A stretch of DNA of 64,000 nt from positions 1 through 64,000 of the forward strand of contig NZ_JAAVUZ010000004.1 in NCBI RefSeq assembly GCF_018449675.1, given 5' to 3'. Shown here piece after piece: positions 1-64,000 of the stretch. Under the pieces are notes generated by a model. It was not told the origin of the DNA. It saw only the letters and a program-made list of their open reading frames with translations, and did no database searches. Made by a program: the position numbers and the translations under genes. Each line of letters starts with the position of its first letter. Position 1 is the stretch's first letter. Origin of the DNA: Glaciihabitans sp. dw_435. GTDB taxonomy: Bacteria > Actinomycetota > Actinomycetes > Actinomycetales > Microbacteriaceae.

Positions 1-1045
1 TCGTGTTCTGTTTCGGGATCACGATCTGCTTGAAGATCAGCAGCACGGCCGCGGCGACCGGAATGGCGACGAGGGCTCCGAGAACCCCGAGCAGGGTTCC
101 ACCGGCGAGAGCCGCGATGACCACGACCACACCGGGCACCTGAACTGCCTGGTTCATGATGCGGGGGTTGATCACGTATGCCTCGACCTGCATGTAGATC
201 AGGTAATAGATCGCGACCGCGATGACCTGCCATCCGGGGCCCTGGAACAGCAGCACGCTCAGGGAAATGACGACCGAGGCGGAGATGGTTCCGACCAGCG
301 GAATCAGCGATCCGATCAGGGCGATGAAGGCAAGCAGTGCCGAATACTTCACGTGGAAGATGAACGTGAGGACGATGAAGCTCAGCACACCGTTGACGAG
401 GGCGAGTGCGGCCTGGCCCATGACGAAGCGACCGACGGCCCGCGTGATCTGCTCGGCGATGTCGACGAACTTCTCACGCTTCGAGGCCGGCACCAGCTGG
501 TACAGGCCACGCTTGATGCTGGCGAGTGATGCGACAAAGTACAGGGTGAGGATCAGCACGATGACGACGCCGAACAGGCCGTTGAAGATGCTGACGCCGG
601 CGGACAGGATGCCCGTACCGATGCTGAGGACGTCCAGGCCCTTGACGAACGAGTCGAGCTGATCGAGCAGGTCGTCCACGGGGAGCCACGGCACAGACGA
701 CTGCAGGTCCTTGGCGAACGTCGGCGTGAAGACGGTGGGGACGATGTCCTGCAGCTGCTTGACCAGGTTGGACACCTGCTCGGACACCACGGGAATGATT
801 GCGAAGACCAGACCCGCGAACACGGCGAGGACGCCCACCAGAACGGTGAGGATGGCAACCGCGCGCGGCCACTTACGCTTCTCCAGGAACGACACCAGCG
901 GATCGAGTCCAAGCGCGATGAAGATCGCCGCTCCCACATAGGTGAGGATGGTGGCCAGGTTCCCGATGGCGGAACCAATACCGATGGCAACAATGACGCC
1001 CAGCCCGCCGAATAAACCCAGCTGGAACGAATTTGAAATCTTCAA
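1..1045 (-). CDS. AI-2E family transporter (C-terminus cut by window edge)
   Basis: Polytopic inner-membrane permease of the AI-2E/PerM-like family; the transported substrate cannot be deduced. Reading from a TTG at 1045 the protein starts KISNSFQLGLFGGLGV and contains repeated hydrophobic segments, the family's central soluble stretch (around DLQSSVPWLPVDDLLDQL), and near the edge the typical LLGVLGALVAIPVAAAVLLI segment. The frame is open to base 1, so the last residues and stop lie outside. A gagagg Shine-Dalgarno sits just upstream of the TTG, which is why that start was chosen. The gene begins 32 bases after the stop of the coiled-coil gene on the same strand, so the two may be cotranscribed. 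A paralogue lies at 29204-30319. Confidence 0.85.
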   Translation of the reverse strand, partial: MKISNSFQLGLFGGLGVIVAIGIGSAIGNLATILTYVGAAIFIALGLDPLVSFLEKRKWPRAVAILTVLVGVLAVFAGLVFAIIPVVSEQVSNLVKQLQDIVPTVFTPTFAKDLQSSVPWLPVDDLLDQLDSFVKGLDVLSIGTGILSAGVSIFNGLFGVVIVLILTLYFVASLASIKRGLYQLVPASKREKFVDIAEQITRAVGRFVMGQAALALVNGVLSFIVLTFIFHVKYSALLAFIALIGSLIPLVGTISASVVISLSVLLFQGPGWQVIAVAIYYLIYMQVEAYVINPRIMNQAVQVPGVVVVIAALAGGTLLGVLGALVAIPVAAAVLLIFKQIVIPKQNT

Positions 1046-1077
1046 CGGTGCCTCTCGCGGCGGTATATACGGGGGGA

Positions 1078-3294
1078 CTAGTCCTGGTTACTGACCTTCT
1101 CTGCCTGTGACAATACCCCGCGCAGGCTCTCGAAGTAGCCAGCCACGGCCTCGCGCTCGATACGAATCTGGGAAAGTCGGTCTTCCGCTTCCTCGACGAG
1201 CTTTGCCGTGCGAGCCTCAGCATCGGCGATCATCGCCTTGGCACGTGCTTCGCCGTTTTCGAGCACCTCGGTCGCCGTGGCGTTCGCGCGGTCGCGGGCA
1301 GTTGTCAGCTCCAGCTTGGCGCTGGCTTCGGCGGCGTCCGCCTCTGCGCGCTTCTCGGCCGCGCGGCGGGTTGCCTCGGTGAGCTGCGCGGTTGCCTCGT
1401 CCAGGTACTTCTGCATCTGGGCGGTGGCTTCCTGGTGCTTGGCGAGCAGATCCTTCTCTGCTTCGTCGCGACGGGCCTTCAGCTCGACATCGAGGTCGAC
1501 CCGGGCCTGCTCGGCGTCGCGGGCGAGGGTGGTCAGCGTCTCGTCGGTTTCGAACGCGAGGCGTGCCCGCACGGTTTCTGCCTCCTGCGCCAGTTCCGCA
1601 CGCTGGCGCTCGACGTCGCGCGCGACATCCGCTCGCTCCTTATCGACATCGTGTACCAGGGCGCTTCGGGCCTCGGTGATCTCGACATCGAGCGCGGCAC
1701 GCGCCGTTGCCAGGTCGTCGGCCAGTTCGGTGCGCTGCTGCGCGGACTCCGCGGCGACCACGGCACGAATGCCCGCGGCCTCGGCGGCAATAACAGAGGC
1801 AGCTTCGACAGACTGGGAGTCGAGGATGATCCGTGCTTCGGCGATCTCCGCGGCGAGGGCGGCCCGGCCCGCGGCGAGTTCGTTCTCCAGCGCGGTGCGT
1901 CCGGCCAGCAGCTCCGCCTCGAGCGCGTCGCGCCGGGAGACGATCTCATTCTCAAGCTCGGTGCGGGCGGTGGTGACGTCGTTCGCCAGTTCGGACTTCG
2001 CGGTGGTGATCTCGATATCGAGTTCGGTGCGTGCCGTGGTGACCTCGTTGTCGAGCTCCGTGCGGGCAGACGTGATCTCGTTTTCCAACGCCGTCCGGGC
2101 GCTGGTGATCTCGTTGTCCAGCTCGGTGCGCGCGGTCGTCGTCTCGTTTTCGAGTTCCGTGCGTCCGAGGGTGATCTCGTTGAGCAGCTCGGTACGGCGG
2201 GTCACCGTCTCGTTGTGGAGCTCCGTCTGGCGGGTGACGATCTCGTGCTCGAGCTCCGCCCGGCGCGCGACGATGTCATTGTCGGCGTCTGTCGTGCGCA
2301 CGGAGATCTCGGTGTCCAGCGCGGCCCGGCGGGTGTCGATCTCGTTGTCGAGCTCAGCCCGGCGGGTGGCCATCTCGTTCTCGAACAACGCGCGGGCGGT
2401 GTCCGCATCGTTGGCGATCTGGGCGCGGGCGGCCTCGGACTCGTTTGCCAGCTGCTCGCGACCCGTTGCCAGTTCCTGCGCGATCTGGGCGCGGGCCGTC
2501 TCCACTTCCAGGGCGAGGGCCGCGCGGGTGGTCTCCAGCTCGCGGGTGAGATCGGTGCGGCCCTGCTCGATGTCACGGGCAAGATCGCCGCGCAGCCGGG
2601 CGTTTTCGTTTTCGTAGTCCGAGCGGCCCTGCTCGGTATCGCGAGCGAGAATGGCGGCGGCATCCCGCGCCTCGCTGGCCTCGCGCGCGGCGACGGCGCT
2701 CAGTTCGGCGACCTCGCGTTCGCCGGCTGCGCGGATGGCGGATGTCTCGCGCTTGGTGGTCGTCCGGATCTCCGCGGCTTCGGTGGCGACGGCACCGCGG
2801 ATAGCGGCGGCCTCACGAACCGCCTCGTTGATGAGGAGTTCAGCTTCGGCGGTCGCGCGGGCGACGGTGTCCTCGGCCTCCGCGCGGGCGGACTCACGCG
2901 CGGCGGCGGCGGCCGCGGTGGCATCGGACAGCACGCGATCGGCGGACTCCGAGGCATCCTGAACCAGGCGCGACACTTCGCCCTGCACCTGGCTGCGCAG
3001 CTTCTCGGCGTCGATGTCCGCCTGGCTGATCAGACGGGTGGACTGCTCCTCCGCCATGCGCAGGGTCGTCTCGAGCTTTGTGCCGAGACCGGAGTAGGTG
3101 GGAGTACCGGCTTCGTCGAGCTCGGCCTGCAGGTCTTCGGCCACAGCGCTGAGGCGCCTGACCTCTTTGGCCGCTTCCGCGCGGTCGGCGTTGGCCTTGA
3201 TCAGCTCACGCCGAAGGTCCTGGACGGCCTTGTTGACCTCGTCCTTTTTGTAGCCGCGAAGCTCGATTCCGAAATCTGCGTCGTCTGCAGCCAC
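1078..3294 (-). CDS. DivIVA-like hendecad coiled-coil protein, 738 aa
   Basis: Probably a cytoskeletal or polar scaffold protein, by resemblance in design to DivIVA and to actinomycete Scy/FilP proteins; this role is inference. GTG start with a gaggag ribosome binding site. Residues 1-60 look DivIVA-like (FGIELRGYKKDEVNKAVQDL). Residues 70-223 are Ala/Glu/Arg-rich helix. Residues 224-619 are 36 consecutive 11-residue repeats of the form R-T-E-L-x-N-E-I-T-x-A with no insertion or deletion. Residues 620-738 are a further coiled coil ending GYFESLRGVLSQAEK. There is no cysteine, signal peptide or membrane segment, so it should be cytosolic. Hendecads favour a right-handed or nearly straight coiled coil, unlike classical heptads. 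Long open frames on the opposite strand are by-products of the repeat and base composition. Confidence 0.88.
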   Translation of the reverse strand: MAADDADFGIELRGYKKDEVNKAVQDLRRELIKANADRAEAAKEVRRLSAVAEDLQAELDEAGTPTYSGLGTKLETTLRMAEEQSTRLISQADIDAEKLRSQVQGEVSRLVQDASESADRVLSDATAAAAAARESARAEAEDTVARATAEAELLINEAVREAAAIRGAVATEAAEIRTTTKRETSAIRAAGEREVAELSAVAAREASEARDAAAILARDTEQGRSDYENENARLRGDLARDIEQGRTDLTRELETTRAALALEVETARAQIAQELATGREQLANESEAARAQIANDADTARALFENEMATRRAELDNEIDTRRAALDTEISVRTTDADNDIVARRAELEHEIVTRQTELHNETVTRRTELLNEITLGRTELENETTTARTELDNEITSARTALENEITSARTELDNEVTTARTELDIEITTAKSELANDVTTARTELENEIVSRRDALEAELLAGRTALENELAAGRAALAAEIAEARIILDSQSVEAASVIAAEAAGIRAVVAAESAQQRTELADDLATARAALDVEITEARSALVHDVDKERADVARDVERQRAELAQEAETVRARLAFETDETLTTLARDAEQARVDLDVELKARRDEAEKDLLAKHQEATAQMQKYLDEATAQLTEATRRAAEKRAEADAAEASAKLELTTARDRANATATEVLENGEARAKAMIADAEARTAKLVEEAEDRLSQIRIEREAVAGYFESLRGVLSQAEKVSNQD
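1438..2625 (-). repeat. 36 tandem 33-bp coding repeats (11 residues each)
   Basis: In-frame array encoding residues 224-619 of the coiled-coil protein. Units read like RTELDNEITSA, RTALENEITSA, RTELDNEVTTA. The central units (about 1900-2250) are nearly identical in protein and similar in DNA, while outer units are diverged, consistent with expansion from the middle. The phase is exact: 36 units of 11 account for all 396 residues. Confidence 0.88.
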
Positions 3295-3560
3295 GGGGTT
3301 CTCCTCTATATCCAGTAAAACTCTGACGAGTTTAGCGACGGGAGGTTGCGCGACACTAAACGTGTTGTCAGAGCATTCCCAGTGCCGACGTTAGGTGGTA
3401 CCACGGCCCGTCGGCTATTCTTGAACGTCTTTGATGCTGCTATCTACGGAAGAGTTCTCCGATAGATCCCTCCTCTCGCCCCGGTGCGAGCGGCCGAGTG
3501 AATTCCGGCGGAGGGTGCTAACACCACTTACTGGGCAGGGCAGCACGAAAGGAGTAATCC
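3295..3560. other. Divergent intergenic region, promoters not resolved
   Basis: 266 bases separate the minus-strand coiled-coil gene from the plus-strand membrane protein gene. Ribosome binding sites are clear on both sides (gaggag before the GTG at 3294, aaaggag before the GTG at 3561). Both promoters must lie here, but no pair of -35/-10 boxes stands out enough to place them. No open frame or RNA is apparent. Confidence 0.4.
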
Positions 3561-5333
3561 GTGCGATTTGTACTCGCCATCATTAGTTTTGTGCTCGCTG
3601 CCGTCCTCATGGGAATTGGGATCGGCCAGCGCACCATCTTTGCGGGACCCGATGAGGTCGTCGCGAAGACCAGCCAGGCGAGCCCCGCCGCGGTGACCGT
3701 CATCGACGGATCAGCGCTCGGCGCACACCCGCAGGGCCAGACGGTGACGCTGTCCGGTGCCACCAAGATCAGCGCCGCCTACGGGCGCACCACCGACGTG
3801 CTCGGCTGGGTTGGTACGACCACCTACAACCACGTCACCTTCGATGAGAAGACCGGCAAGCTGGTGTCGAAGGTGGTGGAGGGCGATGCCACCGAGGTCC
3901 CGACCCTCGCCGGTTCCGACCTGTGGCTGAAGGAATACAACGCGGTCGACAGCCTGCAGTTCCGTGCAAACCTCCCCGACGACGTTTCCGTCATCGCCGT
4001 GTCGAACGGTGTGGACGCGGCCCCGGCTGACGTCACCATCCGCTGGCCCCTCGACAACTCGACCCCGTGGTCGGGTCCGCTTCTGGCGGCCGGTGCCGCA
4101 CTGTTGCTCCTCGGCCTCGGCCTGCTCATCTGGGCGCTGACCCACATGCGCAACTCCCGCGGTCCGCGACGCACGCCGCCGAAGCAGCCCAAGATGCCCA
4201 AGTTGCCGCGGCAGCCCCGCTACAAGCCCAAGAAGGCCAACGCCAAGGCGATCGCCGCTCCCAAGGGACGCCGGGCGACCCGTCGGTCGATCGCCGTTGT
4301 GCCCGTTCTTCTCGTTGGCGCGCTCGCGCTCACGGGCTGCACCACGGACATCCTCCCCGCGCTGACCGGCAAGGCGGCGGCCACGCCGACCGCAACTGCC
4401 ACCGAAACACCCACCACTGTCGTGCTGCCGCCTGCCGTCACCGAGGCGCAGATCGTTTCGATCGTGCGCGACATCAGCACCGTCACGGCGAAGTCCGACA
4501 GCGACCTCGACAAGAAATTGATTGCGACGCGGATGACCGGACCGGCGCTCGAACTGCGTCTGGCCAATTACACCGTGCGTAAGGCCAACTCCAAGCTCCC
4601 GGGTGCCACCGCGATCCTTCCGGGCCCGATCAAGCTGAGTCTGCCGCAGCAGACGGACACCTGGCCGCGCTCGGTCTTCGTCGTTGTACAGGACGAGACC
4701 GACACCACGGTCGCCCCGATGGCCCTCATGCTGGTGCAGGCCGACGCCCGCTCGAATTACAAGGTCGAGTACGCAACGCCGCTGGCGGCCGACGCAGTAA
4801 TCCCGGGGGTCGCCGCGGCCAACGTGGGTGCCGCCCAGCTCGGTCTCGACAACAAGTTCCCGCAGATGGAGCCGGGCAAGATTGCCGCCGCCTATGGTGA
4901 CATCCTCATGAAGGACAAGGCGTCCACGTCCTACGCATCGTTCCAGGCTGCCGGTGACGAGCTGCGCACGGCCGTGGGACTCGCGGCGAAGCAGGCCACG
5001 AAGAAGGCTCTTCCCAAGACCGCGAAGATCACGTTCACCAACTCTCCTGGCACCGGCGACGTCATTGCGCTGGCAACGAACAACTCCGGTGCGCTGGTCA
5101 CGGTGCAGTTGAATGAGACCGAGACGGTGACCCCCGTGTCGAGCGGCGCCGCCATCAGTTCCAAGGGCGCCGTCGCGTCACTGCTGGGCAAGGCCAAGTC
5201 CACCAAGGGCATCGTCACGACGTACAGCGATCAACTGTTGTTCTACGTACCGTCTGCCGAAGAACCGAGCAAGATAGTTTTGCTCGGTTTCACCCAGGGT
5301 TTGATCTCAGCCAAGGAGTACAAGAAGAAGTGA
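3561..5333 (+). CDS. Membrane protein with internal lipobox, 590 aa, function unknown
   Basis: Unrecognised protein with an odd architecture. Residues 1-21 are a hydrophobic N-terminal segment; 30-172 a probable extracytoplasmic domain; 173-194 a membrane segment (LLAAGAALLLLGLGLLIWAL); 195-243 a very basic cytoplasmic linker (KPKKANAKAIAAPKGRR); 244-260 a second signal-like segment ending in a perfect lipobox LTGC with Cys260; then a Thr/Pro-rich spacer and a 290-residue domain ending SAKEYKKK. It reads like an anchored protein fused to a lipoprotein. If signal peptidase II acts at Cys260, a separate lipoprotein of about 331 residues would be released. GTG start with aaaggag eight bases upstream. 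The stop overlaps the GTG of the next gene (GTGA), so the two are translationally coupled. Confidence 0.85.
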   Translation: MRFVLAIISFVLAAVLMGIGIGQRTIFAGPDEVVAKTSQASPAAVTVIDGSALGAHPQGQTVTLSGATKISAAYGRTTDVLGWVGTTTYNHVTFDEKTGKLVSKVVEGDATEVPTLAGSDLWLKEYNAVDSLQFRANLPDDVSVIAVSNGVDAAPADVTIRWPLDNSTPWSGPLLAAGAALLLLGLGLLIWALTHMRNSRGPRRTPPKQPKMPKLPRQPRYKPKKANAKAIAAPKGRRATRRSIAVVPVLLVGALALTGCTTDILPALTGKAAATPTATATETPTTVVLPPAVTEAQIVSIVRDISTVTAKSDSDLDKKLIATRMTGPALELRLANYTVRKANSKLPGATAILPGPIKLSLPQQTDTWPRSVFVVVQDETDTTVAPMALMLVQADARSNYKVEYATPLAADAVIPGVAAANVGAAQLGLDNKFPQMEPGKIAAAYGDILMKDKASTSYASFQAAGDELRTAVGLAAKQATKKALPKTAKITFTNSPGTGDVIALATNNSGALVTVQLNETETVTPVSSGAAISSKGAVASLLGKAKSTKGIVTTYSDQLLFYVPSAEEPSKIVLLGFTQGLISAKEYKKK

Positions 5334-6235
5334 CCAACGTTCCTCCTCTCTCACCGGCCAGCCTCCGTGGCGCGGTCGACCTCTCGTCCCTCGTTAACCC
5401 GCGTCCGGCGCCGGTAGCACCGCCCGCCGGTAGCTCCACGGTTGTGCTGTCCGCCACCGACGCCACGTTCACCCAGGTTCTCGAGCTGTCGAACACCGTG
5501 CCGGTCGTCGTGGAGTTTTACGGCCAGGGCGTCGAGTCAACGCTCGGACCGCTCATCGAGCAGTACGGGGGACGACTGGTACTGGCTACCATCGAGGGCA
5601 CCTCGAACCCGCAGCTCGTGCAGGCGTTCAACGTGCAGCAGGTTCCGACGGTTGCCGCGGTCGTCGGCGGACGCCCCATCCAGCTGTATGTCGGCGAATA
5701 CCCCGATGCCGAGGTGCGGACGGTCCTCGACCAGGTTCTGGAACTCGCCGCACAAAACAACGTCACAGGCACCGTTCCCATGGGGGACAGCGTGCCGACT
5801 CCCGAGCCCGTCGAGGAGCCCCTGCCCCCGCACCACCAGGAGGCCTACGACGCCATCGCTGCCGGTGACTACGAGGCAGCCATCGGCGAGTACAAAACGG
5901 CCATCGCGCAGAACCCGCGTGACACCCTCGCCGTCGCCGGCCTCGCGCAGGTGTCGCTCCTGCACCGGTTGGACGGCGCTAGCTTCGACGAAATTCGTGC
6001 CGCCGCGGCATCCGCCCCGTCCGACGTCGACGCGCAACTGGCCGTCGCCGACCTCGACGTCAGCGGTGGACACCTCGACGACGCCTTTGACCGGCTGCTG
6101 ACGCTCTTCCCGAGCCTCGACGCTGACGGCAAGAACGCCGTACGCACGCGCCTGCTTGAATTCTTCGAAATTACGGGAGCGGATGACCCGCGCGTCATTG
6201 CAGCTCGCCGCCGCCTCACGGCGCTTCTGTACTAG
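5330..6235 (+). CDS. Thioredoxin-fold/TPR protein, YbbN (CnoX)-like
   Basis: Resembles the YbbN/CnoX family of thioredoxin-like co-chaperones: an N-terminal thioredoxin-fold domain (about residues 40-140, with VVVEFYGQGVESTLGPLIEQ and the cis-proline region QQVPTVAAVVGG) followed by helical TPR-like repeats (about 165-300, AIAAGDYEAAIGEYKTAIAQNP). The active-site CxxC is replaced by GQGV and the whole protein has no cysteine, so it cannot be a disulfide oxidoreductase; a holdase or scaffold role fits better. There is no signal peptide, so it is probably cytosolic. The GTG start overlaps the stop of the upstream membrane protein gene. A strong hairpin follows 22 bases after the stop. Confidence 0.85.
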   Translation: MTNVPPLSPASLRGAVDLSSLVNPRPAPVAPPAGSSTVVLSATDATFTQVLELSNTVPVVVEFYGQGVESTLGPLIEQYGGRLVLATIEGTSNPQLVQAFNVQQVPTVAAVVGGRPIQLYVGEYPDAEVRTVLDQVLELAAQNNVTGTVPMGDSVPTPEPVEEPLPPHHQEAYDAIAAGDYEAAIGEYKTAIAQNPRDTLAVAGLAQVSLLHRLDGASFDEIRAAAASAPSDVDAQLAVADLDVSGGHLDDAFDRLLTLFPSLDADGKNAVRTRLLEFFEITGADDPRVIAARRRLTALLY

Positions 6236-6257
6236 CTCACCGTAAGGCAGCACACGA

Positions 6258-6291
6258 AAAGGGCCCCTCGTCACTCGACGAGGGGCCCTTT
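6258..6291. terminator. Bidirectional rho-independent terminator
   Basis: Perfect 15-bp inverted repeat (arms 6258-6272 and 6277-6291, loop ACTC) flanked by A and T runs within the arms. It lies between the convergent ybbN-like gene (+) and glgB (-) and can serve both. Confidence 0.88.
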
Positions 6292-6311
6292 GCCGTGCAG
6301 GAGTGATGTGG

Positions 6312-8522
6312 CTAGATGGCGGGGTCAATCCCCGACGTCAGTGCCGCGGGCTCATCCTTGCGCAGCTTCAGCCAGAGTCCGGCCAGCGGCGGAAGCGTGA
6401 GCTGTGCGGACGCGGGACGACCGGCCCACGGCTCATCCGTCGCTTCGACCGAGCCGAAGTTGCCAACACCCGAGCCGCCGTATTCGGCCGCATCGGTGTT
6501 GAGCAATTCGTCCCAGGTGCCGGCGAAGGGGAGTCCGGACCGGTAGTTGACGGGGGTGCCGCTGAAGTTCATCAGCACGGCGATCGGCTGGCCATCGGTA
6601 TCCCAACGTAGGAAGGAGATGACGTTGTTCGCCGCGTCGCCGCCCTCGAGCCACTCGAACCCGGCAGCGCTGTTGTCCTGGCTCCAGAGGGCGCCCTCGG
6701 CCTTGTAGACGGTGTTGAGCTGCGACACGAGCTTGAGCAGACCCTGGTGCACGGGCTGGTCGAGAATCCACCAGTCGAGTCCGCGCTGCTCGCTCCACTC
6801 CGACGGCTGACCGAACTCGCTGCCCATGAACAGCAGCTGCTTGCCGGGGTGTGCCCACATAAACGCGAGGTAGGCCCGCACGTTCGCGAGCTTCTGCCAC
6901 TGGTCACCGGGCATCTTCGCCAGCAGCGATCCCTTGCCGTGCACGACCTCGTCGTGGCTGATCGGCAGCAGGAAGTTCTCGCTGAACGCATAGAGGAAGC
7001 TGAAGGTGATGTCGTTGTGGTGGTGCGAGCGGTACATCGGGTCGAACTGCATGTACTTGAGCGAGTCGTGCATCCAGCCCATGTTCCACTTGACGCCGAA
7101 CCCGAGGCCCTCGTTCTCGGTGGGAGCGGTGACTCCGCCCCACGACGTCGACTCCTCGGCGATCATCACGATGCCGGGGTTGCGCTTGTACGCGGTGGCG
7201 TTGACCTCCTGCAGGAAGCTGATGGCCTCGAGGTTCTCGCGTCCGCCGTACTTGTTGGGCAGCCAGTCGTCGCCCTCACGGGAGTAGTCCAGGTACAGCA
7301 TGGATGCCACGGCGTCGACGCGAAGTCCGTCGATGTGGAACTCCTCCAGCCAGTACAACGCGTTGGCCACCAGGAAGTTGCGCACCTGGGAGTCACCGAA
7401 GTTGAAGATGAGCGTGCCCCAGTCGGGCTGCTCACCGCGGCGCGGGTCGGAGTGCTCGTACAGCGGCTGGCCGTCGAACTTGGCGAGCGCCCACTCGTCC
7501 TTGGGAAAGTGGCCGGGCACCCAGTCCATGATCACGCCGAAGCCGGCGCGGTGCAGACGGTCGATGAGGTACTTGAGGTCGTCGGGGGAGCCGAAGCGGC
7601 TGGTGGGCGCGTAGTAGCCCGTGACCTGGTAGCCCCAGGATCCGCCGAAGGGGTGCTCGGCCAGCGGCATGAACTCGACGTGGGTGAACCCCGTCTCGGT
7701 CAGGTACTCGATCAGCTGGTCAGCGAGGTCACGGTATCCGAGTCCCGGACGCCACGACCCGACGTGCATTTCGTAGACGCTCATCGGGGAGTTGAGCACG
7801 TCGGTCGCGCCGCGGGTGGCGAGCCAGGCGGCGTCGTCCCACACGTGGTGCGTCTCGGCGACCACGGAGGCCGTTGCCGGCGGGTGCTCGGTGTGGCGGG
7901 CCATGGGGTCCGCGCGGCGAACCCACTCACCGGTGGCGGTCTGCAGCTCGAACTTGTAGGTGTTGCCGGGCGTGAGCCCCGGAACGAACAGCTCCCACAC
8001 GCCGTTGTTGTCGAGCCGGCGCATCGGGTAGAGCACGCCGTCCCAGCTGTTGAAGTCACCGAGCACGCGCACCGCGATGGCGTGCGGAGCCCAGACGCTG
8101 AACGAGGTGCCCTCGACCCCCTCGTGCGGACGGTAGTGAGCGCCCAGCACGTTCCAGATCTGTTCGTGGCGGCCCTCGCCCCAGAGGTAGAGGTCAACCT
8201 CTCCCACCGAGGGGACGAAGCGGTACGGGTCATCCATCACCCAGGCGGGTCCGTTGTCGTAGCTGGTCTCGAGCGTGTACGCCTGCCCCGGTCCGGCGGC
8301 GAAGCCCTGCCACAGGCCTTCGGAGAGGTGTGCGAGCTTGATGCGGGTGCCGTCTGCCTGCACGGCAGTGACGCTCCACGCGAGCGGGCGCACGGCACGG
8401 ATGACGAAGCCTCCCTCAACGGGGTGCTGTCCGAGCGTCTCGTGCGGGCGCGGGTGGCTCCCGCTGACGAGGGAGGTGACGAGGCCGGGATGCAGTTCCG
8501 GGAACGCGTGCGTCTGAGCCAT
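6312..8522 (-). CDS. glgB: 1,4-alpha-glucan branching enzyme GlgB
   Basis: Makes alpha-1,6 branches in glycogen-type glucan, in the cytosol. 736 residues, normal for long GlgB. The N-terminal modules include the CBM48 region ([20 protein letters not shown]). The GH13 barrel follows, with [19 protein letters not shown], the nucleophile motif GLRVDAVAS (Asp near residue 400), the acid/base motif VMIAEEST (Glu near 455) and [13 protein letters not shown] carrying the transition-state stabiliser. The ATG overlaps the stop of glgE (TGATG), so GlgE and GlgB are translated as a coupled pair, matching their known cooperation: GlgE extends chains and GlgB branches them. Transcription probably comes from the glgE promoter and ends at the hairpin 6258-6291. 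Confidence 0.96.
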
Positions 8523-10573
8523 CAGCTGCCTTTCGTGTAGTCGATAGCGAGAATGTGGACGGGCTCCGTAAACGCGTCGAGTCTGACGTAGTTGTCGGTG
8601 CCCCAGGTGAATCGTTGGTCGGTGATCAGGTCTTTGACATCGAAGGTGCTGCCGGGCTCGAGACCGAGCTTCGTCAGGTCAAGATGCACGGTGGTCTCCC
8701 GCACCGAGTGCGGGTCGACGTTCGCCACGACGATGATGCCGTCGGGCTTGCCCGGCCGGGTGAACTGCGCCGGAAGGAACTTCGAGTAGACGAGCATCGA
8801 GTCGTCGTCGCTCCAGTGCACCTCGAGGTTGCGCAGCTGACGGAGGGCGGGATGACCCGCGCGGATCTTGTTCAGCTTCGCGAGGTAGGGCGCGAGCGAT
8901 GCACCCATCTTCTCGGCCTTGGCGTAGTCGCGTGGCTTGAACTCGAACTTCTCGTTGTCGATGTTCTCCTCGCTGCCGGGACGTGCCACGTCTTCGAACA
9001 GCTCGTATCCGGAGTACACACCCCAGGTGGGGGCTGCCGTCGCGGCGAGTGCTGCGCGGATCTTGTACGCGGCGGGGCCACCGAACTGGAGGTACTCGGT
9101 GAGAATGTCGGGGGTGTTTACGAAGAGGTTCGGGCGCATGAAGTCGCTCGTCTCGTGACTCAGGCTCGAGAAGAACTCCTCGAGCTCGACCTTCGTGTTG
9201 CGCCACGTGAAGTACGTGTAGGACTGCTGGAATCCGACGGCGCCGAGGGACTGCATCATTGCGGGGCGGGTGAACGCCTCCGCGAGGAAGATCACGTCGG
9301 GGAACTCGATGTTGATCTCGTGGATCAGCCATTCCCAGAACTGGAGCGGCTTGGTGTGCGGGTTATCCACGCGGAAGATGTGGACACCGACGCCGATCCA
9401 GTACCTGACGATGCGGAGTATCTCTTCGCGCAGGCCGATGGGATCGTTGTCGAAGTTGATCGGGTAGATGTCCTGGTACTTCTTCGGCGGGTTTTCCGCA
9501 TACGCGATGCTTCCGTCGGGCAGCGACGTGAACCATTCCGGGTGCTCCTTGACCCACGGGTGGTCCGGCGAGCACTGCAGCGCCAGGTCGATGGCGATCT
9601 CAAGGTTGTGCTTACGCGCGCTCTCGAGGAAGGCGGAGAAGTCGTCGATGGTGCCGAGCTCCGGGTGGATGGCGTCGTGGCCGCCCGCCGCGCTGCCGAT
9701 GGCCCAGGGCGATCCGGGATCTCCCGGGGCGGGGTCGAGCGAGTTGTTCGGGCCCTTGCGGAAGGTCTTTCCGATCGGATGAATCGGCGGCAGGTACACC
9801 ACGTCGAAGCCCATCTGGGCGATCGCGGGCAGCCGCGCGGCGGCGGTGCGGAACGTGCCCGACTCCCACTGGCCGTCCTTGTCCTTGCGGGCACCTTCGC
9901 TGCGGGGGAAGAACTCGTACCAGCTACCGACTCCCGCGCGGGTGCGCTCGACGCGCAGCACGAGCTGGTCGCTGTCGGTCACGAGGCTCGCAATGGGAGT
10001 GACTTCGAGGAGCGCGATCAGTCGCGCGTCCGTCGCCGCGCTCAGGCGCACTGCGGGCGTGAGCTTTTGGTCCTTGAACACCCGGATGGTGTCCTTGAGG
10101 ATTGCCGGGGTCGGCTTGGTTTCGCCGCTGGCACGCTTGAGGAGGTCGACTCCCATGCGGAACATCAGTTCCACATCCATGCCGGCGGGCACCTTGATTT
10201 CTGCGTTGTGCAACCAGCTGGCCCAGTCGTCGCTGTAGGCGCGAATCGTGTAACGCCATTCGCCGGCCTCGGGCACCTGCACGTCCGCCTGCCAGCGGTC
10301 CGTACCGGGCTCCACGGGACGCATGCGGTGCCGGCTCTCGGCACCCTCGGGGTCGACGAGCAGCAGGTCGACGCCGAGAAGGTCGTGTCCTTCGCGGAAC
10401 ACTGTCGCCTTAAAAGGAATGACCTCGCCGGCATACGCCTTGGCGGGCCAGCGGTTCTCCGGCTGCTGCGGAAGAAGATGTCGGATCGGTATTCTGCCGA
10501 TTCGAGGCTCGTAAGAGTTGTTGGTTGCGCTTTTTGTTTGTACGGCGGCTACGCCGTCATCGAGTTTGGCCAC
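8522..10573 (-). CDS. glgE: Alpha-1,4-glucan:maltose-1-phosphate maltosyltransferase GlgE
   Basis: Transfers maltosyl units from alpha-maltose-1-phosphate to the non-reducing end of alpha-1,4-glucan (GH13 subfamily 3), the polymerising step of the GlgE pathway. 683 residues. It has an N-terminal beta-sandwich starting after [13 protein letters not shown], the barrel motif [18 protein letters not shown], the nucleophile segment [12 protein letters not shown] (Asp near 401), the acid/base segment [11 protein letters not shown] (Glu near 429) and the C-terminal domain with [13 protein letters not shown]. The GTG start is preceded by TACGGT and six bases with no Shine-Dalgarno, suggesting a leaderless mRNA. 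It is divergent from glgP. The enzymes that make maltose-1-phosphate are not in the window. Confidence 0.96.
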
Positions 10574-10579
10574 AATCCG

Positions 10580-10585
10580 ACCGTA
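10580..10585 (-). promoter_or_regulatory. Putative -10 box of leaderless glgE transcript
   Basis: On the minus strand TACGGT is followed by six bases and the glgE GTG. This matches the actinobacterial TANNNT -10 consensus placed so that transcription would start at the start codon. No ribosome binding site is visible. The -35 region is not convincing. Confidence 0.55.
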
Positions 10586-10644
10586 CCGCTAAAACCCGCG
10601 TGAACGTTCAGGTTAGATTTGCCCCAGGCCCATGTTGCTCGCAT

Positions 10645-10650
10645 AGTCTT
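10645..10650 (+). promoter_or_regulatory. Putative -10 box of leaderless glgP transcript
   Basis: TAGTCT is followed by six bases (gcaagg) and the glgP GTG at 10657. Only 83 bases separate the glgP and glgE start codons, so the two divergent promoters almost touch and could be co-regulated. Confidence 0.55.
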
Positions 10651-10656
10651 GCAAGG

Positions 10657-13212
10657 GTGAAGGCAATCCGACGATTTACAGTGCACACCGTACTTCCCGA
10701 GGCGTTGACATCGCTTGAGGAACTTGCTACTAACCTGCGATGGTCATGGCACCATCCCACGCGACAGCTCTTCGCGTCGATCGAACCCGCGGTATGGGAC
10801 GAGATCGGGCACGATCCTGTCGGCCTTCTCGGCGCGGTGGAGCCTGCGCGACTTCAGGAGCTCGCCTCCGACCAGGGCTTCGTGGATCGCGCGAACTCCC
10901 TGCGTGATGACCTTCACGCCTATCTCCACAATCCACGGTGGTACCAGTCGTTGACGGATGCCCCGGAGTCGATCGCGTATTTCTCGCCGGAGTTCGGCAT
11001 CGCCGCCGCTCTTCCGCAATACTCGGGCGGCCTGGGAATCCTCGCCGGTGACCACCTGAAGAGTGCGTCCGACCTGGGTGTCCCCATCATCGGAGTGGGC
11101 CTCTTCTATCGAGCGGGATACTTCCGCCAGGCCATTTCCCGCGAAGGGTGGCAGCAGGAGACCTATCCGGTGCTCGATCCCGATGGTCTTCCGCTCAGCG
11201 TCCTGCGCAACCCCGACGGCACCGCGGTCATCGTCACGCTCGCCCTTCCCGAGGGCCGCGCACTGTCCGCGCGCATCTGGGTGGTCGCGGTCGGCCGAAT
11301 CAAACTGCTGCTGCTGGACACGGACATCCCCGAGAACGAGGAGACCCTGCGCTCGGTCACCGACCGTCTGTACGGCGGCGGGGGAGAGCATCGCCTGCTG
11401 CAGGAGCTGCTCCTTGGCATCGGCGGAGTTCGTGCGATCAAGGCATTCACGGAACTGACCTCGGCGCCGGTTCCGGAGGTATTCCACACCAACGAGGGAC
11501 ACGCGGGGTTCCTCGGGCTGGAGCGCATCAGCGATCTGATCGGCGCCGGACTTTCCTTCGACGAGGCACTGCAGGTCGTGCGTGCCGGAACGGTGTTCAC
11601 GACGCACACCCCGGTTCCCGCGGGAATCGACAGGTTCGAAGCCTCCCTCATCACCCGGTACTTCTCCACAGACCTGCTTCCGGGCGTCGCGCTCGACGAG
11701 GTCCTGACGCTCGGCGCGGAGAACTACGCGGGCGGAACGCCGGACACGTTCAACATGGCAGTCATGGGCCTGCGCCTTGGGCAGCGCGCCAACGGTGTCT
11801 CGAAGCTGCACGGCGACGTGTCGCGCGGCATGTTCGGCAAGCTTTGGCCCGACTTCGACCAGGACGATGTGCCCATCACCTCGGTGACGAACGGCGTTCA
11901 CGCGCCGACGTGGACCGATCCTCTGCTGCTGGAGCTGGCCTCCGACCGGCTCGGCACGACCGAGACGACCACCGCCGACTGGAACTCCCCGTCCGTCACC
12001 GACGCCGACCTGTGGCGCGTCCGCGGCGACATGCGTCAGCAGCTCGTGACCGACGCGCGCAACCGCGTGTCGGCGGCCTGGCAGGAAGAGAACCCGGGCG
12101 TCGGGGACCCCGCCTACATCAACACCCTGTTGGATCCGTCGATCCTCACGATCGGCTTCGCTCGCCGCGTTCCAACCTACAAGCGACTCACCCTCATGCT
12201 GCACGACGAGGACCGGCTGCGCTCGCTGCTGCTGCACCCGACCCGTCCCATCCAGATCGTGATCGCCGGCAAGTCCCACCCCGCCGACGACGAGGGCAAG
12301 GCGCTGATCCAGAAGCTCGTCGAGTTCGCATCCGGTGTCGACGTGCGTCATCGCATCGTCTTCCTGCCGAACTATGACATCGCCATGGCGCAGCTGCTGT
12401 ACCCGGGAACGGACGTCTGGCTCAACAACCCGCTGCGACCGCTCGAAGCCTGCGGCACCAGCGGAATGAAGGCCGCGCTGAACGGGTCGCTCAACCTGTC
12501 GATTCTCGATGGGTGGTGGGCAGAGTTCTACGACAAGGAAAACGGCTGGGCCATCCCGACCGCCGACAGCGCCGGTGACGGTGCCGAGCGCGACAAGCTC
12601 GAAGCCGATGCCATGTACGACCTCATCGAGCACCAGATCGCCCCGCGGTTCTACGACCGCAACGAGGACGACGTGCCGACCCGCTGGGTTGCATCGATTC
12701 GCCACACCCTCTCGACCCTGTCGCAGCCGCTCAGCGCAGACCGGATGGTGCAGGAGTACGTCAACCGTCTGTACATCCCCGCGGCCCACGCGGAGCACGC
12801 CATCAGCGCCGACTCGTACCAGCCGGCGCGGGACCTGTCGGAGTGGAAGGAACGCGTGCGCGCCGCCTGGCCGAGTGTGCAGGTCACCCACGTCGAGTCC
12901 GGCGGCGTTGACGCGGTTCCCCAGGTGGGCGACTCGCTGCACGTGCGAGCCCTTGTCGAACTCGGCAGACTGAACCCCGAAGACATCAAGGTGGAGGTCG
13001 TGTACGGTCGCGCCAAGGAGGGCGACCGACTCGCGGGCATCCAGCGCCAGTCCCTGACCTTTGCGTCCCGCGAGCCGGGGCAGCCGGCGGTGTTTACGGG
13101 TACGGTCACGTTGCAGCGCCCGGGCAGTTTCGGCTACAACGTGCGGGTGGTTCCCTCCAGTGACCTGCTCGCGACCCCCGCGGAGCTTGGTCTGATCGCG
13201 GTCGCCCATTGA
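10657..13212 (+). CDS. glgP: Alpha-glucan phosphorylase GlgP
   Basis: PLP-dependent phosphorolysis of alpha-1,4-glucan to glucose-1-phosphate (GT35). About 851 residues. It has the N-terminal DUF3417-type region (AIRRFTVHTVLPEALTSLEE), the core with AYFSPEFGIAAALPQYSGGL and FHTNEGHAGFLGLERI, and the PLP-lysine motif EACGTSGMKAALNGSLNLS (Lys near residue 605). The GTG at 10657 was preferred to an in-frame codon at 10525, which would overlap divergent glgE and place non-conserved residues in front. The stop overlaps the TTG of the following lipoprotein gene, so an unusual coupling of a cytosolic glucan enzyme with an exported lipoprotein is seen. Confidence 0.95.
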   Translation: MKAIRRFTVHTVLPEALTSLEELATNLRWSWHHPTRQLFASIEPAVWDEIGHDPVGLLGAVEPARLQELASDQGFVDRANSLRDDLHAYLHNPRWYQSLTDAPESIAYFSPEFGIAAALPQYSGGLGILAGDHLKSASDLGVPIIGVGLFYRAGYFRQAISREGWQQETYPVLDPDGLPLSVLRNPDGTAVIVTLALPEGRALSARIWVVAVGRIKLLLLDTDIPENEETLRSVTDRLYGGGGEHRLLQELLLGIGGVRAIKAFTELTSAPVPEVFHTNEGHAGFLGLERISDLIGAGLSFDEALQVVRAGTVFTTHTPVPAGIDRFEASLITRYFSTDLLPGVALDEVLTLGAENYAGGTPDTFNMAVMGLRLGQRANGVSKLHGDVSRGMFGKLWPDFDQDDVPITSVTNGVHAPTWTDPLLLELASDRLGTTETTTADWNSPSVTDADLWRVRGDMRQQLVTDARNRVSAAWQEENPGVGDPAYINTLLDPSILTIGFARRVPTYKRLTLMLHDEDRLRSLLLHPTRPIQIVIAGKSHPADDEGKALIQKLVEFASGVDVRHRIVFLPNYDIAMAQLLYPGTDVWLNNPLRPLEACGTSGMKAALNGSLNLSILDGWWAEFYDKENGWAIPTADSAGDGAERDKLEADAMYDLIEHQIAPRFYDRNEDDVPTRWVASIRHTLSTLSQPLSADRMVQEYVNRLYIPAAHAEHAISADSYQPARDLSEWKERVRAAWPSVQVTHVESGGVDAVPQVGDSLHVRALVELGRLNPEDIKVEVVYGRAKEGDRLAGIQRQSLTFASREPGQPAVFTGTVTLQRPGSFGYNVRVVPSSDLLATPAELGLIAVAH

Positions 13213-13703
13213 GTCGTCCGGCGACCGCGCGGGCGTGGTTCGCCGCGGCGGGGTGCGCAGCGGTCATCGCGGTGTCCCTCGTCGGGTGCACTCCCGCGGA
13301 CAGCGGTTCGCCCTCGACGCCGAGCGCGTCGGCCACGATCCCACCAGAAGCGTTGCCCACGGCGGCCGTTCAGACGGAGGCGCAGGCCTGCGCCGCGCTC
13401 GAGGTGGGAATGGGATCGCTGCAGACCCAGCTGGCGGACGGCATCAACAACCTGTCGAGCGATCCGGCCGGGGCATCCGTCTCGATTCATAAGGTCGTCG
13501 ACCAGTACGCGGCCAACGCACGCACCGTGACCAATGACACCGTGGGACCCCTTGCACAGACGGCCGTCACCGCCCTCGGTGACCTGGCGACAGAGGTCGA
13601 CAAGTACGCGGCGCAGTCGCCCGACTCGACGGCCCTGACGCTGTCCACGAGCGCCGTCGGTGTGCAGACTGCTTTCACCGCGTTACAGGACGTCTGCGGT
13701 TAA
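13209..13703 (+). CDS. Lipoprotein, first of a tandem paralogous pair
   Basis: Predicted lipoprotein of unknown function: basic N-region, hydrophobic stretch AAAGCAAVIAVSLVGC with a lipobox ending at Cys27, a Ser/Pro/Thr-rich spacer, then a helical domain. The mature domain carries one Cys near its beginning (QACAALEVGMGS) and one at its very end (ALQDVCG), suggesting a disulfide that staples a helical bundle. TTG start overlapping the glgP stop. The same domain plan recurs in the next gene. No enzymatic motif is visible; a role in the cell envelope is inferred only from the signal. Confidence 0.82.
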   Translation: MSRPATARAWFAAAGCAAVIAVSLVGCTPADSGSPSTPSASATIPPEALPTAAVQTEAQACAALEVGMGSLQTQLADGINNLSSDPAGASVSIHKVVDQYAANARTVTNDTVGPLAQTAVTALGDLATEVDKYAAQSPDSTALTLSTSAVGVQTAFTALQDVCG

Positions 13704-13781
13704 TGCTGCGTTAATCCGTGCGTTCTACCCCCTGCTAAGGTGACATTTCTTGCACTTAAGAAACTCACAGGGAGAAACACA

Positions 13782-14216
13782 TTGGCTATTACACGCATGA
13801 CCACCGGCTCGTTGCTCGGCGGAATCGCCCTTGCCGCGGTTCTTCTCACCGGGTGCTCGAGCGGAAGCTCCGCTCCCGCGTCGCAGAGCCAGGCGGACGC
13901 GTGTAAGGAATTGCAGACGGGAATGAGCGAGATCTCCTCCGACCTCTCCAGCAGCCTCTCCACCCTCGCGAGCGACCCGACCGCGGCATCCGCGGCCATC
14001 GACAAGCTGTCGACCGCGTTCTCGGCCAACCTCGACAAGGTCACCAACGCGAAGGTCAAGAAGTCGGCGACGGCAGCGGATGACTCGCTCAAGGCGTTCG
14101 CCGCAGACATCAAGTCCTACGCCACCGACCCCGCCTCGGCCGATGCCACCAAGCTGACCGCGAGCTCCACCTCGCTGCAGACGACGTTCACCGACCTCGG
14201 TACCGTCTGCAAGTAA
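13782..14216 (+). CDS. Lipoprotein, second of a tandem paralogous pair
   Basis: Paralogue of the preceding gene: signal segment LLGGIALAAVLLTGC (lipobox LTGC), Ser-rich spacer, then a helical domain of about 105 residues. Shared pattern: AC-x-x-L-x-x-GM at the start, L-S/A-S-DP-x-x-A-S near the middle, and T-x-L-x-x-VC at the end. The TTG at 13782 is preferred because ggagaaac lies a few bases upstream; an earlier in-frame GTG at 13740 lacks a site. A TAAGGT hexamer at 13736-13741 could give this gene its own promoter. Function unknown; binding of a small ligand or structural roles are possible. Confidence 0.82.
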   Translation: MAITRMTTGSLLGGIALAAVLLTGCSSGSSAPASQSQADACKELQTGMSEISSDLSSSLSTLASDPTAASAAIDKLSTAFSANLDKVTNAKVKKSATAADDSLKAFAADIKSYATDPASADATKLTASSTSLQTTFTDLGTVCK

Positions 14217-14244
14217 GCAGCATGTTCTCGCCGGCCGCGCTGCT

Positions 14245-14721
14245 CTAATCCCGCGCGATGGCGGCGATGATCGCGCCCGTCACCTCAGTGAGGTCGGCGG
14301 GCGCGATTTCTATGTCGAAGCCCCGCCTCCCACCTGAGACGAACACCGTGTCGAACAGCTCAGCGGTCTCGTCGAGAACCGTTGTCAGCCGGGTCTTCTG
14401 GCCGATCGGGCTTATCCCGCCCACGACGTAGCCCGTCTTGCGTTCGGCGACCTTCGGGTCTGCCATTCCCGCGCGCTTACCGCCGATGGCGGCGGCGAGC
14501 GCACCCAGGTCGAGCTTGCCCGTCACCGGCACGATCGCGACGACAAGGCGGCCATCGACATCGGCGAGAAGGGTCTTGAAGACCTGCTCGGGGTCGAGCC
14601 CCAGCGCGGACGCCGCCTCCTCGCCGAAGTTGCGGTTGGCGGCGTCGTGCTCGTATGCGTGCGGGGTGAACGAGATGCCCGCGGTGGTCAGTGCCACGGT
14701 GGCGGGGGTTCCGAGAGCCAT
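14245..14721 (-). CDS. ybaK: YbaK-type aminoacyl-tRNA deacylase
   Basis: Trans-editing protein of the YbaK/ProX superfamily, which removes Cys wrongly attached to tRNA-Pro. 158 residues, the usual size. The conserved lysine is in EQVFKTLLADV (Lys49), and GYVVGGISPIGQK matches the family's glycine-rich binding loop. ATG start. It lies 34 bases behind glgX on the same strand and could be cotranscribed, with no evident functional link to glucan metabolism. It converges with the lipoprotein pair, and no clear terminator separates them. Confidence 0.92.
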   Translation of the reverse strand: MALGTPATVALTTAGISFTPHAYEHDAANRNFGEEAASALGLDPEQVFKTLLADVDGRLVVAIVPVTGKLDLGALAAAIGGKRAGMADPKVAERKTGYVVGGISPIGQKTRLTTVLDETAELFDTVFVSGGRRGFDIEIAPADLTEVTGAIIAAIARD

Positions 14722-14755
14722 GACCCTAGCTTTCCACGAGGTGCGCGAAAGCGCG

Positions 14756-16804
<2,049 letters not shown>

Positions 16805-16811
16805 GCGATCT

Positions 16812-16817
16812 AGAGTA
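16812..16817 (-). promoter_or_regulatory. Putative -10 box of leaderless glgX transcript
   Basis: TACTCT on the minus strand, seven bases before the glgX ATG and without a Shine-Dalgarno sequence. If correct, transcription starts inside the longer GTG-initiated frame, which excludes the upstream start. Confidence 0.5.
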
Positions 16818-16882
16818 GTTAACACGCGAGTCGGCTATGTTACGAGCCGCGTGAACCCCGCAATACCGAAGGACACCCCACC

Positions 16883-18064
16883 ATGGCCATCTATCTCGAT
16901 CATGCGGCGACCTCGCCCATGACGCGCGAGGTGCTCGAGGCGTATACGGCAGCGCTCACGCTTGTCGGTAACCCGTCGTCGATCCACAGCCAGGGGCAGA
17001 ACTCCAAGCGCATGCTCGAGGAGGCCCGCGAGCAGGTCGCCGTGTCCCTCGGCGCCGATGCGGTCGAAGTCACCTTCACCTCCGGCGGCACCGAGTCGAT
17101 CAATCTGGGCATTAAGGGGCTCTACTGGGCGCAGAACCCCGCCCCGGTGCATCCGCGTCCCCGCGTGTTGATTGCCGCGGGGGAGCACCACGCCACCATC
17201 GACGCGGCGGAATGGCTCGCCCGGTATGAGGGAGCCATCGTCGAAGAGGTGGCCATCGACGAGTTCGGTCGCATCGATCTGGTCGCCCTCGAGGCGGCGC
17301 TGGGCGACGACGTTGCGGTCCTGAGCATTCTGCTTGCCAATAACGAGGTCGGCACCATTCAACCGATAGCGGATGTCGCGGCGCTCGCCGCATCCCGCGG
17401 GGTACCGGTGCACCTCGACGCCGTTGCCGCCTACGGCTACCTGCCCATCGACTTCCACGCGCTGGGGGTCGCTGCGCTCAGCGTCTCCGCGCACAAGATC
17501 GGCGGACCGGTCGGCGTCGGCGCCCTGCTGATCGCCCGGAGCGCCACGATCGTTCCCCTGATTCACGGGGGCAATCAGCAGCGCGGACGCTCGGGCACCC
17601 AGGACGCCGCCGGCGCGGTTGCCTTCGGTGTCGCCGCTCGCGAGGCGACCACGAACATTCAGGCACGTGCGACGGCTCTCGCGATGCTGCGCGACAGGCT
17701 CATCGACGGGGTGCAGGCAGCGGTGCCGACCGCCATTCTTCGTGGAGACCCCGTTCAGAGGCTGTCCGGAAACGCGCACTTCACCTTCCCCGGCTGCGAG
17801 GGCGACTCGCTGCTCTTCCTGCTCGACGTCGCCGGGTTCTCGGTATCGACCGGGTCCGCCTGCCAGGCCGGTGTGCCCGAGGCATCCCACGTGCTCCTGG
17901 CGATGGGGCTTAGCGAGGCCGATGCGCGGGGAGCGTTACGGATGACCGTGGGACACGAGACCACCGAGGCCGAGGTTGATGCGTTCGTCGCGGCGCTTCC
18001 CGCCGCGGTGAGTGGTGCGAGCCGCGCGGGGCTGTCCGACCGCGTTGTGGGCATGGGTGTTTAG
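16883..18064 (+). CDS. Cysteine desulfurase (NifS/IscS class)
   Basis: PLP enzyme that converts cysteine to alanine and passes persulfide sulfur on. 393 residues. YLDHAATSPM at the N-terminus and GGTESINLGIKG are typical. SVSAHKIGGPVGVG carries the PLP lysine (Lys204), and STGSACQAGVPEASHVL the catalytic cysteine (Cys327). ATG start with gaaggacac upstream. mnmA lies 690 bases downstream with one lipoprotein gene between, so this enzyme is the probable sulfur donor for tRNA 2-thiouridine formation by MnmA; it could also serve Fe-S cluster assembly. It is divergent from glgX. Confidence 0.94.
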   Translation: MAIYLDHAATSPMTREVLEAYTAALTLVGNPSSIHSQGQNSKRMLEEAREQVAVSLGADAVEVTFTSGGTESINLGIKGLYWAQNPAPVHPRPRVLIAAGEHHATIDAAEWLARYEGAIVEEVAIDEFGRIDLVALEAALGDDVAVLSILLANNEVGTIQPIADVAALAASRGVPVHLDAVAAYGYLPIDFHALGVAALSVSAHKIGGPVGVGALLIARSATIVPLIHGGNQQRGRSGTQDAAGAVAFGVAAREATTNIQARATALAMLRDRLIDGVQAAVPTAILRGDPVQRLSGNAHFTFPGCEGDSLLFLLDVAGFSVSTGSACQAGVPEASHVLLAMGLSEADARGALRMTVGHETTEAEVDAFVAALPAAVSGASRAGLSDRVVGMGV

Positions 18065-18665
18065 CCGCGGGCGGGCATCCGTGATCGCTCCGCGGCGTCG
18101 TGGTGTCGTTCGGGCCGGGGTGCTTGTTGCGTCGGTCGGAATTGCCGTGGCGCTCGCCGGATGCACGGCGGACGGGACATCCACCTCCGGCACAGCGACG
18201 CCGACCGCGACGTCCACCGCTTCGTCGATTCCGGTCGACCTCTCGTCACCGCTGCATCCGGTGTACCCGTCGCCCTTCACCGCCGCGGCGAATGAGAAGG
18301 AAACCGTGCGGGTTGCCGGGGCGATTCAGGCGCTCATCCCGCTGGCAAACATCCTGTACGTCGACGACCACTCGCAGGTGGTGACGGCGACCGAGACGGC
18401 GGGGCAGTACTACGGGGTGCTGCGCACGATCACGCTCGTCGCGACCAACGATCCGATCGCGCAGGCCCGTCTCATCGTCACGAAGCTGCAGGGCGCCGGC
18501 TGGATCGAGCGGCAGACCTCGGACACCGACGGCAACTTCTTCGTCGCGATGTCGAGCGACGAGGACTCGGCGAAGTCGTGGTTCGTCATCGTCGGCGGCG
18601 ACACGTCTGTGGCCAAGCAGTCGGTCGTGACGCTGCAGGTGGCGAGTCCCACCCTCCCGGGTTAG
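18057..18665 (+). CDS. Lipoprotein of unknown function
   Basis: Signal segment GVVRAGVLVASVGIAVALAGC ends in a lipobox (LAGC), followed by a Thr/Ser-rich spacer and a 150-residue domain (LHPVYPSPFTAAANEKETVR ... VTLQVASPTLPG) that I do not recognise. The GTG at 18057 overlaps the end of the desulfurase gene by eight bases; GTG at 18081 is an equally good start giving a 28-residue signal peptide. It sits between a cysteine desulfurase and mnmA. Its exported location makes a direct part in tRNA thiolation unlikely, so the shared operon may only reflect conserved order. Confidence 0.8.
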   Translation: MFSRGRASVIAPRRRGVVRAGVLVASVGIAVALAGCTADGTSTSGTATPTATSTASSIPVDLSSPLHPVYPSPFTAAANEKETVRVAGAIQALIPLANILYVDDHSQVVTATETAGQYYGVLRTITLVATNDPIAQARLIVTKLQGAGWIERQTSDTDGNFFVAMSSDEDSAKSWFVIVGGDTSVAKQSVVTLQVASPTLPG

Positions 18666-18741
18666 GCGCAGATTGCGGATGACCCGGGGTCGGGTCATCC
18701 ACTCGTCCGACGCTGCCCAGCCGACCGATTCCCACGCACCG

Positions 18742-18747
18742 TACACT
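18742..18747 (+). promoter_or_regulatory. Putative -10 box of mnmA
   Basis: TACACT is followed by seven bases and the mnmA ATG, the leaderless spacing. ggagg also occurs within the seven bases but only two bases from the ATG, too close for normal Shine-Dalgarno use. mnmA may thus have its own promoter in addition to read-through from the desulfurase gene. Confidence 0.5.
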
Positions 18748-18754
18748 GGAGGCC

Positions 18755-19903
18755 ATGCGTGTTCTTGCAGCAATGAGTGGTGGAGTCGATTCCGCGGTGG
18801 CGGCGGCTCGTGCCGTGGACGCCGGGCACGACGTGGTCGGCGTACATCTCGCCCTGAGCCGGATGCCGGGAACCCTCCGCACCGGGTCCCGCGGCTGCTG
18901 CACGATCGAAGACTCGATGGACGCGCAGCGCGCAGCAAACATCATCGGCATCCCGTACTACGTGTGGGACTTCTCCGAGCGCTTCAAGCAGGACGTCGTC
19001 GACGACTTCATCGCCGAATACTCGGCCGGCCGCACCCCGAACCCTTGCATGCGCTGCAACGAGCGCATCAAGTTCGCCGCTCTGCTCGAGAAGGCCCTCG
19101 CGCTCGGTTTCGACGCCGTCGCGACCGGGCACTACGCCGACATCCGTACGGACGAGGCCGGCAACAAGGAGCTGCACCGCGCCGCCACCTGGGCCAAGGA
19201 CCAGTCCTACGTGCTGGGCGTGCTCAACACACAGCAGCTCGCGCACTCGATGTTCCCGCTCGGATCCACGCCGTCGAAGGCCGAGGTGCGCGCCGAGGCT
19301 GCCGCGCGTGGTTTCAGCGTTGCGAACAAGCCGGACTCCCACGACATCTGTTTCATCCCCGACGGCGACACCCGCGGCTGGCTGAAAGACAAGGTCGGCG
19401 CCGAGCAGGGCCAGATCCTTGACCGCAGCGGAGCCGTACTCGGTACGCACGAGGGTGCGCATGCGTTCACTGTCGGGCAGCGCAAGGGACTGAGCATCGG
19501 CTATCCCGCCGATGACGGAAAGCCGCGCTTCGTTCTCGAGGTGCAGCCGAAGACCAACACTGTCGTGGTCGGTCCCAAGGAGGCGCTGGACCTCGCCGAG
19601 GTCGCAGGTTTCTCGTACTCGTGGGCCGGACTTGGCCCCGTCGAGTCAGGCATTGCGTCGTACGGGGCGGATGACTCGATCACCGAGTTTGCCTGCGAGG
19701 TACAGATCCGTGCCCACGCCGACCCCGTCGCCGCCATCGCGTTCGTCGCGGGTGGCGAGCTCGTGATCCGTCCGACCACGCCGCTCAACGGTGTCGCTCC
19801 CGGTCAGACCGCGGTCGTATATGTCGGAACCCGCGTGCTCGGGCAGTGCACCATCGCCCGCACGGTCAGTGCCGTTCCGGCACCGACCGCGCAGCTCGTC
19901 TAG
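18755..19903 (+). CDS. mnmA: tRNA-specific 2-thiouridylase MnmA
   Basis: ATP-dependent thiolation of U34 in the wobble position of tRNA-Lys, -Glu and -Gln. 382 residues. It has the PP-loop at the N-terminus ([18 protein letters not shown]), the catalytic cysteines in [12 protein letters not shown] and [11 protein letters not shown], the ATP/tRNA segment [20 protein letters not shown], and the C-terminal barrel including [15 protein letters not shown]. Length and all key motifs are intact. The cysteine desulfurase two genes upstream is the probable sulfur source. Confidence 0.97.
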
Positions 19904-19923
19904 ACGAGAACTCCGATCCTGCG

Positions 19924-20583
19924 CTAACGCAGGTAGGGGATGGCGAGCTTGTTGTCGAAGACCTTGCCGGCGTTCGCCTTGACCAGGCCCATGATGATCA
20001 CCACGAGGTGGGCTACACCCAGCGCCAGGTAGATCATGATCGGGATGAACGGGCTCTGCGTGCGGATCACGGTGGCAAGCAGAACCACCCACAGAATGAG
20101 CACGACCATGACGGTAATGACCGTCAGTCCCCAGTTGGCGGCGCGACGTCCGTTCTCGGCGGCAAGGCCGCCCTTCTTTTGCGACCCGGGGAAGGTCGCC
20201 GCCATCACGATGGCGCCCACGAGGAGTCCGATGAACGGGATCGGGAAGTACGAGATAAAGCCGAGGGCATAGCTCTGCGCGCCGGTCGGCACCGGGGGCG
20301 CGTACTGTCCGGGTGCGCCGTACTGCGGCGCCCCGTATTGCGGGGCTCCATACTGGCCGGGCGCCGGATATTGTCCCGGTGCGGGGTACTGGCCGGGTGG
20401 GGCGTACTGTCCGGGTGCGGGGTATTGGCCGGGCGCGGCCGGATCGCCGGTGGCAGAGGGCGATGCTGCCGGGTACGGCGGCTGCTCCGCGCCGGCTGGC
20501 GGCACCACGGGAGGAGCGACCGGAGGCGCAGAGACGGGGGCTGACGGGTCCGGCTGGACGGGGGTGGTTCCGTTATCGGTCAT
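19924..20583 (-). CDS. DUF4870-like membrane protein with Pro/Gly/Gln/Tyr-rich N-terminus
   Basis: 219 residues. The first 110 are low-complexity, with about eight PGQY/APQY units, probably disordered and cytoplasmic. The rest has three to four membrane segments (ALGFISYFPIPFIGLLVGAIV, TVITVMVVLILWVVLLATV, IMIYLALGVAHLVVIIMGLV) in the arrangement of DUF4870 proteins. Function unknown. ATG start. It converges with mnmA and is divergent from ligA with an 87-base gap. Confidence 0.8.
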   Translation of the reverse strand: MTDNGTTPVQPDPSAPVSAPPVAPPVVPPAGAEQPPYPAASPSATGDPAAPGQYPAPGQYAPPGQYPAPGQYPAPGQYGAPQYGAPQYGAPGQYAPPVPTGAQSYALGFISYFPIPFIGLLVGAIVMAATFPGSQKKGGLAAENGRRAANWGLTVITVMVVLILWVVLLATVIRTQSPFIPIMIYLALGVAHLVVIIMGLVKANAGKVFDNKLAIPYLR

Positions 20584-20601
20584 GACTGAGGCTAGCAGTG
20601 A

Positions 20602-22989
<2,388 letters not shown>

Positions 22990-23176
22990 CCACCGGGTCA
23001 ATCCCAGCACCCTGAGGTTTTGGGTCGGTATTCGGGGCACAAAACGCAGCGTTTTCTTAACGTGTTCTTTACTTAGTTTCCTGACATCGGGCGGTCGCCG
23101 CCCAATAGAGTTATGCTGCCGGCTTCGTACCGATGGGGGACCGCGTAGTCGGCAAAAACGAGGGGAATACCCGAAG
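22990..23176. other. Intergenic region with inverted repeats before the hydrolase gene
   Basis: AT-richer stretch. AAAACGC-A-GCGTTTT (23041-23055) is a perfect inverted repeat that could be an operator, and GGGCGG-tcg-CCGCCC forms a short hairpin near 23090-23104. TAGAGT (23106-23111) and TATGCT (23112-23117) are candidate -10 boxes for the downstream gene, giving a leader of about 60 bases with agggg near its end. No regulator can be named. Confidence 0.4.
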
Positions 23177-24607
23177 TTGCTGTTTGACGCCGCAGCATTT
23201 ATTACCTCGGTGGCGATGGGTCCAGTCGCCGAGGCCTTTGTGGTACCTGAAAACACTCATTCGACCGTCGCGACCTCCGCTCTGCTGCCGGGCCCGGCCT
23301 CAATCTTCGCCACGGGCGCGCTCGGTGGAGGGGGATCCGGAGGTACGGTCGCGACCTCCGTGACCGGAGCTCTGTCGCCGACCGTCAGCGGGGGTGTGCC
23401 CGCACAGGTCAGCAGCGCCGAACTCGTGCACCTGACCGGCATGCCGTTCTTGCAGCAGTTGTCATTGCTTCCGGCCGATTCCCTTGCGAGCTTCCTCGGA
23501 GCCCACCCGAAAACCGTCTCCACTCTGTTGGCCTCACCCCCGGTGCCGAGCGAAGTGTCGGGGTGGTGGAACACGCTCGACACCACCGCGCAGACGGCGG
23601 CCCTGACTTCCGCCCCACGGCTCGTTGGCAACCTCGATGGCATTCCCGCCTCCGCCCGCAATGCCGCGAACCGTGTCTGGCTGGACCAGTCGATGGATTC
23701 GCTGCAGGCGCGCATCGCTTCGGCCCCCGGCCGGGCGATCGTGGATGAGTCGGAGCGCCAGATTCACATGCTGGGCGAGGTCAAGAGCACGCTGAAGGAA
23801 GGATCGAAGTCGATCCCGCGCAGCCTGCTGTCCGTTGATCCGACCGGCGCAGGTCGGGCATCGGTCGTGCTCGGCGATCTGGCGACGGCCGATTACGTGA
23901 CGTACATGGTTCCGGGAATGTTCTTCACGGTCGACGGGCAGATTCACGACTGGACCGATGACGCCGAGCGGGTCTACAAGGAACAGGTCACCTGGCTCTC
24001 CCGAATTGCGAAGGATGACCCGTCCGAGGCGGGCAAGTCGGTGGCCGTCGTGTCGTGGATGGGGTACGAGACGCCGAACCTCACGAACGTGGGCGCACTC
24101 GACCTTGCCTACAAGGGGCGCGACGCCCTGGCAGATGCGATCGAGGGACTGCAGTCGGTGCGCAGCGCGAATGAGCCCTACGTCACGATCATCGCGCACT
24201 CCTACGGATCGACGGCGGCGCTGATGGCACTGACGGAATACGACTTCGACGTCGATGCGCTTGTGGTGGTGGGCTCGCCCGGAAGCGCCGCGCAGTCGGT
24301 GGATGAGCTGAACGTGCGCAATCGCAATATGTACGTCGGTGCCGCCGCGTGGGACCCGGTGCCGAACAGCTCCTTCTTTGGCAGCGAGCCGAGTGCGCCG
24401 GAGTACGGTGCGAAGAAGCTGGATGTCTCCGGCGCCGTCGACCCCATTACCGGCGCATCTCTGTCCGAATCGTTTGGGCACAACGGCTACTTCGACAAGG
24501 GGTCGTCGTCCGTGCGCAATATGGCCCTGATCGGCATCGACCAGGACGGCCTCGTGATGACGGGCTCCGCATCCGACTCGTCGATCACCCTCGCGGACGC
24601 GAAATAA
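23177..24607 (+). CDS. DUF1023-like alpha/beta hydrolase
   Basis: 476 residues with an alpha/beta-hydrolase fold in its second half: nucleophile elbow in TIIAHSYGSTAALMAL (Ser near residue 340), WMGYETPNL and a C-terminal SFGHNGYFD histidine, the arrangement of actinobacterial DUF1023 proteins. The N-terminal third is Ala/Thr/Pro-rich with one hydrophobic stretch (AAFITSVAMGPVAEAFVV) that is too weak to call a signal peptide. Substrate unknown; esterase or amidase activity is inferred from the fold. TTG start with agggg upstream; an upstream in-frame stop rules out a longer form. Confidence 0.82.
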   Translation: MLFDAAAFITSVAMGPVAEAFVVPENTHSTVATSALLPGPASIFATGALGGGGSGGTVATSVTGALSPTVSGGVPAQVSSAELVHLTGMPFLQQLSLLPADSLASFLGAHPKTVSTLLASPPVPSEVSGWWNTLDTTAQTAALTSAPRLVGNLDGIPASARNAANRVWLDQSMDSLQARIASAPGRAIVDESERQIHMLGEVKSTLKEGSKSIPRSLLSVDPTGAGRASVVLGDLATADYVTYMVPGMFFTVDGQIHDWTDDAERVYKEQVTWLSRIAKDDPSEAGKSVAVVSWMGYETPNLTNVGALDLAYKGRDALADAIEGLQSVRSANEPYVTIIAHSYGSTAALMALTEYDFDVDALVVVGSPGSAAQSVDELNVRNRNMYVGAAAWDPVPNSSFFGSEPSAPEYGAKKLDVSGAVDPITGASLSESFGHNGYFDKGSSSVRNMALIGIDQDGLVMTGSASDSSITLADAK

Positions 24608-24653
24608 CTGGGTAGCCCCGCCACCGTCCCGGTACCAGGCGCAATTGCAAGCG

Positions 24654-24773
24654 TCAGACGTCCGTCGGCTCCGGAAATACATCCGGGCCGGGCGTTGGAG
24701 GCGTTGGAGCATCCGGCGGCAGCGGGGGAGCGGTAGGCGGTTCTGTCGGCTGGGGTGTGGTGGGATCGCTCAT
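24654..24773 (-). CDS. Small proline-rich protein, 39 aa
   Basis: Short frame MSDPTTPQPTEPPTAPPLPP... ending PDVFPEPTDV: about 40% proline, acidic, no hydrophobic segment, probably disordered. The ATG at 24773 lies seven bases after TAGGGT on the minus strand, the same leaderless arrangement as several well-established genes here, which is the main reason to believe it. A longer in-frame start at 24854 would add residues of unlike composition and lie upstream of that promoter. Function unknown. Confidence 0.6.
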   Translation of the reverse strand: MSDPTTPQPTEPPTAPPLPPDAPTPPTPGPDVFPEPTDV

Positions 24774-24780
24774 GCGATCG

Positions 24781-24786
24781 ACCCTA
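24781..24786 (-). promoter_or_regulatory. Putative -10 box of the 39-aa proline-rich ORF
   Basis: TAGGGT on the minus strand, seven bases upstream of the ATG at 24773. Confidence 0.45.
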
Positions 24787-25190
24787 GGCCGGAAGACGCG
24801 GCCCGATCTAGCCCCGGGCCAGCAGAAGAGGAGCGAGGCACGATGGAGATTCATCCCGGGAGTTAGTCGTCATCCCGGAACGAATCCACATCCGTGCAAC
24901 CGGAGCCTCGTCAAGAACGAGGTTCGGAATCCTCACGAGCACCCTCGGCCATCGAAGGCCCAAAAGTGCACTAATCAAGAATCGCCCTTCGTTAAGGGCA
25001 AAACAACGGTGGATCCACACGAATCTCGTCGCAAAACGACGCTTTCAGTTGTGGGATCGTCCGAGCACAAATCTGTCTGCCCCGCGAACGAGGCACGAGT
25101 TTGCTGCTCGGGAGCCCGGTGTCGCCGCACCGAATAGACTTGACCGGTATCCCGCAGCCTTCACTGGCGCCAACGAATGCACGGAGTCGC
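24787..25190. other. 404-bp stretch without a convincing gene; series of hairpins before gatC
   Basis: AT-richer than its surroundings, with no frame that looks coding. It holds four consecutive potential hairpins: 24900-24911/24917-24927 (11 pairs with one bulge), 24947-24950/24957-24960, 24984-24989/24994-24999 (GCCCTT-cgtt-AAGGGC followed by AAAA) and 25027-25031/25037-25041. The palindrome GTGGATCCAC lies at 25009-25018. TAGACT at 25135-25140 is a candidate -10 box for gatC. A small RNA or structured leader is possible but unproven. Confidence 0.45.
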
Positions 25191-25490
25191 ATGTCTGAAA
25201 TTACGACCGATGTCGTCGCGCACCTCGCGAATCTTTCGCGAATTGCCCTGACGCCGGAAGAGATCGAGACCCTCGCGGGGGAGCTCGGCGCCATTGTCGA
25301 TAACGTCGCCAAGGTCAACGAGGTCGCCACGGCCGACGTGCCCGCGACGAGTCATCCTGTAGCCCTGTCCAATGTGTTCCGACCGGATGTCCCGGGCGAG
25401 ACTCTCACACCGGAGCAGGCTCTCTCGGGCGCGCCCGATCACGACGGCACCCGCTTCAAGGTGAGCGCAATCCTGGGAGAAGAACAGTGA
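25191..25490 (+). CDS. gatC: Asp-tRNA(Asn)/Glu-tRNA(Gln) amidotransferase subunit C
   Basis: Small subunit of the GatCAB complex that converts Glu-tRNA(Gln) or Asp-tRNA(Asn) to the amide. 99 residues. [20 protein letters not shown] and the C-terminal [20 protein letters not shown] are typical. The ATG at 25191 gives the normal family length. Its stop overlaps the gatA GTG (GTGA), so C, A and B are translated as a coupled series. Confidence 0.95.
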
Positions 25491-27025
25491 GTTTGATCAA
25501 GCTTTCCGCCGCAGAGCTGAGCGAGAAGCTCGCGAGCGGCGAGGTGTCCTCTGTCGAGGTCACCAAGGCGCACCTCGACCGCATCGCGGCTGTCGACGGT
25601 GACATCCACGCGTTCCTGCACATCAACGCCAAGGCGCTGGAAACCGCGGCAGAGGTCGACGCGAAGCGCGCCGCCGGCGAGACGCTCGGCGAGCTGGCCG
25701 GCGTCCCGATCGCCATTAAGGACGTGCTCGCCACGCTCGAGATGCCGTCGACCGCGGGCAGCAAGATTCTTGAGGGCTGGATTCCTCCGTACGACGCGAC
25801 GGTCGTTGCCCGCCTGCGCGCGGCGAACCTCATTCCCCTCGGCAAGACCAACATGGACGAGTTCGCTATGGGGTCCTCCACCGAGCACTCCGCCTACGGA
25901 CCGACCCACAACCCGTGGGACCTCGACCGTATCCCGGGTGGATCCGGTGGTGGCTCCGCCGCGGCCGTCGCCGCCTTTGAGGCGCCCATCGCGCTCGGTT
26001 CGGACACCGGCGGCTCGATCCGTCAGCCCGCCGCCGTTACCGGTTCGGTTGGCGTCAAGCCCACCTACGGCTCGGTCTCGCGGTACGGCGCGATCGCGCT
26101 GGCGAGCTCGCTTGACCAGGTCGGCCCGGTCTCGCGCACGGTTCTCGACTCCGCTCTCGTGCACGACATTATCGGCGGTCATGACCCGCGCGACTCGACC
26201 TCGCTCAAGGACGCGTGGCCGTCGTTCGCCGCGGCCGCTCGAGCCGGCGCGAAGGCAGAGTCGCTCAAGGGCCTGCGCATTGGTGTCGTCAAGGAACTGG
26301 ATGCCCCGGGCTTCCAGTCCGGCGTCACGCAGCGGTTCCACGAGGCCCTCGATCTTCTCGCCGCCAACGGTGCCGAAATTATCGAGGTCAGCGCTCCGAA
26401 CTTCGAGTACGCGGTCGCCGCCTACTACCTGATTCTTCCTGCCGAGGCATCCAGCAACCTCGCCAAGTTCGACTCCGTTCGCTTCGGACTCCGCGTCAAC
26501 CCGCCGGGTGGTGGCACCGTCGAAGACGTGATGGCCGCGACGCGTGGTGTGGGGTTCGGGCCCGAGGTCAAGCGCCGCATCATCCTCGGTACCTACGCGC
26601 TGAGCGCCGGGTACTACGACGAGTACTACGGCAGCGCACAGAAGGTACGCACGCTCATCCAGCGCGACTTCAACGCCGCGTTCTCGCAGGTCGACGTTCT
26701 GGTGAGCCCCGCGGCTCCGACCACGGCGTTCAAGTTGGGTGAAAAGCTCAACGACCCGCTGGCGATGTACATCAACGACATCACCACGATCCCGGCGAAC
26801 CTTGCCGGCGTGCCCGGTATGGGGCTGCCGATCGGACTCGCCCCGGAGGACGGCCTGCCCGTCGGAATCCAGATCATGGCACCCCAGCGCGCCGATGACC
26901 GCTTGTACACGCTGGGCGCGACGCTCGAGCGCCTGCTCGAGGAGAAGTGGGGTCACACCCTGCTCAGCCAGGCACCGGACCTCGCCCCCGGCGAAATGTT
27001 TGCAGCAACAGAGGGAGCCGTCTGA
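25487..27025 (+). CDS. gatA: Glutamyl-tRNA(Gln) amidotransferase subunit A
   Basis: Amidase subunit that releases ammonia from glutamine for GatB. 512 residues. Amidase signature in [21 protein letters not shown] and [18 protein letters not shown], giving the Ser-cisSer-Lys triad (Lys in [11 protein letters not shown]). GTG start overlapping gatC, and the stop overlaps the gatB ATG (TGATG). All expected motifs are intact. Confidence 0.97.
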
Positions 27026-28581
27026 TGGCTAAAGCAGAACTGATGGACTACGACAAGGCCCTCGAACTGTTCGAGCCGGTGCTCGGCTTCGAGGTGCACG
27101 TCGAACTCAACACCAAGACGAAGATGTTCTCCGACGCGCCGAACCCCGCCGCCGGCGGCGTGGACCAGGGCGCCCCGAACACGATGACGACGCCCGTCGA
27201 CCTCGGTCTCCCGGGCTCGCTGCCCGTCGTCAACGAAGAGGCGATCAAGTACTCGATCAGCCTGGGCCTCGCGCTCGGCTGCTCGATCGCCGAGTCGAGC
27301 CGCTTCGCCCGCAAGAACTACTTCTACCCCGACACCCCGAAGAACTACCAGATCAGCCAATTCGATGAGCCGATCGCCTACGAGGGCAACGTCGAGGTCG
27401 AACTCGCGGACGGACGCAAGTTCCAGATCCCGATCGAACGTGCCCACATGGAAGAAGACGCCGGCAAGCTCACCCACGTGGGTGGTGCGACCGGTCGTAT
27501 TCAGGGTGCCGACTACTCTCTTGTCGACTACAACCGCGCGGGCGTGCCGCTCGTCGAGATCGTCACCCACATGATCATTGGTGCGGATCGGGATGCCCCG
27601 GAGCTGGCCAAGGCCTACGTGTCGGCCATCCGTGACATTGTCGTGTCGCTGGGAATTTCCGAGGCAAAGATGGAGCGGGGCAACCTGCGCTGCGACGCCA
27701 ACATCTCGCTGCGGTCACGCGCCGACGTCGCCGCCTCGATCGCCGCGGGCGAGCCCATGCCGCTGGGTACCCGCACTGAGACGAAGAACGTCAACTCGCT
27801 GCGCAGCGTGGAGCGGGCCATTCGCTACGAGATCCAGCGCCAGGCCGCGATCCTCGCGAAGGGTGGAACTATCCTGCAGGAGACCCGCCACTGGCATGAA
27901 GATACCGGCGTGACATCCGCTGGACGTCCCAAGAGCGACGCCGACGACTACCGTTACTTCCCGGAGCCCGACCTGCTGCCGGTCGTTCCCGGGGCAGAGC
28001 TGATCGAGAAGTTGCGTCTCGCCCTGCCGGAGCAGCCCGCCGTGCGTCGACGTCGCCTGCAGGCAGCGTGGAGCTTCACCGACCTCGAGTTCCAGGACGT
28101 CCGTAACTCGGGCCTTCTGGTCGAGATCGAGGAGACCGTCGCTGAGGGTGCATCCGCCCAGTCCGCCCGCAAGTGGTGGACCGGCGAGATCGCCCGTCTT
28201 GCCAACATCGCCGGGGCGGACCCCGCATCGCTGATCTCGCCGTTGCACGTCTCCGAACTGATCGCGCTCATCGAGGCCGGTGACCTCACCGACCGCCTGG
28301 CTCGCCAGGTGCTCGAGGGCGTCATCGCGGGCGAAGGCGCGCCGCACGAGGTCGTCGAGTCACGTGGACTCAAGGTCGTCTCCGACGACGGTGCGCTGAT
28401 CGCCGCCATCGACGAGGCACTCGCGGCCCAGCCCGACGTTCTCGAGAAGATTCGCGACGGCAAGGTTCAGGCCGCCGGCGCCGTCATCGGGGCAGTGATG
28501 AAGGCCATGAAGGGCTCAGCGGATGCCGCGCGCGTCCGTGAACTCGTACTCGAGCGGGCAACCGCAACCGTCGCCGAGTAG
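27025..28581 (+). CDS. gatB: Asp/Glu-tRNA amidotransferase subunit B
   Basis: tRNA-binding and kinase/transamidation subunit of GatCAB. 518 residues. The N-terminal catalytic cradle ([65 protein letters not shown]) is followed by the C-terminal YqeY-like helical domain ([13 protein letters not shown] ... [17 protein letters not shown]). ATG with gagggag upstream, overlapping the gatA stop. Confidence 0.97.
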
Positions 28582-28944
28582 CTCATGCTCCTGATCGAGG
28601 TGGTGCGACGCTGGGGACTCGTTGTCCTCGGCGTCGCGCTGCTCGCAGTGGGGATCATCCTGCTCGTGGTCGGCCTCCCGAACCTCTTCGTTGAGCCCAT
28701 GTTTGGATGGACGAACTACACACCCCCGCGCCAGTACAACCCCGCAGAGGTTCCGCAACTCGCGGTTGCCTGGATGCTCACCAGTGTCGGCGCCCTCACC
28801 GTTGCGGCCTGGCTGTACGTCACGCAGCGGGCGCGGCGCACGGGATCAGTTGGCGTATAGCTCATGCTCCTGATCGATGTGGTGCGGCGCTGGGGACTCG
28901 GTATCCTCGGCGTCGCGCTGCTCATCGTCGGGATCATCCTGCTC
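28579..28944 (+). repeat. Tandem direct repeat spanning two small membrane-protein starts
   Basis: Bases 28579-28665 and 28858-28944 are direct repeats, identical at about 79 of 87 positions by eye, offset by 279 bases (93 codons). Each begins with the stop codon of the preceding gene (TAG CTC ATG). This shows a gene-sized tandem duplication behind gatB. Confidence 0.8.
28585..28860 (+). CDS. Small two-TM membrane protein, copy 1 of tandem duplication
   Basis: 91 residues: MLLIEVVRRWGLVVLGVALL... forms a first membrane helix, a short loop rich in aromatic residues (GWTNYTPPRQYNPAEVPQ) follows, then a second helix (LAVAWMLTSVGALTVAAWLYV) and a basic tail. It starts three bases after the gatB stop. 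Unknown function, duplicated by the next gene. Confidence 0.75.
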   Translation: MLLIEVVRRWGLVVLGVALLAVGIILLVVGLPNLFVEPMFGWTNYTPPRQYNPAEVPQLAVAWMLTSVGALTVAAWLYVTQRARRTGSVGV

Positions 28945-29160
28945 ATCCGCGGCTACACAGCACCGTCCGGTTGGACCGCGTACGCGCCACTCTCGGGGGA
29001 GACCTACTCGCCGCCGCAGCAGGGCATCACTACCGGCTGGATTCTCACGGGTGTGGGCGTCGTCATCACTGCGGCATGGGGCATCCTCTCGGTCAGCGCA
29101 GTGCGAAAGCGACCGTCGGCCGATGACGGCAAGGACGATGCCGGATCACTTCCCGATTAG
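28864..29160 (+). CDS. Small two-TM membrane protein, copy 2 of tandem duplication
   Basis: 98 residues, starting MLLIDVVRRWGLGILGVALL, nearly identical over the first helix to the preceding protein. The loop and tail are diverged (APLSGETYSPPQQGITTG). Again the ATG lies three bases after the upstream stop (TAG CTC ATG). Function unknown; it is probably cotranscribed with gatCAB. Confidence 0.75.
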   Translation: MLLIDVVRRWGLGILGVALLIVGIILLIRGYTAPSGWTAYAPLSGETYSPPQQGITTGWILTGVGVVITAAWGILSVSAVRKRPSADDGKDDAGSLPD

Positions 29161-29203
29161 CAACCTCCCGGCGTGACTTTTTCTGACCAATAAGGTTTAG
29201 ACC

Positions 29204-30319
29204 ATGTCTATGCCTCCACCCTCGCCCCGACCGTCACTGCGGGAGCTCTTCACCGATCGCCTCGGCGTTCTCGGAATTCGCAGCGGTCAGATCATCGTCG
29301 TGTTGATCCTCGCCGCCATCGCGATCTTCGCACTCGTTCAGCTGAAGCTCGTTGTTATCCCCGTGCTCATCGCGCTCATTCTTGCCTCGGCGTTCAGCCC
29401 CGTCATCAAGTTCCTCCGACGGCACGGCTTCGCCGCGATCTGGGCGACCTGGGTCACCCTTCTCGTGAGCCTCGCGGTGTTCGGTGGCCTCATCACCCTC
29501 ATCGTCTTCGCCGTCCGCGACCAGTGGGATGACCTCGCGAGCTCGGCGTCCGATGGCATCGACCAGCTCGTCGAGTTTGCGAAGAACGGTCCGTTCTCGA
29601 TTGACCAGACACAGATCGACTCGCTGCGTGACACCGTCGTGGGCTTCCTCACCAGCAGCCAGTTCGGGTCGGGCGCCATCGCCGGAGTCTCCGTCGTCGG
29701 CGAACTCGCCACGAGCGTCGCGTTGCTCGTCGTGATCCTGTTCTTCTTCCTCAAGGACGGCGACCGCATCTGGGCGTTCTTCCTCCGTCCCTTCCACGCC
29801 GTCCACCACGCCCGCGGAGAACGCATCGGTCACACCGCGGTGCGCACGCTGGGTGGCTACGTTCGCGGAACGGCGACGGTGGCGCTGGTGGATGCCGCGG
29901 CAATCGGCATCGGCATCGCAATCATCGGCGTCCCGCTCGCACTTCCGCTGGCGGTCATCGTGTTCGTTTCGGCATTCATCCCGTTGATCGGTGCGACGGT
30001 TGCGGGGATTCTCGCGGCGCTCGTGGCCCTCGTGGCCAACGGACCGGTCTCGGCCCTCATCGTCGTGATCATCGTGATCGCGGTGAACCAGTTGGAGGGC
30101 AACTTCCTGCAGCCGGTCGTCATGGCGCAGTCGCTCAAGCTCCACCCGCTCGTAGTCCTGCTGGCGTTGACAGCCGGAACCATCCTCGGCGGCATCATCG
30201 GTGCCGTGTTGTCGGTTCCGATTGCGGCGGTCGCGTGGGCAATCATCAAGATCTGGAACCACCCGGAAGAGATTCCGGCGAAGAAAGCTAAGAAGCTGAA
30301 GCCCGCTCCGAGCGCATGA
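29204..30319 (+). CDS. AI-2E family transporter
   Basis: 371-residue polytopic membrane protein of the AI-2E/PerM-like family. Hydrophobic pairs at the N-terminus (IIVVLILAAIAIFALVQLKL, VLIALILASAFSPVIKFL), a soluble middle (residues about 100-150), then SVALLVVILFFFLKDGDRIW and the characteristic GYVRGTATVALVDAAAIGIG, FIPLIGATVAGILAALV and FLQPVVMAQSLKLHPLVVL. Complete, with a Lys-rich C-terminus. Substrate unknown. A paralogue is cut by the left edge of the window. Confidence 0.9.
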   Translation: MSMPPPSPRPSLRELFTDRLGVLGIRSGQIIVVLILAAIAIFALVQLKLVVIPVLIALILASAFSPVIKFLRRHGFAAIWATWVTLLVSLAVFGGLITLIVFAVRDQWDDLASSASDGIDQLVEFAKNGPFSIDQTQIDSLRDTVVGFLTSSQFGSGAIAGVSVVGELATSVALLVVILFFFLKDGDRIWAFFLRPFHAVHHARGERIGHTAVRTLGGYVRGTATVALVDAAAIGIGIAIIGVPLALPLAVIVFVSAFIPLIGATVAGILAALVALVANGPVSALIVVIIVIAVNQLEGNFLQPVVMAQSLKLHPLVVLLALTAGTILGGIIGAVLSVPIAAVAWAIIKIWNHPEEIPAKKAKKLKPAPSA

Positions 30320-30324
30320 CCGCG

Positions 30325-30353
30325 TCCGCGGCGCCGCACTCGGGCGCCGCGGA
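30325..30353 (+). terminator. Possible terminator hairpin after the AI-2E gene
   Basis: Perfect 11-bp inverted repeat TCCGCGGCGCC / GGCGCCGCGGA (30325-30335 and 30343-30353, loop gcactcg) six bases after the stop. There is no T tract afterwards, so its activity is uncertain. Confidence 0.45.
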
Positions 30354-30405
30354 ATTCCAGCGGGTCCTTCCACGTTAGGGAGGATGACAGGAAGAAATTA
30401 GCGAC

Positions 30406-31092
30406 ATGAGCGTTCTGCGGTGGTTGTTCGAGGCGCAATTGGTGATCGGCGATCAGCACGTGCTGTGGCGCGAAATCATCGGCAACGTGTTCGGTCTGCT
30501 CAGCGCCCTCGGCGGGATGCGTCGCAAGGTGTGGGCCTGGCCCGTCGGAATCATCGGCAACGTTCTGCTCTTCACCGTGTTCCTTGGCGCTGTCTTCGGC
30601 ACCCCGAACCCGGTCAACCTGCTCGGCCAGGCGGGCCGTCAGATCATGTTCATCGTCGTATCGATCTATGGCTGGTACGCGTGGAAGCGCAGCAGCACCG
30701 GCGGGGGAGCGGCGGTCGTGCCCGTATGGGCGGGCCTGCGCACCCGAATTATCCTGATCATCGCGCTGGTGGGCGGCACAGCGATCCTGACCCCGATCTT
30801 CCGCGCTCTCGGCTCCTATGAGCCGGTATGGTCCGACGCCTGGGTCTTCGTCGGATCACTCCTGGCTACCTACGGCATGGCAAAGGGCTGGGTCGAGTTC
30901 TGGTTGATCTGGGTTGCGGTGGACGTCGTCGGAGTGCCATTGCTGCTCAGCGCCGGGTACTACGCGTCGGCATTCATGTACGTGTTCTACGGGGTATTCA
31001 CGCTCGTCGGGTTCTTCGTATGGGCGCGGGCGCGGCGGCTCGCGAAGCCGGCCGTCGCGGTGCTGTTCCCCGATCCGACGCTTCAGAACTAA
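30406..31092 (+). CDS. pnuC: Nicotinamide riboside transporter PnuC
   Basis: Membrane facilitator for nicotinamide riboside uptake in NAD salvage. 228 residues with about seven hydrophobic helices and the Trp-rich motifs of the family (KVWAWPVGIIGNVLLFTVF, FIVVSIYGWYAWKR, WVEFWLIWVAVDVVGVPLLL, YASAFMYVFYGVFTLVGF). ATG with aggaag upstream. No NAD-salvage kinase or regulator gene adjoins it, and no riboswitch is evident in the 86 bases upstream. Confidence 0.92.
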   Translation: MSVLRWLFEAQLVIGDQHVLWREIIGNVFGLLSALGGMRRKVWAWPVGIIGNVLLFTVFLGAVFGTPNPVNLLGQAGRQIMFIVVSIYGWYAWKRSSTGGGAAVVPVWAGLRTRIILIIALVGGTAILTPIFRALGSYEPVWSDAWVFVGSLLATYGMAKGWVEFWLIWVAVDVVGVPLLLSAGYYASAFMYVFYGVFTLVGFFVWARARRLAKPAVAVLFPDPTLQN

Positions 31093-31128
31093 TCCGACGG
31101 ACCCGTCGCTCGCGACCGGCGGCGATGG

Positions 31129-31134
31129 TAGCGT
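31129..31134 (+). promoter_or_regulatory. Putative -10 box of leaderless DinB-fold gene
   Basis: TAGCGT followed by six bases (ccgtgc) and the ATG at 31141, with no Shine-Dalgarno. Confidence 0.5.
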
Positions 31135-31140
31135 CCGTGC

Positions 31141-31758
31141 ATGGATGTACCGACGCGGCTTGCCCCGCTCCGTGCCGAGTTCGAGTGGGCAAGCGAGAGG
31201 CTGCTGCAGCGGATGACCGGCCCCTCCGGTAACAGCGGAGACGGGGCATCCATCCCGGTCCCGCCCATGACCGACGACGAGTATCTCTGGGAGCCGGTCG
31301 ACGGCTGCTGGTCACTGCGCCGTCGCGACGGAGAGTGGGGTCGGGGAGCGGTCGTGCTCGTGGGATCCGGCGAGTGGGGTCGCGACGGTGCGCCCAGTGC
31401 ACCGTGGCCGCCACCGTTCACGACGATCGCGTGGCGCCTCAGCCATCTGAGCGACATGCTGGCTGGTCGCGGCGACCACAGCGGCGGGACGCACACCTTC
31501 GACCGCGCCAGCTACGCGTTCCGGGGCGACGCTGCCGGTGGCATCGCTTCGTTCGTTGAGGGCGTGGACGCGTGGCGTGAGGCGCTGCTGAGAGCGGATG
31601 ACGCGGCGCTCGACACCGTCGGATACAGCACCTATCCCTACGGCAGTGACGCCGAAGAGGTGTTCCTGGACGTCGTCTGGTGGGTCAATCAGGAGGTTCT
31701 GCACCACGGGGCGGAGATCGCGCTGCTGCGGGACCTGTACCGGGACATGCACCGCTGA
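31141..31758 (+). CDS. DinB superfamily protein
   Basis: 205 residues with the DinB-like four-helix layout: RLSHLSDMLAGRG carries the first metal-binding histidine region and WWVNQEVLHHGAEIALLRDLYR the C-terminal His pair; YLWEPVDGCWSLRRRDGEW is a typical N-terminal hairpin. Members include mycothiol-, bacillithiol- or glutathione-dependent transferases and many uncharacterised proteins; mycothiol dependence here is only a guess from the actinobacterial host. Probably cytosolic and leaderless. Confidence 0.85.
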   Translation: MDVPTRLAPLRAEFEWASERLLQRMTGPSGNSGDGASIPVPPMTDDEYLWEPVDGCWSLRRRDGEWGRGAVVLVGSGEWGRDGAPSAPWPPPFTTIAWRLSHLSDMLAGRGDHSGGTHTFDRASYAFRGDAAGGIASFVEGVDAWREALLRADDAALDTVGYSTYPYGSDAEEVFLDVVWWVNQEVLHHGAEIALLRDLYRDMHR

Positions 31759-31789
31759 CGTCCGGCGCACCGCACGGGTGCGAGGTCGT

Positions 31790-33733
31790 CTACGCCCCGA
31801 CGCTTGCGCCGAGAGTTCGGGCGATGCGGTCCCACCAGGTCGCAGAGCCCACGCGGTGCGCGGCAGCCGTGGCGGCGCCGTTCTCGCGGATTGATGCCCG
31901 GTCGTTCCACACACGCTGCGCGAGGGCGGGGCCCGCACCAGCGATGAGGTCGGCGATGGGCAGCACGGCGTTCTGGCCGTAGTTGCCCAGCGCCCCCGTC
32001 AGCTTGGTGGTGGTGTAGTCGTCGACCGCGATGCCGATGGTCGGGACACCGGCGGAGACGGCGAACACGGCGGGGTGGTAGCGACTGCTGACCGACAGGG
32101 CGGCACCCCGGGCCAGCTGGGCCGCGGTGACCGAGTCGGTGGTCGCGAAGATGGCGGCGCGGTCGGATGTCATCCTCGCCATGATCCGGTTGTGCACGAC
32201 GGTGTCGCCGTGGGCGACGTCGGAACGCGTTGATCCGAAGTGCGCGAAGAACCTGATGTCGAGATTGAAGTCGGTCGCGATGCCATCGAGCAACTCCGCC
32301 ATGCGCTGGTCGAAGAGCTCGGGGTCGATGCCGCCCAGGTGGGCCGCCATCGTGACCACACAGTAGGGGACATCGGGCAGGGTCGTGCTGACTGGCGCGT
32401 CGATGCCCAGGAAGCTCGCGTCATCCACCGTCTTGTTAATCAGCGCGGGGGAGACGCCGAGCCGCGCAGAATAGTCGTAGGAGGGCTGCTCGCGGAGCCC
32501 GACCAGCGTCGCGGAGTTGAGCATTGCGGCGACAATGGTTTCGTCCTCGGGCGTGAGGAACGGACCGATGGTCTGGCCGCTGATCACGACGGGCTTGTCG
32601 AAGATTCGCGCGATCTGGGTGAGCGTCGCGCGCTCGAAGATGTGGGTCGGCCAGGTGGAGGCGATGTTGCCGCCGCCCGCGACCGCGACCCCGTCGGACT
32701 CGCGGATCGCGTCGATCACGGCGTGGGCCGGGTCATCCGCTGCCAGCAAGTCGCGTTCTCCCTTGGCCGTGCGGATCACGAGGCGCATGCGTTCCTCGGC
32801 CGGTTCGCGCGAGCGCTCCGGGTCGGTGAAGAAGCCGATGCGGTCGATGGACGAGATGCCGTAACGCTCGGCGCTCTCGAACGGGTGCGAGGAGATGCCG
32901 ATGATGGTGGTCACGCCGCGCTGGCGCAGCTGCGTGATCATCTCGTGGAACATCGCCTCATCGCCGATGTGCACGATGTCATCGGCGACACCAATGTCAC
33001 CGATCGCGACGATGTGGCGGGGAGCGGTATCCCCTGGTGCGGGGAAGAGGAACTCGCGCATGGCATCGGCGTCGAGCCCGGCGGCACGGTACTGGTCCAT
33101 GAGGGCGGCATTCGCGTCGTACTGGTCGCCCTCGCGGGCCTGTGGCTCGTGGTGCAACGCGAAAACGCTGCCAACGTGACGGCGCGGCTCCTCGCCCAGC
33201 AGGGTGGTGTGGGCGACATTCCATGCGGCGTCTTCGAACCCCCAGCCGCGGAAGCGTTCGTCCTGCCCACCATGGCTCCACCAAGTGGCAGGGGTGGTCA
33301 CGTACACGCCCGAGCAGGCGCCGCGCACGAGCTCGAACTCGCAGTCGGCGAGGTCGGTGCCGGCGGCGTATTGCGCGGTACCAGCAGCCCCCAGCCAGTG
33401 GTATTCCGTGTACGGGAGGTGGACCACGCCCGATGTTGCCGCCGCCGCGATCGCCTCGCGCAGGGGCCCAATCTGCGGGATGGTGTCGGCATCGTTGATG
33501 ACGACGACCTCGCCCGGGTTGTCGATGGAGCGGATGCCGATGTTGCGGCACTGCGCGAGATTGAAGACCTCGTCCGCCGAGTCGATGGTGCGGATTTCCA
33601 CCTCACTGAAATTGCTTCGGTACCACTGCACAGTGGCGTCGAAGGCGGCTTGGCGCGAGGGCTGGGCGCGCCAGGGAATTACAACAGTGAGCACAGGAAA
33701 CCAATCGGGAACAGTGCCCGAACGGGCACACAA
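31790..33733 (-). CDS. Glycosyltransferase fused to polysaccharide pyruvyltransferase domain
   Basis: 647 residues with two enzyme modules. Residues about 13-225 form a GT-A type glycosyltransferase: VLTVVIPWR first strand, VVVINDADTIPQIG with the metal-binding acidic motif, and GWGFEDAAWN as in galactosyltransferase C-domains. Residues about 240-610 match polysaccharide pyruvyltransferases: IGDIGVADDIVHIGDEAMF, GVAVAGGGNIASTWPTHIFE, PVVISGQTIGPFLTPED, VSSRYHPAVFAVSAGVPTIGI. It may thus add a sugar and a ketal pyruvate to a surface glycan. It stands alone, outside any recognisable polysaccharide cluster. The TTG at 33733 lies eight bases after TACGCT; a GTG at 33697 would give a start directly at the first strand. 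Confidence 0.85.
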   Translation of the reverse strand: MCARSGTVPDWFPVLTVVIPWRAQPSRQAAFDATVQWYRSNFSEVEIRTIDSADEVFNLAQCRNIGIRSIDNPGEVVVINDADTIPQIGPLREAIAAAATSGVVHLPYTEYHWLGAAGTAQYAAGTDLADCEFELVRGACSGVYVTTPATWWSHGGQDERFRGWGFEDAAWNVAHTTLLGEEPRRHVGSVFALHHEPQAREGDQYDANAALMDQYRAAGLDADAMREFLFPAPGDTAPRHIVAIGDIGVADDIVHIGDEAMFHEMITQLRQRGVTTIIGISSHPFESAERYGISSIDRIGFFTDPERSREPAEERMRLVIRTAKGERDLLAADDPAHAVIDAIRESDGVAVAGGGNIASTWPTHIFERATLTQIARIFDKPVVISGQTIGPFLTPEDETIVAAMLNSATLVGLREQPSYDYSARLGVSPALINKTVDDASFLGIDAPVSTTLPDVPYCVVTMAAHLGGIDPELFDQRMAELLDGIATDFNLDIRFFAHFGSTRSDVAHGDTVVHNRIMARMTSDRAAIFATTDSVTAAQLARGAALSVSSRYHPAVFAVSAGVPTIGIAVDDYTTTKLTGALGNYGQNAVLPIADLIAGAGPALAQRVWNDRASIRENGAATAAAHRVGSATWWDRIARTLGASVGA

Positions 33734-33763
33734 ACATCAGTAGCGTACCTGCGTTCCGCACCC

Positions 33764-34570
33764 CTAATTCGCCGAGATGCGCTCCCGCAGAAACTCGACA
33801 ACGCGCTGCCGGGCGGCGAGGGCAGGATGCCCCGGTTCCTCCCGGACTTCGTTGGTCAGCACTGAGTGTGCAGTCTTCGCAAAACCGCCCGGATTCCCCG
33901 GCGATGAGTCAAGTTCGATGACCTCAAACGCGTCGCCCAACCGCGTCTTGAGGGAGTCGAATCGCAGCCGCGGGCTCGACGCATCCTCGCTGAAGCGCAT
34001 TCCCAGCACGCACAAGCCATCGTCCCGCGTGCGTTCGGCGATGCGATCGAGCTCCGCGGTGGTAACACCCGCGTCGATCTGGCGCGCGCGTCCGAGCGGG
34101 AATGGCACGGAAGGCTGGCTCATTACCGGTGCGAGCACGGCGTCGTCCACCGCGGTCGCCAGGGCGAATCCGCCCGTGAAACACATGCCGATCACACCGA
34201 CACCGGGACCGGGAGTTCGCGCGGCAAGGTCCGCCGCCACCGCCCGCAGGTAGTCAGTGATGGGACGGTGGGCGTTCGCGGTAAAGGCGCGGAATTCGGA
34301 TGACACGCAGAGCCTGGAGAGAACCCGCACCGTGTAGCCAACTGAGGCCGCCTGTCCCGGCACACCGAACGGCGAGGGGATGACGACAGTGAATCCCTCG
34401 GCAACGAGGTGATCGGCGAGGCCCAGCACGGCGGGGGTAATCCCCGGCACCTCGGGGATCAGCACGACCCCGGGCCCGCTGCCCTTCTCGAAGCAGTCAT
34501 AGGTGAGGCCCGCCCCGGTAAACGGCGATGCCACCCAGCCGGTCAGGTCACTCGTGGGTGCGCCGCTCAC
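33764..34570 (-). CDS. Dienelactone hydrolase family protein
   Basis: 268-residue alpha/beta hydrolase of the dienelactone hydrolase type, with a cysteine nucleophile in GVIGMCFTGGFALATA, GPGVVLIPEVPGITP early strand and a C-terminal histidine in EEPGHPALAARQRVV. Cytosolic. The GTG start has gggagag six bases upstream. On this strand TAGGGT lies 20 bases before the GTG, and a five-codon frame (MGETR) starting six bases after it ends in GTGA at this start; that may be chance. It lies 30 bases upstream of the glycosyltransferase fusion gene's neighbour start on the same strand but no functional link is evident. Confidence 0.87.
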   Translation of the reverse strand: MSGAPTSDLTGWVASPFTGAGLTYDCFEKGSGPGVVLIPEVPGITPAVLGLADHLVAEGFTVVIPSPFGVPGQAASVGYTVRVLSRLCVSSEFRAFTANAHRPITDYLRAVAADLAARTPGPGVGVIGMCFTGGFALATAVDDAVLAPVMSQPSVPFPLGRARQIDAGVTTAELDRIAERTRDDGLCVLGMRFSEDASSPRLRFDSLKTRLGDAFEVIELDSSPGNPGGFAKTAHSVLTNEVREEPGHPALAARQRVVEFLRERISAN

Positions 34571-34650
34571 CGTGTCTCTCCCATGGGCTCACCCTACTCA
34601 CCAGCGCCCGGGTCGACCGCACTGCGGCCGCGAGTGTGACAATTTCTCTT

Positions 34651-34677
34651 TTGACGACAGCCGACCTCACCTAGGCT
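34651..34677 (+). promoter_or_regulatory. Putative promoter of the ABC transporter operon
   Basis: TTGACG (34651-34656) and TAGGCT (34672-34677) with a 15-base spacer (16 if read as TTTGAC) form the clearest -35/-10 pair in the window. The start point would fall near 34684, leaving a leader of about 68 bases before the ATP-binding gene. Confidence 0.5.
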
Positions 34678-34752
34678 GGAAGGAATGGGCAACGGTCGCT
34701 CACCCGACTGGTCGCCCTTTTTCTTGGCTCACCAGCGACCGAAAGCAGGCCC

Positions 34753-35526
34753 ATGCCCGAGTCCGTGTCACTACCCCCGGCCCTCGAAATTCGTGGCCTC
34801 GTTCGTCGGTTCGGCGAGAAAGTCGCGGTCGACAATCTCAGTCTTGTCGTGCCGTCCGGCTCGTTTTATGGCCTCGTCGGGCCGAATGGTGCCGGCAAGA
34901 CCACAACCCTCTCGATGGCGACCGGACTGCTGCGACCGGACGCCGGAGACATCTCCATCCACGGCGTGGACGTCTGGCACAACCTGCTGCAGGCCAAGCG
35001 ACTCGTGGGGGTGCTCAGCGATGGAGTTCGTCTCTTCGACCGCCTGACGGGCACACAACTGGTGACCTATGCCGGACTGCTCAGCGGAATGAGCCGGGAG
35101 GTCGTCGCCGAACGCACGGCGGACCTGCTGCAGGTGCTCGACCTGGAGAGCGCGGGAGGAACCCTCGTCGTGGACTACTCCGCCGGCATGACAAAGAAGA
35201 TCGCTCTCGCGTGTGCACTCATCCACGCGCCGCGCCTGCTGGTGCTCGACGAGCCGTTCGAGTCGGTCGACCCCGTGTCATCCGCCAATATTCGCGACAT
35301 TCTCGACGGGTTTGTCGCCTCCGGCGGCACCGTCATCGTGTCGAGCCACGCCATGGACCTGGTGCAGCGCATGTGTGACCACGTCGCCGTCATCGCGCAG
35401 GGGCGCGTGCTGGCATCCGGCACCACCGACGAGGTGCGGGATGGCTCCACCCTCGAGGACCGCTTTGTCGAGCTCGTCGGGGGACGCCGCCAGGGGAAGG
35501 GGCCGGAATGGTTGCGCATCTCGTAA
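34753..35526 (+). CDS. ABC transporter ATP-binding protein
   Basis: 257 residues, a complete nucleotide-binding domain: Walker A GPNGAGKTTTL, signature YSAGMTKKIALACALIHAP (a common exporter variant of LSGGQ), Walker B RLLVLDEPFESVD and the switch histidine in VIVSSHAMDLVQ. It works at the inner face of the membrane with the permease encoded by the next gene, whose ATG lies 19 bases inside this gene. Likely an exporter; substrate unknown. Confidence 0.93.
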   Translation: MPESVSLPPALEIRGLVRRFGEKVAVDNLSLVVPSGSFYGLVGPNGAGKTTTLSMATGLLRPDAGDISIHGVDVWHNLLQAKRLVGVLSDGVRLFDRLTGTQLVTYAGLLSGMSREVVAERTADLLQVLDLESAGGTLVVDYSAGMTKKIALACALIHAPRLLVLDEPFESVDPVSSANIRDILDGFVASGGTVIVSSHAMDLVQRMCDHVAVIAQGRVLASGTTDEVRDGSTLEDRFVELVGGRRQGKGPEWLRIS

Positions 35527-37079
35527 GGCTGCGCTTTCTGATCCTCGCGAACTCGCTGAAGAAGAGCCCGTGGCAGATCGTCGCCGTTGTCATCGGTGCT
35601 CTCTACGGACTGGGGATTCTCGCGGCCGTGGTGGCCGGGCTGGTGGCCCTCAGCTTTGGCTCCCTCGAGGTCGCCCGCACCGTCGTCACCCTGGGCGGGG
35701 CGGCGGTCATCCTGGGGTGGTGGCTGATCCCGATCGTCACGGCGGGGATCGACCAGACCGTCGACACGGCCCGGCTGGTGACATTTCCCATACCGCTCAA
35801 CACGCTCGTCGTGGGCCTCACGGTCAGCGGTGTCCTCGGCGTGCCCGGCATCGTCACTTCCGTCGCGTCACTCGCGACCATCGTGACGTGGCGCAACTCC
35901 GCTCCCGCCGCCATCGCCGCCCTCATCTGCGCGGCCATCGCGGTGCTCACCTGTGTCATCGGGTCCCGGCTCGTCGCCGCTCTCGCCACGAACCTCGGCT
36001 CCGGCCGACGCTTCCGTGAGGCGAAGGGCGTGCTGATCTTCATTCCGCTCATTTTGCTCGGCCCCATCCTCATCGGGTTGAGCTCGGTCCTGTCATCCGC
36101 GGCCGACGCCCTTCCCGACATCGCCACCGTCATTGGCTGGACGCCCCTCGGCGCGATCTGGGCCGTCCCCGCCAGCATTGCCGAGGGGAGCTACGGTGCT
36201 GCCGTGGTGCAGTTCCTCATCGGCATCGTGACGGTCGGCATCCTTGCGGTGCTGTGGCGGATGTCCCTGGCCCGCGCTCTCGAAACGCCCCCGCACTCCG
36301 CGGCGGTGAAGGCAGGGGTGCGCACCATCGGGCTGTTCGGCGTCTTCCCGGCGACCCCGTGGGGAGCCGTTGCCGCCCGTGCGCTCACCTACTGGCTGCG
36401 GGACCCACGCTATGCGCAGTCGCTCATCATCGTGCCGGTGTTGCCGCTTTTGTTGTTCTTCTACTCCGGTAGCTTTGGCTCGAATGCACTGCTCAACGCG
36501 ACGGGGCCGATCGTCGCCCTGTTGCTCGCCCTGTCGATTTACACGGACGTGTCGTACGACAACACGGCGTACGCGCTGCACCTGGAAAAGGGTGTGAGCG
36601 GCGTCGCCGACCGGCTGGGCCGGGTGGTCGCCCTCACGGTGTTCGGCCTCCCGATCACCCTCATCCTGTGCATCGCCTCGGTCTGGTTCACCGACGCGTG
36701 GCGCATCCTGCCGGGGTTGCTCGGGGTCTCGGTCGGAACCTTCCTCAGCGGGCTCGCCCTGTCGTCGGTGATCTCCGGACGCCTGGTGTTCGCCGTGCCC
36801 GCCCCGGGTGAGAGTCCGTTCAAGGCACGGCCCGGGGGCGGGTTCACCCTCGCGCTGACGACCTTCGCGACGTGGGGCGGGCTCGCCGTGCTTGCCCTCC
36901 CCGAGGTGGTGCTGGCCGTCATCGGTTTCGTGACGGGAAACGCGCTGTTCGGGTGGCTCGCGCTACTCGTGGGCGCGGTGTTTGGGGGCGCCCTGCTTGT
37001 CATTGGTATTCGCTGGGGCGGCGCTATTCTCGACCGCCGCGGGCCGGAGCTCCTCGCCCAGCTGCAGGCTCAGAAGTAG
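35508..37079 (+). CDS. ABC-2 type transporter permease
   Basis: 523-residue polytopic membrane protein with about ten to twelve hydrophobic segments (for example IVAVVIGALYGLGILAAVVA, ATIVTWRNSAPAAIAALICA, VVALTVFGLPITLILCIASV, LFGWLALLVGAVFGGALLVI). Partner of the ATP-binding protein just upstream, with overlapping frames. The C-terminus is short and charged (ELLAQLQAQK). Its last 117 bases overlap the convergent SGNH hydrolase gene. Confidence 0.88.
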   Translation: MVAHLVRLRFLILANSLKKSPWQIVAVVIGALYGLGILAAVVAGLVALSFGSLEVARTVVTLGGAAVILGWWLIPIVTAGIDQTVDTARLVTFPIPLNTLVVGLTVSGVLGVPGIVTSVASLATIVTWRNSAPAAIAALICAAIAVLTCVIGSRLVAALATNLGSGRRFREAKGVLIFIPLILLGPILIGLSSVLSSAADALPDIATVIGWTPLGAIWAVPASIAEGSYGAAVVQFLIGIVTVGILAVLWRMSLARALETPPHSAAVKAGVRTIGLFGVFPATPWGAVAARALTYWLRDPRYAQSLIIVPVLPLLLFFYSGSFGSNALLNATGPIVALLLALSIYTDVSYDNTAYALHLEKGVSGVADRLGRVVALTVFGLPITLILCIASVWFTDAWRILPGLLGVSVGTFLSGLALSSVISGRLVFAVPAPGESPFKARPGGGFTLALTTFATWGGLAVLALPEVVLAVIGFVTGNALFGWLALLVGAVFGGALLVIGIRWGGAILDRRGPELLAQLQAQK

Positions 37080-37823
37080 GCGGGCGGTGAACGCGTCGTC
37101 GGCGGCGAGAGTCTCGACGGCGGCGCGCGCCCAGACCGCATACATGTGGGCGTACGACGTCTCGCGGGACTCCGGTACCCAGAGCTTTTGTCTCAGTTCC
37201 TGGGGAAACCGCACCGTCAGGGTCTGAGGCCGGTCGGCGACGATACGCCGTGTTGCGGCGTTGAACATGCGCGCCTGGTGTCCGGCGGCGAGGCGTGCCA
37301 TCGGAGAAATGCTGCCCGCGTTGTCCATGGGCGGGATCTCGGTGAGGAGGATCCGGGCTCGCGCGGGGACCACGGCCAGCAGGCCGTCCACCAACTCGGT
37401 CATGTGCTGGGTCCACGATGCGCGCTTCGTCAACATGAGCGTGTCGGTGATGCCGAGCATCACGATCACGACGTTGGCATCGGCCAGGGAGGCGACATTC
37501 TCCGTGACGAAGGCGGGAGCTCCGGCGATGCGATGTCCGGGAACAGGGGCCGCGGACCAGTAGGCGCCGCGCCGCACACTGGCCGCGCGCTTGCGGGAGA
37601 ACTGGCCGACAAACCCCAGCTCGTGGGTGAGCACGCCGAGGCCGACCGCATTGGATTCGCCGAACACAAACACGCGCTCCGGGTCCAGGCCGTCCACGAT
37701 TCCGACGCTGGCGTCGGCGGGAAAGATGTCACCGGACCGGTCGGTGCGCCGGAAAATGAATTCGATGAGGCCTGTCAGGCGTGCGGCGTTTCGGGCTACC
37801 GTGCGCGGTGTGGCGAGAGCCAT
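36963..37823 (-). CDS. SGNH/GDSL-type hydrolase-like protein
   Basis: 286 residues. VFVFGESNAVGLGVL resembles block I (GESN with the serine nucleophile), VVIVMLGITDTLMLTK block III (GxxD in place of GxND) and SYAHMYAVWA may carry the histidine. An esterase or acetyl-transfer role is possible but substrate is unknown. No cleavable signal peptide, since the N-terminus is basic (ATPRTVARNAARL). The C-terminal 39 residues are encoded opposite the end of the ABC permease gene; the tail (AAPANTNDKQGAPKHRAHE) looks unstructured and may simply run on to the first stop. Confidence 0.78.
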   Translation of the reverse strand: MALATPRTVARNAARLTGLIEFIFRRTDRSGDIFPADASVGIVDGLDPERVFVFGESNAVGLGVLTHELGFVGQFSRKRAASVRRGAYWSAAPVPGHRIAGAPAFVTENVASLADANVVIVMLGITDTLMLTKRASWTQHMTELVDGLLAVVPARARILLTEIPPMDNAGSISPMARLAAGHQARMFNAATRRIVADRPQTLTVRFPQELRQKLWVPESRETSYAHMYAVWARAAVETLAADDAFTARLLLSLQLGEELRPAAVENSAAPANTNDKQGAPKHRAHE

Positions 37824-37935
37824 GCGGGTGCGACCATCCTGCTGCGAGAGGGCGCCACGGGTGCGGCGAGAGCAGCGTTCGTTCCGAACCTACGCACCGG
37901 TCGGCAAAACCCCTGACCCTAGCCAAGAAACGAAA

Positions 37936-37967
37936 TGTGTGCTGCACCGACCGGGGTGCAGCACACA
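37936..37967 (-). terminator. Rho-independent terminator of the SDR gene
   Basis: 13-bp perfect inverted repeat (37936-37948 and 37955-37967) located 21 bases past the SDR stop. On the minus strand it is followed by a T-rich run (atttcgtttctt), as expected for a terminator reading leftwards. Confidence 0.82.
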
Positions 37968-37988
37968 CGTCGTTGGGGAGGGTGAGGA

Positions 37989-38789
37989 TCAGATGGTGGC
38001 GACGGATCCCGAGTCCACGCGGTAGTTGGATCCGTTGACGAAGCTGGCGGCCTCCGAGCAGAGGAACGCGATGACGTTGGCAACCTCGTCGGGCTCGCCG
38101 CGTCGCTTCAGTTCCATGTAGGGGCGTTCCTCGTCGAGGAAGCTTTCGATCGCGTCATCCACGCTCGTTCCCAGCTTGTCGGCACGCTTCTCCATCATCG
38201 CGTCCGTCATGGGTGTGTGGATGAAGGCGGGCGACACCGCGTTCACGAGCAGGCCCTCCTTCGCGTAGCTGCGCGAGAGGCCCTTCATCAGGGCGAGAAC
38301 GCCTGCCTTGGCGGAGCAGTAGGGAATCTCGTCGTCGTACGGCTGCACGGCGTCCTCTGAGGCGACGAACACGATGCGGCCCCAGCCGCCCGTGCGCAGC
38401 GAGGGGAGGAAGGCGCTGACCAGGCGGACCGGGCCCAGCAGGTCGACCTCGATGGTGTTCGTCCAGCCCGCGTCATCGATCTCGTGGAAGAGTCCCTGCG
38501 CACCGGTGATGCCGGCCGACTGCACGAGGATGTCGATGTCGCCGACGGCGGCGACGGTCTTCTCGTGCATGGCCGCGATCGAGTCGACCTGGGTGATGTC
38601 GGCGGCGAACGCGAACAGCTTTCCCTCCGCGGCATCGAGCTTGGCGGCCGCGGCGTCGAGAGAGTCCTGGTCCTTGTCGGTGATCACGACGGTGGCGCCC
38701 TCGGCCAGCAGAAGACGGGCGGTTTCCCAGCCGATGCCCGAGTCCGCGCCGCTGATGAGAGCCTTCTTGCCGACGATTCCGAGATCCAT
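37989..38789 (-). CDS. SDR family oxidoreductase
   Basis: Short-chain dehydrogenase/reductase of 266 residues, NAD(P)-dependent. Cofactor loop ALISGADSGIGWETA, acidic residue after the second strand (VVITDKDQ, suggesting preference for NAD), VQSAGITG in place of NNAG, catalytic Ser in FVASEDAVQ and YxxxK in PYCSAKAGVL. C-terminal SFVNGSNYRVDSG is the usual end. The ATG at 38789 has aaagg at correct spacing; in-frame upstream ATGs lack one. Divergent from the SMP-30 gene, so both could respond to the same sugar signal. Confidence 0.9.
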   Translation of the reverse strand: MDLGIVGKKALISGADSGIGWETARLLLAEGATVVITDKDQDSLDAAAAKLDAAEGKLFAFAADITQVDSIAAMHEKTVAAVGDIDILVQSAGITGAQGLFHEIDDAGWTNTIEVDLLGPVRLVSAFLPSLRTGGWGRIVFVASEDAVQPYDDEIPYCSAKAGVLALMKGLSRSYAKEGLLVNAVSPAFIHTPMTDAMMEKRADKLGTSVDDAIESFLDEERPYMELKRRGEPDEVANVIAFLCSEAASFVNGSNYRVDSGSVATI

Positions 38790-38851
38790 AATCTGCCTTT
38801 CCATAACTGTCTTCGTGACACTGCGCCCAGAGAACGGGGGCTCAACGAACG

Positions 38852-38857
38852 TAAGCT
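38852..38857 (+). promoter_or_regulatory. Putative -10 box of leaderless SMP-30 gene
   Basis: TAAGCT followed by six bases (gtttgg) and the ATG at 38864. No Shine-Dalgarno. Confidence 0.55.
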
Positions 38858-38863
38858 GTTTGG

Positions 38864-39742
38864 ATGTCTGTTGTGCGGGGGTTGCCCCGGGTGTTTCGAG
38901 ATGCAAGGGCCATTCTGGGCGAGAGCATCGTGTGGTCACCGGGTGGCGACGTGCTCTGGTGCGACATCACCGCGGGGCTGCTGCACCGCTCGCCGTTCGC
39001 CGGTGCTGACGATGGTTCGGCCGACACCGTGCTGTCGCTCCCGGCGCCCCTCGCGTCCTTTGCGCCGGCGACAACGGGCGGTTTTGTGGCAAGTCTCGGG
39101 GATCGGATCGTGCGAGCGGATGACTCGGGCGAGGTCACCACTCTCGCGCCCATCGAGCACGTGCGCGACGGTCTGCGTCTCAACGAGGGCAAGTGTGACC
39201 CGTTCGGACGCTGGATCACCGGCTCGATGAATCTCACCTCGGACGATCCCGACGGGGCGATCTACTCACTGGCCGACGGGGACGACGCCGCACGCGTTCT
39301 CGTGGGTGGCTTCGGCGTGGCCAACGGGTTCGAGTGGAGCCTGAACGACGACGAGATGTACTTCACCGACACGTCCGTGGAGACCATCTACCGTGCGCCC
39401 TACTCCGCCTCGGGCGTGCTCGGCCCGGTGAGCGTGTTCCACGCGGGAGAGTCGCACGACGGACTGACCATCGACGCCGAGGGATACCTCTGGGGCGGCA
39501 TCTACGGTGGTGGCAGGGTGATCAGGTACGCTCCCGACGGAACGCAGGATCTGGTGGTCGACCTTCCCGCGCCCAACATCACGTCCGTTGCCTTTGGGGG
39601 TCCCGATATGTCCACGCTGTTCATCGCGTCCGCTCGCGAGAATCTCGACGAGGAACAGCTGGTGGATCATCCGCTGTCCGGCGCCATCTTCGCGATCGAC
39701 ACCTCCACCCACGGCCGTCCAGCACGAACGTTCGGCGCGTGA
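38864..39742 (+). CDS. SMP-30/gluconolactonase/LRE family protein
   Basis: 292-residue six-bladed beta-propeller lactonase-type protein. ILGESIVWSPGGDVLWCDI has the metal-binding Glu, GLRLNEGKCDPFGRWITGSM the Asn, VANGFEWSLND the second Asn and SHDGLTIDAEGYLWGG the catalytic Asp region. It likely hydrolyses a sugar lactone in the cytosol. Its stop overlaps the GTG of the GH15 gene (GTGA). With the divergent SDR it could form a sugar oxidation route (dehydrogenase then lactonase), which is inference. Confidence 0.9.
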   Translation: MSVVRGLPRVFRDARAILGESIVWSPGGDVLWCDITAGLLHRSPFAGADDGSADTVLSLPAPLASFAPATTGGFVASLGDRIVRADDSGEVTTLAPIEHVRDGLRLNEGKCDPFGRWITGSMNLTSDDPDGAIYSLADGDDAARVLVGGFGVANGFEWSLNDDEMYFTDTSVETIYRAPYSASGVLGPVSVFHAGESHDGLTIDAEGYLWGGIYGGGRVIRYAPDGTQDLVVDLPAPNITSVAFGGPDMSTLFIASARENLDEEQLVDHPLSGAIFAIDTSTHGRPARTFGA

Positions 39743-41562
39743 GCGCCGCTGTGACATCGGGTGCGGGTGCAGCTGCCGACGCCGATGGGGGACCCGCCCA
39801 CCGCGTGGACGGATACGCGGACCTGCGCTCCTACGCCGCGATCGGTGACGGCCGCACGGTCGCCCTCATCGCCAGCGATGGAACAGTCGACTGGTTCCCC
39901 GTTCCCAACCTCGATTCGCCCCCGGTGTTCGCCGCGATTCTCGATGCCGCAGACGGCGGGGATATTCGCCTGCGTCCCCTGGGGGAGTACACGACCCGCC
40001 GCCGGTACGTGACAGGCACGAACGTGCTGCAAACCACCTTCACCACTGCCACGGGGAGGGTGCGGATGACCGATGCTCTGGTCACCGGTGTTGCCGGGCG
40101 TCTGCCGTGGGCGGAGCTTGCGCGCCGCGTCGACGGGGTATCCGGTTCCGTCGAGATGGAGTGGAGCGTGACCCCGGGCACTCTCCTCGGAACCGCCTCG
40201 CCCTGGATTGAGGACACCCTGCACGGACCGGTCATCCGGGTCGACGGGTTCCTGCTGGGCGTCGCTGGCTTCAACCACGGGGCATCCACCCCGTCCGGCA
40301 CCGCGATGACCGGAGCATTCACGACGTCCGAGGAGTCGCGCCACGAGCTCGTGCTGACCGCGACAGAGCGCGAACCGCTGCGCTTGGTCGATGCCGACAT
40401 CGTGGACCGGGGCATCGATCGCACCGTCGACAACTGGAAGTCGTGGTCGAAGGAGTTCTCGTACGAGGGGCAGTGGGCCGACGCCGTGCTCCGCAGCGCG
40501 CTGGCCCTGAAGCTACTGATCTACAGCCCCACCGGTTCGATCGCTGCGGCGGCCACGACCTCGCTGCCGGAGAGCTGGACCGAGGGAAAGAACTGGGACT
40601 ACCGCTTCGCCTGGGTGCGGGACCTCGCCTACACGGTGCGCGCGCTCATCCGGTTCGGGCTCCGCGAAGAGACGCACGCGGCCGTCTCGTGGATGCTGAA
40701 GACGATTCGCGCCAACGGCCCCGAACTGAGCATCTTCTACGCTCTCGACGGCGGAGTGCCGAACGAGGTAAGCAACCCCGAGGTACCCGGATGGCGTGAC
40801 ATCGGCGAGGTGGTTCTCGGCAACGCCGCACAGGGCCAGCTGCAGCTGGGTGTCTACGGTGACCTCTTCGACGTCGTCCGGGCGTACGTCGACGACGGCA
40901 ACGTGCTCGACGCCGACACGGCACGACTGCTCTCATCGATTGCCGACCGCGCCTGCGACAGCTGGCACCTTCGGGATGCCGGAATGTGGGAACTCGAGGA
41001 GACCCAGCACTACACCTCGTCCAAACTCGGCTGCTGGCAGGCCCTCGACTGCGCGGCGCACCTCGCCGAGGTCGGGCAGCTTCCGTCGGACGGTGTGCGC
41101 TGGGCGGCCGAGCGGGATCGCATCCGCGAATGGGTGGAGACGAACGGTTGGTCGGAGGCCCGCCAGAGCTACGTCATGTACCCGGGCAGCGAGAAGCTCG
41201 ACGCGTCGGTGCTGCTGCACGCGGGCAGCGGATTCGACCGTGGCCCGCGTATGGCCGCCACCATTGACGCCATCGATGCCGAGCTGGGTCGTGGGCCGCT
41301 GGTGTACCGCTACTCCGGCATGGAGGAGGAGGAAGGCACCTTTGTCGCCTGTGCTTTCTGGGTCGCCGGTGCGCTCGCGTGCGTTGGCCGCACCGACGAG
41401 GCGAAGGCGCGCATGGACGAACTCGTCGGCCTCGCCAACGACGTCGGCCTCTACGCCGAACAGATGGATGCCACCACCCATGAATTCCTCGGCAATCTGC
41501 CGCAGGCGCTCAGCCACCTCGCGCTGATCAACGCGGCCATTACGATCGAGGAGCTCGGCTAG
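39739..41562 (+). CDS. Glycoside hydrolase family 15 protein (glucoamylase/trehalase type)
   Basis: 607 residues. The N-terminal beta-sandwich (RSYAAIGDGRTVALIASDGT, DWFPVPNLDSPPVFAAIL) is followed by the alpha/alpha barrel with TEGKNWDYRFAWVRDLAYTV, the acid residue region GMWELEETQHYTSSKLGCW and the base region EEEEGTFVACAFWVAGALA. No signal peptide is seen, so the substrate is cytosolic: alpha-glucan oligosaccharides or trehalose are the known options in actinobacterial relatives. Translationally coupled to the SMP-30 gene. Sharing a window with glgE/glgB/glgP/glgX suggests, but does not prove, a role in glucan or trehalose turnover. Confidence 0.92.
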   Translation: MSAAVTSGAGAAADADGGPAHRVDGYADLRSYAAIGDGRTVALIASDGTVDWFPVPNLDSPPVFAAILDAADGGDIRLRPLGEYTTRRRYVTGTNVLQTTFTTATGRVRMTDALVTGVAGRLPWAELARRVDGVSGSVEMEWSVTPGTLLGTASPWIEDTLHGPVIRVDGFLLGVAGFNHGASTPSGTAMTGAFTTSEESRHELVLTATEREPLRLVDADIVDRGIDRTVDNWKSWSKEFSYEGQWADAVLRSALALKLLIYSPTGSIAAAATTSLPESWTEGKNWDYRFAWVRDLAYTVRALIRFGLREETHAAVSWMLKTIRANGPELSIFYALDGGVPNEVSNPEVPGWRDIGEVVLGNAAQGQLQLGVYGDLFDVVRAYVDDGNVLDADTARLLSSIADRACDSWHLRDAGMWELEETQHYTSSKLGCWQALDCAAHLAEVGQLPSDGVRWAAERDRIREWVETNGWSEARQSYVMYPGSEKLDASVLLHAGSGFDRGPRMAATIDAIDAELGRGPLVYRYSGMEEEEGTFVACAFWVAGALACVGRTDEAKARMDELVGLANDVGLYAEQMDATTHEFLGNLPQALSHLALINAAITIEELG

Positions 41563-41636
41563 GCACGACGAATTCGGGGCTTGTGCGGGCGGGCGCCCCA
41601 CGCGCTGAATAGGGGCACCCGAAAGGACTCCCCGTC

Positions 41637-43580
41637 ATGCGCATAGTCGGTTCCGCCTCATCACGCCCGTCCGGTGTCGGCGCGGTTATCGCGCGCACGC
41701 TGGGCGTCAGCACCACCACTGCGGCGGACGACCGCCCCGCCGATGTTGCCCTTGTGGTGGTGCACGGCATGGGCCACCAGATCACCGGGGAGACTCTGCT
41801 CGAGTGGGCGGAGCCCATCCTCGGCCGCATCGACTGGCTCGCGAAATGGGCGGGACGTTCCTCCGCAGCGACGGTCGGCGACGTGCGGGCGGATGCCACA
41901 ACAGGCGTCACCATCGTGGACTCGCGCCTCACGGGCGAATCCACGGCCCGGGTCATCGCCGATGCACGCTGGCGGGCACCGGATGGCACCGTGCGGCAGC
42001 GGCGCATCGCGCTGATCGAAGCCCGGTGGTCCCAGTCGTTCGTGCCGATGTCGCGCGGCGATGTCTTCACCTGGGGACTGCCGTTCCTCTGGCGCACGAT
42101 CATCCGCATGTTCCGGCAGTTCGGACGAACAATGGTGCTCGTTCCCTTCGCGGGATTCGGTCGCGCGATGATCTCCCGCCATCGTGCGCGTGAGGCACAT
42201 CGTCGCCCGCCGACCCCGGTGGCACGGGTGCTCGGCTTTCTCCAGGCGCTGATCGCGACAGTCGTCGGGGCGCTCCTCGCGCTGGGGCTGGGGATCGGGT
42301 TGGTGGTGGTGGGAATCATCGTGTCCGCGATCCTTCCGCTGTTGAGCCCGCTGCTGCTGATCCCGCTGGTGAAGAAATGGATCCAGCAACCCATCGACTC
42401 CCTCGTCGACTTCGTCGGCGACGTGGGAACGTTCCGCGAGCGGCCGCTGCGCTCGGCCGCGATGCGGGTGGTGCTGCGGGACAGGCTGGCCGAGGCATCC
42501 ACCATGGTCGACCGCGACTCCGGGGAGGTGATGGTGCTCGCGCACTCGCAGGGTGCGGCGATCTCGGCGAAGTCGTTGTTCGGCGAGATCGACCTGCAGG
42601 GGAGTCGCATCACGAGGCTGTTCACGGTCGGCGCCGCCATCACGCTGCTGGGCACGTCCAGCTGGGCGATGAGTCGCCCGACCGCCGAGTACGCACCGGT
42701 CGCCAATTGGGCACGCTTCGCGCGCGACATCCGCTGGAACAACTACTGGGCGATCTGGGATCCCTTCGCGGCCGGTCCGATCGGGGACAGCCTTCCCCAG
42801 CGATTCCGGCGGTGGCGAGGCTCGTACGTGCAGAACGCCGCGGCGCACACGCCCGGGCCCGAGGAGCACGCCGTGCACAACACGAGCCTGCCGTTCACTG
42901 ACCACCAGTCGTACGCAATGAACACGCTGCAGGTCATCGAACCCATCGCCCGCGTGCTGCTGGGCGATGACTTCCCGCGGGTTCCGGACGAGGAGGGCTC
43001 GCAGTCGGTCCGTCGCTTCGTCGGGATCCGGCGGGCGCGTGGCGTCATGCTCATTGCCGCCCTCATCGTCGGGATTCTCGTGCCGACGTTCGGTTGGTTC
43101 ACGGCCGCGGTCGTGTGGGCGGCGCGCCTCGTTGTGGATGGCATCAATGCTGCGCTGAGCTTCCTGGGAGTCGGTTCTCGAGTCGATCTCGGTGTCATCG
43201 TCGCGTCGGAGGATCCCGCCCGGCTCACAACCCTTGGCACGCTGCTCGCCATCGCGCTGCTGGCGGCGCTGCTGATCTGGATCAGTCTGACCGTCACCAA
43301 CTGGGCTGAGGACACCGTCCTGTGGAGCCGCCCGTCGGCCACTCAGTCCCGCTGGCATTACACCGTCGAGTTGCTCATTCAGCTCGTATACGTCGGGGGC
43401 GCCGGGGTCACGACCGTCGTGGCGGCGACAGCGCTCTGGCCGGGGAACGCCGCCGTTCCGATCGGGCTCGGAACGGCCGCGGGAGTGGCAACGGTGATGA
43501 TACTTCTCGCGGTGAACGCGGGAATGATCCCCTTCGTTGTACCTCAGAAACTACCGACACGGGTGGTCGGGCACCGCTAA
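41637..43580 (+). CDS. Large membrane protein with alpha/beta-hydrolase motif
   Basis: 647 residues; I do not recognise a named family. Residues about 35-60 (VALVVVHGMGHQITGETLLEW) and 295-315 (VMVLAHSQGAAISAKSLFG) are the oxyanion strand and nucleophile elbow of a lipase-like alpha/beta hydrolase. Between them, at about 200-245, lies a long double hydrophobic segment, and further helices occur near 470-500, 530-555 and 590-640. The hydrolase domain thus appears split by a membrane hairpin and followed by a C-terminal membrane domain. A lipid-active enzyme at the membrane is a fair guess. ATG with gaaagga upstream. Confidence 0.72.
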   Translation: MRIVGSASSRPSGVGAVIARTLGVSTTTAADDRPADVALVVVHGMGHQITGETLLEWAEPILGRIDWLAKWAGRSSAATVGDVRADATTGVTIVDSRLTGESTARVIADARWRAPDGTVRQRRIALIEARWSQSFVPMSRGDVFTWGLPFLWRTIIRMFRQFGRTMVLVPFAGFGRAMISRHRAREAHRRPPTPVARVLGFLQALIATVVGALLALGLGIGLVVVGIIVSAILPLLSPLLLIPLVKKWIQQPIDSLVDFVGDVGTFRERPLRSAAMRVVLRDRLAEASTMVDRDSGEVMVLAHSQGAAISAKSLFGEIDLQGSRITRLFTVGAAITLLGTSSWAMSRPTAEYAPVANWARFARDIRWNNYWAIWDPFAAGPIGDSLPQRFRRWRGSYVQNAAAHTPGPEEHAVHNTSLPFTDHQSYAMNTLQVIEPIARVLLGDDFPRVPDEEGSQSVRRFVGIRRARGVMLIAALIVGILVPTFGWFTAAVVWAARLVVDGINAALSFLGVGSRVDLGVIVASEDPARLTTLGTLLAIALLAALLIWISLTVTNWAEDTVLWSRPSATQSRWHYTVELLIQLVYVGGAGVTTVVAATALWPGNAAVPIGLGTAAGVATVMILLAVNAGMIPFVVPQKLPTRVVGHR

Positions 43581-43584
43581 CGGG

Positions 43585-43608
43585 CTTGCATGCATCCATG
43601 CATGCAAG
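43585..43608. promoter_or_regulatory. Perfect palindrome over the ribosome binding site of the GntR gene
   Basis: CTTGCATGCAT-CC-ATGCATGCAAG: 11-base arms with no mismatch and a two-base centre. Its right end overlaps the aaggag ribosome binding site (43606-43611) of the GntR/FCD regulator. Size and position fit an operator for autorepression of the regulator and its coupled transporter gene. Confidence 0.7.
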
Positions 43609-43619
43609 GAGTATCATCA

Positions 43620-44264
43620 ATGATTGTGACAGATACACCCACGACCTCCAGCGCCGAACGCGCCTACCTCCACACCAAGGCCCTGATCGTGCGCGGCGAC
43701 CTTCCGGGCGGGCAGCTCATCAGCGAGGGACAGATCTGCGAAGCGCTGAACATCAGCAGGACCCCGGTGCACGAGGCATTCCTCCGCCTCGCCGCGGAGC
43801 AGTTGATCGTGCTCTCATCCCGCAAGGGGGCCGTCGTCGCTCCGATCTCTCCCCGCGAGGCGCAGGACGTTCTCGAAATGCGCGAGGCGATCGAACGGTC
43901 GGCTGCCGCCCGCATCGCCGCCGAGGGAGGGCCGACTGCCACGACCGTCGCGCGGTTGAAGGCTCTGCTCGATGAACAGCGGACAGCGATCGACCGGGAT
44001 GACTCGGACGCCTTCCTTGCCGCGGATGACGAGTTCCACGCCCAGATCATCGCCGCCGGCAACAACGCGATCGCCCTCCACCTCTTCGGTCAGCTGCGGG
44101 ACCGCCAGCAGCGGCTCCGCAATCACCTCATGCGCACCCGCGAGGAGTACGGGCCGGTATTGGACGAGCACTCCGCGATGTTCGCCCGGCTCGAGGCATC
44201 CGACCTTGACGGCTTTGTCGCCGTGCTGTCGGCGCACGTCAACCGCTTCGACGGTGTGCTGTGA
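43620..44264 (+). CDS. GntR family transcriptional regulator, FCD (FadR) subfamily
   Basis: 214 residues. N-terminal winged helix-turn-helix (GQLISEGQICEALNISRTPVH) and C-terminal all-helical FCD ligand domain with its metal/ligand residues in AADDEFHAQIIAAGNN and HSAMFARLEASD. The ATG at 43620 has aaggag at good spacing; an ATG at 43590 would lie inside the palindrome. The stop overlaps the GTG of an MFS transporter gene (GTGA), so the regulator probably controls that transporter in response to its substrate, using the palindrome 43585-43608. The ligand is unknown. Confidence 0.92.
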   Translation: MIVTDTPTTSSAERAYLHTKALIVRGDLPGGQLISEGQICEALNISRTPVHEAFLRLAAEQLIVLSSRKGAVVAPISPREAQDVLEMREAIERSAAARIAAEGGPTATTVARLKALLDEQRTAIDRDDSDAFLAADDEFHAQIIAAGNNAIALHLFGQLRDRQQRLRNHLMRTREEYGPVLDEHSAMFARLEASDLDGFVAVLSAHVNRFDGVL

Positions 44265-45484
44265 GTGACACGGCCCGCACGACCGGGTTCGCGCGCCCCT
44301 GGGTGACGGTTTTCGCGCTGATCTTCGTGCTGTCGTGGAGCGGCAACCAGTTCACCCCGCTGTTGCTGCTGTACAAGTCCGAGCAGCACTACTCGTCGCT
44401 CGTGGTCAACGCGTTCCTGGGTATCTACGTGCTCGGGCTTGCGCCGAGCCTGCTGCTCGCCGGCGCGCTGTCCGACAGGTACGGCCGGCGTCCGCTGATG
44501 CTGGTGGGTGTTGTCGCCGCCATCTGCGCGAGCGGATCGCTGGCGTTCAGCTCGCTGGGCTCCGGCCCGCTGTACCTTGGCCGATTTCTCGCGGGCATCG
44601 CCGTCGGAGTCGCCATGGCCGTGGGAACCAGCTGGATGAAGGAGGTCTCCCAGGCGCCCCACGACAGGGCCGCCGACTTTGGCGCCGGAGCCCGCAGGGC
44701 GTCCCTGGCCTTCACGCTCGGATCCGGGTCGGGTGCGCTGGTCGCCGGCGCGATCGCCCAGTGGACGCCGTTCGGCGAGTTCCTCCCCTTCCTCATCAAC
44801 GTGGCGCTCGCGCTACCGCTGCTCTGGCTCGTGCTGCGGGTCCCCGAGACGAGCGTGTCCGGTGGCGTGCAGGGAAGCCTCCGCGAGCAGTTCCGCATCC
44901 CCGCGGCGTCCCACAAGCGGTTCATCCGTGTCGTGGTCGTCATCGCGCCCTGGCTGTTCGTGGCTGCCTCGATCGGATACGGCTACGTGCCCGTGCTGCT
45001 GTCTGCGCCGTCGGAGGGCTTCGGAGTCGCGTACGCCACCCTGCTCTGCGTGATCATGCTCGGAACCTCCGCCCTCATTCAGCCCGTCGCCAAGCGGCTG
45101 GATTCGGTCTCCAGCGCCCGCTCACTGCTCATCGGCTTCGGCCTGATCGTGATCGGCCTGCTCGGAGCGGCCTTCGTCGATGCGACCCAGTCGCTCGCGC
45201 TCGGTATCGTCGCCGCGTTCGTGCTCGGCGCCGGGTTCGGCATCGGCCTGCTGTCGTCCCTGCTCGAGGTGCAGCGCATTGCGACCCCGAAGGATCTCGC
45301 CGGTCTCACCGGGTTGTTTTACGCGATCTCGTACGTCGGATTCCTCACCCCGGCCATCCTGTCGGCGATCACGCCGCCGTTCACCACCGTCGTGTTGCTC
45401 GTCGCGCTCGCGGCGTGTGCGGTCATCGGCTGCCTGCTGGTGGTCGTGTCCAACCGCAAGCACCTTCCGGGTGCGGCCGGCTGA
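44261..45484 (+). CDS. MFS transporter (about 12 TM)
   Basis: 407-residue major facilitator. The signature loop between helices 2 and 3 is present (LAGALSDRYGRRPLMLVG), as is the first-half motif around GRFLAGIAVGVAMAVGTSWM. Translationally coupled to the GntR/FCD regulator directly upstream, which suggests uptake or export of the regulator's ligand. No substrate can be deduced. GTG start. Confidence 0.9.
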   Translation: MSDTARTTGFARPWVTVFALIFVLSWSGNQFTPLLLLYKSEQHYSSLVVNAFLGIYVLGLAPSLLLAGALSDRYGRRPLMLVGVVAAICASGSLAFSSLGSGPLYLGRFLAGIAVGVAMAVGTSWMKEVSQAPHDRAADFGAGARRASLAFTLGSGSGALVAGAIAQWTPFGEFLPFLINVALALPLLWLVLRVPETSVSGGVQGSLREQFRIPAASHKRFIRVVVVIAPWLFVAASIGYGYVPVLLSAPSEGFGVAYATLLCVIMLGTSALIQPVAKRLDSVSSARSLLIGFGLIVIGLLGAAFVDATQSLALGIVAAFVLGAGFGIGLLSSLLEVQRIATPKDLAGLTGLFYAISYVGFLTPAILSAITPPFTTVVLLVALAACAVIGCLLVVVSNRKHLPGAAG

Positions 45485-45565
45485 GGCATCCACTCGCCGT
45501 CGCCGTTGTCCGGAGCGCCCGCCGCGCCTCAATAGGATGAGCACACACCAAGCAGAGGATTGACG

Positions 45566-46312
45566 ATGACGACCCCAGTGCCCGGATGGTATGACGCTCC
45601 CGACGGCTCCGCCATGCTGCGCTGGTGGGACGGTACGACCTGGACAGCGGATGTCTCGCCGCGTCCGTCTGCGGTTGCTGCACCCACCCCGATCCAGGCC
45701 CCGGTCCCCGCCGCGCCGGCGTTCGTCGCGCCGCCTCTCGCACCGCCGCCTGCCGTGCCCCTCGCGCCCTACGCCCCCGCACGCAAGCGCCTGGTGTGGC
45801 CATGGGTCGCCGGCGGCGTTGCGCTGCTCGTGATCATCATCGGCGCCGTGGTTGCCATCGCGTGGGCTGTCGGACGGGTGGTGGACGCTGGTAACTCCCT
45901 CGAATCCTCGTCGCAGGGGGCCGGAACCGTCCTCCCATCGGCATCGCCCACAGACCCGACGGGAGCAGCGGCGGCGGTGACGGCATTCGACCGGGCCTAC
46001 GCCGACGAGGATTGCGACGAGCTCACGGCGGTGACGACGCCGGATTTCCGGGATTCCCTCGGTGACAGCGCGTTCACGTGCGAGGCCTGGCTGGACGTCG
46101 CGTCGTCGTACACCGTCGACGGAACGTACCTGTACAGCGTTGCCATCGATGGCGCGGAGATCACCGGGGCGGGTACTGTGCCCACCGCCGTCGTGACCAC
46201 GACCGAGGTGGACTCGAGCATGCCCGAGCCACAGACCACGCACTGGACGTACGACCTCATCCTGACTGACGGCGCGTGGCTCATCGACGACCAGACCTCG
46301 ACTGACGACTAG
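45566..46312 (+). CDS. DUF2510 membrane protein
   Basis: 248 residues: an N-terminal DUF2510 module (PGWYDAPDGSAMLRWWDGT), a Pro/Ala-rich linker (about 40-75), one membrane helix (WVAGGVALLVIIIGAVVAIAWAV, near 83-105) and an extracytoplasmic domain (about 135-248) with two cysteines (DEDCDELT, FTCEAWLD) that may form a disulfide. The exported domain has the look of a small NTF2-like fold, which I cannot confirm. The ATG at 45566 has agagg upstream; a TTG two codons earlier is possible. TAGGAT about 30 bases upstream may be the -10 box. Confidence 0.82.
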   Translation: MTTPVPGWYDAPDGSAMLRWWDGTTWTADVSPRPSAVAAPTPIQAPVPAAPAFVAPPLAPPPAVPLAPYAPARKRLVWPWVAGGVALLVIIIGAVVAIAWAVGRVVDAGNSLESSSQGAGTVLPSASPTDPTGAAAAVTAFDRAYADEDCDELTAVTTPDFRDSLGDSAFTCEAWLDVASSYTVDGTYLYSVAIDGAEITGAGTVPTAVVTTTEVDSSMPEPQTTHWTYDLILTDGAWLIDDQTSTDD

Positions 46313-46330
46313 CGCCTCACGCCGTACCGG

Positions 46331-47119
46331 TCAGAGCGCGCGGGCAGCCCCGAGGAAGTCGACGGCGGCATCGCGGAACGCACGCGATGTCGGCGCGTTG
46401 AAGTGGTGACGTCCAGGAATCTCGAAGAAGGTGGCGTTGGGCGCCGCGAGGGCGAGGGCGCGGGATGCCTCGAGAATGCCGTCCTCACTCCCGGTCGCGA
46501 ACAGCACCTGCTGCGATGGCGCGTTGTCGGCGCTCGGCTGTGAACCTCCGCGCATGCCCTCTACCAGGGCGACGAGCGCTTCGATGTCGTTGCCGGGGAT
46601 CGCGCCGGCCATGGTGAGATACCCGGCGGTGAGCCGGTCCTCGACCGGCGTGTGATCGCGCACGAACGCTTTGGCCTGGTCGACGCGAAAACGCGTGAGG
46701 GGGTCGCCATCGGGAATGCCGCCGAGCACCGCGCGGGAGATCCGGTTGGGCATCGCCCGGGCCGCCTGCCAGCCGACGCGGGCGCCCAGTGAGTACCCGA
46801 CGTAGTCGACCTCGTCGAGCATGTAGGTGTCGAGCACCGTCAGTACGTCGGTGACCAGCAACTCCATCGTGTAGGCGCTGCTGCCGTGCGGCTTGTCGCT
46901 CGCGCCGTGGCCGCGCTGGTCGATCGCGATGACATGGAACCCGGCCCGAGTGAGGTCGCGCACCCATCCCGTCGCATGAAAGTTCACCAGCGCGCTGGAG
47001 GCGAATCCATGCACCGCCAGCACGGTGGGTGCCTCGGGATCGCCCCACTCGTAGGTGGCGATCTTCGTGTTGTCGGGGGAAATAACGGCGCGCGCGGGCG
47101 GCGCTTCTGGCGTAAGCAT
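46331..47119 (-). CDS. Alpha/beta fold hydrolase
   Basis: 262 residues. Oxyanion strand VLAVHGFASSALVNFH, DQRGHGASDKP, nucleophile elbow VDYVGYSLGARVGWQ, C-terminal His in FEIPGRHHFNAPTSR. Cytosolic, with esterase, lactonase or dehalogenase-like activity possible. It lies 69 bases downstream of an MFS gene on the same strand. ATG start without a strong ribosome binding site. Confidence 0.88.
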   Translation of the reverse strand: MLTPEAPPARAVISPDNTKIATYEWGDPEAPTVLAVHGFASSALVNFHATGWVRDLTRAGFHVIAIDQRGHGASDKPHGSSAYTMELLVTDVLTVLDTYMLDEVDYVGYSLGARVGWQAARAMPNRISRAVLGGIPDGDPLTRFRVDQAKAFVRDHTPVEDRLTAGYLTMAGAIPGNDIEALVALVEGMRGGSQPSADNAPSQQVLFATGSEDGILEASRALALAAPNATFFEIPGRHHFNAPTSRAFRDAAVDFLGAARAL

Positions 47120-47188
47120 CGGTACTATTCGACCACGATTGCCCCGACGACCATGTCCACGCTGGGCGCGAAGGGTCTGATCCGCTGG

Positions 47189-48655
47189 TCAGTCGACCGT
47201 AATGGCGTGCCGGCGGCGGGCGATGAGGTCGAAGATTCCCAGCGCGAGCGCCACCACCATCAGCCCGATGGCGATCAGCACGCCGTCGCGAAAACCGTCG
47301 TGAAACGCGGTGAGGGGAGTCTCGGTTGCGGTCTCGCGAAGGATCGCCGCGAAAAAGGTGGATGACGCGGCGGCGGTGCCGACCGCGGTGCCGACGCGCT
47401 GTCCGAGCTGGGCCATGGAACCTGCGACACCTCCCTCGGATACCGGGATTTCGGCGAGCGTGAGCGTCTGGTTGGGGGAGATCACAAACCCTCCGCCGAC
47501 CCCCGCGATCAGCAGGGCCGCGCCCATCCCGTAGGGCGCGAGTTCTGCGGGGAGGGTGATGGCGAGCGTCAGATCGAGGGTGTAGCCGACGATCACGATC
47601 GCGAGTCCCGTCACGACGAGGGCGCGCCCATATTTCGCGACCAGTCGGCCGCCGATCCACGCGGTCACCGCCGAGGTCAGCGCAAACGGGATGCTGACGA
47701 GTCCCGCGAACACCGGCTCGAGCCCGAGGCCCTCCTGCAGGTACAGCGTGCTGAGCAGGAAGATCGCGGGAAGCGCACCGAAGTAGGCGGTGGCAAGCAG
47801 CACGCCGTTGCGGTAGGACGACGTGCGGAACAGGTTGAAGTGCACGACCGGCGACTTGCCCCTCCGTTGGTAGGCGAGCTCCCACCACACGAACAGGGCC
47901 CCGGCCACGGCGAAGCCGACCAGCCACAGCCAGCGCAGGTTGCTGTCGGTCGGCCGCCCCGTCGTGGTGACAAAGGGATAGAGCAGGCTGAACGTGGCAA
48001 TGCCCAGCAACAGCACCCCGAACAGGTCCAGGTTCGTGTCTGCCCGGGCACGCGTGCGTTTCGGCAGCAGCCGCACCGCGAAGAACAGCGCGAGCGCGCC
48101 CAGCGGGATGTTCATCCAGAACAGCAGCCGCCAGCCGTCGACCGGTCCGCCGAGCAAGATCAACAGTCCGCCAAGGGTAGGGGCGAAGGCCGTCGACACA
48201 CCAATCGTGGCGCCGAACAGACCGAACGCCCGTCCCCGGGCCGCACCCTGGAAGAGCTCCTGCACGAGACCGAGCACCTGGGGCATCTGCACGCCCGCCG
48301 CGATGCCCTGCAGGATCCGGCCGAGCACGAGGATCTGAATGGTCGGGGCGACCGCACAGAGCAGGCTCGCCGCGGTGAACCCGCTCAGCCCGATGATGAA
48401 CATGATCTTGCGGCCGTAGACGTCGCCGAGTCGCCCCGACGGAACGAGCGACAGGCCAAACGCGAGCGCATACCCCGCGACGATCAGTTGGAGGTCGCTC
48501 GGTCCTGCTTCCAGCGACTTCTCGATGGAGGGCAGCCCGACATTCACCTTCGACAGGTCGAGGATCGTGAGGGCGGCGACGCTTACGGCGACGGCGAACG
48601 CCTGCCATCGTGCGCGGTCGGCGGAGGAAGTGGATGTCCCGGCGGATTCAGTCAT
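47189..48655 (-). CDS. MFS transporter, DHA2 (EmrB/QacA-like) family
   Basis: 488 residues with 14 hydrophobic helices. The motif SGRLGDVYGRKIMFIIG (helix 2-3 loop) and the helix-5 motif GATIGVSTAFAPTLGGLL mark a drug:H+ antiporter of the DHA2 type. Probably exports a toxic compound or antibiotic. The following gene on the strand is an alpha/beta hydrolase. TAGTTT nine bases before the ATG may be the -10 box. Confidence 0.92.
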   Translation of the reverse strand: MTESAGTSTSSADRARWQAFAVAVSVAALTILDLSKVNVGLPSIEKSLEAGPSDLQLIVAGYALAFGLSLVPSGRLGDVYGRKIMFIIGLSGFTAASLLCAVAPTIQILVLGRILQGIAAGVQMPQVLGLVQELFQGAARGRAFGLFGATIGVSTAFAPTLGGLLILLGGPVDGWRLLFWMNIPLGALALFFAVRLLPKRTRARADTNLDLFGVLLLGIATFSLLYPFVTTTGRPTDSNLRWLWLVGFAVAGALFVWWELAYQRRGKSPVVHFNLFRTSSYRNGVLLATAYFGALPAIFLLSTLYLQEGLGLEPVFAGLVSIPFALTSAVTAWIGGRLVAKYGRALVVTGLAIVIVGYTLDLTLAITLPAELAPYGMGAALLIAGVGGGFVISPNQTLTLAEIPVSEGGVAGSMAQLGQRVGTAVGTAAASSTFFAAILRETATETPLTAFHDGFRDGVLIAIGLMVVALALGIFDLIARRRHAITVD

Positions 48656-48690
48656 CGTCTGGCCAAACTATCGGCACCCGACGGAGTTAC

Positions 48691-48774
48691 CTAGCGCAGC
48701 TCGGTGACCCGGTTTATGAGGTATGCGCGGTGGGCGGCCAGTGCCGCGCGCTCCGCCGTCGCTCCCGCGGATTC
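48691..48774 (-). pseudogene. Possible C-terminal remnant of a DGPF-associated sigma factor
   Basis: Directly after the DGPF gene, in another frame and with no start codon, 27 codons plus a TAG read ESAGATAERAAL...HRAYLINRVTELR. This resembles the last helix of ECF42-type sigma factors (pattern AER-x-x-L-x-x-R-x-x-E-L), whose genes normally sit next to DGPF genes. The rest of such a gene is absent; only about 120 bases separate the DGPF stop from the MFS gene start. Read as a deletion remnant; similarity is by eye and short. Confidence 0.4.
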
Positions 48775-48776
48775 GG

Positions 48777-49160
48777 TTACGCCGCGGGGAACCACTGTCC
48801 ATTCCGCACGATGAGGGCCGCGGGGCGTACCTCGACGGTGCCGTAATGCGCGCCCGGGCACTTCTCGGCCCAGGCAAGCGCGGCGTCGAGGTCGATGACG
48901 TCGATCTCGAAGGTACCGGCGAGCTTTTCCCTGGTGTCGGCGAACGGTCCGTCCTGGATGCGCAACGATCGATCCCGCAGGGTCACCGTCGTGGACGCGG
49001 CCACGGGCTGCAGGATGCTCGCGAAGAGCAGCACGCCCGCGGCATCCAGTTCCCGCACGTAGTCGGCGAAGGCAATCTGCATCGACTGCATGGCTTCGTC
49101 GGAGATGCCTCCCTCGACGTCTTGCGGCTCAGCATTGTGGAGGAGGAGTGAGTACTGCAT
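48777..49160 (-). CDS. YciI-like DGPF domain protein
   Basis: 127 residues. The DGPF motif is intact (IQDGPFADTREKLAGTFEID), with the usual MQYSLLLHNAEPQ start and DLDAALAWAEKCPGAHYGTVEVRP helix-strand end. Members are dimeric ferredoxin-like proteins of unclear function, in actinobacteria commonly paired with ECF42 sigma factors. Here no intact sigma gene follows, only the short remnant at 48691-48774. ATG with aaagga upstream. Confidence 0.9.
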   Translation of the reverse strand: MQYSLLLHNAEPQDVEGGISDEAMQSMQIAFADYVRELDAAGVLLFASILQPVAASTTVTLRDRSLRIQDGPFADTREKLAGTFEIDVIDLDAALAWAEKCPGAHYGTVEVRPAALIVRNGQWFPAA

Positions 49161-49208
49161 GGGGGTGTCCTTTCTTGTACCAGCCAGAGCCCAATCGACA
49201 CCGCGGTG

Positions 49209-49754
49209 TCAGGTTTCCGGAACTATTTCGCCGAGGCCAACGCGGTCGGGGACCTGCCGGGCGACGCGATGGAGCCAGGGCCCCGGATCGGGCCACGACC
49301 GGCCGGTGGGGAGATGCCCGAGCAGGCGGGCCAGCGGGGTGGCGCCGTCATCCCAGGGGATCACGCGCGTGGGCGCCGCGTCGGGCAGCACGCCGAGCCA
49401 CCAGTGCTTCCACGTCGGGGACAGCTCCTCGGGCGCGTCAATGATGTAGTAATCGGGCAGCGACGCCCCACCGGCGCTAAGCGACTGCAGGGCGCGCTCG
49501 ATCTCGAAGTCGAGGGTGCCGAGGGTGGTCTGGTCGTCGAAGAACTCGACCCACGCGTGGGCGACGTGGGCGAGAGGGTCGCGGTCGTGCACCACGTAGG
49601 GGGACTGTGACTGGTTGATCCACTGGCCGGCATCGCCGTCCGTCATTTCGGCGAGGGAAGCGGCGCGCACGTTGGTCAGCCGGTTGAGGCGGCCGAGCGT
49701 CGGTGCAGGATTCCTACCGATAAAGACGACCGTTGTGCTGCTCGCGCTGCTCAT
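49209..49754 (-). CDS. Conserved-looking protein of unknown function, 181 aa
   Basis: I do not recognise this protein. It begins with a hydrophobic strand (TTVVFIGRNPAPTLGRLNRL), then an acidic region (EFFDDQTTLGTLDFEIERAL), DYYIIDAPEELSPTWKHWWLGVLPD and an Arg/Pro/Trp-rich C-terminus. No membrane segment, signal peptide or cysteine is present. TAGGCT six bases before its ATG supports real, leaderless expression. It lies between the DGPF and Nudix genes on the same strand with separate promoters likely. Confidence 0.72.
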   Translation of the reverse strand: MSSASSTTVVFIGRNPAPTLGRLNRLTNVRAASLAEMTDGDAGQWINQSQSPYVVHDRDPLAHVAHAWVEFFDDQTTLGTLDFEIERALQSLSAGGASLPDYYIIDAPEELSPTWKHWWLGVLPDAAPTRVIPWDDGATPLARLLGHLPTGRSWPDPGPWLHRVARQVPDRVGLGEIVPET

Positions 49755-49760
49755 GCATCC

Positions 49761-49766
49761 AGCCTA
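49761..49766 (-). promoter_or_regulatory. Putative -10 box of the leaderless 181-aa gene
   Basis: TAGGCT on the minus strand followed by six bases and the ATG at 49754. Confidence 0.5.
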
Positions 49767-49797
49767 GATCGCCTGGTGAGCGCAGGCGCGGGAGTGG

Positions 49798-50265
49798 TCA
49801 GCGCAGATACTCCTCGAGCGCGGTCAACAGCGGTGCCTGGCCCTTCACGAGCTTGACCCGGGCGACCTCGAGCGGCGCCCAGGCCGCGGCATCCACTTCG
49901 GGAAATTGCTGCAGTCGTCCCGAGCGGGGCGGCCACTCCATCTCGAAGGTGTTGCTGGTGATGGTCTGCACGTCGAAGTCTGTTTCGGCGATGAATGCCG
50001 TCACGATCTTGCCGGACGATTGGCGGAACTCGCCGAGCAGCGCATAGTCGGCGTGGGGTGGGGGAGTGCCGATCTCTTCGGCAAACTCACGCAGGGCGGC
50101 GGTGAGGGGTTCTTCGTCGTCAGTGAACTCGCCCTTGGGGATGGACCACGCGTGGTCGTCCTTCTTCGCCCAGAACGGGCCGCCCATGTGGGCGATCCAC
50201 ACCTCAAGCCCGCCCGAGGGGGCGAATCTGTACAGCAGGAGTCCGGCACTACGGATGGGGGCCAT
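49798..50265 (-). CDS. Nudix hydrolase
   Basis: 155 residues. The Nudix box GEFTDDEEPLTAALREFAEE matches GX5EX7REUXEEXGU when continued by IG. The surrounding sequence (RSAGLLLYRF at the start, FWAKKDDHAWSIPKGE before the box) resembles Nudix proteins acting on diadenosine polyphosphates or related nucleotides; the true substrate is unknown. ATG start; the neighbouring YciI-like gene ends 12 bases upstream on the same strand, so they are probably cotranscribed. Confidence 0.93.
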   Translation of the reverse strand: MAPIRSAGLLLYRFAPSGGLEVWIAHMGGPFWAKKDDHAWSIPKGEFTDDEEPLTAALREFAEEIGTPPPHADYALLGEFRQSSGKIVTAFIAETDFDVQTITSNTFEMEWPPRSGRLQQFPEVDAAAWAPLEVARVKLVKGQAPLLTALEEYLR

Positions 50266-50277
50266 CCCTCGATACTG

Positions 50278-50610
50278 TCAGTCAAACGGCATGCCCGCGC
50301 GAATTTCGAGCCTGCCCATCACCGCCATCGGGTGCGTCATGATCGCGTCGAGCGCTTCGTCGAGCGACGCGCACTCGAGCACGTCGAAGCCGACGATGGT
50401 GTCGTCGCGACCATCGGCGGGCCCGGACACGACGAACTCCTCGCCCCCGCGAATTGTCAGCGTCATGGCCTCATCCGACGGAACGAGCCTCTCGCCCACG
50501 ATGCGTGCGCCCGCGGATTCCACGTCGCTCACCCACGCCTCGGTCGCCCCGCGCGGATCGTCAAGTTCTTCACCGTCGGGGGCAGAGTGCACCAGCAGTA
50601 GGAACAACAT
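50278..50610 (-). CDS. YciI family protein, degenerate DGPF motif
   Basis: 110 residues: MLFLLLVHSAPDGEEL start, VSGPADGRDDTIVGFDVLEC in place of the DGPF segment, and SLDEALDAIMTHPMAVMGRLEIRA end. The ATG at 50610 has the strong site gggaggt; an in-frame ATG at 50646 would extend it across the promoter-like TATACAT. Followed 12 bases later by the Nudix gene. The role is unclear; it is a diverged relative of the DGPF protein 1.2 kb away. Confidence 0.85.
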   Translation of the reverse strand: MLFLLLVHSAPDGEELDDPRGATEAWVSDVESAGARIVGERLVPSDEAMTLTIRGGEEFVVSGPADGRDDTIVGFDVLECASLDEALDAIMTHPMAVMGRLEIRAGMPFD

Positions 50611-50687
50611 TGTTACCTCCCTGCGCCCAATGTATACGTTGTCCATAACGAGGCCTAGGCCGCAGTACTACCGGGATGTGCGCCGGT

Positions 50688-51110
50688 TCACGCCGGCGGC
50701 CACACCCCGATGATGATCGCCATGATGACGAGCGTGACGAACTCGTGGGCGACGTTGAGCACCGTCAGCCCCGCGGGGCGACCGTCGAAGGCGTCGTGGG
50801 TGATGAACCGGGCGGCGGTGAAACCCGCCCACAGGATGATGGTGGTCACGACCGCGTTCCAGAAAAAGCTGCCGTCGTAGAAGCTCCACGAGATATCGGC
50901 GGCGCCGGCCAGCACCCAGGCCGTGATGAAGCTCACGACGACAGTGATGAGGATGGGCCTGACCGCATCGGAGGCGTTGCCCGACGGGGTCACGCCCGCG
51001 GCTTTCATCCAGTATTTGCCGAAGACCCTGGGGGTGTACCAGACCGAGCCCACGATCATGCTGGAGAGCGTCGCGAGGATAACCGCCCAGTAGTTGATGT
51101 CCGGAACCAT
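50688..51110 (-). CDS. DUF1761 membrane protein
   Basis: 140 residues with four membrane helices (YWAVILATLSSMIVGSVWY, ILITVVVSFITAWVLAG, VVTTIILWAGFTAARFI, HEFVTLVIMAIIIGVW). SMIVGSVWYTPRVFGKYWMK near the N-terminus is the DUF1761 hallmark. Function unknown. ATG with gaaggg upstream. Divergent from the S9 peptidase gene with a 50-base gap. Confidence 0.9.
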   Translation of the reverse strand: MVPDINYWAVILATLSSMIVGSVWYTPRVFGKYWMKAAGVTPSGNASDAVRPILITVVVSFITAWVLAGAADISWSFYDGSFFWNAVVTTIILWAGFTAARFITHDAFDGRPAGLTVLNVAHEFVTLVIMAIIIGVWPPA

Positions 51111-51160
51111 GATCGCCCTTCGTTGCGCGTGACAGTTTTCTTACGAGCAGAATAGAACGC

Positions 51161-53080
51161 ATGACGACTACCGCACCGTACGGATCGTGGCGTTCCCCGA
51201 TCTCCGCCCTCGATCTCGCCGCAAGCGGCCACCCGGTGAGCGGCGGTACCTGGGTCGGCGATGCAGTTTGGTGGCTCGAGCTGCGGCCCGGCGAGGGCGG
51301 CCGTCTCGCCGTCCGCACGGCCGGAGACAACGGCGAACCCGTCGACATTCTTCCCGCTCCGTGGAACGCACGAACGCGGGTGCACGAGTACGGTGGCGGC
51401 GCGTGGACGGTGACGGATGACTCTGCGCTGATCTTCGCCGAATTCACCGACCAACGTCTGTACCGCCTTGACCGGGGCGAGAGCACCCCCGTCGCGATCA
51501 CCCCGGCCGACGGGAGATACCGGTTCGCCGAGTTATCCATTCGCGGGGACGAGGTGATCGCCGTGCGGGAGACCCACACCGACGGAAGCATCAGCCGCGA
51601 CATCGTGGCGGTGCCGCTGGATGGATCCGCGGTGCACGACGCCCGTGGCATCCGCTCCATCGTCTCTGGATCCCACTTCCTTGCCTACCCGCGGTTCTCG
51701 CCGGATGGGTCCCGCATCGCCTGGATAGCCTGGGAGCACCCGCAAATGCCGTGGGACGGCACCGAACTGCGCGTTGCGGACCTCGTCGACGGAGTGGGAC
51801 GCGACCAGCGCACGCTCGCCGGGTCGACGACCGAGTCCGTGCTGCAGCCGCAGTGGGCGGATGACTCCACCCTGACGCTGATCAGTGATCGCAGTGGATT
51901 CTGGAACCTGGAGTCGCTCACCCTCGACGGCACCCGCCGCGTGCTGCTCGAGGAGCGGGCCGAGTACGGTGACGCCCTGTGGACTCTTGGCTCCATCTGG
52001 TATCACCGGTTGGACGACGGCCGGCTGCTCACCATGCGCACCGATGGCGATGACAGCCTTGTGATCCTGGACACCACGACCGGCGAGAGCCGTTCCCTCG
52101 ACCTGCCGCTCACGGCAATCTCCCTCGGCGCTCGCCGGGGATCCCGGGTGATGCTGTTTGGCGGAAACTCAACGCTGGCTACCGGACTGCGCATCCTGGA
52201 CCTCGACACCGGCGACCTCGAGGTCGTGCGGCTTGCGGTCGACGCGCTCCCGGACGCGGGCTACCTGCCGATCGCCGAGGCACGCGTGTTCGGCTCGACC
52301 CGGGAGGTGCACGCCTTCGTGTACCCGCCGCGCAACGCGGACTTCGTGGCACCCGAGGGCGAACTGCCGCCCTACATCGCGTTCGTGCACGGTGGCCCCA
52401 CGTCGCGGGTGCCCGCGCGCGCAGACCTCACGGCTGCGTACTTCACCAGCCGCGGCATCGGCGTTGTCGACATCAACTACGGCGGCTCGACGGGCCACGG
52501 TCGCGAGTATCGCGAGCGGCTCAAGGGCCAGTGGGGAGTGGTGGATGTCGAGGACACAATCGCCGCCGTCCTCGGGCTGGCAGACGCGGGTGTCGCCGAT
52601 CGCGCCCGGCTGGGCATCCGCGGTGGCTCCGCCGGCGGCTGGACGGTACTCGCCTCGCTCACCGGGTCGGACGTCTTCGCCGCCGGAACCTCCTACTTCG
52701 GTGTTGCCGAGCTCACGCAGTTCGCCCTCGACACGCACGACTTCGAGTCCCGCTACCTCGACGGGCTCATCGGCCCGCTGCCCGAGGCGGCCGACCTGTA
52801 CGATTCCCGGGCGCCCCTGAACAACGTCCACAAGCTCACCACCCCCGTGCTGTTGCTGCAGGGACTCGATGACCCGATCGTGCCACCGTCGCAGGCAGAG
52901 CTGTTCCGGGATGCGCTCGAGGCTCGGGGCATCCCGCACGCCTATATCGCCTACGAGGGCGAGTCGCACGGCTTCCGTCGTGCGGAGACCATCGTCAGCG
53001 CGACGGAGGCTGAACTGTCGTTCTACGGTCAGGTGATGGGCTTCGAGCCGGCGGATGTCCCGCGGTTGATGCTCTCCTGA
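51161..53080 (+). CDS. S9 family peptidase (prolyl oligopeptidase-like)
   Basis: 639 residues. An N-terminal seven-bladed propeller (about 15-370) gates a C-terminal alpha/beta hydrolase. Triad: Ser in LGIRGGSAGGWTVLASL (near 489), Asp in LLQGLDDPIVPPSQA (near 570) and His in YEGESHGFRRAET (near 602). GGSTGHGREYRERLKGQWG is also typical of acylaminoacyl-peptidase-like members. No signal peptide, so a cytosolic oligopeptidase. ATG start; no clear ribosome binding site, so it may also be leaderless with a weak -10 box. Confidence 0.94.
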   Translation: MTTTAPYGSWRSPISALDLAASGHPVSGGTWVGDAVWWLELRPGEGGRLAVRTAGDNGEPVDILPAPWNARTRVHEYGGGAWTVTDDSALIFAEFTDQRLYRLDRGESTPVAITPADGRYRFAELSIRGDEVIAVRETHTDGSISRDIVAVPLDGSAVHDARGIRSIVSGSHFLAYPRFSPDGSRIAWIAWEHPQMPWDGTELRVADLVDGVGRDQRTLAGSTTESVLQPQWADDSTLTLISDRSGFWNLESLTLDGTRRVLLEERAEYGDALWTLGSIWYHRLDDGRLLTMRTDGDDSLVILDTTTGESRSLDLPLTAISLGARRGSRVMLFGGNSTLATGLRILDLDTGDLEVVRLAVDALPDAGYLPIAEARVFGSTREVHAFVYPPRNADFVAPEGELPPYIAFVHGGPTSRVPARADLTAAYFTSRGIGVVDINYGGSTGHGREYRERLKGQWGVVDVEDTIAAVLGLADAGVADRARLGIRGGSAGGWTVLASLTGSDVFAAGTSYFGVAELTQFALDTHDFESRYLDGLIGPLPEAADLYDSRAPLNNVHKLTTPVLLLQGLDDPIVPPSQAELFRDALEARGIPHAYIAYEGESHGFRRAETIVSATEAELSFYGQVMGFEPADVPRLMLS

Positions 53081-53187
53081 TCTGCTTCGCTCCCGTGTCA
53101 ACCCCCGGCGAATATTCGAAATCGGGAATCGATGCGCACCGCGGGGCCGTTTTACCCGGTGTACCCAATCGCAAGGAGATCCAAGAA

Positions 53188-54021
53188 ATGTCAGTAATTC
53201 CCACGATCGCCCTGAACAACGGCGTCGAGATTCCGCAGCTCGGATTCGGCGTCTTCCAGATCGCACCCGCCGACACCAAGGTCGCGACCCTCGAAGCTCT
53301 CGAGGTCGGCTACCGGCACATCGACACCGCCGAAATGTACGGCAACGAGAAGGGGGTCGGGGACGCGGTGCGCGAATCCGGCCTCGCGCGCGAGGACGTC
53401 TTCGTCACCAGCAAGCTCAACAACGGTTTCCACGCCCGCGAAGACGCCCTGAAGGCCTTCGATACCACCCTCGATACCCTCGGCTTCGAGTACATCGACC
53501 TCTTCCTCATCCACTGGCCGCTGCCGGCGGTGGGCGACTTCGTCGACACCTGGAAGGCAATGGAGGAGATCTACGCCTCCGGCCGCGCCAAGGCCATCGG
53601 TGTCTCGAACTTCCAGCCGCAGCACATCCAGCGCCTGCTCGACCACACGGACATCATCCCCGCTGTCAACCAGATCGAGGTGCACCCGTACCTCACGCAG
53701 GACGACGTTCGCGGCTTTAACAACGAGCACGGCATCGAGACGGAGGCATGGTCGCCCATCGCCCAGGGCCTCGTGCTGACAGACCCGACGATCACCGAGA
53801 TCGCCGACCGCATCGGCAAGTCACCGGCCCAGGTCACGCTGCGCTGGCACATCCAGCGCGGCGACATCGTGTTCCCGAAGTCGGTGAGCCGGAGCCGCAT
53901 CGAAGAGAACTTCGCGCTGTTCGACTTCACGCTGACCGATGACGACGTTGCGGCAATCAGTGAGCTGAACCGCAACGAGCGCACGGGCCCGAACCCCGAC
54001 GAGTTCAACTGGATTCCGTAG
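53188..54021 (+). CDS. Aldo/keto reductase (2,5-diketo-D-gluconate reductase type)
   Basis: 277 residues, NADPH-dependent carbonyl reductase with a TIM barrel. The catalytic tetrad is visible: Asp and Tyr in HIDTAEMYGNE, Lys in VTSKLNNGFH and His in LFLIHWPLP. PKSVSRSRIEENF binds NADPH. The ATG at 53188 has aaggag at good spacing. A CGAATATTCG palindrome at 53109-53118 lies upstream and could be a regulatory site. A strong terminator follows. Confidence 0.94.
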   Translation: MSVIPTIALNNGVEIPQLGFGVFQIAPADTKVATLEALEVGYRHIDTAEMYGNEKGVGDAVRESGLAREDVFVTSKLNNGFHAREDALKAFDTTLDTLGFEYIDLFLIHWPLPAVGDFVDTWKAMEEIYASGRAKAIGVSNFQPQHIQRLLDHTDIIPAVNQIEVHPYLTQDDVRGFNNEHGIETEAWSPIAQGLVLTDPTITEIADRIGKSPAQVTLRWHIQRGDIVFPKSVSRSRIEENFALFDFTLTDDDVAAISELNRNERTGPNPDEFNWIP

Positions 54022-54043
54022 GTCCGGAAATCGCGTGACGCGA

Positions 54044-54081
54044 GAAAGGGCGGTCACTCCTCGCGGAGTGACCGCCCTTTC
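54044..54081. terminator. Bidirectional rho-independent terminator
   Basis: Perfect 17-bp inverted repeat (54044-54060 and 54065-54081, loop tcgc) with A- and T-containing ends, placed between the convergent aldo/keto reductase and MFS genes. Confidence 0.9.
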
Positions 54082-54105
54082 GCGGTGCTGGGTGGAACTG
54101 CTGGG

Positions 54106-55578
54106 TTAGTGACCCATCGGCAGCTCGCCCGCGGGAACCGCCGGCTTACGGATGAAGAACGCCGCCGGAATGGCGAACAGCGAAATGATCGCGCCATACA
54201 TAAAGGCGTGCTGGATGCCTCCGGCCGTCGCGTGCACGACCGATGCTCCCTGCGTGGCCAACGTGGTGGACTGCGCGGTCATCACCGCGATGAAGAGTGC
54301 GGTGCCGAGCGCCCCGGCCAGTTGCTGGATCGTGCCGAGGATGGCGCTGCCGTGGGAGTACAGGTTCGGAGTCAGCGACCCGAGGCTCGCGGTGAACAGC
54401 GGCGTGAAGAGCAAAGCAAGTCCGATGCTGAGAGCAATGTGTGCGACCAGCACGAGGCCGATCGGAGTCGACTCGCTCAGACGCGTCATGGCCCAGAAGT
54501 CCGCGCTCACCAGCACGGCACCCGAGACGAGCAGCGTGGTGGGTCCGTAGCGGTCGAACAGGCGACCGACGAACGGCGACAGGATTCCCGTGATCAGGCC
54601 ACCGGGAAGCAGGAGCAGGCCGGTGTTCAGCGCGTTAAGACCGAGAACGTTCTGCAGGTAGATCGGCAGGATGATCAGGGTGCCGAACAACGCCATCATG
54701 CTGATGGCCATCATGCCGATCGAGACGCTGAAGGTCGGCGACTTGAAGGTACGCAGGTCAAGAAGCGCGCGGTCACGGCGCTGCAGCGATACCTGGCGCA
54801 GGACGAAGACCACGAGCGCGACGACTCCCACGAGCAGCGGCACGATGCCGACCTCGGGCGAGGTGGCCAGGTTGCTCAGGCCGTAGATAAGCCCACCGAA
54901 CCCGAAGGCCGAGAGGATTACCGAGAAGACATCGAACTGCGTCCTGACCGGAGTCGTGACGTTCGGGACCCGGATGATGCCGAGCACAAGCGCCGCGAGG
55001 GCAATCGGCAACACAAGGATGAACATCCAGCGCCAGTCGAGCGCGCTGAGGATGATGCCCGAGATGGTCGGGCCAATGGCAGGTGCCACGGAAATGACGA
55101 TGGAGATGTTTCCCATCGTGCGCCCCCGAGAGGCCGGGGCGACGAGCGTCATGGCCGTCGTCATGAGCAGCGGCATCATGATGGCGGTTCCGGATGCCTG
55201 GACAACGCGCCCGGCGAGCAGGATCTCAAATCCGGGTGCCGTAGCCGCGATGAGCGTTCCGAGACTGAATAGGCTCATCGCCGCGATGAAAATCGGGCGG
55301 GTGTTGAAGCGCTGCAGCAAGAACCCGGTGATGGGGATCACCACGGCCATGGTGAGCATGAAGCCCGTGGTGAGCCACTGGGCGGAGGACGCCGTGATGT
55401 CGAGGTCCTGCATGAGGTGCGGAAGCGCCACACCCATGATGGTCTCGTTCAGGATGACGACAAAGGCCGAAATCAGCAGCAGGTTGATGACCAGTTTGTT
55501 GCGCTTGGCAATGGTGGGGTCATCCGCTGCGGTGCCCGGCATGGCGGGCGTCACGGTAAGAGGGGAAGTTTCAGACAA
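54106..55578 (-). CDS. MFS transporter, DHA2 multidrug family
   Basis: About 490 residues with 14 helices. NETIMGVALPHLMQDLDIT in helix 1, the helix 4-5 region GTAIMMPLLMTTAMTLV and SVAPAIGPTISGIIL (antiporter motif C), and GRLFDRYGPTTLLVSG in the second half place it among EmrB-like drug exporters. The TTG at 55578 is taken as start because gggac lies upstream; ATG at 55626/55629 would add a non-conserved, hydrophilic extension and has no ribosome binding site. Confidence 0.9.
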   Translation of the reverse strand: MSETSPLTVTPAMPGTAADDPTIAKRNKLVINLLLISAFVVILNETIMGVALPHLMQDLDITASSAQWLTTGFMLTMAVVIPITGFLLQRFNTRPIFIAAMSLFSLGTLIAATAPGFEILLAGRVVQASGTAIMMPLLMTTAMTLVAPASRGRTMGNISIVISVAPAIGPTISGIILSALDWRWMFILVLPIALAALVLGIIRVPNVTTPVRTQFDVFSVILSAFGFGGLIYGLSNLATSPEVGIVPLLVGVVALVVFVLRQVSLQRRDRALLDLRTFKSPTFSVSIGMMAISMMALFGTLIILPIYLQNVLGLNALNTGLLLLPGGLITGILSPFVGRLFDRYGPTTLLVSGAVLVSADFWAMTRLSESTPIGLVLVAHIALSIGLALLFTPLFTASLGSLTPNLYSHGSAILGTIQQLAGALGTALFIAVMTAQSTTLATQGASVVHATAGGIQHAFMYGAIISLFAIPAAFFIRKPAVPAGELPMGH

Positions 55579-55713
55579 AGGTAAGTGTCCCGTCGGGAGT
55601 GTTAGAGCAATCGCGCGTACCTTCATCAAGCAACCGCCGCGCGGACTTTATTCCACTGTTGCGTGTCCAGTACCGTCGACCTAGGAGCGGGGGACGACCG
55701 AAGGAGTTCAGCC

Positions 55714-56496
55714 ATGATCGAGACGACGTTGTCAGCCGATGGAACCCGCATCGCCTTCGAGCGCAGCGGCACCGGTCCTGCTCTCGTGCTGCTGGGAGGC
55801 GCCTTCAACACCCGCCAGAGCGCCGCCGGGCTCGCGTCAGTGCTCGCTCCCCAGTACACGGTCTTCACGGTCGACCGCCGCGGTCGCGGAAACAGCGGAG
55901 ACACGCAGCCCTACGCGGTCGAGCGCGAGATCGAGGATGTCGCGGCAGTCGTCGAGGCCGCCGGCGGGTCCGCCCACGCCTACGGGCATTCGTCCGGGGC
56001 GATTCTTGCCCTCGAGGCCGCGGCACACGGAGTGGCGATCACGAAGGTCGCCGCGTTCGAGCCGCCGTACACGTTCGATCCCCAGAACCCGTCGGCGGTT
56101 CCGGGCACCCGCACGGCCGACGAGGTGCTCGCGGCCCTCGACGGGGGCGATCACTCCCTGGCGGCCCGGACCTTTCTGCAATTCATGGGAATCGACGAGG
56201 ACTCGATCGAGTGGATGACCCAGGCACCGTTCTGGCCCGACATGGCATCGCTTGCCCCCACCCTTCGCTACGAAATCGCCCTGACCAACGACGGCCGCGT
56301 ACCCCGGGAGCGCTTCGCCCGCATCGGAGCCCCCACCCTCGTGATGGATGGCGGCAACAGCCCCGCGTGGGCGGCCCGGTCGGTGGCGGCCGTCACGGAG
56401 GCGATCCCCGGCGCGCGCCGCGTCACGATAACCGGGCAAACGCACGCGGTCGAAGACGCTGCCGTCGCAACGGTGCTCGTCGAATTTCTGAAATGA
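55714..56496 (+). CDS. Alpha/beta fold hydrolase
   Basis: 260 residues. ALVLLGGAFNTRQSA oxyanion strand, VDRRGRGNSGD, nucleophile elbow AYGHSSGAILALEAA, Asp region GAPTLVMDGGNSP and His in ITGQTHAVEDAAV. Cytosolic; substrate unknown. ATG with aaggag at good spacing. Its stop overlaps the ATG of the AlkZ-like gene (ATGA), so the two are produced together. Confidence 0.9.
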   Translation: MIETTLSADGTRIAFERSGTGPALVLLGGAFNTRQSAAGLASVLAPQYTVFTVDRRGRGNSGDTQPYAVEREIEDVAAVVEAAGGSAHAYGHSSGAILALEAAAHGVAITKVAAFEPPYTFDPQNPSAVPGTRTADEVLAALDGGDHSLAARTFLQFMGIDEDSIEWMTQAPFWPDMASLAPTLRYEIALTNDGRVPRERFARIGAPTLVMDGGNSPAWAARSVAAVTEAIPGARRVTITGQTHAVEDAAVATVLVEFLK

Positions 56497-57620
56497 CGCT
56501 GGAACCTGCGCACCCCGTCGCGGTGACGCCCCGGGAACTGCTGCGCCTGCGCCTGGCATCCCAGCGCATCGAGTCACCGTCCAGCACGCCGCTCGATGTG
56601 GCCGGCGTCGTGCGGCACCTCCTTGCGCTGCAGGCGCAGGACTTCGCGCAGGGACTGTGGGCGGTCGCTCTGCGGGCGCCCGGGGCCACGAAGAGCGACG
56701 TTCTCGCCGCGCTGGACGAAGGTCGGGTCATCCGCTCCTGGCCCATGCGTGGCACGCTGCACTTTCTGCCGCCGGAAGACCTGCGCTGGATCCTCGCCCT
56801 CACCGCCGAGCGCACGCTGAAGGGGGCAGCCTCCCGCTTTCGCGGCCTGGGAATCGACGAGACGACGCTCACGCGCGCCACGGAGGTCGCGCGCGCCGAG
56901 CTCGGTGGGGGAGCGCGACTGTCGCGGGATGAACTCTTCGCCGCCCTGGGCCGCGCCGGCATCGATACGGCGGGGCAACGGGGCTCCCACATTGTATTCG
57001 CGCTGTCGCATCGCGCGATTATCTGCTGGGGACCCACCCACAAGAACCAGCAGGCACTCGTGCTGGTCGACGACTGGATTCCGCGGCAGCCCGCCCGTGA
57101 GCGCACCGATGCCTTGCGCTCCTATGCGCTCGGCTATTTCCGGGGACACGGACCGGCGACCCTCGCTGACTTCGCCTGGTGGTCAAAGCTCACCCTCGCC
57201 GACGCCCGCACGGGGCTGGCCGCGGCGCTCGACGATCTCGTCGAGCTGAGCTGCGACGGAACCACTTATTGGATGACCCGGGACGAAATGGATGCCGCGG
57301 GCCCAGCACCCTCGCGTGCGAGTGGCCGCGTGCACCTGCTCCCGGGTTTCGACGAGTACCTGCTCGGCTACACGGACCGTTCCCTCGCCCTGACCCCCGA
57401 GCACTTCGACCGCGTGGTGCCCGGCACCAATGGAATCTTCCTTCCGATCATCGTTTCCCGGGGCAGGGTCGTCGGCACCTGGCGACGCCCACCCGGTGCC
57501 TCCCCGGGAGCCATCCCGTCTGGGTCGATCACCACCGACGTCTTCGAGACGCTCGGCACGCGCGACACGGCGACGCTAGACCGTGCGGCTCGGGAGTGGT
57601 CCCGCTACGCGGCCGGGTGA
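56493..57620 (+). CDS. Winged-helix protein of the AlkZ-like (HTH_42) family
   Basis: 375 residues. Resembles the winged-helix family that includes the DNA glycosylases AlkZ (Streptomyces) and YcaQ (E. coli), which unhook DNA interstrand crosslinks. The catalytic QxQ motif is present as LALQAQDF (Gln47 and Gln49). Other conserved-looking parts are RGTLHFLPPEDLRWIL, CWGPTHKNQQALVLVDDW, RGHGPATLADFAWWSKL and LLPGFDEYLLGYTDR. Glycosylase activity is inferred from the motif. Coupled by ATGA overlap to an alpha/beta hydrolase. Confidence 0.85.
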   Translation: MTLEPAHPVAVTPRELLRLRLASQRIESPSSTPLDVAGVVRHLLALQAQDFAQGLWAVALRAPGATKSDVLAALDEGRVIRSWPMRGTLHFLPPEDLRWILALTAERTLKGAASRFRGLGIDETTLTRATEVARAELGGGARLSRDELFAALGRAGIDTAGQRGSHIVFALSHRAIICWGPTHKNQQALVLVDDWIPRQPARERTDALRSYALGYFRGHGPATLADFAWWSKLTLADARTGLAAALDDLVELSCDGTTYWMTRDEMDAAGPAPSRASGRVHLLPGFDEYLLGYTDRSLALTPEHFDRVVPGTNGIFLPIIVSRGRVVGTWRRPPGASPGAIPSGSITTDVFETLGTRDTATLDRAAREWSRYAAG

Positions 57621-57868
57621 AACGGCACATTCTGCCCCCAAACGGGGGCGTGATTCGACCCCTCGATTTGCAGGGAGAGCGACAGGTACCGTCGGGCTGT
57701 CGGCGGTGTGCACGTCGACGCAGCGAGATTTGTCCCCGTCGCAATGGCGCGCCGCCCGACCCGTCTATGCCGCTTCACCCCTGAGTTGAGCGCCGCACCA
57801 CCTGAGAATCCCGACCGCGCCGGGACCCGATCTCGCGAGCAGAGTATGCCTAGCAAAAGGAGATCATC

Positions 57869-59023
57869 GTGAGAAAACCGCTCATCGCCACCGCGGCGTG
57901 TGTTGCCCTCGTGGGTTCCACGCTGCTGGTGGCGTCACCGGCGTCGGCGAACGGCCGGGGCCACTCCCACCATCCGACGCCACCATCGGTCTCGGTCGGA
58001 TCCGCCCGCACCCTCGCCGACGGCCTGTTGTCACCACTCAGCCTGGACGTCACGTCGAAGGGCACCGCCTACGTCACCGAGAACTTCGGAGGAACCCTGG
58101 TCAAGGTCGACCGGACGGGCACGAAGACGACTCTCGCCAGCGCGCCCGGAGACGAGATCAGCGCCGTCAGCTCCCGTAACGGAGCGGTGTACTACGCCCA
58201 GCTCGCCCAGGATCACTCGCGCGCAGTGCTCAAGTCGATCAGCAAGGCGGGCGTCACCACCCAGCTCGCCGACATTCACGCCTATGAGCAGAGGGTCAAT
58301 CCCGACAAGAAAAACACCTACGGTGCGATCGGACTCCCCGCGTCCTGTGCCGCGCAGTTCCCGCCGCCTGCCCCGGCCACCTACGCCGGAACCGTTGACA
58401 CCCACCCCTACGCATCGCTCGCCACCAAGCGGGGAATCTATGTGGCGGATGCCGGAGCCAACGCCATCTTTAAGATCGGTTACAACGGCGCGATCTCCAC
58501 GGTTGCGGTCCTTCCCGCACAGCCGCCGATCACTCTCACCGCGGAGCTGCTCACCGCCCAGGGACTGCCCACCTGCGCCGCCGGCTACCAGTACCGGTTC
58601 GAACCGGTGCCGACCGACGTGGAGCAGGGAGCGAACGGATGGCTCTACGTGACGTCCCTCCCGGGAGGACCGGAAGACGCGAGCCTCGGTGCACGCGGCG
58701 GGGTCTACAAGGTGAACCCGTACACCGGCGCGGTCAAGCTTGTCGCTCGTGGGTTCGTCGGAGCCACGGGACTTGCTGTCCTGCCGACGGGAGCCGTCGC
58801 CGTCGCGGAGCTCTTCGGCGGCTCCGCCGGAACCGGCCAGGTGTCGATCTTCTGGCCGGGTAAGAACGTGGCAAAGAAGACCATCGCCCTGTCGGCCCCG
58901 GCCGCGATCGAACGGGTCGGGAAGAAGCTGTACGTCACCACCGACGCGCTTCCCTCCGAGACTGCACCGCCCAACGGCAAGATCACGGTGCTCCCGTTCC
59001 GGGCGAAGGCGGGTCACCGGTAA
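57869..59023 (+). CDS. Secreted ScyD/ScyE-like beta-propeller protein
   Basis: 384 residues. Sec signal peptide (LIATAACVALVGSTLLVA, cleavage probably after SPASA), a His-rich mature N-terminus (GRGHSHHPTP), then propeller repeats (SPLSLDVTSKGTAYVTENFGG, KRGIYVADAGANAIFKIGYNG, LARGAAT-like blades to KITVLPF). Resembles proteins annotated ScyD/ScyE in actinobacteria; the scytonemin link of those names need not apply. Two Cys (ASCAAQF, TCAAGY) may form a disulfide. GTG start with aaaggag. The 248 bases upstream hold a small GCCCCC-aaac-GGGGGC hairpin and otherwise nothing recognisable. Confidence 0.87.
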   Translation: MRKPLIATAACVALVGSTLLVASPASANGRGHSHHPTPPSVSVGSARTLADGLLSPLSLDVTSKGTAYVTENFGGTLVKVDRTGTKTTLASAPGDEISAVSSRNGAVYYAQLAQDHSRAVLKSISKAGVTTQLADIHAYEQRVNPDKKNTYGAIGLPASCAAQFPPPAPATYAGTVDTHPYASLATKRGIYVADAGANAIFKIGYNGAISTVAVLPAQPPITLTAELLTAQGLPTCAAGYQYRFEPVPTDVEQGANGWLYVTSLPGGPEDASLGARGGVYKVNPYTGAVKLVARGFVGATGLAVLPTGAVAVAELFGGSAGTGQVSIFWPGKNVAKKTIALSAPAAIERVGKKLYVTTDALPSETAPPNGKITVLPFRAKAGHR

Positions 59024-59045
59024 CCCTTCCCCGGTGTCAACGAAA

Positions 59046-59080
59046 AAGTGGCGCCAGACCCACCGGGTCTGGCGCCACTT
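59046..59080. terminator. Rho-independent terminator between convergent genes
   Basis: Perfect 16-bp inverted repeat (59046-59061 and 59065-59080, loop acc), preceded by AAAA and rich in G+C, between the ScyD-like gene (+) and the 32-residue basic ORF (-). Confidence 0.87.
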
Positions 59081-59102
59081 CTGCGTTGGCCACGCTCGCG
59101 AA

Positions 59103-59201
59103 CTAGCGGGCGGGCTTTGCCTTCTTCTCGGCGCGCTTTTCCTTCAGCGACTTCGCCGCAACGGTCTTGGCGCCATTCTTCTTCGGTGATTTGTCTGCCA
59201 T
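59103..59201 (-). CDS. Small basic protein, 32 aa
   Basis: MADKSPKKNGAKTVAAKSLK followed by EKRAEKKAKPAR: 11 lysines and two arginines in 32 residues, no hydrophobic segment, predicted helix in the second half. A strong ribosome binding site (aaggag, seven bases before the ATG) and a terminator just past its end support a real gene. Composition suggests binding to nucleic acid or the ribosome; this is inference. Confidence 0.72.
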   Translation of the reverse strand: MADKSPKKNGAKTVAAKSLKEKRAEKKAKPAR

Positions 59202-59443
59202 GAGGCACTCCTTCGCTCAAAAAATTGGACGGCTTCTGTCGATGAGACTACGCCCTGCCCGGGCCTGCCGAAACGTCACGTCGGGTCGGGGCTCGGCGGG
59301 CACCCTAATCACCAACGGTGCGCGAGGAAACCCGTGGACGCAGAAATCTGCCGGGGTTAATAATCGAAAGCGGTTCGGGTTCGCGGACCGGCGGGGAACG
59401 CTCGCTCCCAGGGCGAGATACGACCAGAAGGCAGAAGAAGACA

Positions 59444-60934
59444 ATGGCGTCAGAAACGAAGCCTCACACCAACTTCAAAGTCATCGCGCTCGCCATCGCC
59501 GGCGCCGTCGGAGGGTTTCTCTTCGGCTTCGATTCCTCGGTCGTCAACGGCACGGTCGATGCCGTCCAGACACAGTTCGCCCTGTCGGCCTCGCTCGTCG
59601 GGTTCGCCGTGGCGAGCGCCCTCATCGGCTGCGCCGTGGGCGCCTATCTCGCCGGCCGTTTGGCCGACCGGTGGGGCCGCATCCCCACCATGATCACCGG
59701 CGCCATCCTCTTCCTCGCCAGCGCGATCGGGTGTGGCCTCGCCTTCGGAGTCGTCGATCTGATCGTCTGGCGCCTCATTGGTGGCCTCGGCATCGGAATT
59801 GCCTCCGTCATCGCCCCCGCCTACATCGCCGAGATCTCACCCCGCCTGCTGCGCGGGCGGCTCGCCTCCCTCCAGCAGCTGGCCATCACCATCGGTATCT
59901 TCGCCGCGCTGCTGTCGGACACGCTCTTCGCCAACGCTGCCGGATCCGCCGGCGACGAGTTCTGGTTCGGGTGGGAAGCGTGGAGGTGGATGTTCCTTGC
60001 CGGCGCGGTTCCGGCCGTCGCCTATGGCCTCATCTCGTGGCGCCTGCCCGAATCACCCCGATTCCTTGTGCTCAAGGAGCGAGACGACGAGGTCCGCAAG
60101 ATCTTCGCCCGCCTGTGGCCCGGGGAGGACGTGGAAAGAGCGATCCGCGACATGCGGGACGCCATCAACGCCGACAAGCTGGGGTCACAGAAGGGTGCTC
60201 TCCGAGGCAACCGATTCGGCCTGAAGCCCATCGTGTGGATCGGCATCATCCTGTCGGTGTTCCAGCAGTTCGTCGGCATCAACGTCATCTTCTACTACTC
60301 GACCACCCTCTGGCGTTCGGTGGGGTTCCAGGAGCGGGACTCGTTCACGATCTCTGTCCTCACCTCCGTGACCAACATTGCGGTGACGTTCATCGCGATT
60401 GCGTTGGTGGACAGGGTGGGCCGACGCCCGATCCTCCTGTTCGGATCCGCAGGCATGACGATCTCGCTCGCCACAATGGCGATCGCGTTCAGCCAGGCCG
60501 ACATCGTTGACGGTGCTCCGCAGCTTCCGGGGGCATGGGGACCGATTGCGCTGATCGCCGCCAACGTCTTCGTGATCAGTTTCGGTGCTTCGTGGGGTCC
60601 GGTCGTATGGGTGCTGCTGGGCGAGATCTTCCCCACCAAGATCCGGGCACGCGCGCTTGGCGTTGCCGCCGCCGCGCAGTGGATCGCCAACTTCCTGGTG
60701 ACCGTGTCGTTCCCGGGACTCGCCGCGGTGTCGCTCGTGCTCACCTACGGGCTCTATGCGCTGTTCGCCGCCCTGTCGTTCCTGTTTGTCATGCGTTTTG
60801 TGCCGGAGACGAACGGGATGTCCCTGGAGGAGGCGAACACGCTGCTACCCCACAAGGACAGTGCGAAGGCACGGGCCGACGCCAAGGCGACGGGTGCGGC
60901 CCCCGCGAAGCCGCAGGGCGCGGCGAAGGGCTGA
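59444..60934 (+). CDS. Sugar porter family MFS transporter
   Basis: 496 residues, 12 helices. Family signatures are complete: GRLADRWGRIPTMITG, WRLPESPRFLVL (PESPR), QQFVGINVIFYYSTTLW, LVDRVGRRPILL and RFVPETNGMSLEEAN (PETKG-like). It imports a monosaccharide or polyol, probably by proton symport. The 242 bases upstream contain CGAAAGCGGTTCG near 59362-59374, loosely like a LacI-family operator, and an imperfect agaag ribosome binding site. The C-terminus is Ala/Lys-rich. Confidence 0.93.
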   Translation: MASETKPHTNFKVIALAIAGAVGGFLFGFDSSVVNGTVDAVQTQFALSASLVGFAVASALIGCAVGAYLAGRLADRWGRIPTMITGAILFLASAIGCGLAFGVVDLIVWRLIGGLGIGIASVIAPAYIAEISPRLLRGRLASLQQLAITIGIFAALLSDTLFANAAGSAGDEFWFGWEAWRWMFLAGAVPAVAYGLISWRLPESPRFLVLKERDDEVRKIFARLWPGEDVERAIRDMRDAINADKLGSQKGALRGNRFGLKPIVWIGIILSVFQQFVGINVIFYYSTTLWRSVGFQERDSFTISVLTSVTNIAVTFIAIALVDRVGRRPILLFGSAGMTISLATMAIAFSQADIVDGAPQLPGAWGPIALIAANVFVISFGASWGPVVWVLLGEIFPTKIRARALGVAAAAQWIANFLVTVSFPGLAAVSLVLTYGLYALFAALSFLFVMRFVPETNGMSLEEANTLLPHKDSAKARADAKATGAAPAKPQGAAKG

Positions 60935-60976
60935 CGCTCAGCGCCGACCGCTCAGCGCCGACGGCGACCGGCCTGC

Positions 60977-62557
60977 TTACTCTTCCTGCTCGCGCGGGGC
61001 ATTCGCCCGGAGCGCGGTTTCTTCCGCGTCGATATTGCGCAGTACCGAGCGCACGGCCCTGTCCTGGTACCGGCCCTCGGCGCGGGCCGCGATCACCGCT
61101 TCCCGTTCCGCCGCGATCATGATCCGACGCAGCCGGTTGTAGGTGTAGGGGATCGGTTCGTTGTCGCCCGGCGCCGGGTTCTCGATGGCCTGGGTGAGGA
61201 ACGAGGAGTCGATCCGCAAGCGGTCGAGGACGGACGGGTCATCCGTATCCGCCCGCTCCTCCTCGAGACGTTTGAGCCCTGCAGTCTGCGCTTCCGACAT
61301 GAGGAGGTGGCGCTCGACGGTCTCCTGATCGGAATTGGGCGGAGGCAGGCGCAGGCGACGGATGATCCAGGGAAGGGCAAGTCCTTCGGCAAGGGTGCCC
61401 GCCACCACGACGAACGCGAGGAACTGCAGAAGCTCGCGCTCGGGCGTCTCCTCGGGCAGCAGGAACACGGCGGCGAGCGTGACCACCCCGCGAATGCCTG
61501 CCGCCGAGATGGCCGTACTCGTGCGCCATCCCCACGACCTCTCGCGCAGGAACCGCGGACCGTGCTGGTACGCAGCGTTGCTGGCGAACACGAACAGGAA
61601 TCGGGACAGCGCGACAACCACGAGCAGGGCGACGGAAATGCCCACGATCTGCCAGAAGGTGAGATTGGACTGGCGGAGCCCCACCAGAATGCCGGAAAGG
61701 CTGAGACCGATGAAGAGGAAGACCGCATTCTCCAGCAGGAACCGGATGGTGCGCCAGTTGATGGACTCGGCGATGCGCGCCTCCGCGGACTGCACCAGTG
61801 GTGAACGCTGGCCAAGGAACAGCCCGGCGACGACGACGGCGAGCACGCCGGATCCACCGCTGAGCTGGGCGGGGATGAAGGCGATGTACGGGATAACGAG
61901 CGACAGCCCGGTGTCGAGAACGGGTGACCGCAGCCGCTTGCGAATGGCAGAGAGCACGAACCCGACGAGCAGCCCAACGCCCACCCCGATCACGACGGCG
62001 AGGCCGAAGTCGCCGACGACCGACCAGGGGTTCACGATGCTGATGATCGCGGCGATGGAGGCGTTGAGCGCGACGAGGGAGGCTGCGTCGTTGAGGAGGC
62101 TCTCGGTCTCCAGCACGGTGACGACGCGCCGAGGGAGCCGCAACCGGCCGGCAATGGCGGTGACAGCCACAGCGTCCGTGGGGGCGACCACGGCGCCAAG
62201 GGCGAAGGCTGCCGCGAGGCTCACCGTCGGGACGAGCCACCACATGGTGAAACCGACGGTGACGACGGTGAACGCGACGAGACCGACGCCGAGAACGAGG
62301 ATGCTGTCGCGCCGGGCAAAGATGTCCGAGAGGGGAGTGCGGATGGCCGCCGCGAACAGAAGCGGGGGCAGCAGACCGTAGAGGATGAGCTCGGGCTCGA
62401 CGACCATCTGGGGGATGCCCGGCAGAAACGAAACAGCCGCCCCGACGGCCACGAGCGCGACGGGTGCTGAGACACCCGCGCGTCCGGCGATGCCGGTGAC
62501 GGCGACCGTCACGATGACGAACGAAACGATCCACACGATCGAACTGACCGGGTCCAC
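60977..62557 (-). CDS. Na+/H+ antiporter, CPA1 family
   Basis: 526 residues. About 12 helices with the ion-binding motifs VVAPTDAVAVTAIAG and ETESLLNDAASLVAL (Asp of the ND motif), then a cytoplasmic C-terminal tail (about residues 395-526) rich in Glu and Arg. Exports Na+ or K+ in exchange for protons. The GTG at 62557 has gggag five bases upstream; a longer frame to 62725 would run into the divergent promoter region and code for unlikely residues. Confidence 0.93.
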   Translation of the reverse strand: MDPVSSIVWIVSFVIVTVAVTGIAGRAGVSAPVALVAVGAAVSFLPGIPQMVVEPELILYGLLPPLLFAAAIRTPLSDIFARRDSILVLGVGLVAFTVVTVGFTMWWLVPTVSLAAAFALGAVVAPTDAVAVTAIAGRLRLPRRVVTVLETESLLNDAASLVALNASIAAIISIVNPWSVVGDFGLAVVIGVGVGLLVGFVLSAIRKRLRSPVLDTGLSLVIPYIAFIPAQLSGGSGVLAVVVAGLFLGQRSPLVQSAEARIAESINWRTIRFLLENAVFLFIGLSLSGILVGLRQSNLTFWQIVGISVALLVVVALSRFLFVFASNAAYQHGPRFLRERSWGWRTSTAISAAGIRGVVTLAAVFLLPEETPERELLQFLAFVVVAGTLAEGLALPWIIRRLRLPPPNSDQETVERHLLMSEAQTAGLKRLEEERADTDDPSVLDRLRIDSSFLTQAIENPAPGDNEPIPYTYNRLRRIMIAAEREAVIAARAEGRYQDRAVRSVLRNIDAEETALRANAPREQEE

Positions 62558-62717
62558 GCGGACTCCCTTCACGCATCGCCCGCGGGGACCGGGCGGCCCG
62601 CCCAGCGTACCGAAGTTGAGACGATCTCCACCCGGCACTCCACCCCAGGGAGGTGCCGCGGTCCGGCACATCCGACGAACGTTGAGGTATTCACATTCGT
62701 TCGTCGAAAGAGATCCC

Positions 62718-63248
62718 ATGACCATTCAGACCCTCATTAATGTCGCCGTTATCCTCGTGCTCGTCGGATGGATCGGCATCCGCCAACTTGCCTGGCGTCC
62801 CGTGGAAGTCGCCCGCATGTGGCGCATGCCGCTCATCCTCGGTGTCGTCGGAGTCATCACCGTGTCCAGCGACACGAGCGCCGCCCTCACCACACTGGAC
62901 ATCACCCTGCTGGTGATCGAGCTCGCGGTATCCCTGGGGATTGGTGCGCTCATGGGGTCCATCGCCCGCTTCCGCCCGATCTCTGCTGCGGCAAAGGCTG
63001 CGCACTTCGCGAAGAATCCCAAGGACACCACGGATGTGACGCTGGAAAGCAGTACAGGGGGCTGGGGACTCGGCCTGTGGATCGCGTTCATCGTGGTCCG
63101 CGTCGGGATCGACATCTGGGCAGGCGCCGTCGGATCGACGATCGCCGCCTCCACGGGCGTGATCCTCATCATGGTTGCCGCTAACCGATTCTCCCGCACG
63201 GCCGTCTTCGCCGCCCGCACCTCCCGCGTGGCAGTCATTCACTCCTGA
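62718..63248 (+). CDS. Small membrane protein of unknown function
   Basis: 176 residues with four to five hydrophobic helices (TLINVAVILVLVGWIGIRQL, MPLILGVVGVITVSS, ITLLVIELAVSLGIGALMG, GLGLWIAFIVVRVGIDIWAG, STGVILIMVAANRF). Not a family I can name with certainty. ATG with aaagagat upstream. The sensor kinase gene starts 26 bases after its stop, so the two probably share an operon and the protein may be an accessory membrane component. Confidence 0.8.
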   Translation: MTIQTLINVAVILVLVGWIGIRQLAWRPVEVARMWRMPLILGVVGVITVSSDTSAALTTLDITLLVIELAVSLGIGALMGSIARFRPISAAAKAAHFAKNPKDTTDVTLESSTGGWGLGLWIAFIVVRVGIDIWAGAVGSTIAASTGVILIMVAANRFSRTAVFAARTSRVAVIHS

Positions 63249-63274
63249 TCACGGGAACGCGGGAGGATAGGACG

Positions 63275-64000
63275 GTGAACCCCTCGGCAAGCAATCCCGG
63301 CATGCTCAGCAAGGTGCTGAGTCTCGCCGGGGCGCTGCTGGTCGGCTACTGGCTGATTCGCGAGTTCACGGACGAACCGGTCTGGGTGCTCGTGGTGTCC
63401 CTCGTCTCCCTCGTTGCGTGGATCGCGTTCATCTTTGTGTCCCGCGAGCGCTCCGTCGTCAGCGCCCTGCTGATCATCCTGTCCGCGGTCACGGGTGCTT
63501 TCGCCACCGGCCCGACCGCGGGGCTCCTCATTGGTCCCGTGATCGCCGCCGTGCTCACCATGATCGGCATGCCCCATCGCCCGACGTGGCACGGCGTGGT
63601 GCTCGCGCTCGCCGCGGCGGTGGTCATCCCCATCGGCGCCCTGAGCGTCGATATTCAACCTCTCGGCCTCGTCTCGATGGAGGGTGGTCTCGCCATCGCC
63701 GTCATCGCTGGATTCAGTCGACGCCAGATCCGGGTGACGCAGGTGCAGTCGCTGCAGCTGCTCGAGCAGCGGATCGTGGTGGAAGAAGAGAAGGCGAGGG
63801 GAGCGGCCCTCGCCGAACGGCAGACGGTGGCCCGGGACATCCACGACGTCCTGGCGCACAGCCTCGGCGGACTAGTACTGCAACTCGACGCTGTCGATGC
63901 GTTGCTGGAGGCGGGTCGTGTCGATGATGCCGCGGTGCGGGTGAAGAACGCCCGCGCAATGGCGGCCTCCGGTCTGGCTGAGGCACGCCGGGCGGTAGAC
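63275..64000 (+). CDS. Sensor histidine kinase, HisKA_3 type (3' end cut by window edge)
   Basis: First 242 codons of a two-component sensor kinase. N-terminal membrane region with five or six helices (LSLAGALLVGYWLI, VWVLVVSLVSLVAWIAFIFV, SALLIILSAVTGAFATG and so on, to about residue 140), a coiled linker (QSLQLLEQRIVVEEEKARG) and the dimerisation/phosphoacceptor box ARDIHDVLAHSLGGLVLQL with His near 190. The ATPase domain lies past the edge. This class usually pairs with a NarL/LuxR-type response regulator, which would be expected downstream. GTG with gggagg upstream. Confidence 0.9.
   Translation, partial: MNPSASNPGMLSKVLSLAGALLVGYWLIREFTDEPVWVLVVSLVSLVAWIAFIFVSRERSVVSALLIILSAVTGAFATGPTAGLLIGPVIAAVLTMIGMPHRPTWHGVVLALAAAVVIPIGALSVDIQPLGLVSMEGGLAIAVIAGFSRRQIRVTQVQSLQLLEQRIVVEEEKARGAALAERQTVARDIHDVLAHSLGGLVLQLDAVDALLEAGRVDDAAVRVKNARAMAASGLAEARRAVD

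Follow-up and report, generated by a model that had tools for sequence, protein, structure and literature searches.

A probable FilP-family rod protein of Microbacteriaceae whose length differs between species mostly by multiples of eleven residues

According to the accessible parts of the published accounts, FilP of Streptomyces forms banded filaments and binds DivIVA (PMC6599971, PMC2680258, PMC4255298), and members of its family from Janibacter and M. bovis likewise assemble into filaments (PMC2680258). For FilP of S. coelicolor, rods of 37 nm give bands of about 60 nm (PMC6599971). Scy, whose gene adjoins filP, exceeds 1000 residues (PMC9858780, PMC4255298) and, in the text available, has no residues before its RGY motif (PMC9858780). 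The rod protein described here is encoded by Glaciihabitans sp. dw_435 in the window, that is, the whole 64,000-nucleotide stretch that was analysed (contig NZ_JAAVUZ010000004.1, forward-strand positions 1–64,000; Table 1). With FilP (SCO5396 of Streptomyces coelicolor; family of Bagchi et al. 2008, PMC2680258, accessible text) it has a long helical rod in common, but it comprises 738 residues compared with 309 in Streptomyces-type FilP. With Scy it shares the RGY motif and a very long hendecad-rich rod; it differs in carrying 12 residues ahead of RGY, in its length of 738 residues and in the lack of a second FilP-type gene in its genome at E 0.001. The likeness to DivIVA, an RGY...V motif followed by a heptad helix, extends over only about 30 comparable residues. 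The protein very probably falls within the FilP/Scy clusters of Martinez-Goikoetxea and Lupas 2023, which include Micrococcales and which, in the accessible text of that study, have the same domain order, hendecads and lengths from below 200 to above 1000 (PMC9858780).

Table 1. Features of the rod protein locus, with positions counted in the window
Feature	Positions	Strand	Remarks
Gene of the rod protein, probably FilP family	1078..3294	minus	738 aa, GTG start; in-frame stops upstream; FilP profile match
Hendecad array as first delimited, residues 224–619	1438..2625	minus	36 units
Fixed-length N module, residues 2–220	2635..3291	minus	221 columns for 219 residues with 44 relatives
DivIVA-like motif RGYKKDEVN, residues 13–21	3232..3258	minus	Alignment with 44 relatives
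Predicted first helix, residues 17–62	3109..3246	minus	AlphaFold model of the N module; heptad period, residues 16–61
Second FilP-family motif, GTPTYSGLGTKLETTLRMAEEQS, residues 63–85, at the start of the second helix	3040..3108	minus	Alignment and FilP profile
Variable hendecad array, about residues 221–590, ~34 units	1525..2634	minus	Length between species differs mostly by multiples of 11
Fixed C module, about residues 591–738, YFESLRG anchor and short tail	1081..1524	minus	Anchors, comparison of relatives
Divergent neighbour, 590-aa membrane protein with internal lipobox and SCO2278-like C part	3561..5333	plus	Neighbour in 80/80 named loci
AI-2E family transporter, running off the window	2..1045	minus	Near the rod gene in 51/80 named loci

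When the translated reading frame is split, residues 224–619 fall without a gap into 36 units of 11 residues, exactly where the first-pass annotation had placed them, and the Arg at position 1 and Leu/Ile at positions 4 and 8 that it described are borne out by Arg in 31/36, Leu in 27/36 and Ile/Leu/Val in 24/36 units, respectively; position 7 is Glu or Asp in 35/36. The consensus that it gave, R-T-E-L-x-N-E-I-T-x-A, describes the central units but not the array as a whole, in which T2 occurs in 13/36, N6 in 15/36 and I8 in 12/36 units and in which units such as ASVIAAEAAGI are found. Positional consistency lies 36 s.d. above that of 500 residue shuffles, and self-identity is 0.418 at lag 11 and 0.398 at lag 22 compared with 0.074–0.122 at lags 3–10 and 12–21. 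The periodicity of large hydrophobic residues, which make up 21.5% of residues, peaks at 3.668 (= 11/3) with a power of 32.8; the power is 32.6 at 11/3, 4.4 at 51/14 and 1.1 at 3.5, which rules out a heptad coiled coil and upholds the hendecads in the periodicity analysis that had been suggested as a check. Over rod residues 71–735 the power is 29.9 at 11/3 vs 0.7 at 51/14. At the DNA level, Tandem Repeats Finder detected periods of 33, 66 and 99 nt between positions 1955 and 2384. In hydropathy segments of 55 residues, the 11/3 phase is already present before residue 224: it lies at 39–58 degrees over residues 45–209, and a second phase of mostly ~85–155 degrees covers residues 177–649 and is gone past ~650. 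The hendecad signal is weak in segments within residues 287–385 and 441–539, so that the array, although gapless, is locally less even than its earlier description as 'pure' implied. Its last two to three units fall inside the fixed C module.

The rods of Streptomyces are said, in work of Walshaw et al. from 2010, to follow a 51-residue (51/14) period composed of four hendecads and one heptad, and this period is not that of the rod protein; the accessible accounts of the FilP family do not make it a condition of membership. Among arrays of at least 100 residues in the same bacterial family, the peak lies at most 0.0125 from 11/3 in 143/146 and none lies within 0.012 of 51/14; a long hendecad array, initially called rare, is thus the common form within that family. 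The contrast drawn at first sight with Scy stands, since the four Scy-like frames (1310–1446 aa) peak at 3.641–3.643, equal to 51/14, with a power of 1–3 at 11/3. With FilP itself the contrast is only suggestive: four FilP-like rods, from proteins 94–98% identical to the first of them, peak at 3.641–3.644, near 51/14, their power at 11/3 being between one third and three quarters as high, and rods of 215 residues are too short to separate 11/3 from 51/14.

In the N module, R, G, Y and V of the RGY motif are invariant across the 44 relatives, and a hydrophobic residue precedes the Arg. Of the published RGYDxxEVD, the rod protein retains RGY and EV, whereas the two D are replaced by K and N; the second D is present in at least 90% of the 44 relatives. 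Residues 16–61 form a heptad segment (period peak 3.48), and PTYSGLG marks a conserved break between this heptad helix and the hendecad rod. AlphaFold predicts helices 17–62 and 72–219 for the N module (44 relatives, mean pLDDT 89.5) and a single helix over residues 67–736 for the whole protein, modelled as a single chain from 5 sequences with a mean pLDDT of 72.3 and a pTM of 0.32. With residue 65 as the sole proline, the model agrees with the long straight rod that the first-pass annotation had predicted, and helix geometry applied to this model of modest confidence would give a hendecad rod of ~670 residues and ~100 nm at 0.15 nm per residue. A search against solved structures gave no sequence match at E 0.01.

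A profile of the N module (A1, 44 rows) found matches in 197/248 genomes of the order and 105/148 of the class. Aligned with Streptomyces-type FilP (309 aa), it matches over 189 columns (98.2%, E 5.9e-14), and both FilP-family motifs given in the accessible text of PMC2680258 lie inside this alignment, RGYKKDEV preceding helix 17–62 and PTYSGLGTKLE...LR.AEEQ preceding the helix from residue 72. Against the DivIVA of the host, the same profile aligns over 30 columns at 22% probability. Because the FilP match is long and the DivIVA match short, we place the rod protein in the FilP family and reject a DivIVA identity; the initial label of a DivIVA-like protein holds for the N-terminal motif, whereas the nearest known protein is FilP. 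The C-module profile scores 29–32 bits against the same FilPs, a weak match, since composition bias is strong and the E-values refer to a set of four sequences. The comparison proteins come from a class-level genus with 7–10 Mb genomes, in which, in four loci from four of the 10 listed genomes of this large-genome genus, a 309-residue protein adjoins a frame of 1310–1446 residues, with RGYE near the start of the long frame in two loci. From size, adjacency and published descriptions (PMC4255298, PMC9858780, accessible text), we infer that the 309-residue proteins are Streptomyces-type FilP and the long frames Scy. Taken together, the rod protein is, with a probability of about 0.75, a FilP-family, intermediate-filament-like cytoskeletal protein with a spacer array quantised by 11 residues, and its function would be that of a filament rod near the cell pole.

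For a comparison of gene neighbourhoods, flanks of up to 6 kb were taken either side of the rod gene in the best 80 of 315 loci. Besides the neighbours of Table 1, a Trx-TPR protein lies near the rod gene in 77/80, GlgB in 63/80 and GlgE in 45/80, all lower bounds because of contig ends and the short flank. No AI-2E gene was found within the flanks of up to 6 kb in the 24 Curtobacterium records among these 80 loci. At E 0.001, 0/6 of the neighbours (AI-2E, 590-aa membrane protein, Trx-TPR, GlgB, GlgE and phosphorylase) match the four Streptomyces-type 18-kb loci, and an argument for orthology with Streptomyces filP from gene neighbourhood therefore fails. In the class-level locus L244, an AI-2E gene lies close to two FilP-like genes.

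Rod length was expressed as the distance d between the G of RGY and the Y of YFExLRG, the C-terminal anchor. In 85 proteins of the same bacterial family (our own and one each from 84 of 125 other matching genomes, the remaining 41 being lower in or beyond the listed matches and G100, a 206-aa frame, left out), d modulo 11 is 2 in 56, 9 in 27, 6 in one and 8 in one. For the named loci, the best 80 of 315 confirmed loci, the remainder is 2 in 60 and 9 in 17 of the 77 with both anchors. L113 and L115 belong to neither remainder class. The pooled set from this bacterial family, 152 distinct proteins with identical ones merged and without L133, L164 and L167, whose genes are cut by a contig end, covers 55 different lengths from 332 to 1069. 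As related proteins are not independent counts, a tree-based count is fairer. On a FastTree tree of the fixed blocks, Fitch parsimony infers 75 length changes compared with a mean of 116 when tip lengths are shuffled, and 67/75 of these changes are multiples of 11 where 6.8 would be expected, all 75 steps resting on one topology with rough ancestral lengths. For the other moduli from 2 to 19, the inferred steps are near chance. Six of the eight remaining steps are 4 or 7 modulo 11, which also keeps phase, and two are not. As an internal control, the tails past the C anchor, mostly 18–20 residues long, span all 11 classes.

Pairwise comparison gives the same picture: 179/180 pairs of unequal length with at least 70% block identity differ by a multiple of 11. 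At 45–50% block identity this holds for 839/1998 differing pairs, the share dropping because such pairs straddle both remainder classes. In the remainder-9 class the register shifts by 7 (or minus 4), 128–139 residues ahead of the C anchor in 40/44 proteins, the exceptions being L055, L107, L108 and L117; this suggests that the break goes back to a single ancient event at the edge of the C module. Outside this bacterial family (strict motif), both anchors were located in 37/55 fetched loci, with remainders of 6 (15), 5 (11), 8 (6), 10 (3) and 2 (2); one outside genus (17 proteins, d 764–1130) has the remainders 5 and 8 only. The comparison of unit number in related genomes, which the first-pass annotation had proposed, indicates from anchor distances that unit number differs between related species and varies between genera. 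The FilP family, its hendecads and its variable length have already been published, whereas the regularity by 11 appears unreported in the literature searched, which included few subscription papers and gave no account of a FilP-type rod length quantised by 11; PMC9858780 gives, in its accessible text, neither a period for individual proteins nor a step size of the length differences.

Alignment of eight close pairs of unequal length located 12 array insertions of 1, 2, 3 or 11 units. The best copy of the insert is the adjacent unit in 6/12 and lies elsewhere in 6/12; the inserts of 11 or 22 residues have an identity with the neighbouring unit of 0.94 in the pair L059/L060 and 0.91 in L060/L166, and the best copies of the other insertions are 0.66–0.82 identical. 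The steps are most simply explained by 33-nt units being duplicated locally or lost. In the gene of the window, exact direct repeats extend to at most 17 nt (mean of 16.5 in synonymous-codon shuffles, 17 nt being reached in 88/200), and nucleotide identity at lag 33 is 0.585 vs 0.578 in shuffles, of which 27/200 reach the observed value. The central units, whose likeness had been ascribed to recent expansion, are thus alike at the protein level, but with DNA repeats at the level of synonymous shuffles a recent expansion in this gene is rejected. Across proteins, length is unrelated to third-position repeat similarity (rho 0.04). It correlates with amino-acid repeat identity (rho 0.35), nucleotide repeat identity (rho 0.25) and longest exact repeat (rho 0.44), weakly, as longer arrays give more chances for a long repeat. 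Among the best 80 of 315 loci, d is 563 in 23/24 Curtobacterium records and 504 in 16/17 Cryobacterium records. The genome collections hold one genome per species; seven records under three shared species names (three C. flaccumfaciens, two C. luteum and two C. pusillum) are all equal in length. As far as these records bear on the copy-number variation among strains that the first-pass annotation thought possible, they argue against frequent change.

Based on these observations, we propose a hypothetical mechanism in which the head dimerises two chains into a parallel dimer and the end modules drive assembly, with the hendecad array between them acting as a spacer that would set rod length. 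Length would change as 33-nt units are gained or lost in frame, and any step apart from 11 (or 7, or minus 4) would twist the two end modules relative to each other. Quantisation would arise because the modules stay aligned along one face of the helix only with steps of whole hendecads or, less often, of a heptad or of four lost residues; as proposed, phase-keeping together with repeat-based mutation would therefore yield quantised length.

Other identities of the protein have to be weighed against that of a FilP-family filament rod. Eleven-residue units are also the repeat of the apolipoprotein/LEA-like class, and the array might be an amphipathic lipid-binding helix that lies on or protects a membrane and forms no coiled coil, as the match of Pfam Apolipoprotein (PF01442) to residues 467–613 at E 1.5e-9 would suggest. 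We regard this as very improbable: at 38.3 bits the match lies far under the Pfam cut-off of 90, on which grounds an apolipoprotein identity was rejected, and FilP-type modules stand on both sides of the array. Moreover, on an 11/3 wheel positions 11 (Ala/Arg/Gly), 4 (Leu) and 8 (Ile/Leu/Val) line up as a narrow stripe at 262–327 degrees, flanked by Glu/Asp at 229 degrees and Arg at 0 degrees. Judged from residue pattern, this stripe fits the a-d-h arrangement with a small residue that the accessible text of PMC9858780 describes as the hendecad core of dimers, and a lipid-binding face appears to fit less well. A DivIVA paralogue that senses membrane curvature and organises the pole would share the RGY motif with its preceding hydrophobic residue, and a weak DivIVA match exists (PF05103, 16.9 bits, or 21.6 in the genome search, under the cut-off of 28; a marginal DivI1A domain in NCBIfam). 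However, the host genome carries a separate DivIVA elsewhere (49.9 bits), to which similarity is confined to the short alignment described above, whereas the FilP match spans most of the N module; we therefore find this quite unlikely, and the membrane-curvature-sensing head of the first-pass annotation gained no support. Unlikely too is a Scy-like role, in which the protein would be a polarity scaffold whose rod tethers the cell-wall and chromosome machinery and not a filament subunit. Its length and hendecad rod resemble Scy, the host genome holds one FilP-type gene and no second FilP- or Scy-like gene at E 0.001, and the N profile also picks up Scy-like frames at ~1e-10. Against such a role, the rod protein keeps the residues ahead of RGY that Scy lacks in the accessible text of PMC9858780, its period differs, and in the three genomes in which both frames were scored the FilP-size frames reach 1e-20 to 1e-21 compared with 4e-11 to 3e-10 for the Scy-like ones; a shorter N profile matched only the FilP-size frames in the four loci. 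A Scy identity was rejected because of the FilP profile match and the different period, and FilP takes the place of Scy as the nearest concept.

A separate matter is what the quantised length means. It may be a mutational by-product, with recombination of 33-nt units as its sole source and a unit number without function, a reading to which we give close to an even chance. The adjacent unit is the best copy in half of the insertions, including the two clearest, and the wide span of lengths (332–1069) would fit as well. Harder to reconcile with it are the nearly fixed lengths in Curtobacterium and Cryobacterium, where two arrays are nevertheless still repetitive, and the equal length of 401/428 pairs with at least 80% block identity. 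These are no proof of selection, and near-constant length in the two genera could reflect a low mutation rate instead. Tentatively, and with more doubt than confidence, we suggest that the array is a genetic ruler, in which a hendecad number selected in each lineage would set the spacing, reach or stiffness of polar filaments; a rod of pure 11/3 period could, in contrast to the 51/14 rod of Scy, be extended unit by unit without turning the end modules against each other.

If the reading as a FilP-family rod holds, Microbacteriaceae and their order would offer one cytoskeletal rod with fixed ends in a naturally graded series of lengths, from ~50 to 160 nm in steps of ~1.6 nm as estimated from helix geometry on the anchor distances, and it would therefore become testable whether the rod length of the subunit sets filament spacing and mechanics. 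The series would also provide sequence material for hendecad coiled coils, which are 'largely unexplored' in the words of PMC9858780 (accessible text), and a case at the scale of a protein family in which coiled-coil length evolves in phase-keeping quanta.

The membrane protein divergent to the rod gene, which encodes the FilP-family protein with the variable array of 11-residue units (Table), has an apparent N-terminal membrane segment and an apparent second one, followed in order by a basic Pro/Lys-rich loop, an internal lipobox (LTGC) and the SCO2278-like part. A lipobox-like motif in mid-protein is present in the neighbour of 77 of the 80 relatives (the best 80 of 315 confirmed loci), and a lipobox inside a membrane protein seems unusual.

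Table. Features of the window outside the rod gene.
Feature	Position	Strand	Remarks
590-aa protein	3561-5333	+	divergent to rod gene; apparent membrane segments, internal lipobox, SCO2278-like part
Thioredoxin-TPR protein	5330-6235		beside GlgB, GlgE and phosphorylase-type genes
GlgB and GlgE	within 6315-13209	-	adjoin thioredoxin-TPR protein
Glycogen-phosphorylase-type protein	within 6315-13209	+	same stretch as GlgB and GlgE
DUF4870-type protein	19924-20583	-	18- and 36-nt tandem repeats at 20292-20438, coding for the N-terminal part

Profile searches with the N module, the fixed-length N-terminal part of the rod protein, gave at best weak matches (best 2.6e-14) in genus g85 of the same bacterial family; three of the nine genomes listed (G107, G215, G229, G243, G257, G312, G326, G350 and G361) had no match, and further genomes lacking one stand outside this list. 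The rod gene has diverged or been lost in this genus.

Rod length was expressed as d, the residues from the G of the N-terminal RGY to the Y of the C-terminal YFExLRG anchor, with its remainder modulo 11. In L193, a record titled Cryobacterium (BB307), d is 695 (remainder 2), against 504 (remainder 9) in the 16 other Cryobacterium records, and the record is possibly from a different genus. Rods reach their greatest observed length in L221-L237 of family f10, genus g94, outside the window's family: d runs from 764 to 1130, and the 17 proteins have 14 different lengths and fall into two phase classes.

Long exact direct repeats within the array measure 69 nt in the relative L192, 51 nt in L086 and 45 nt in both L161 and L060, and these four arrays are promising sites for finding recent unit gain.
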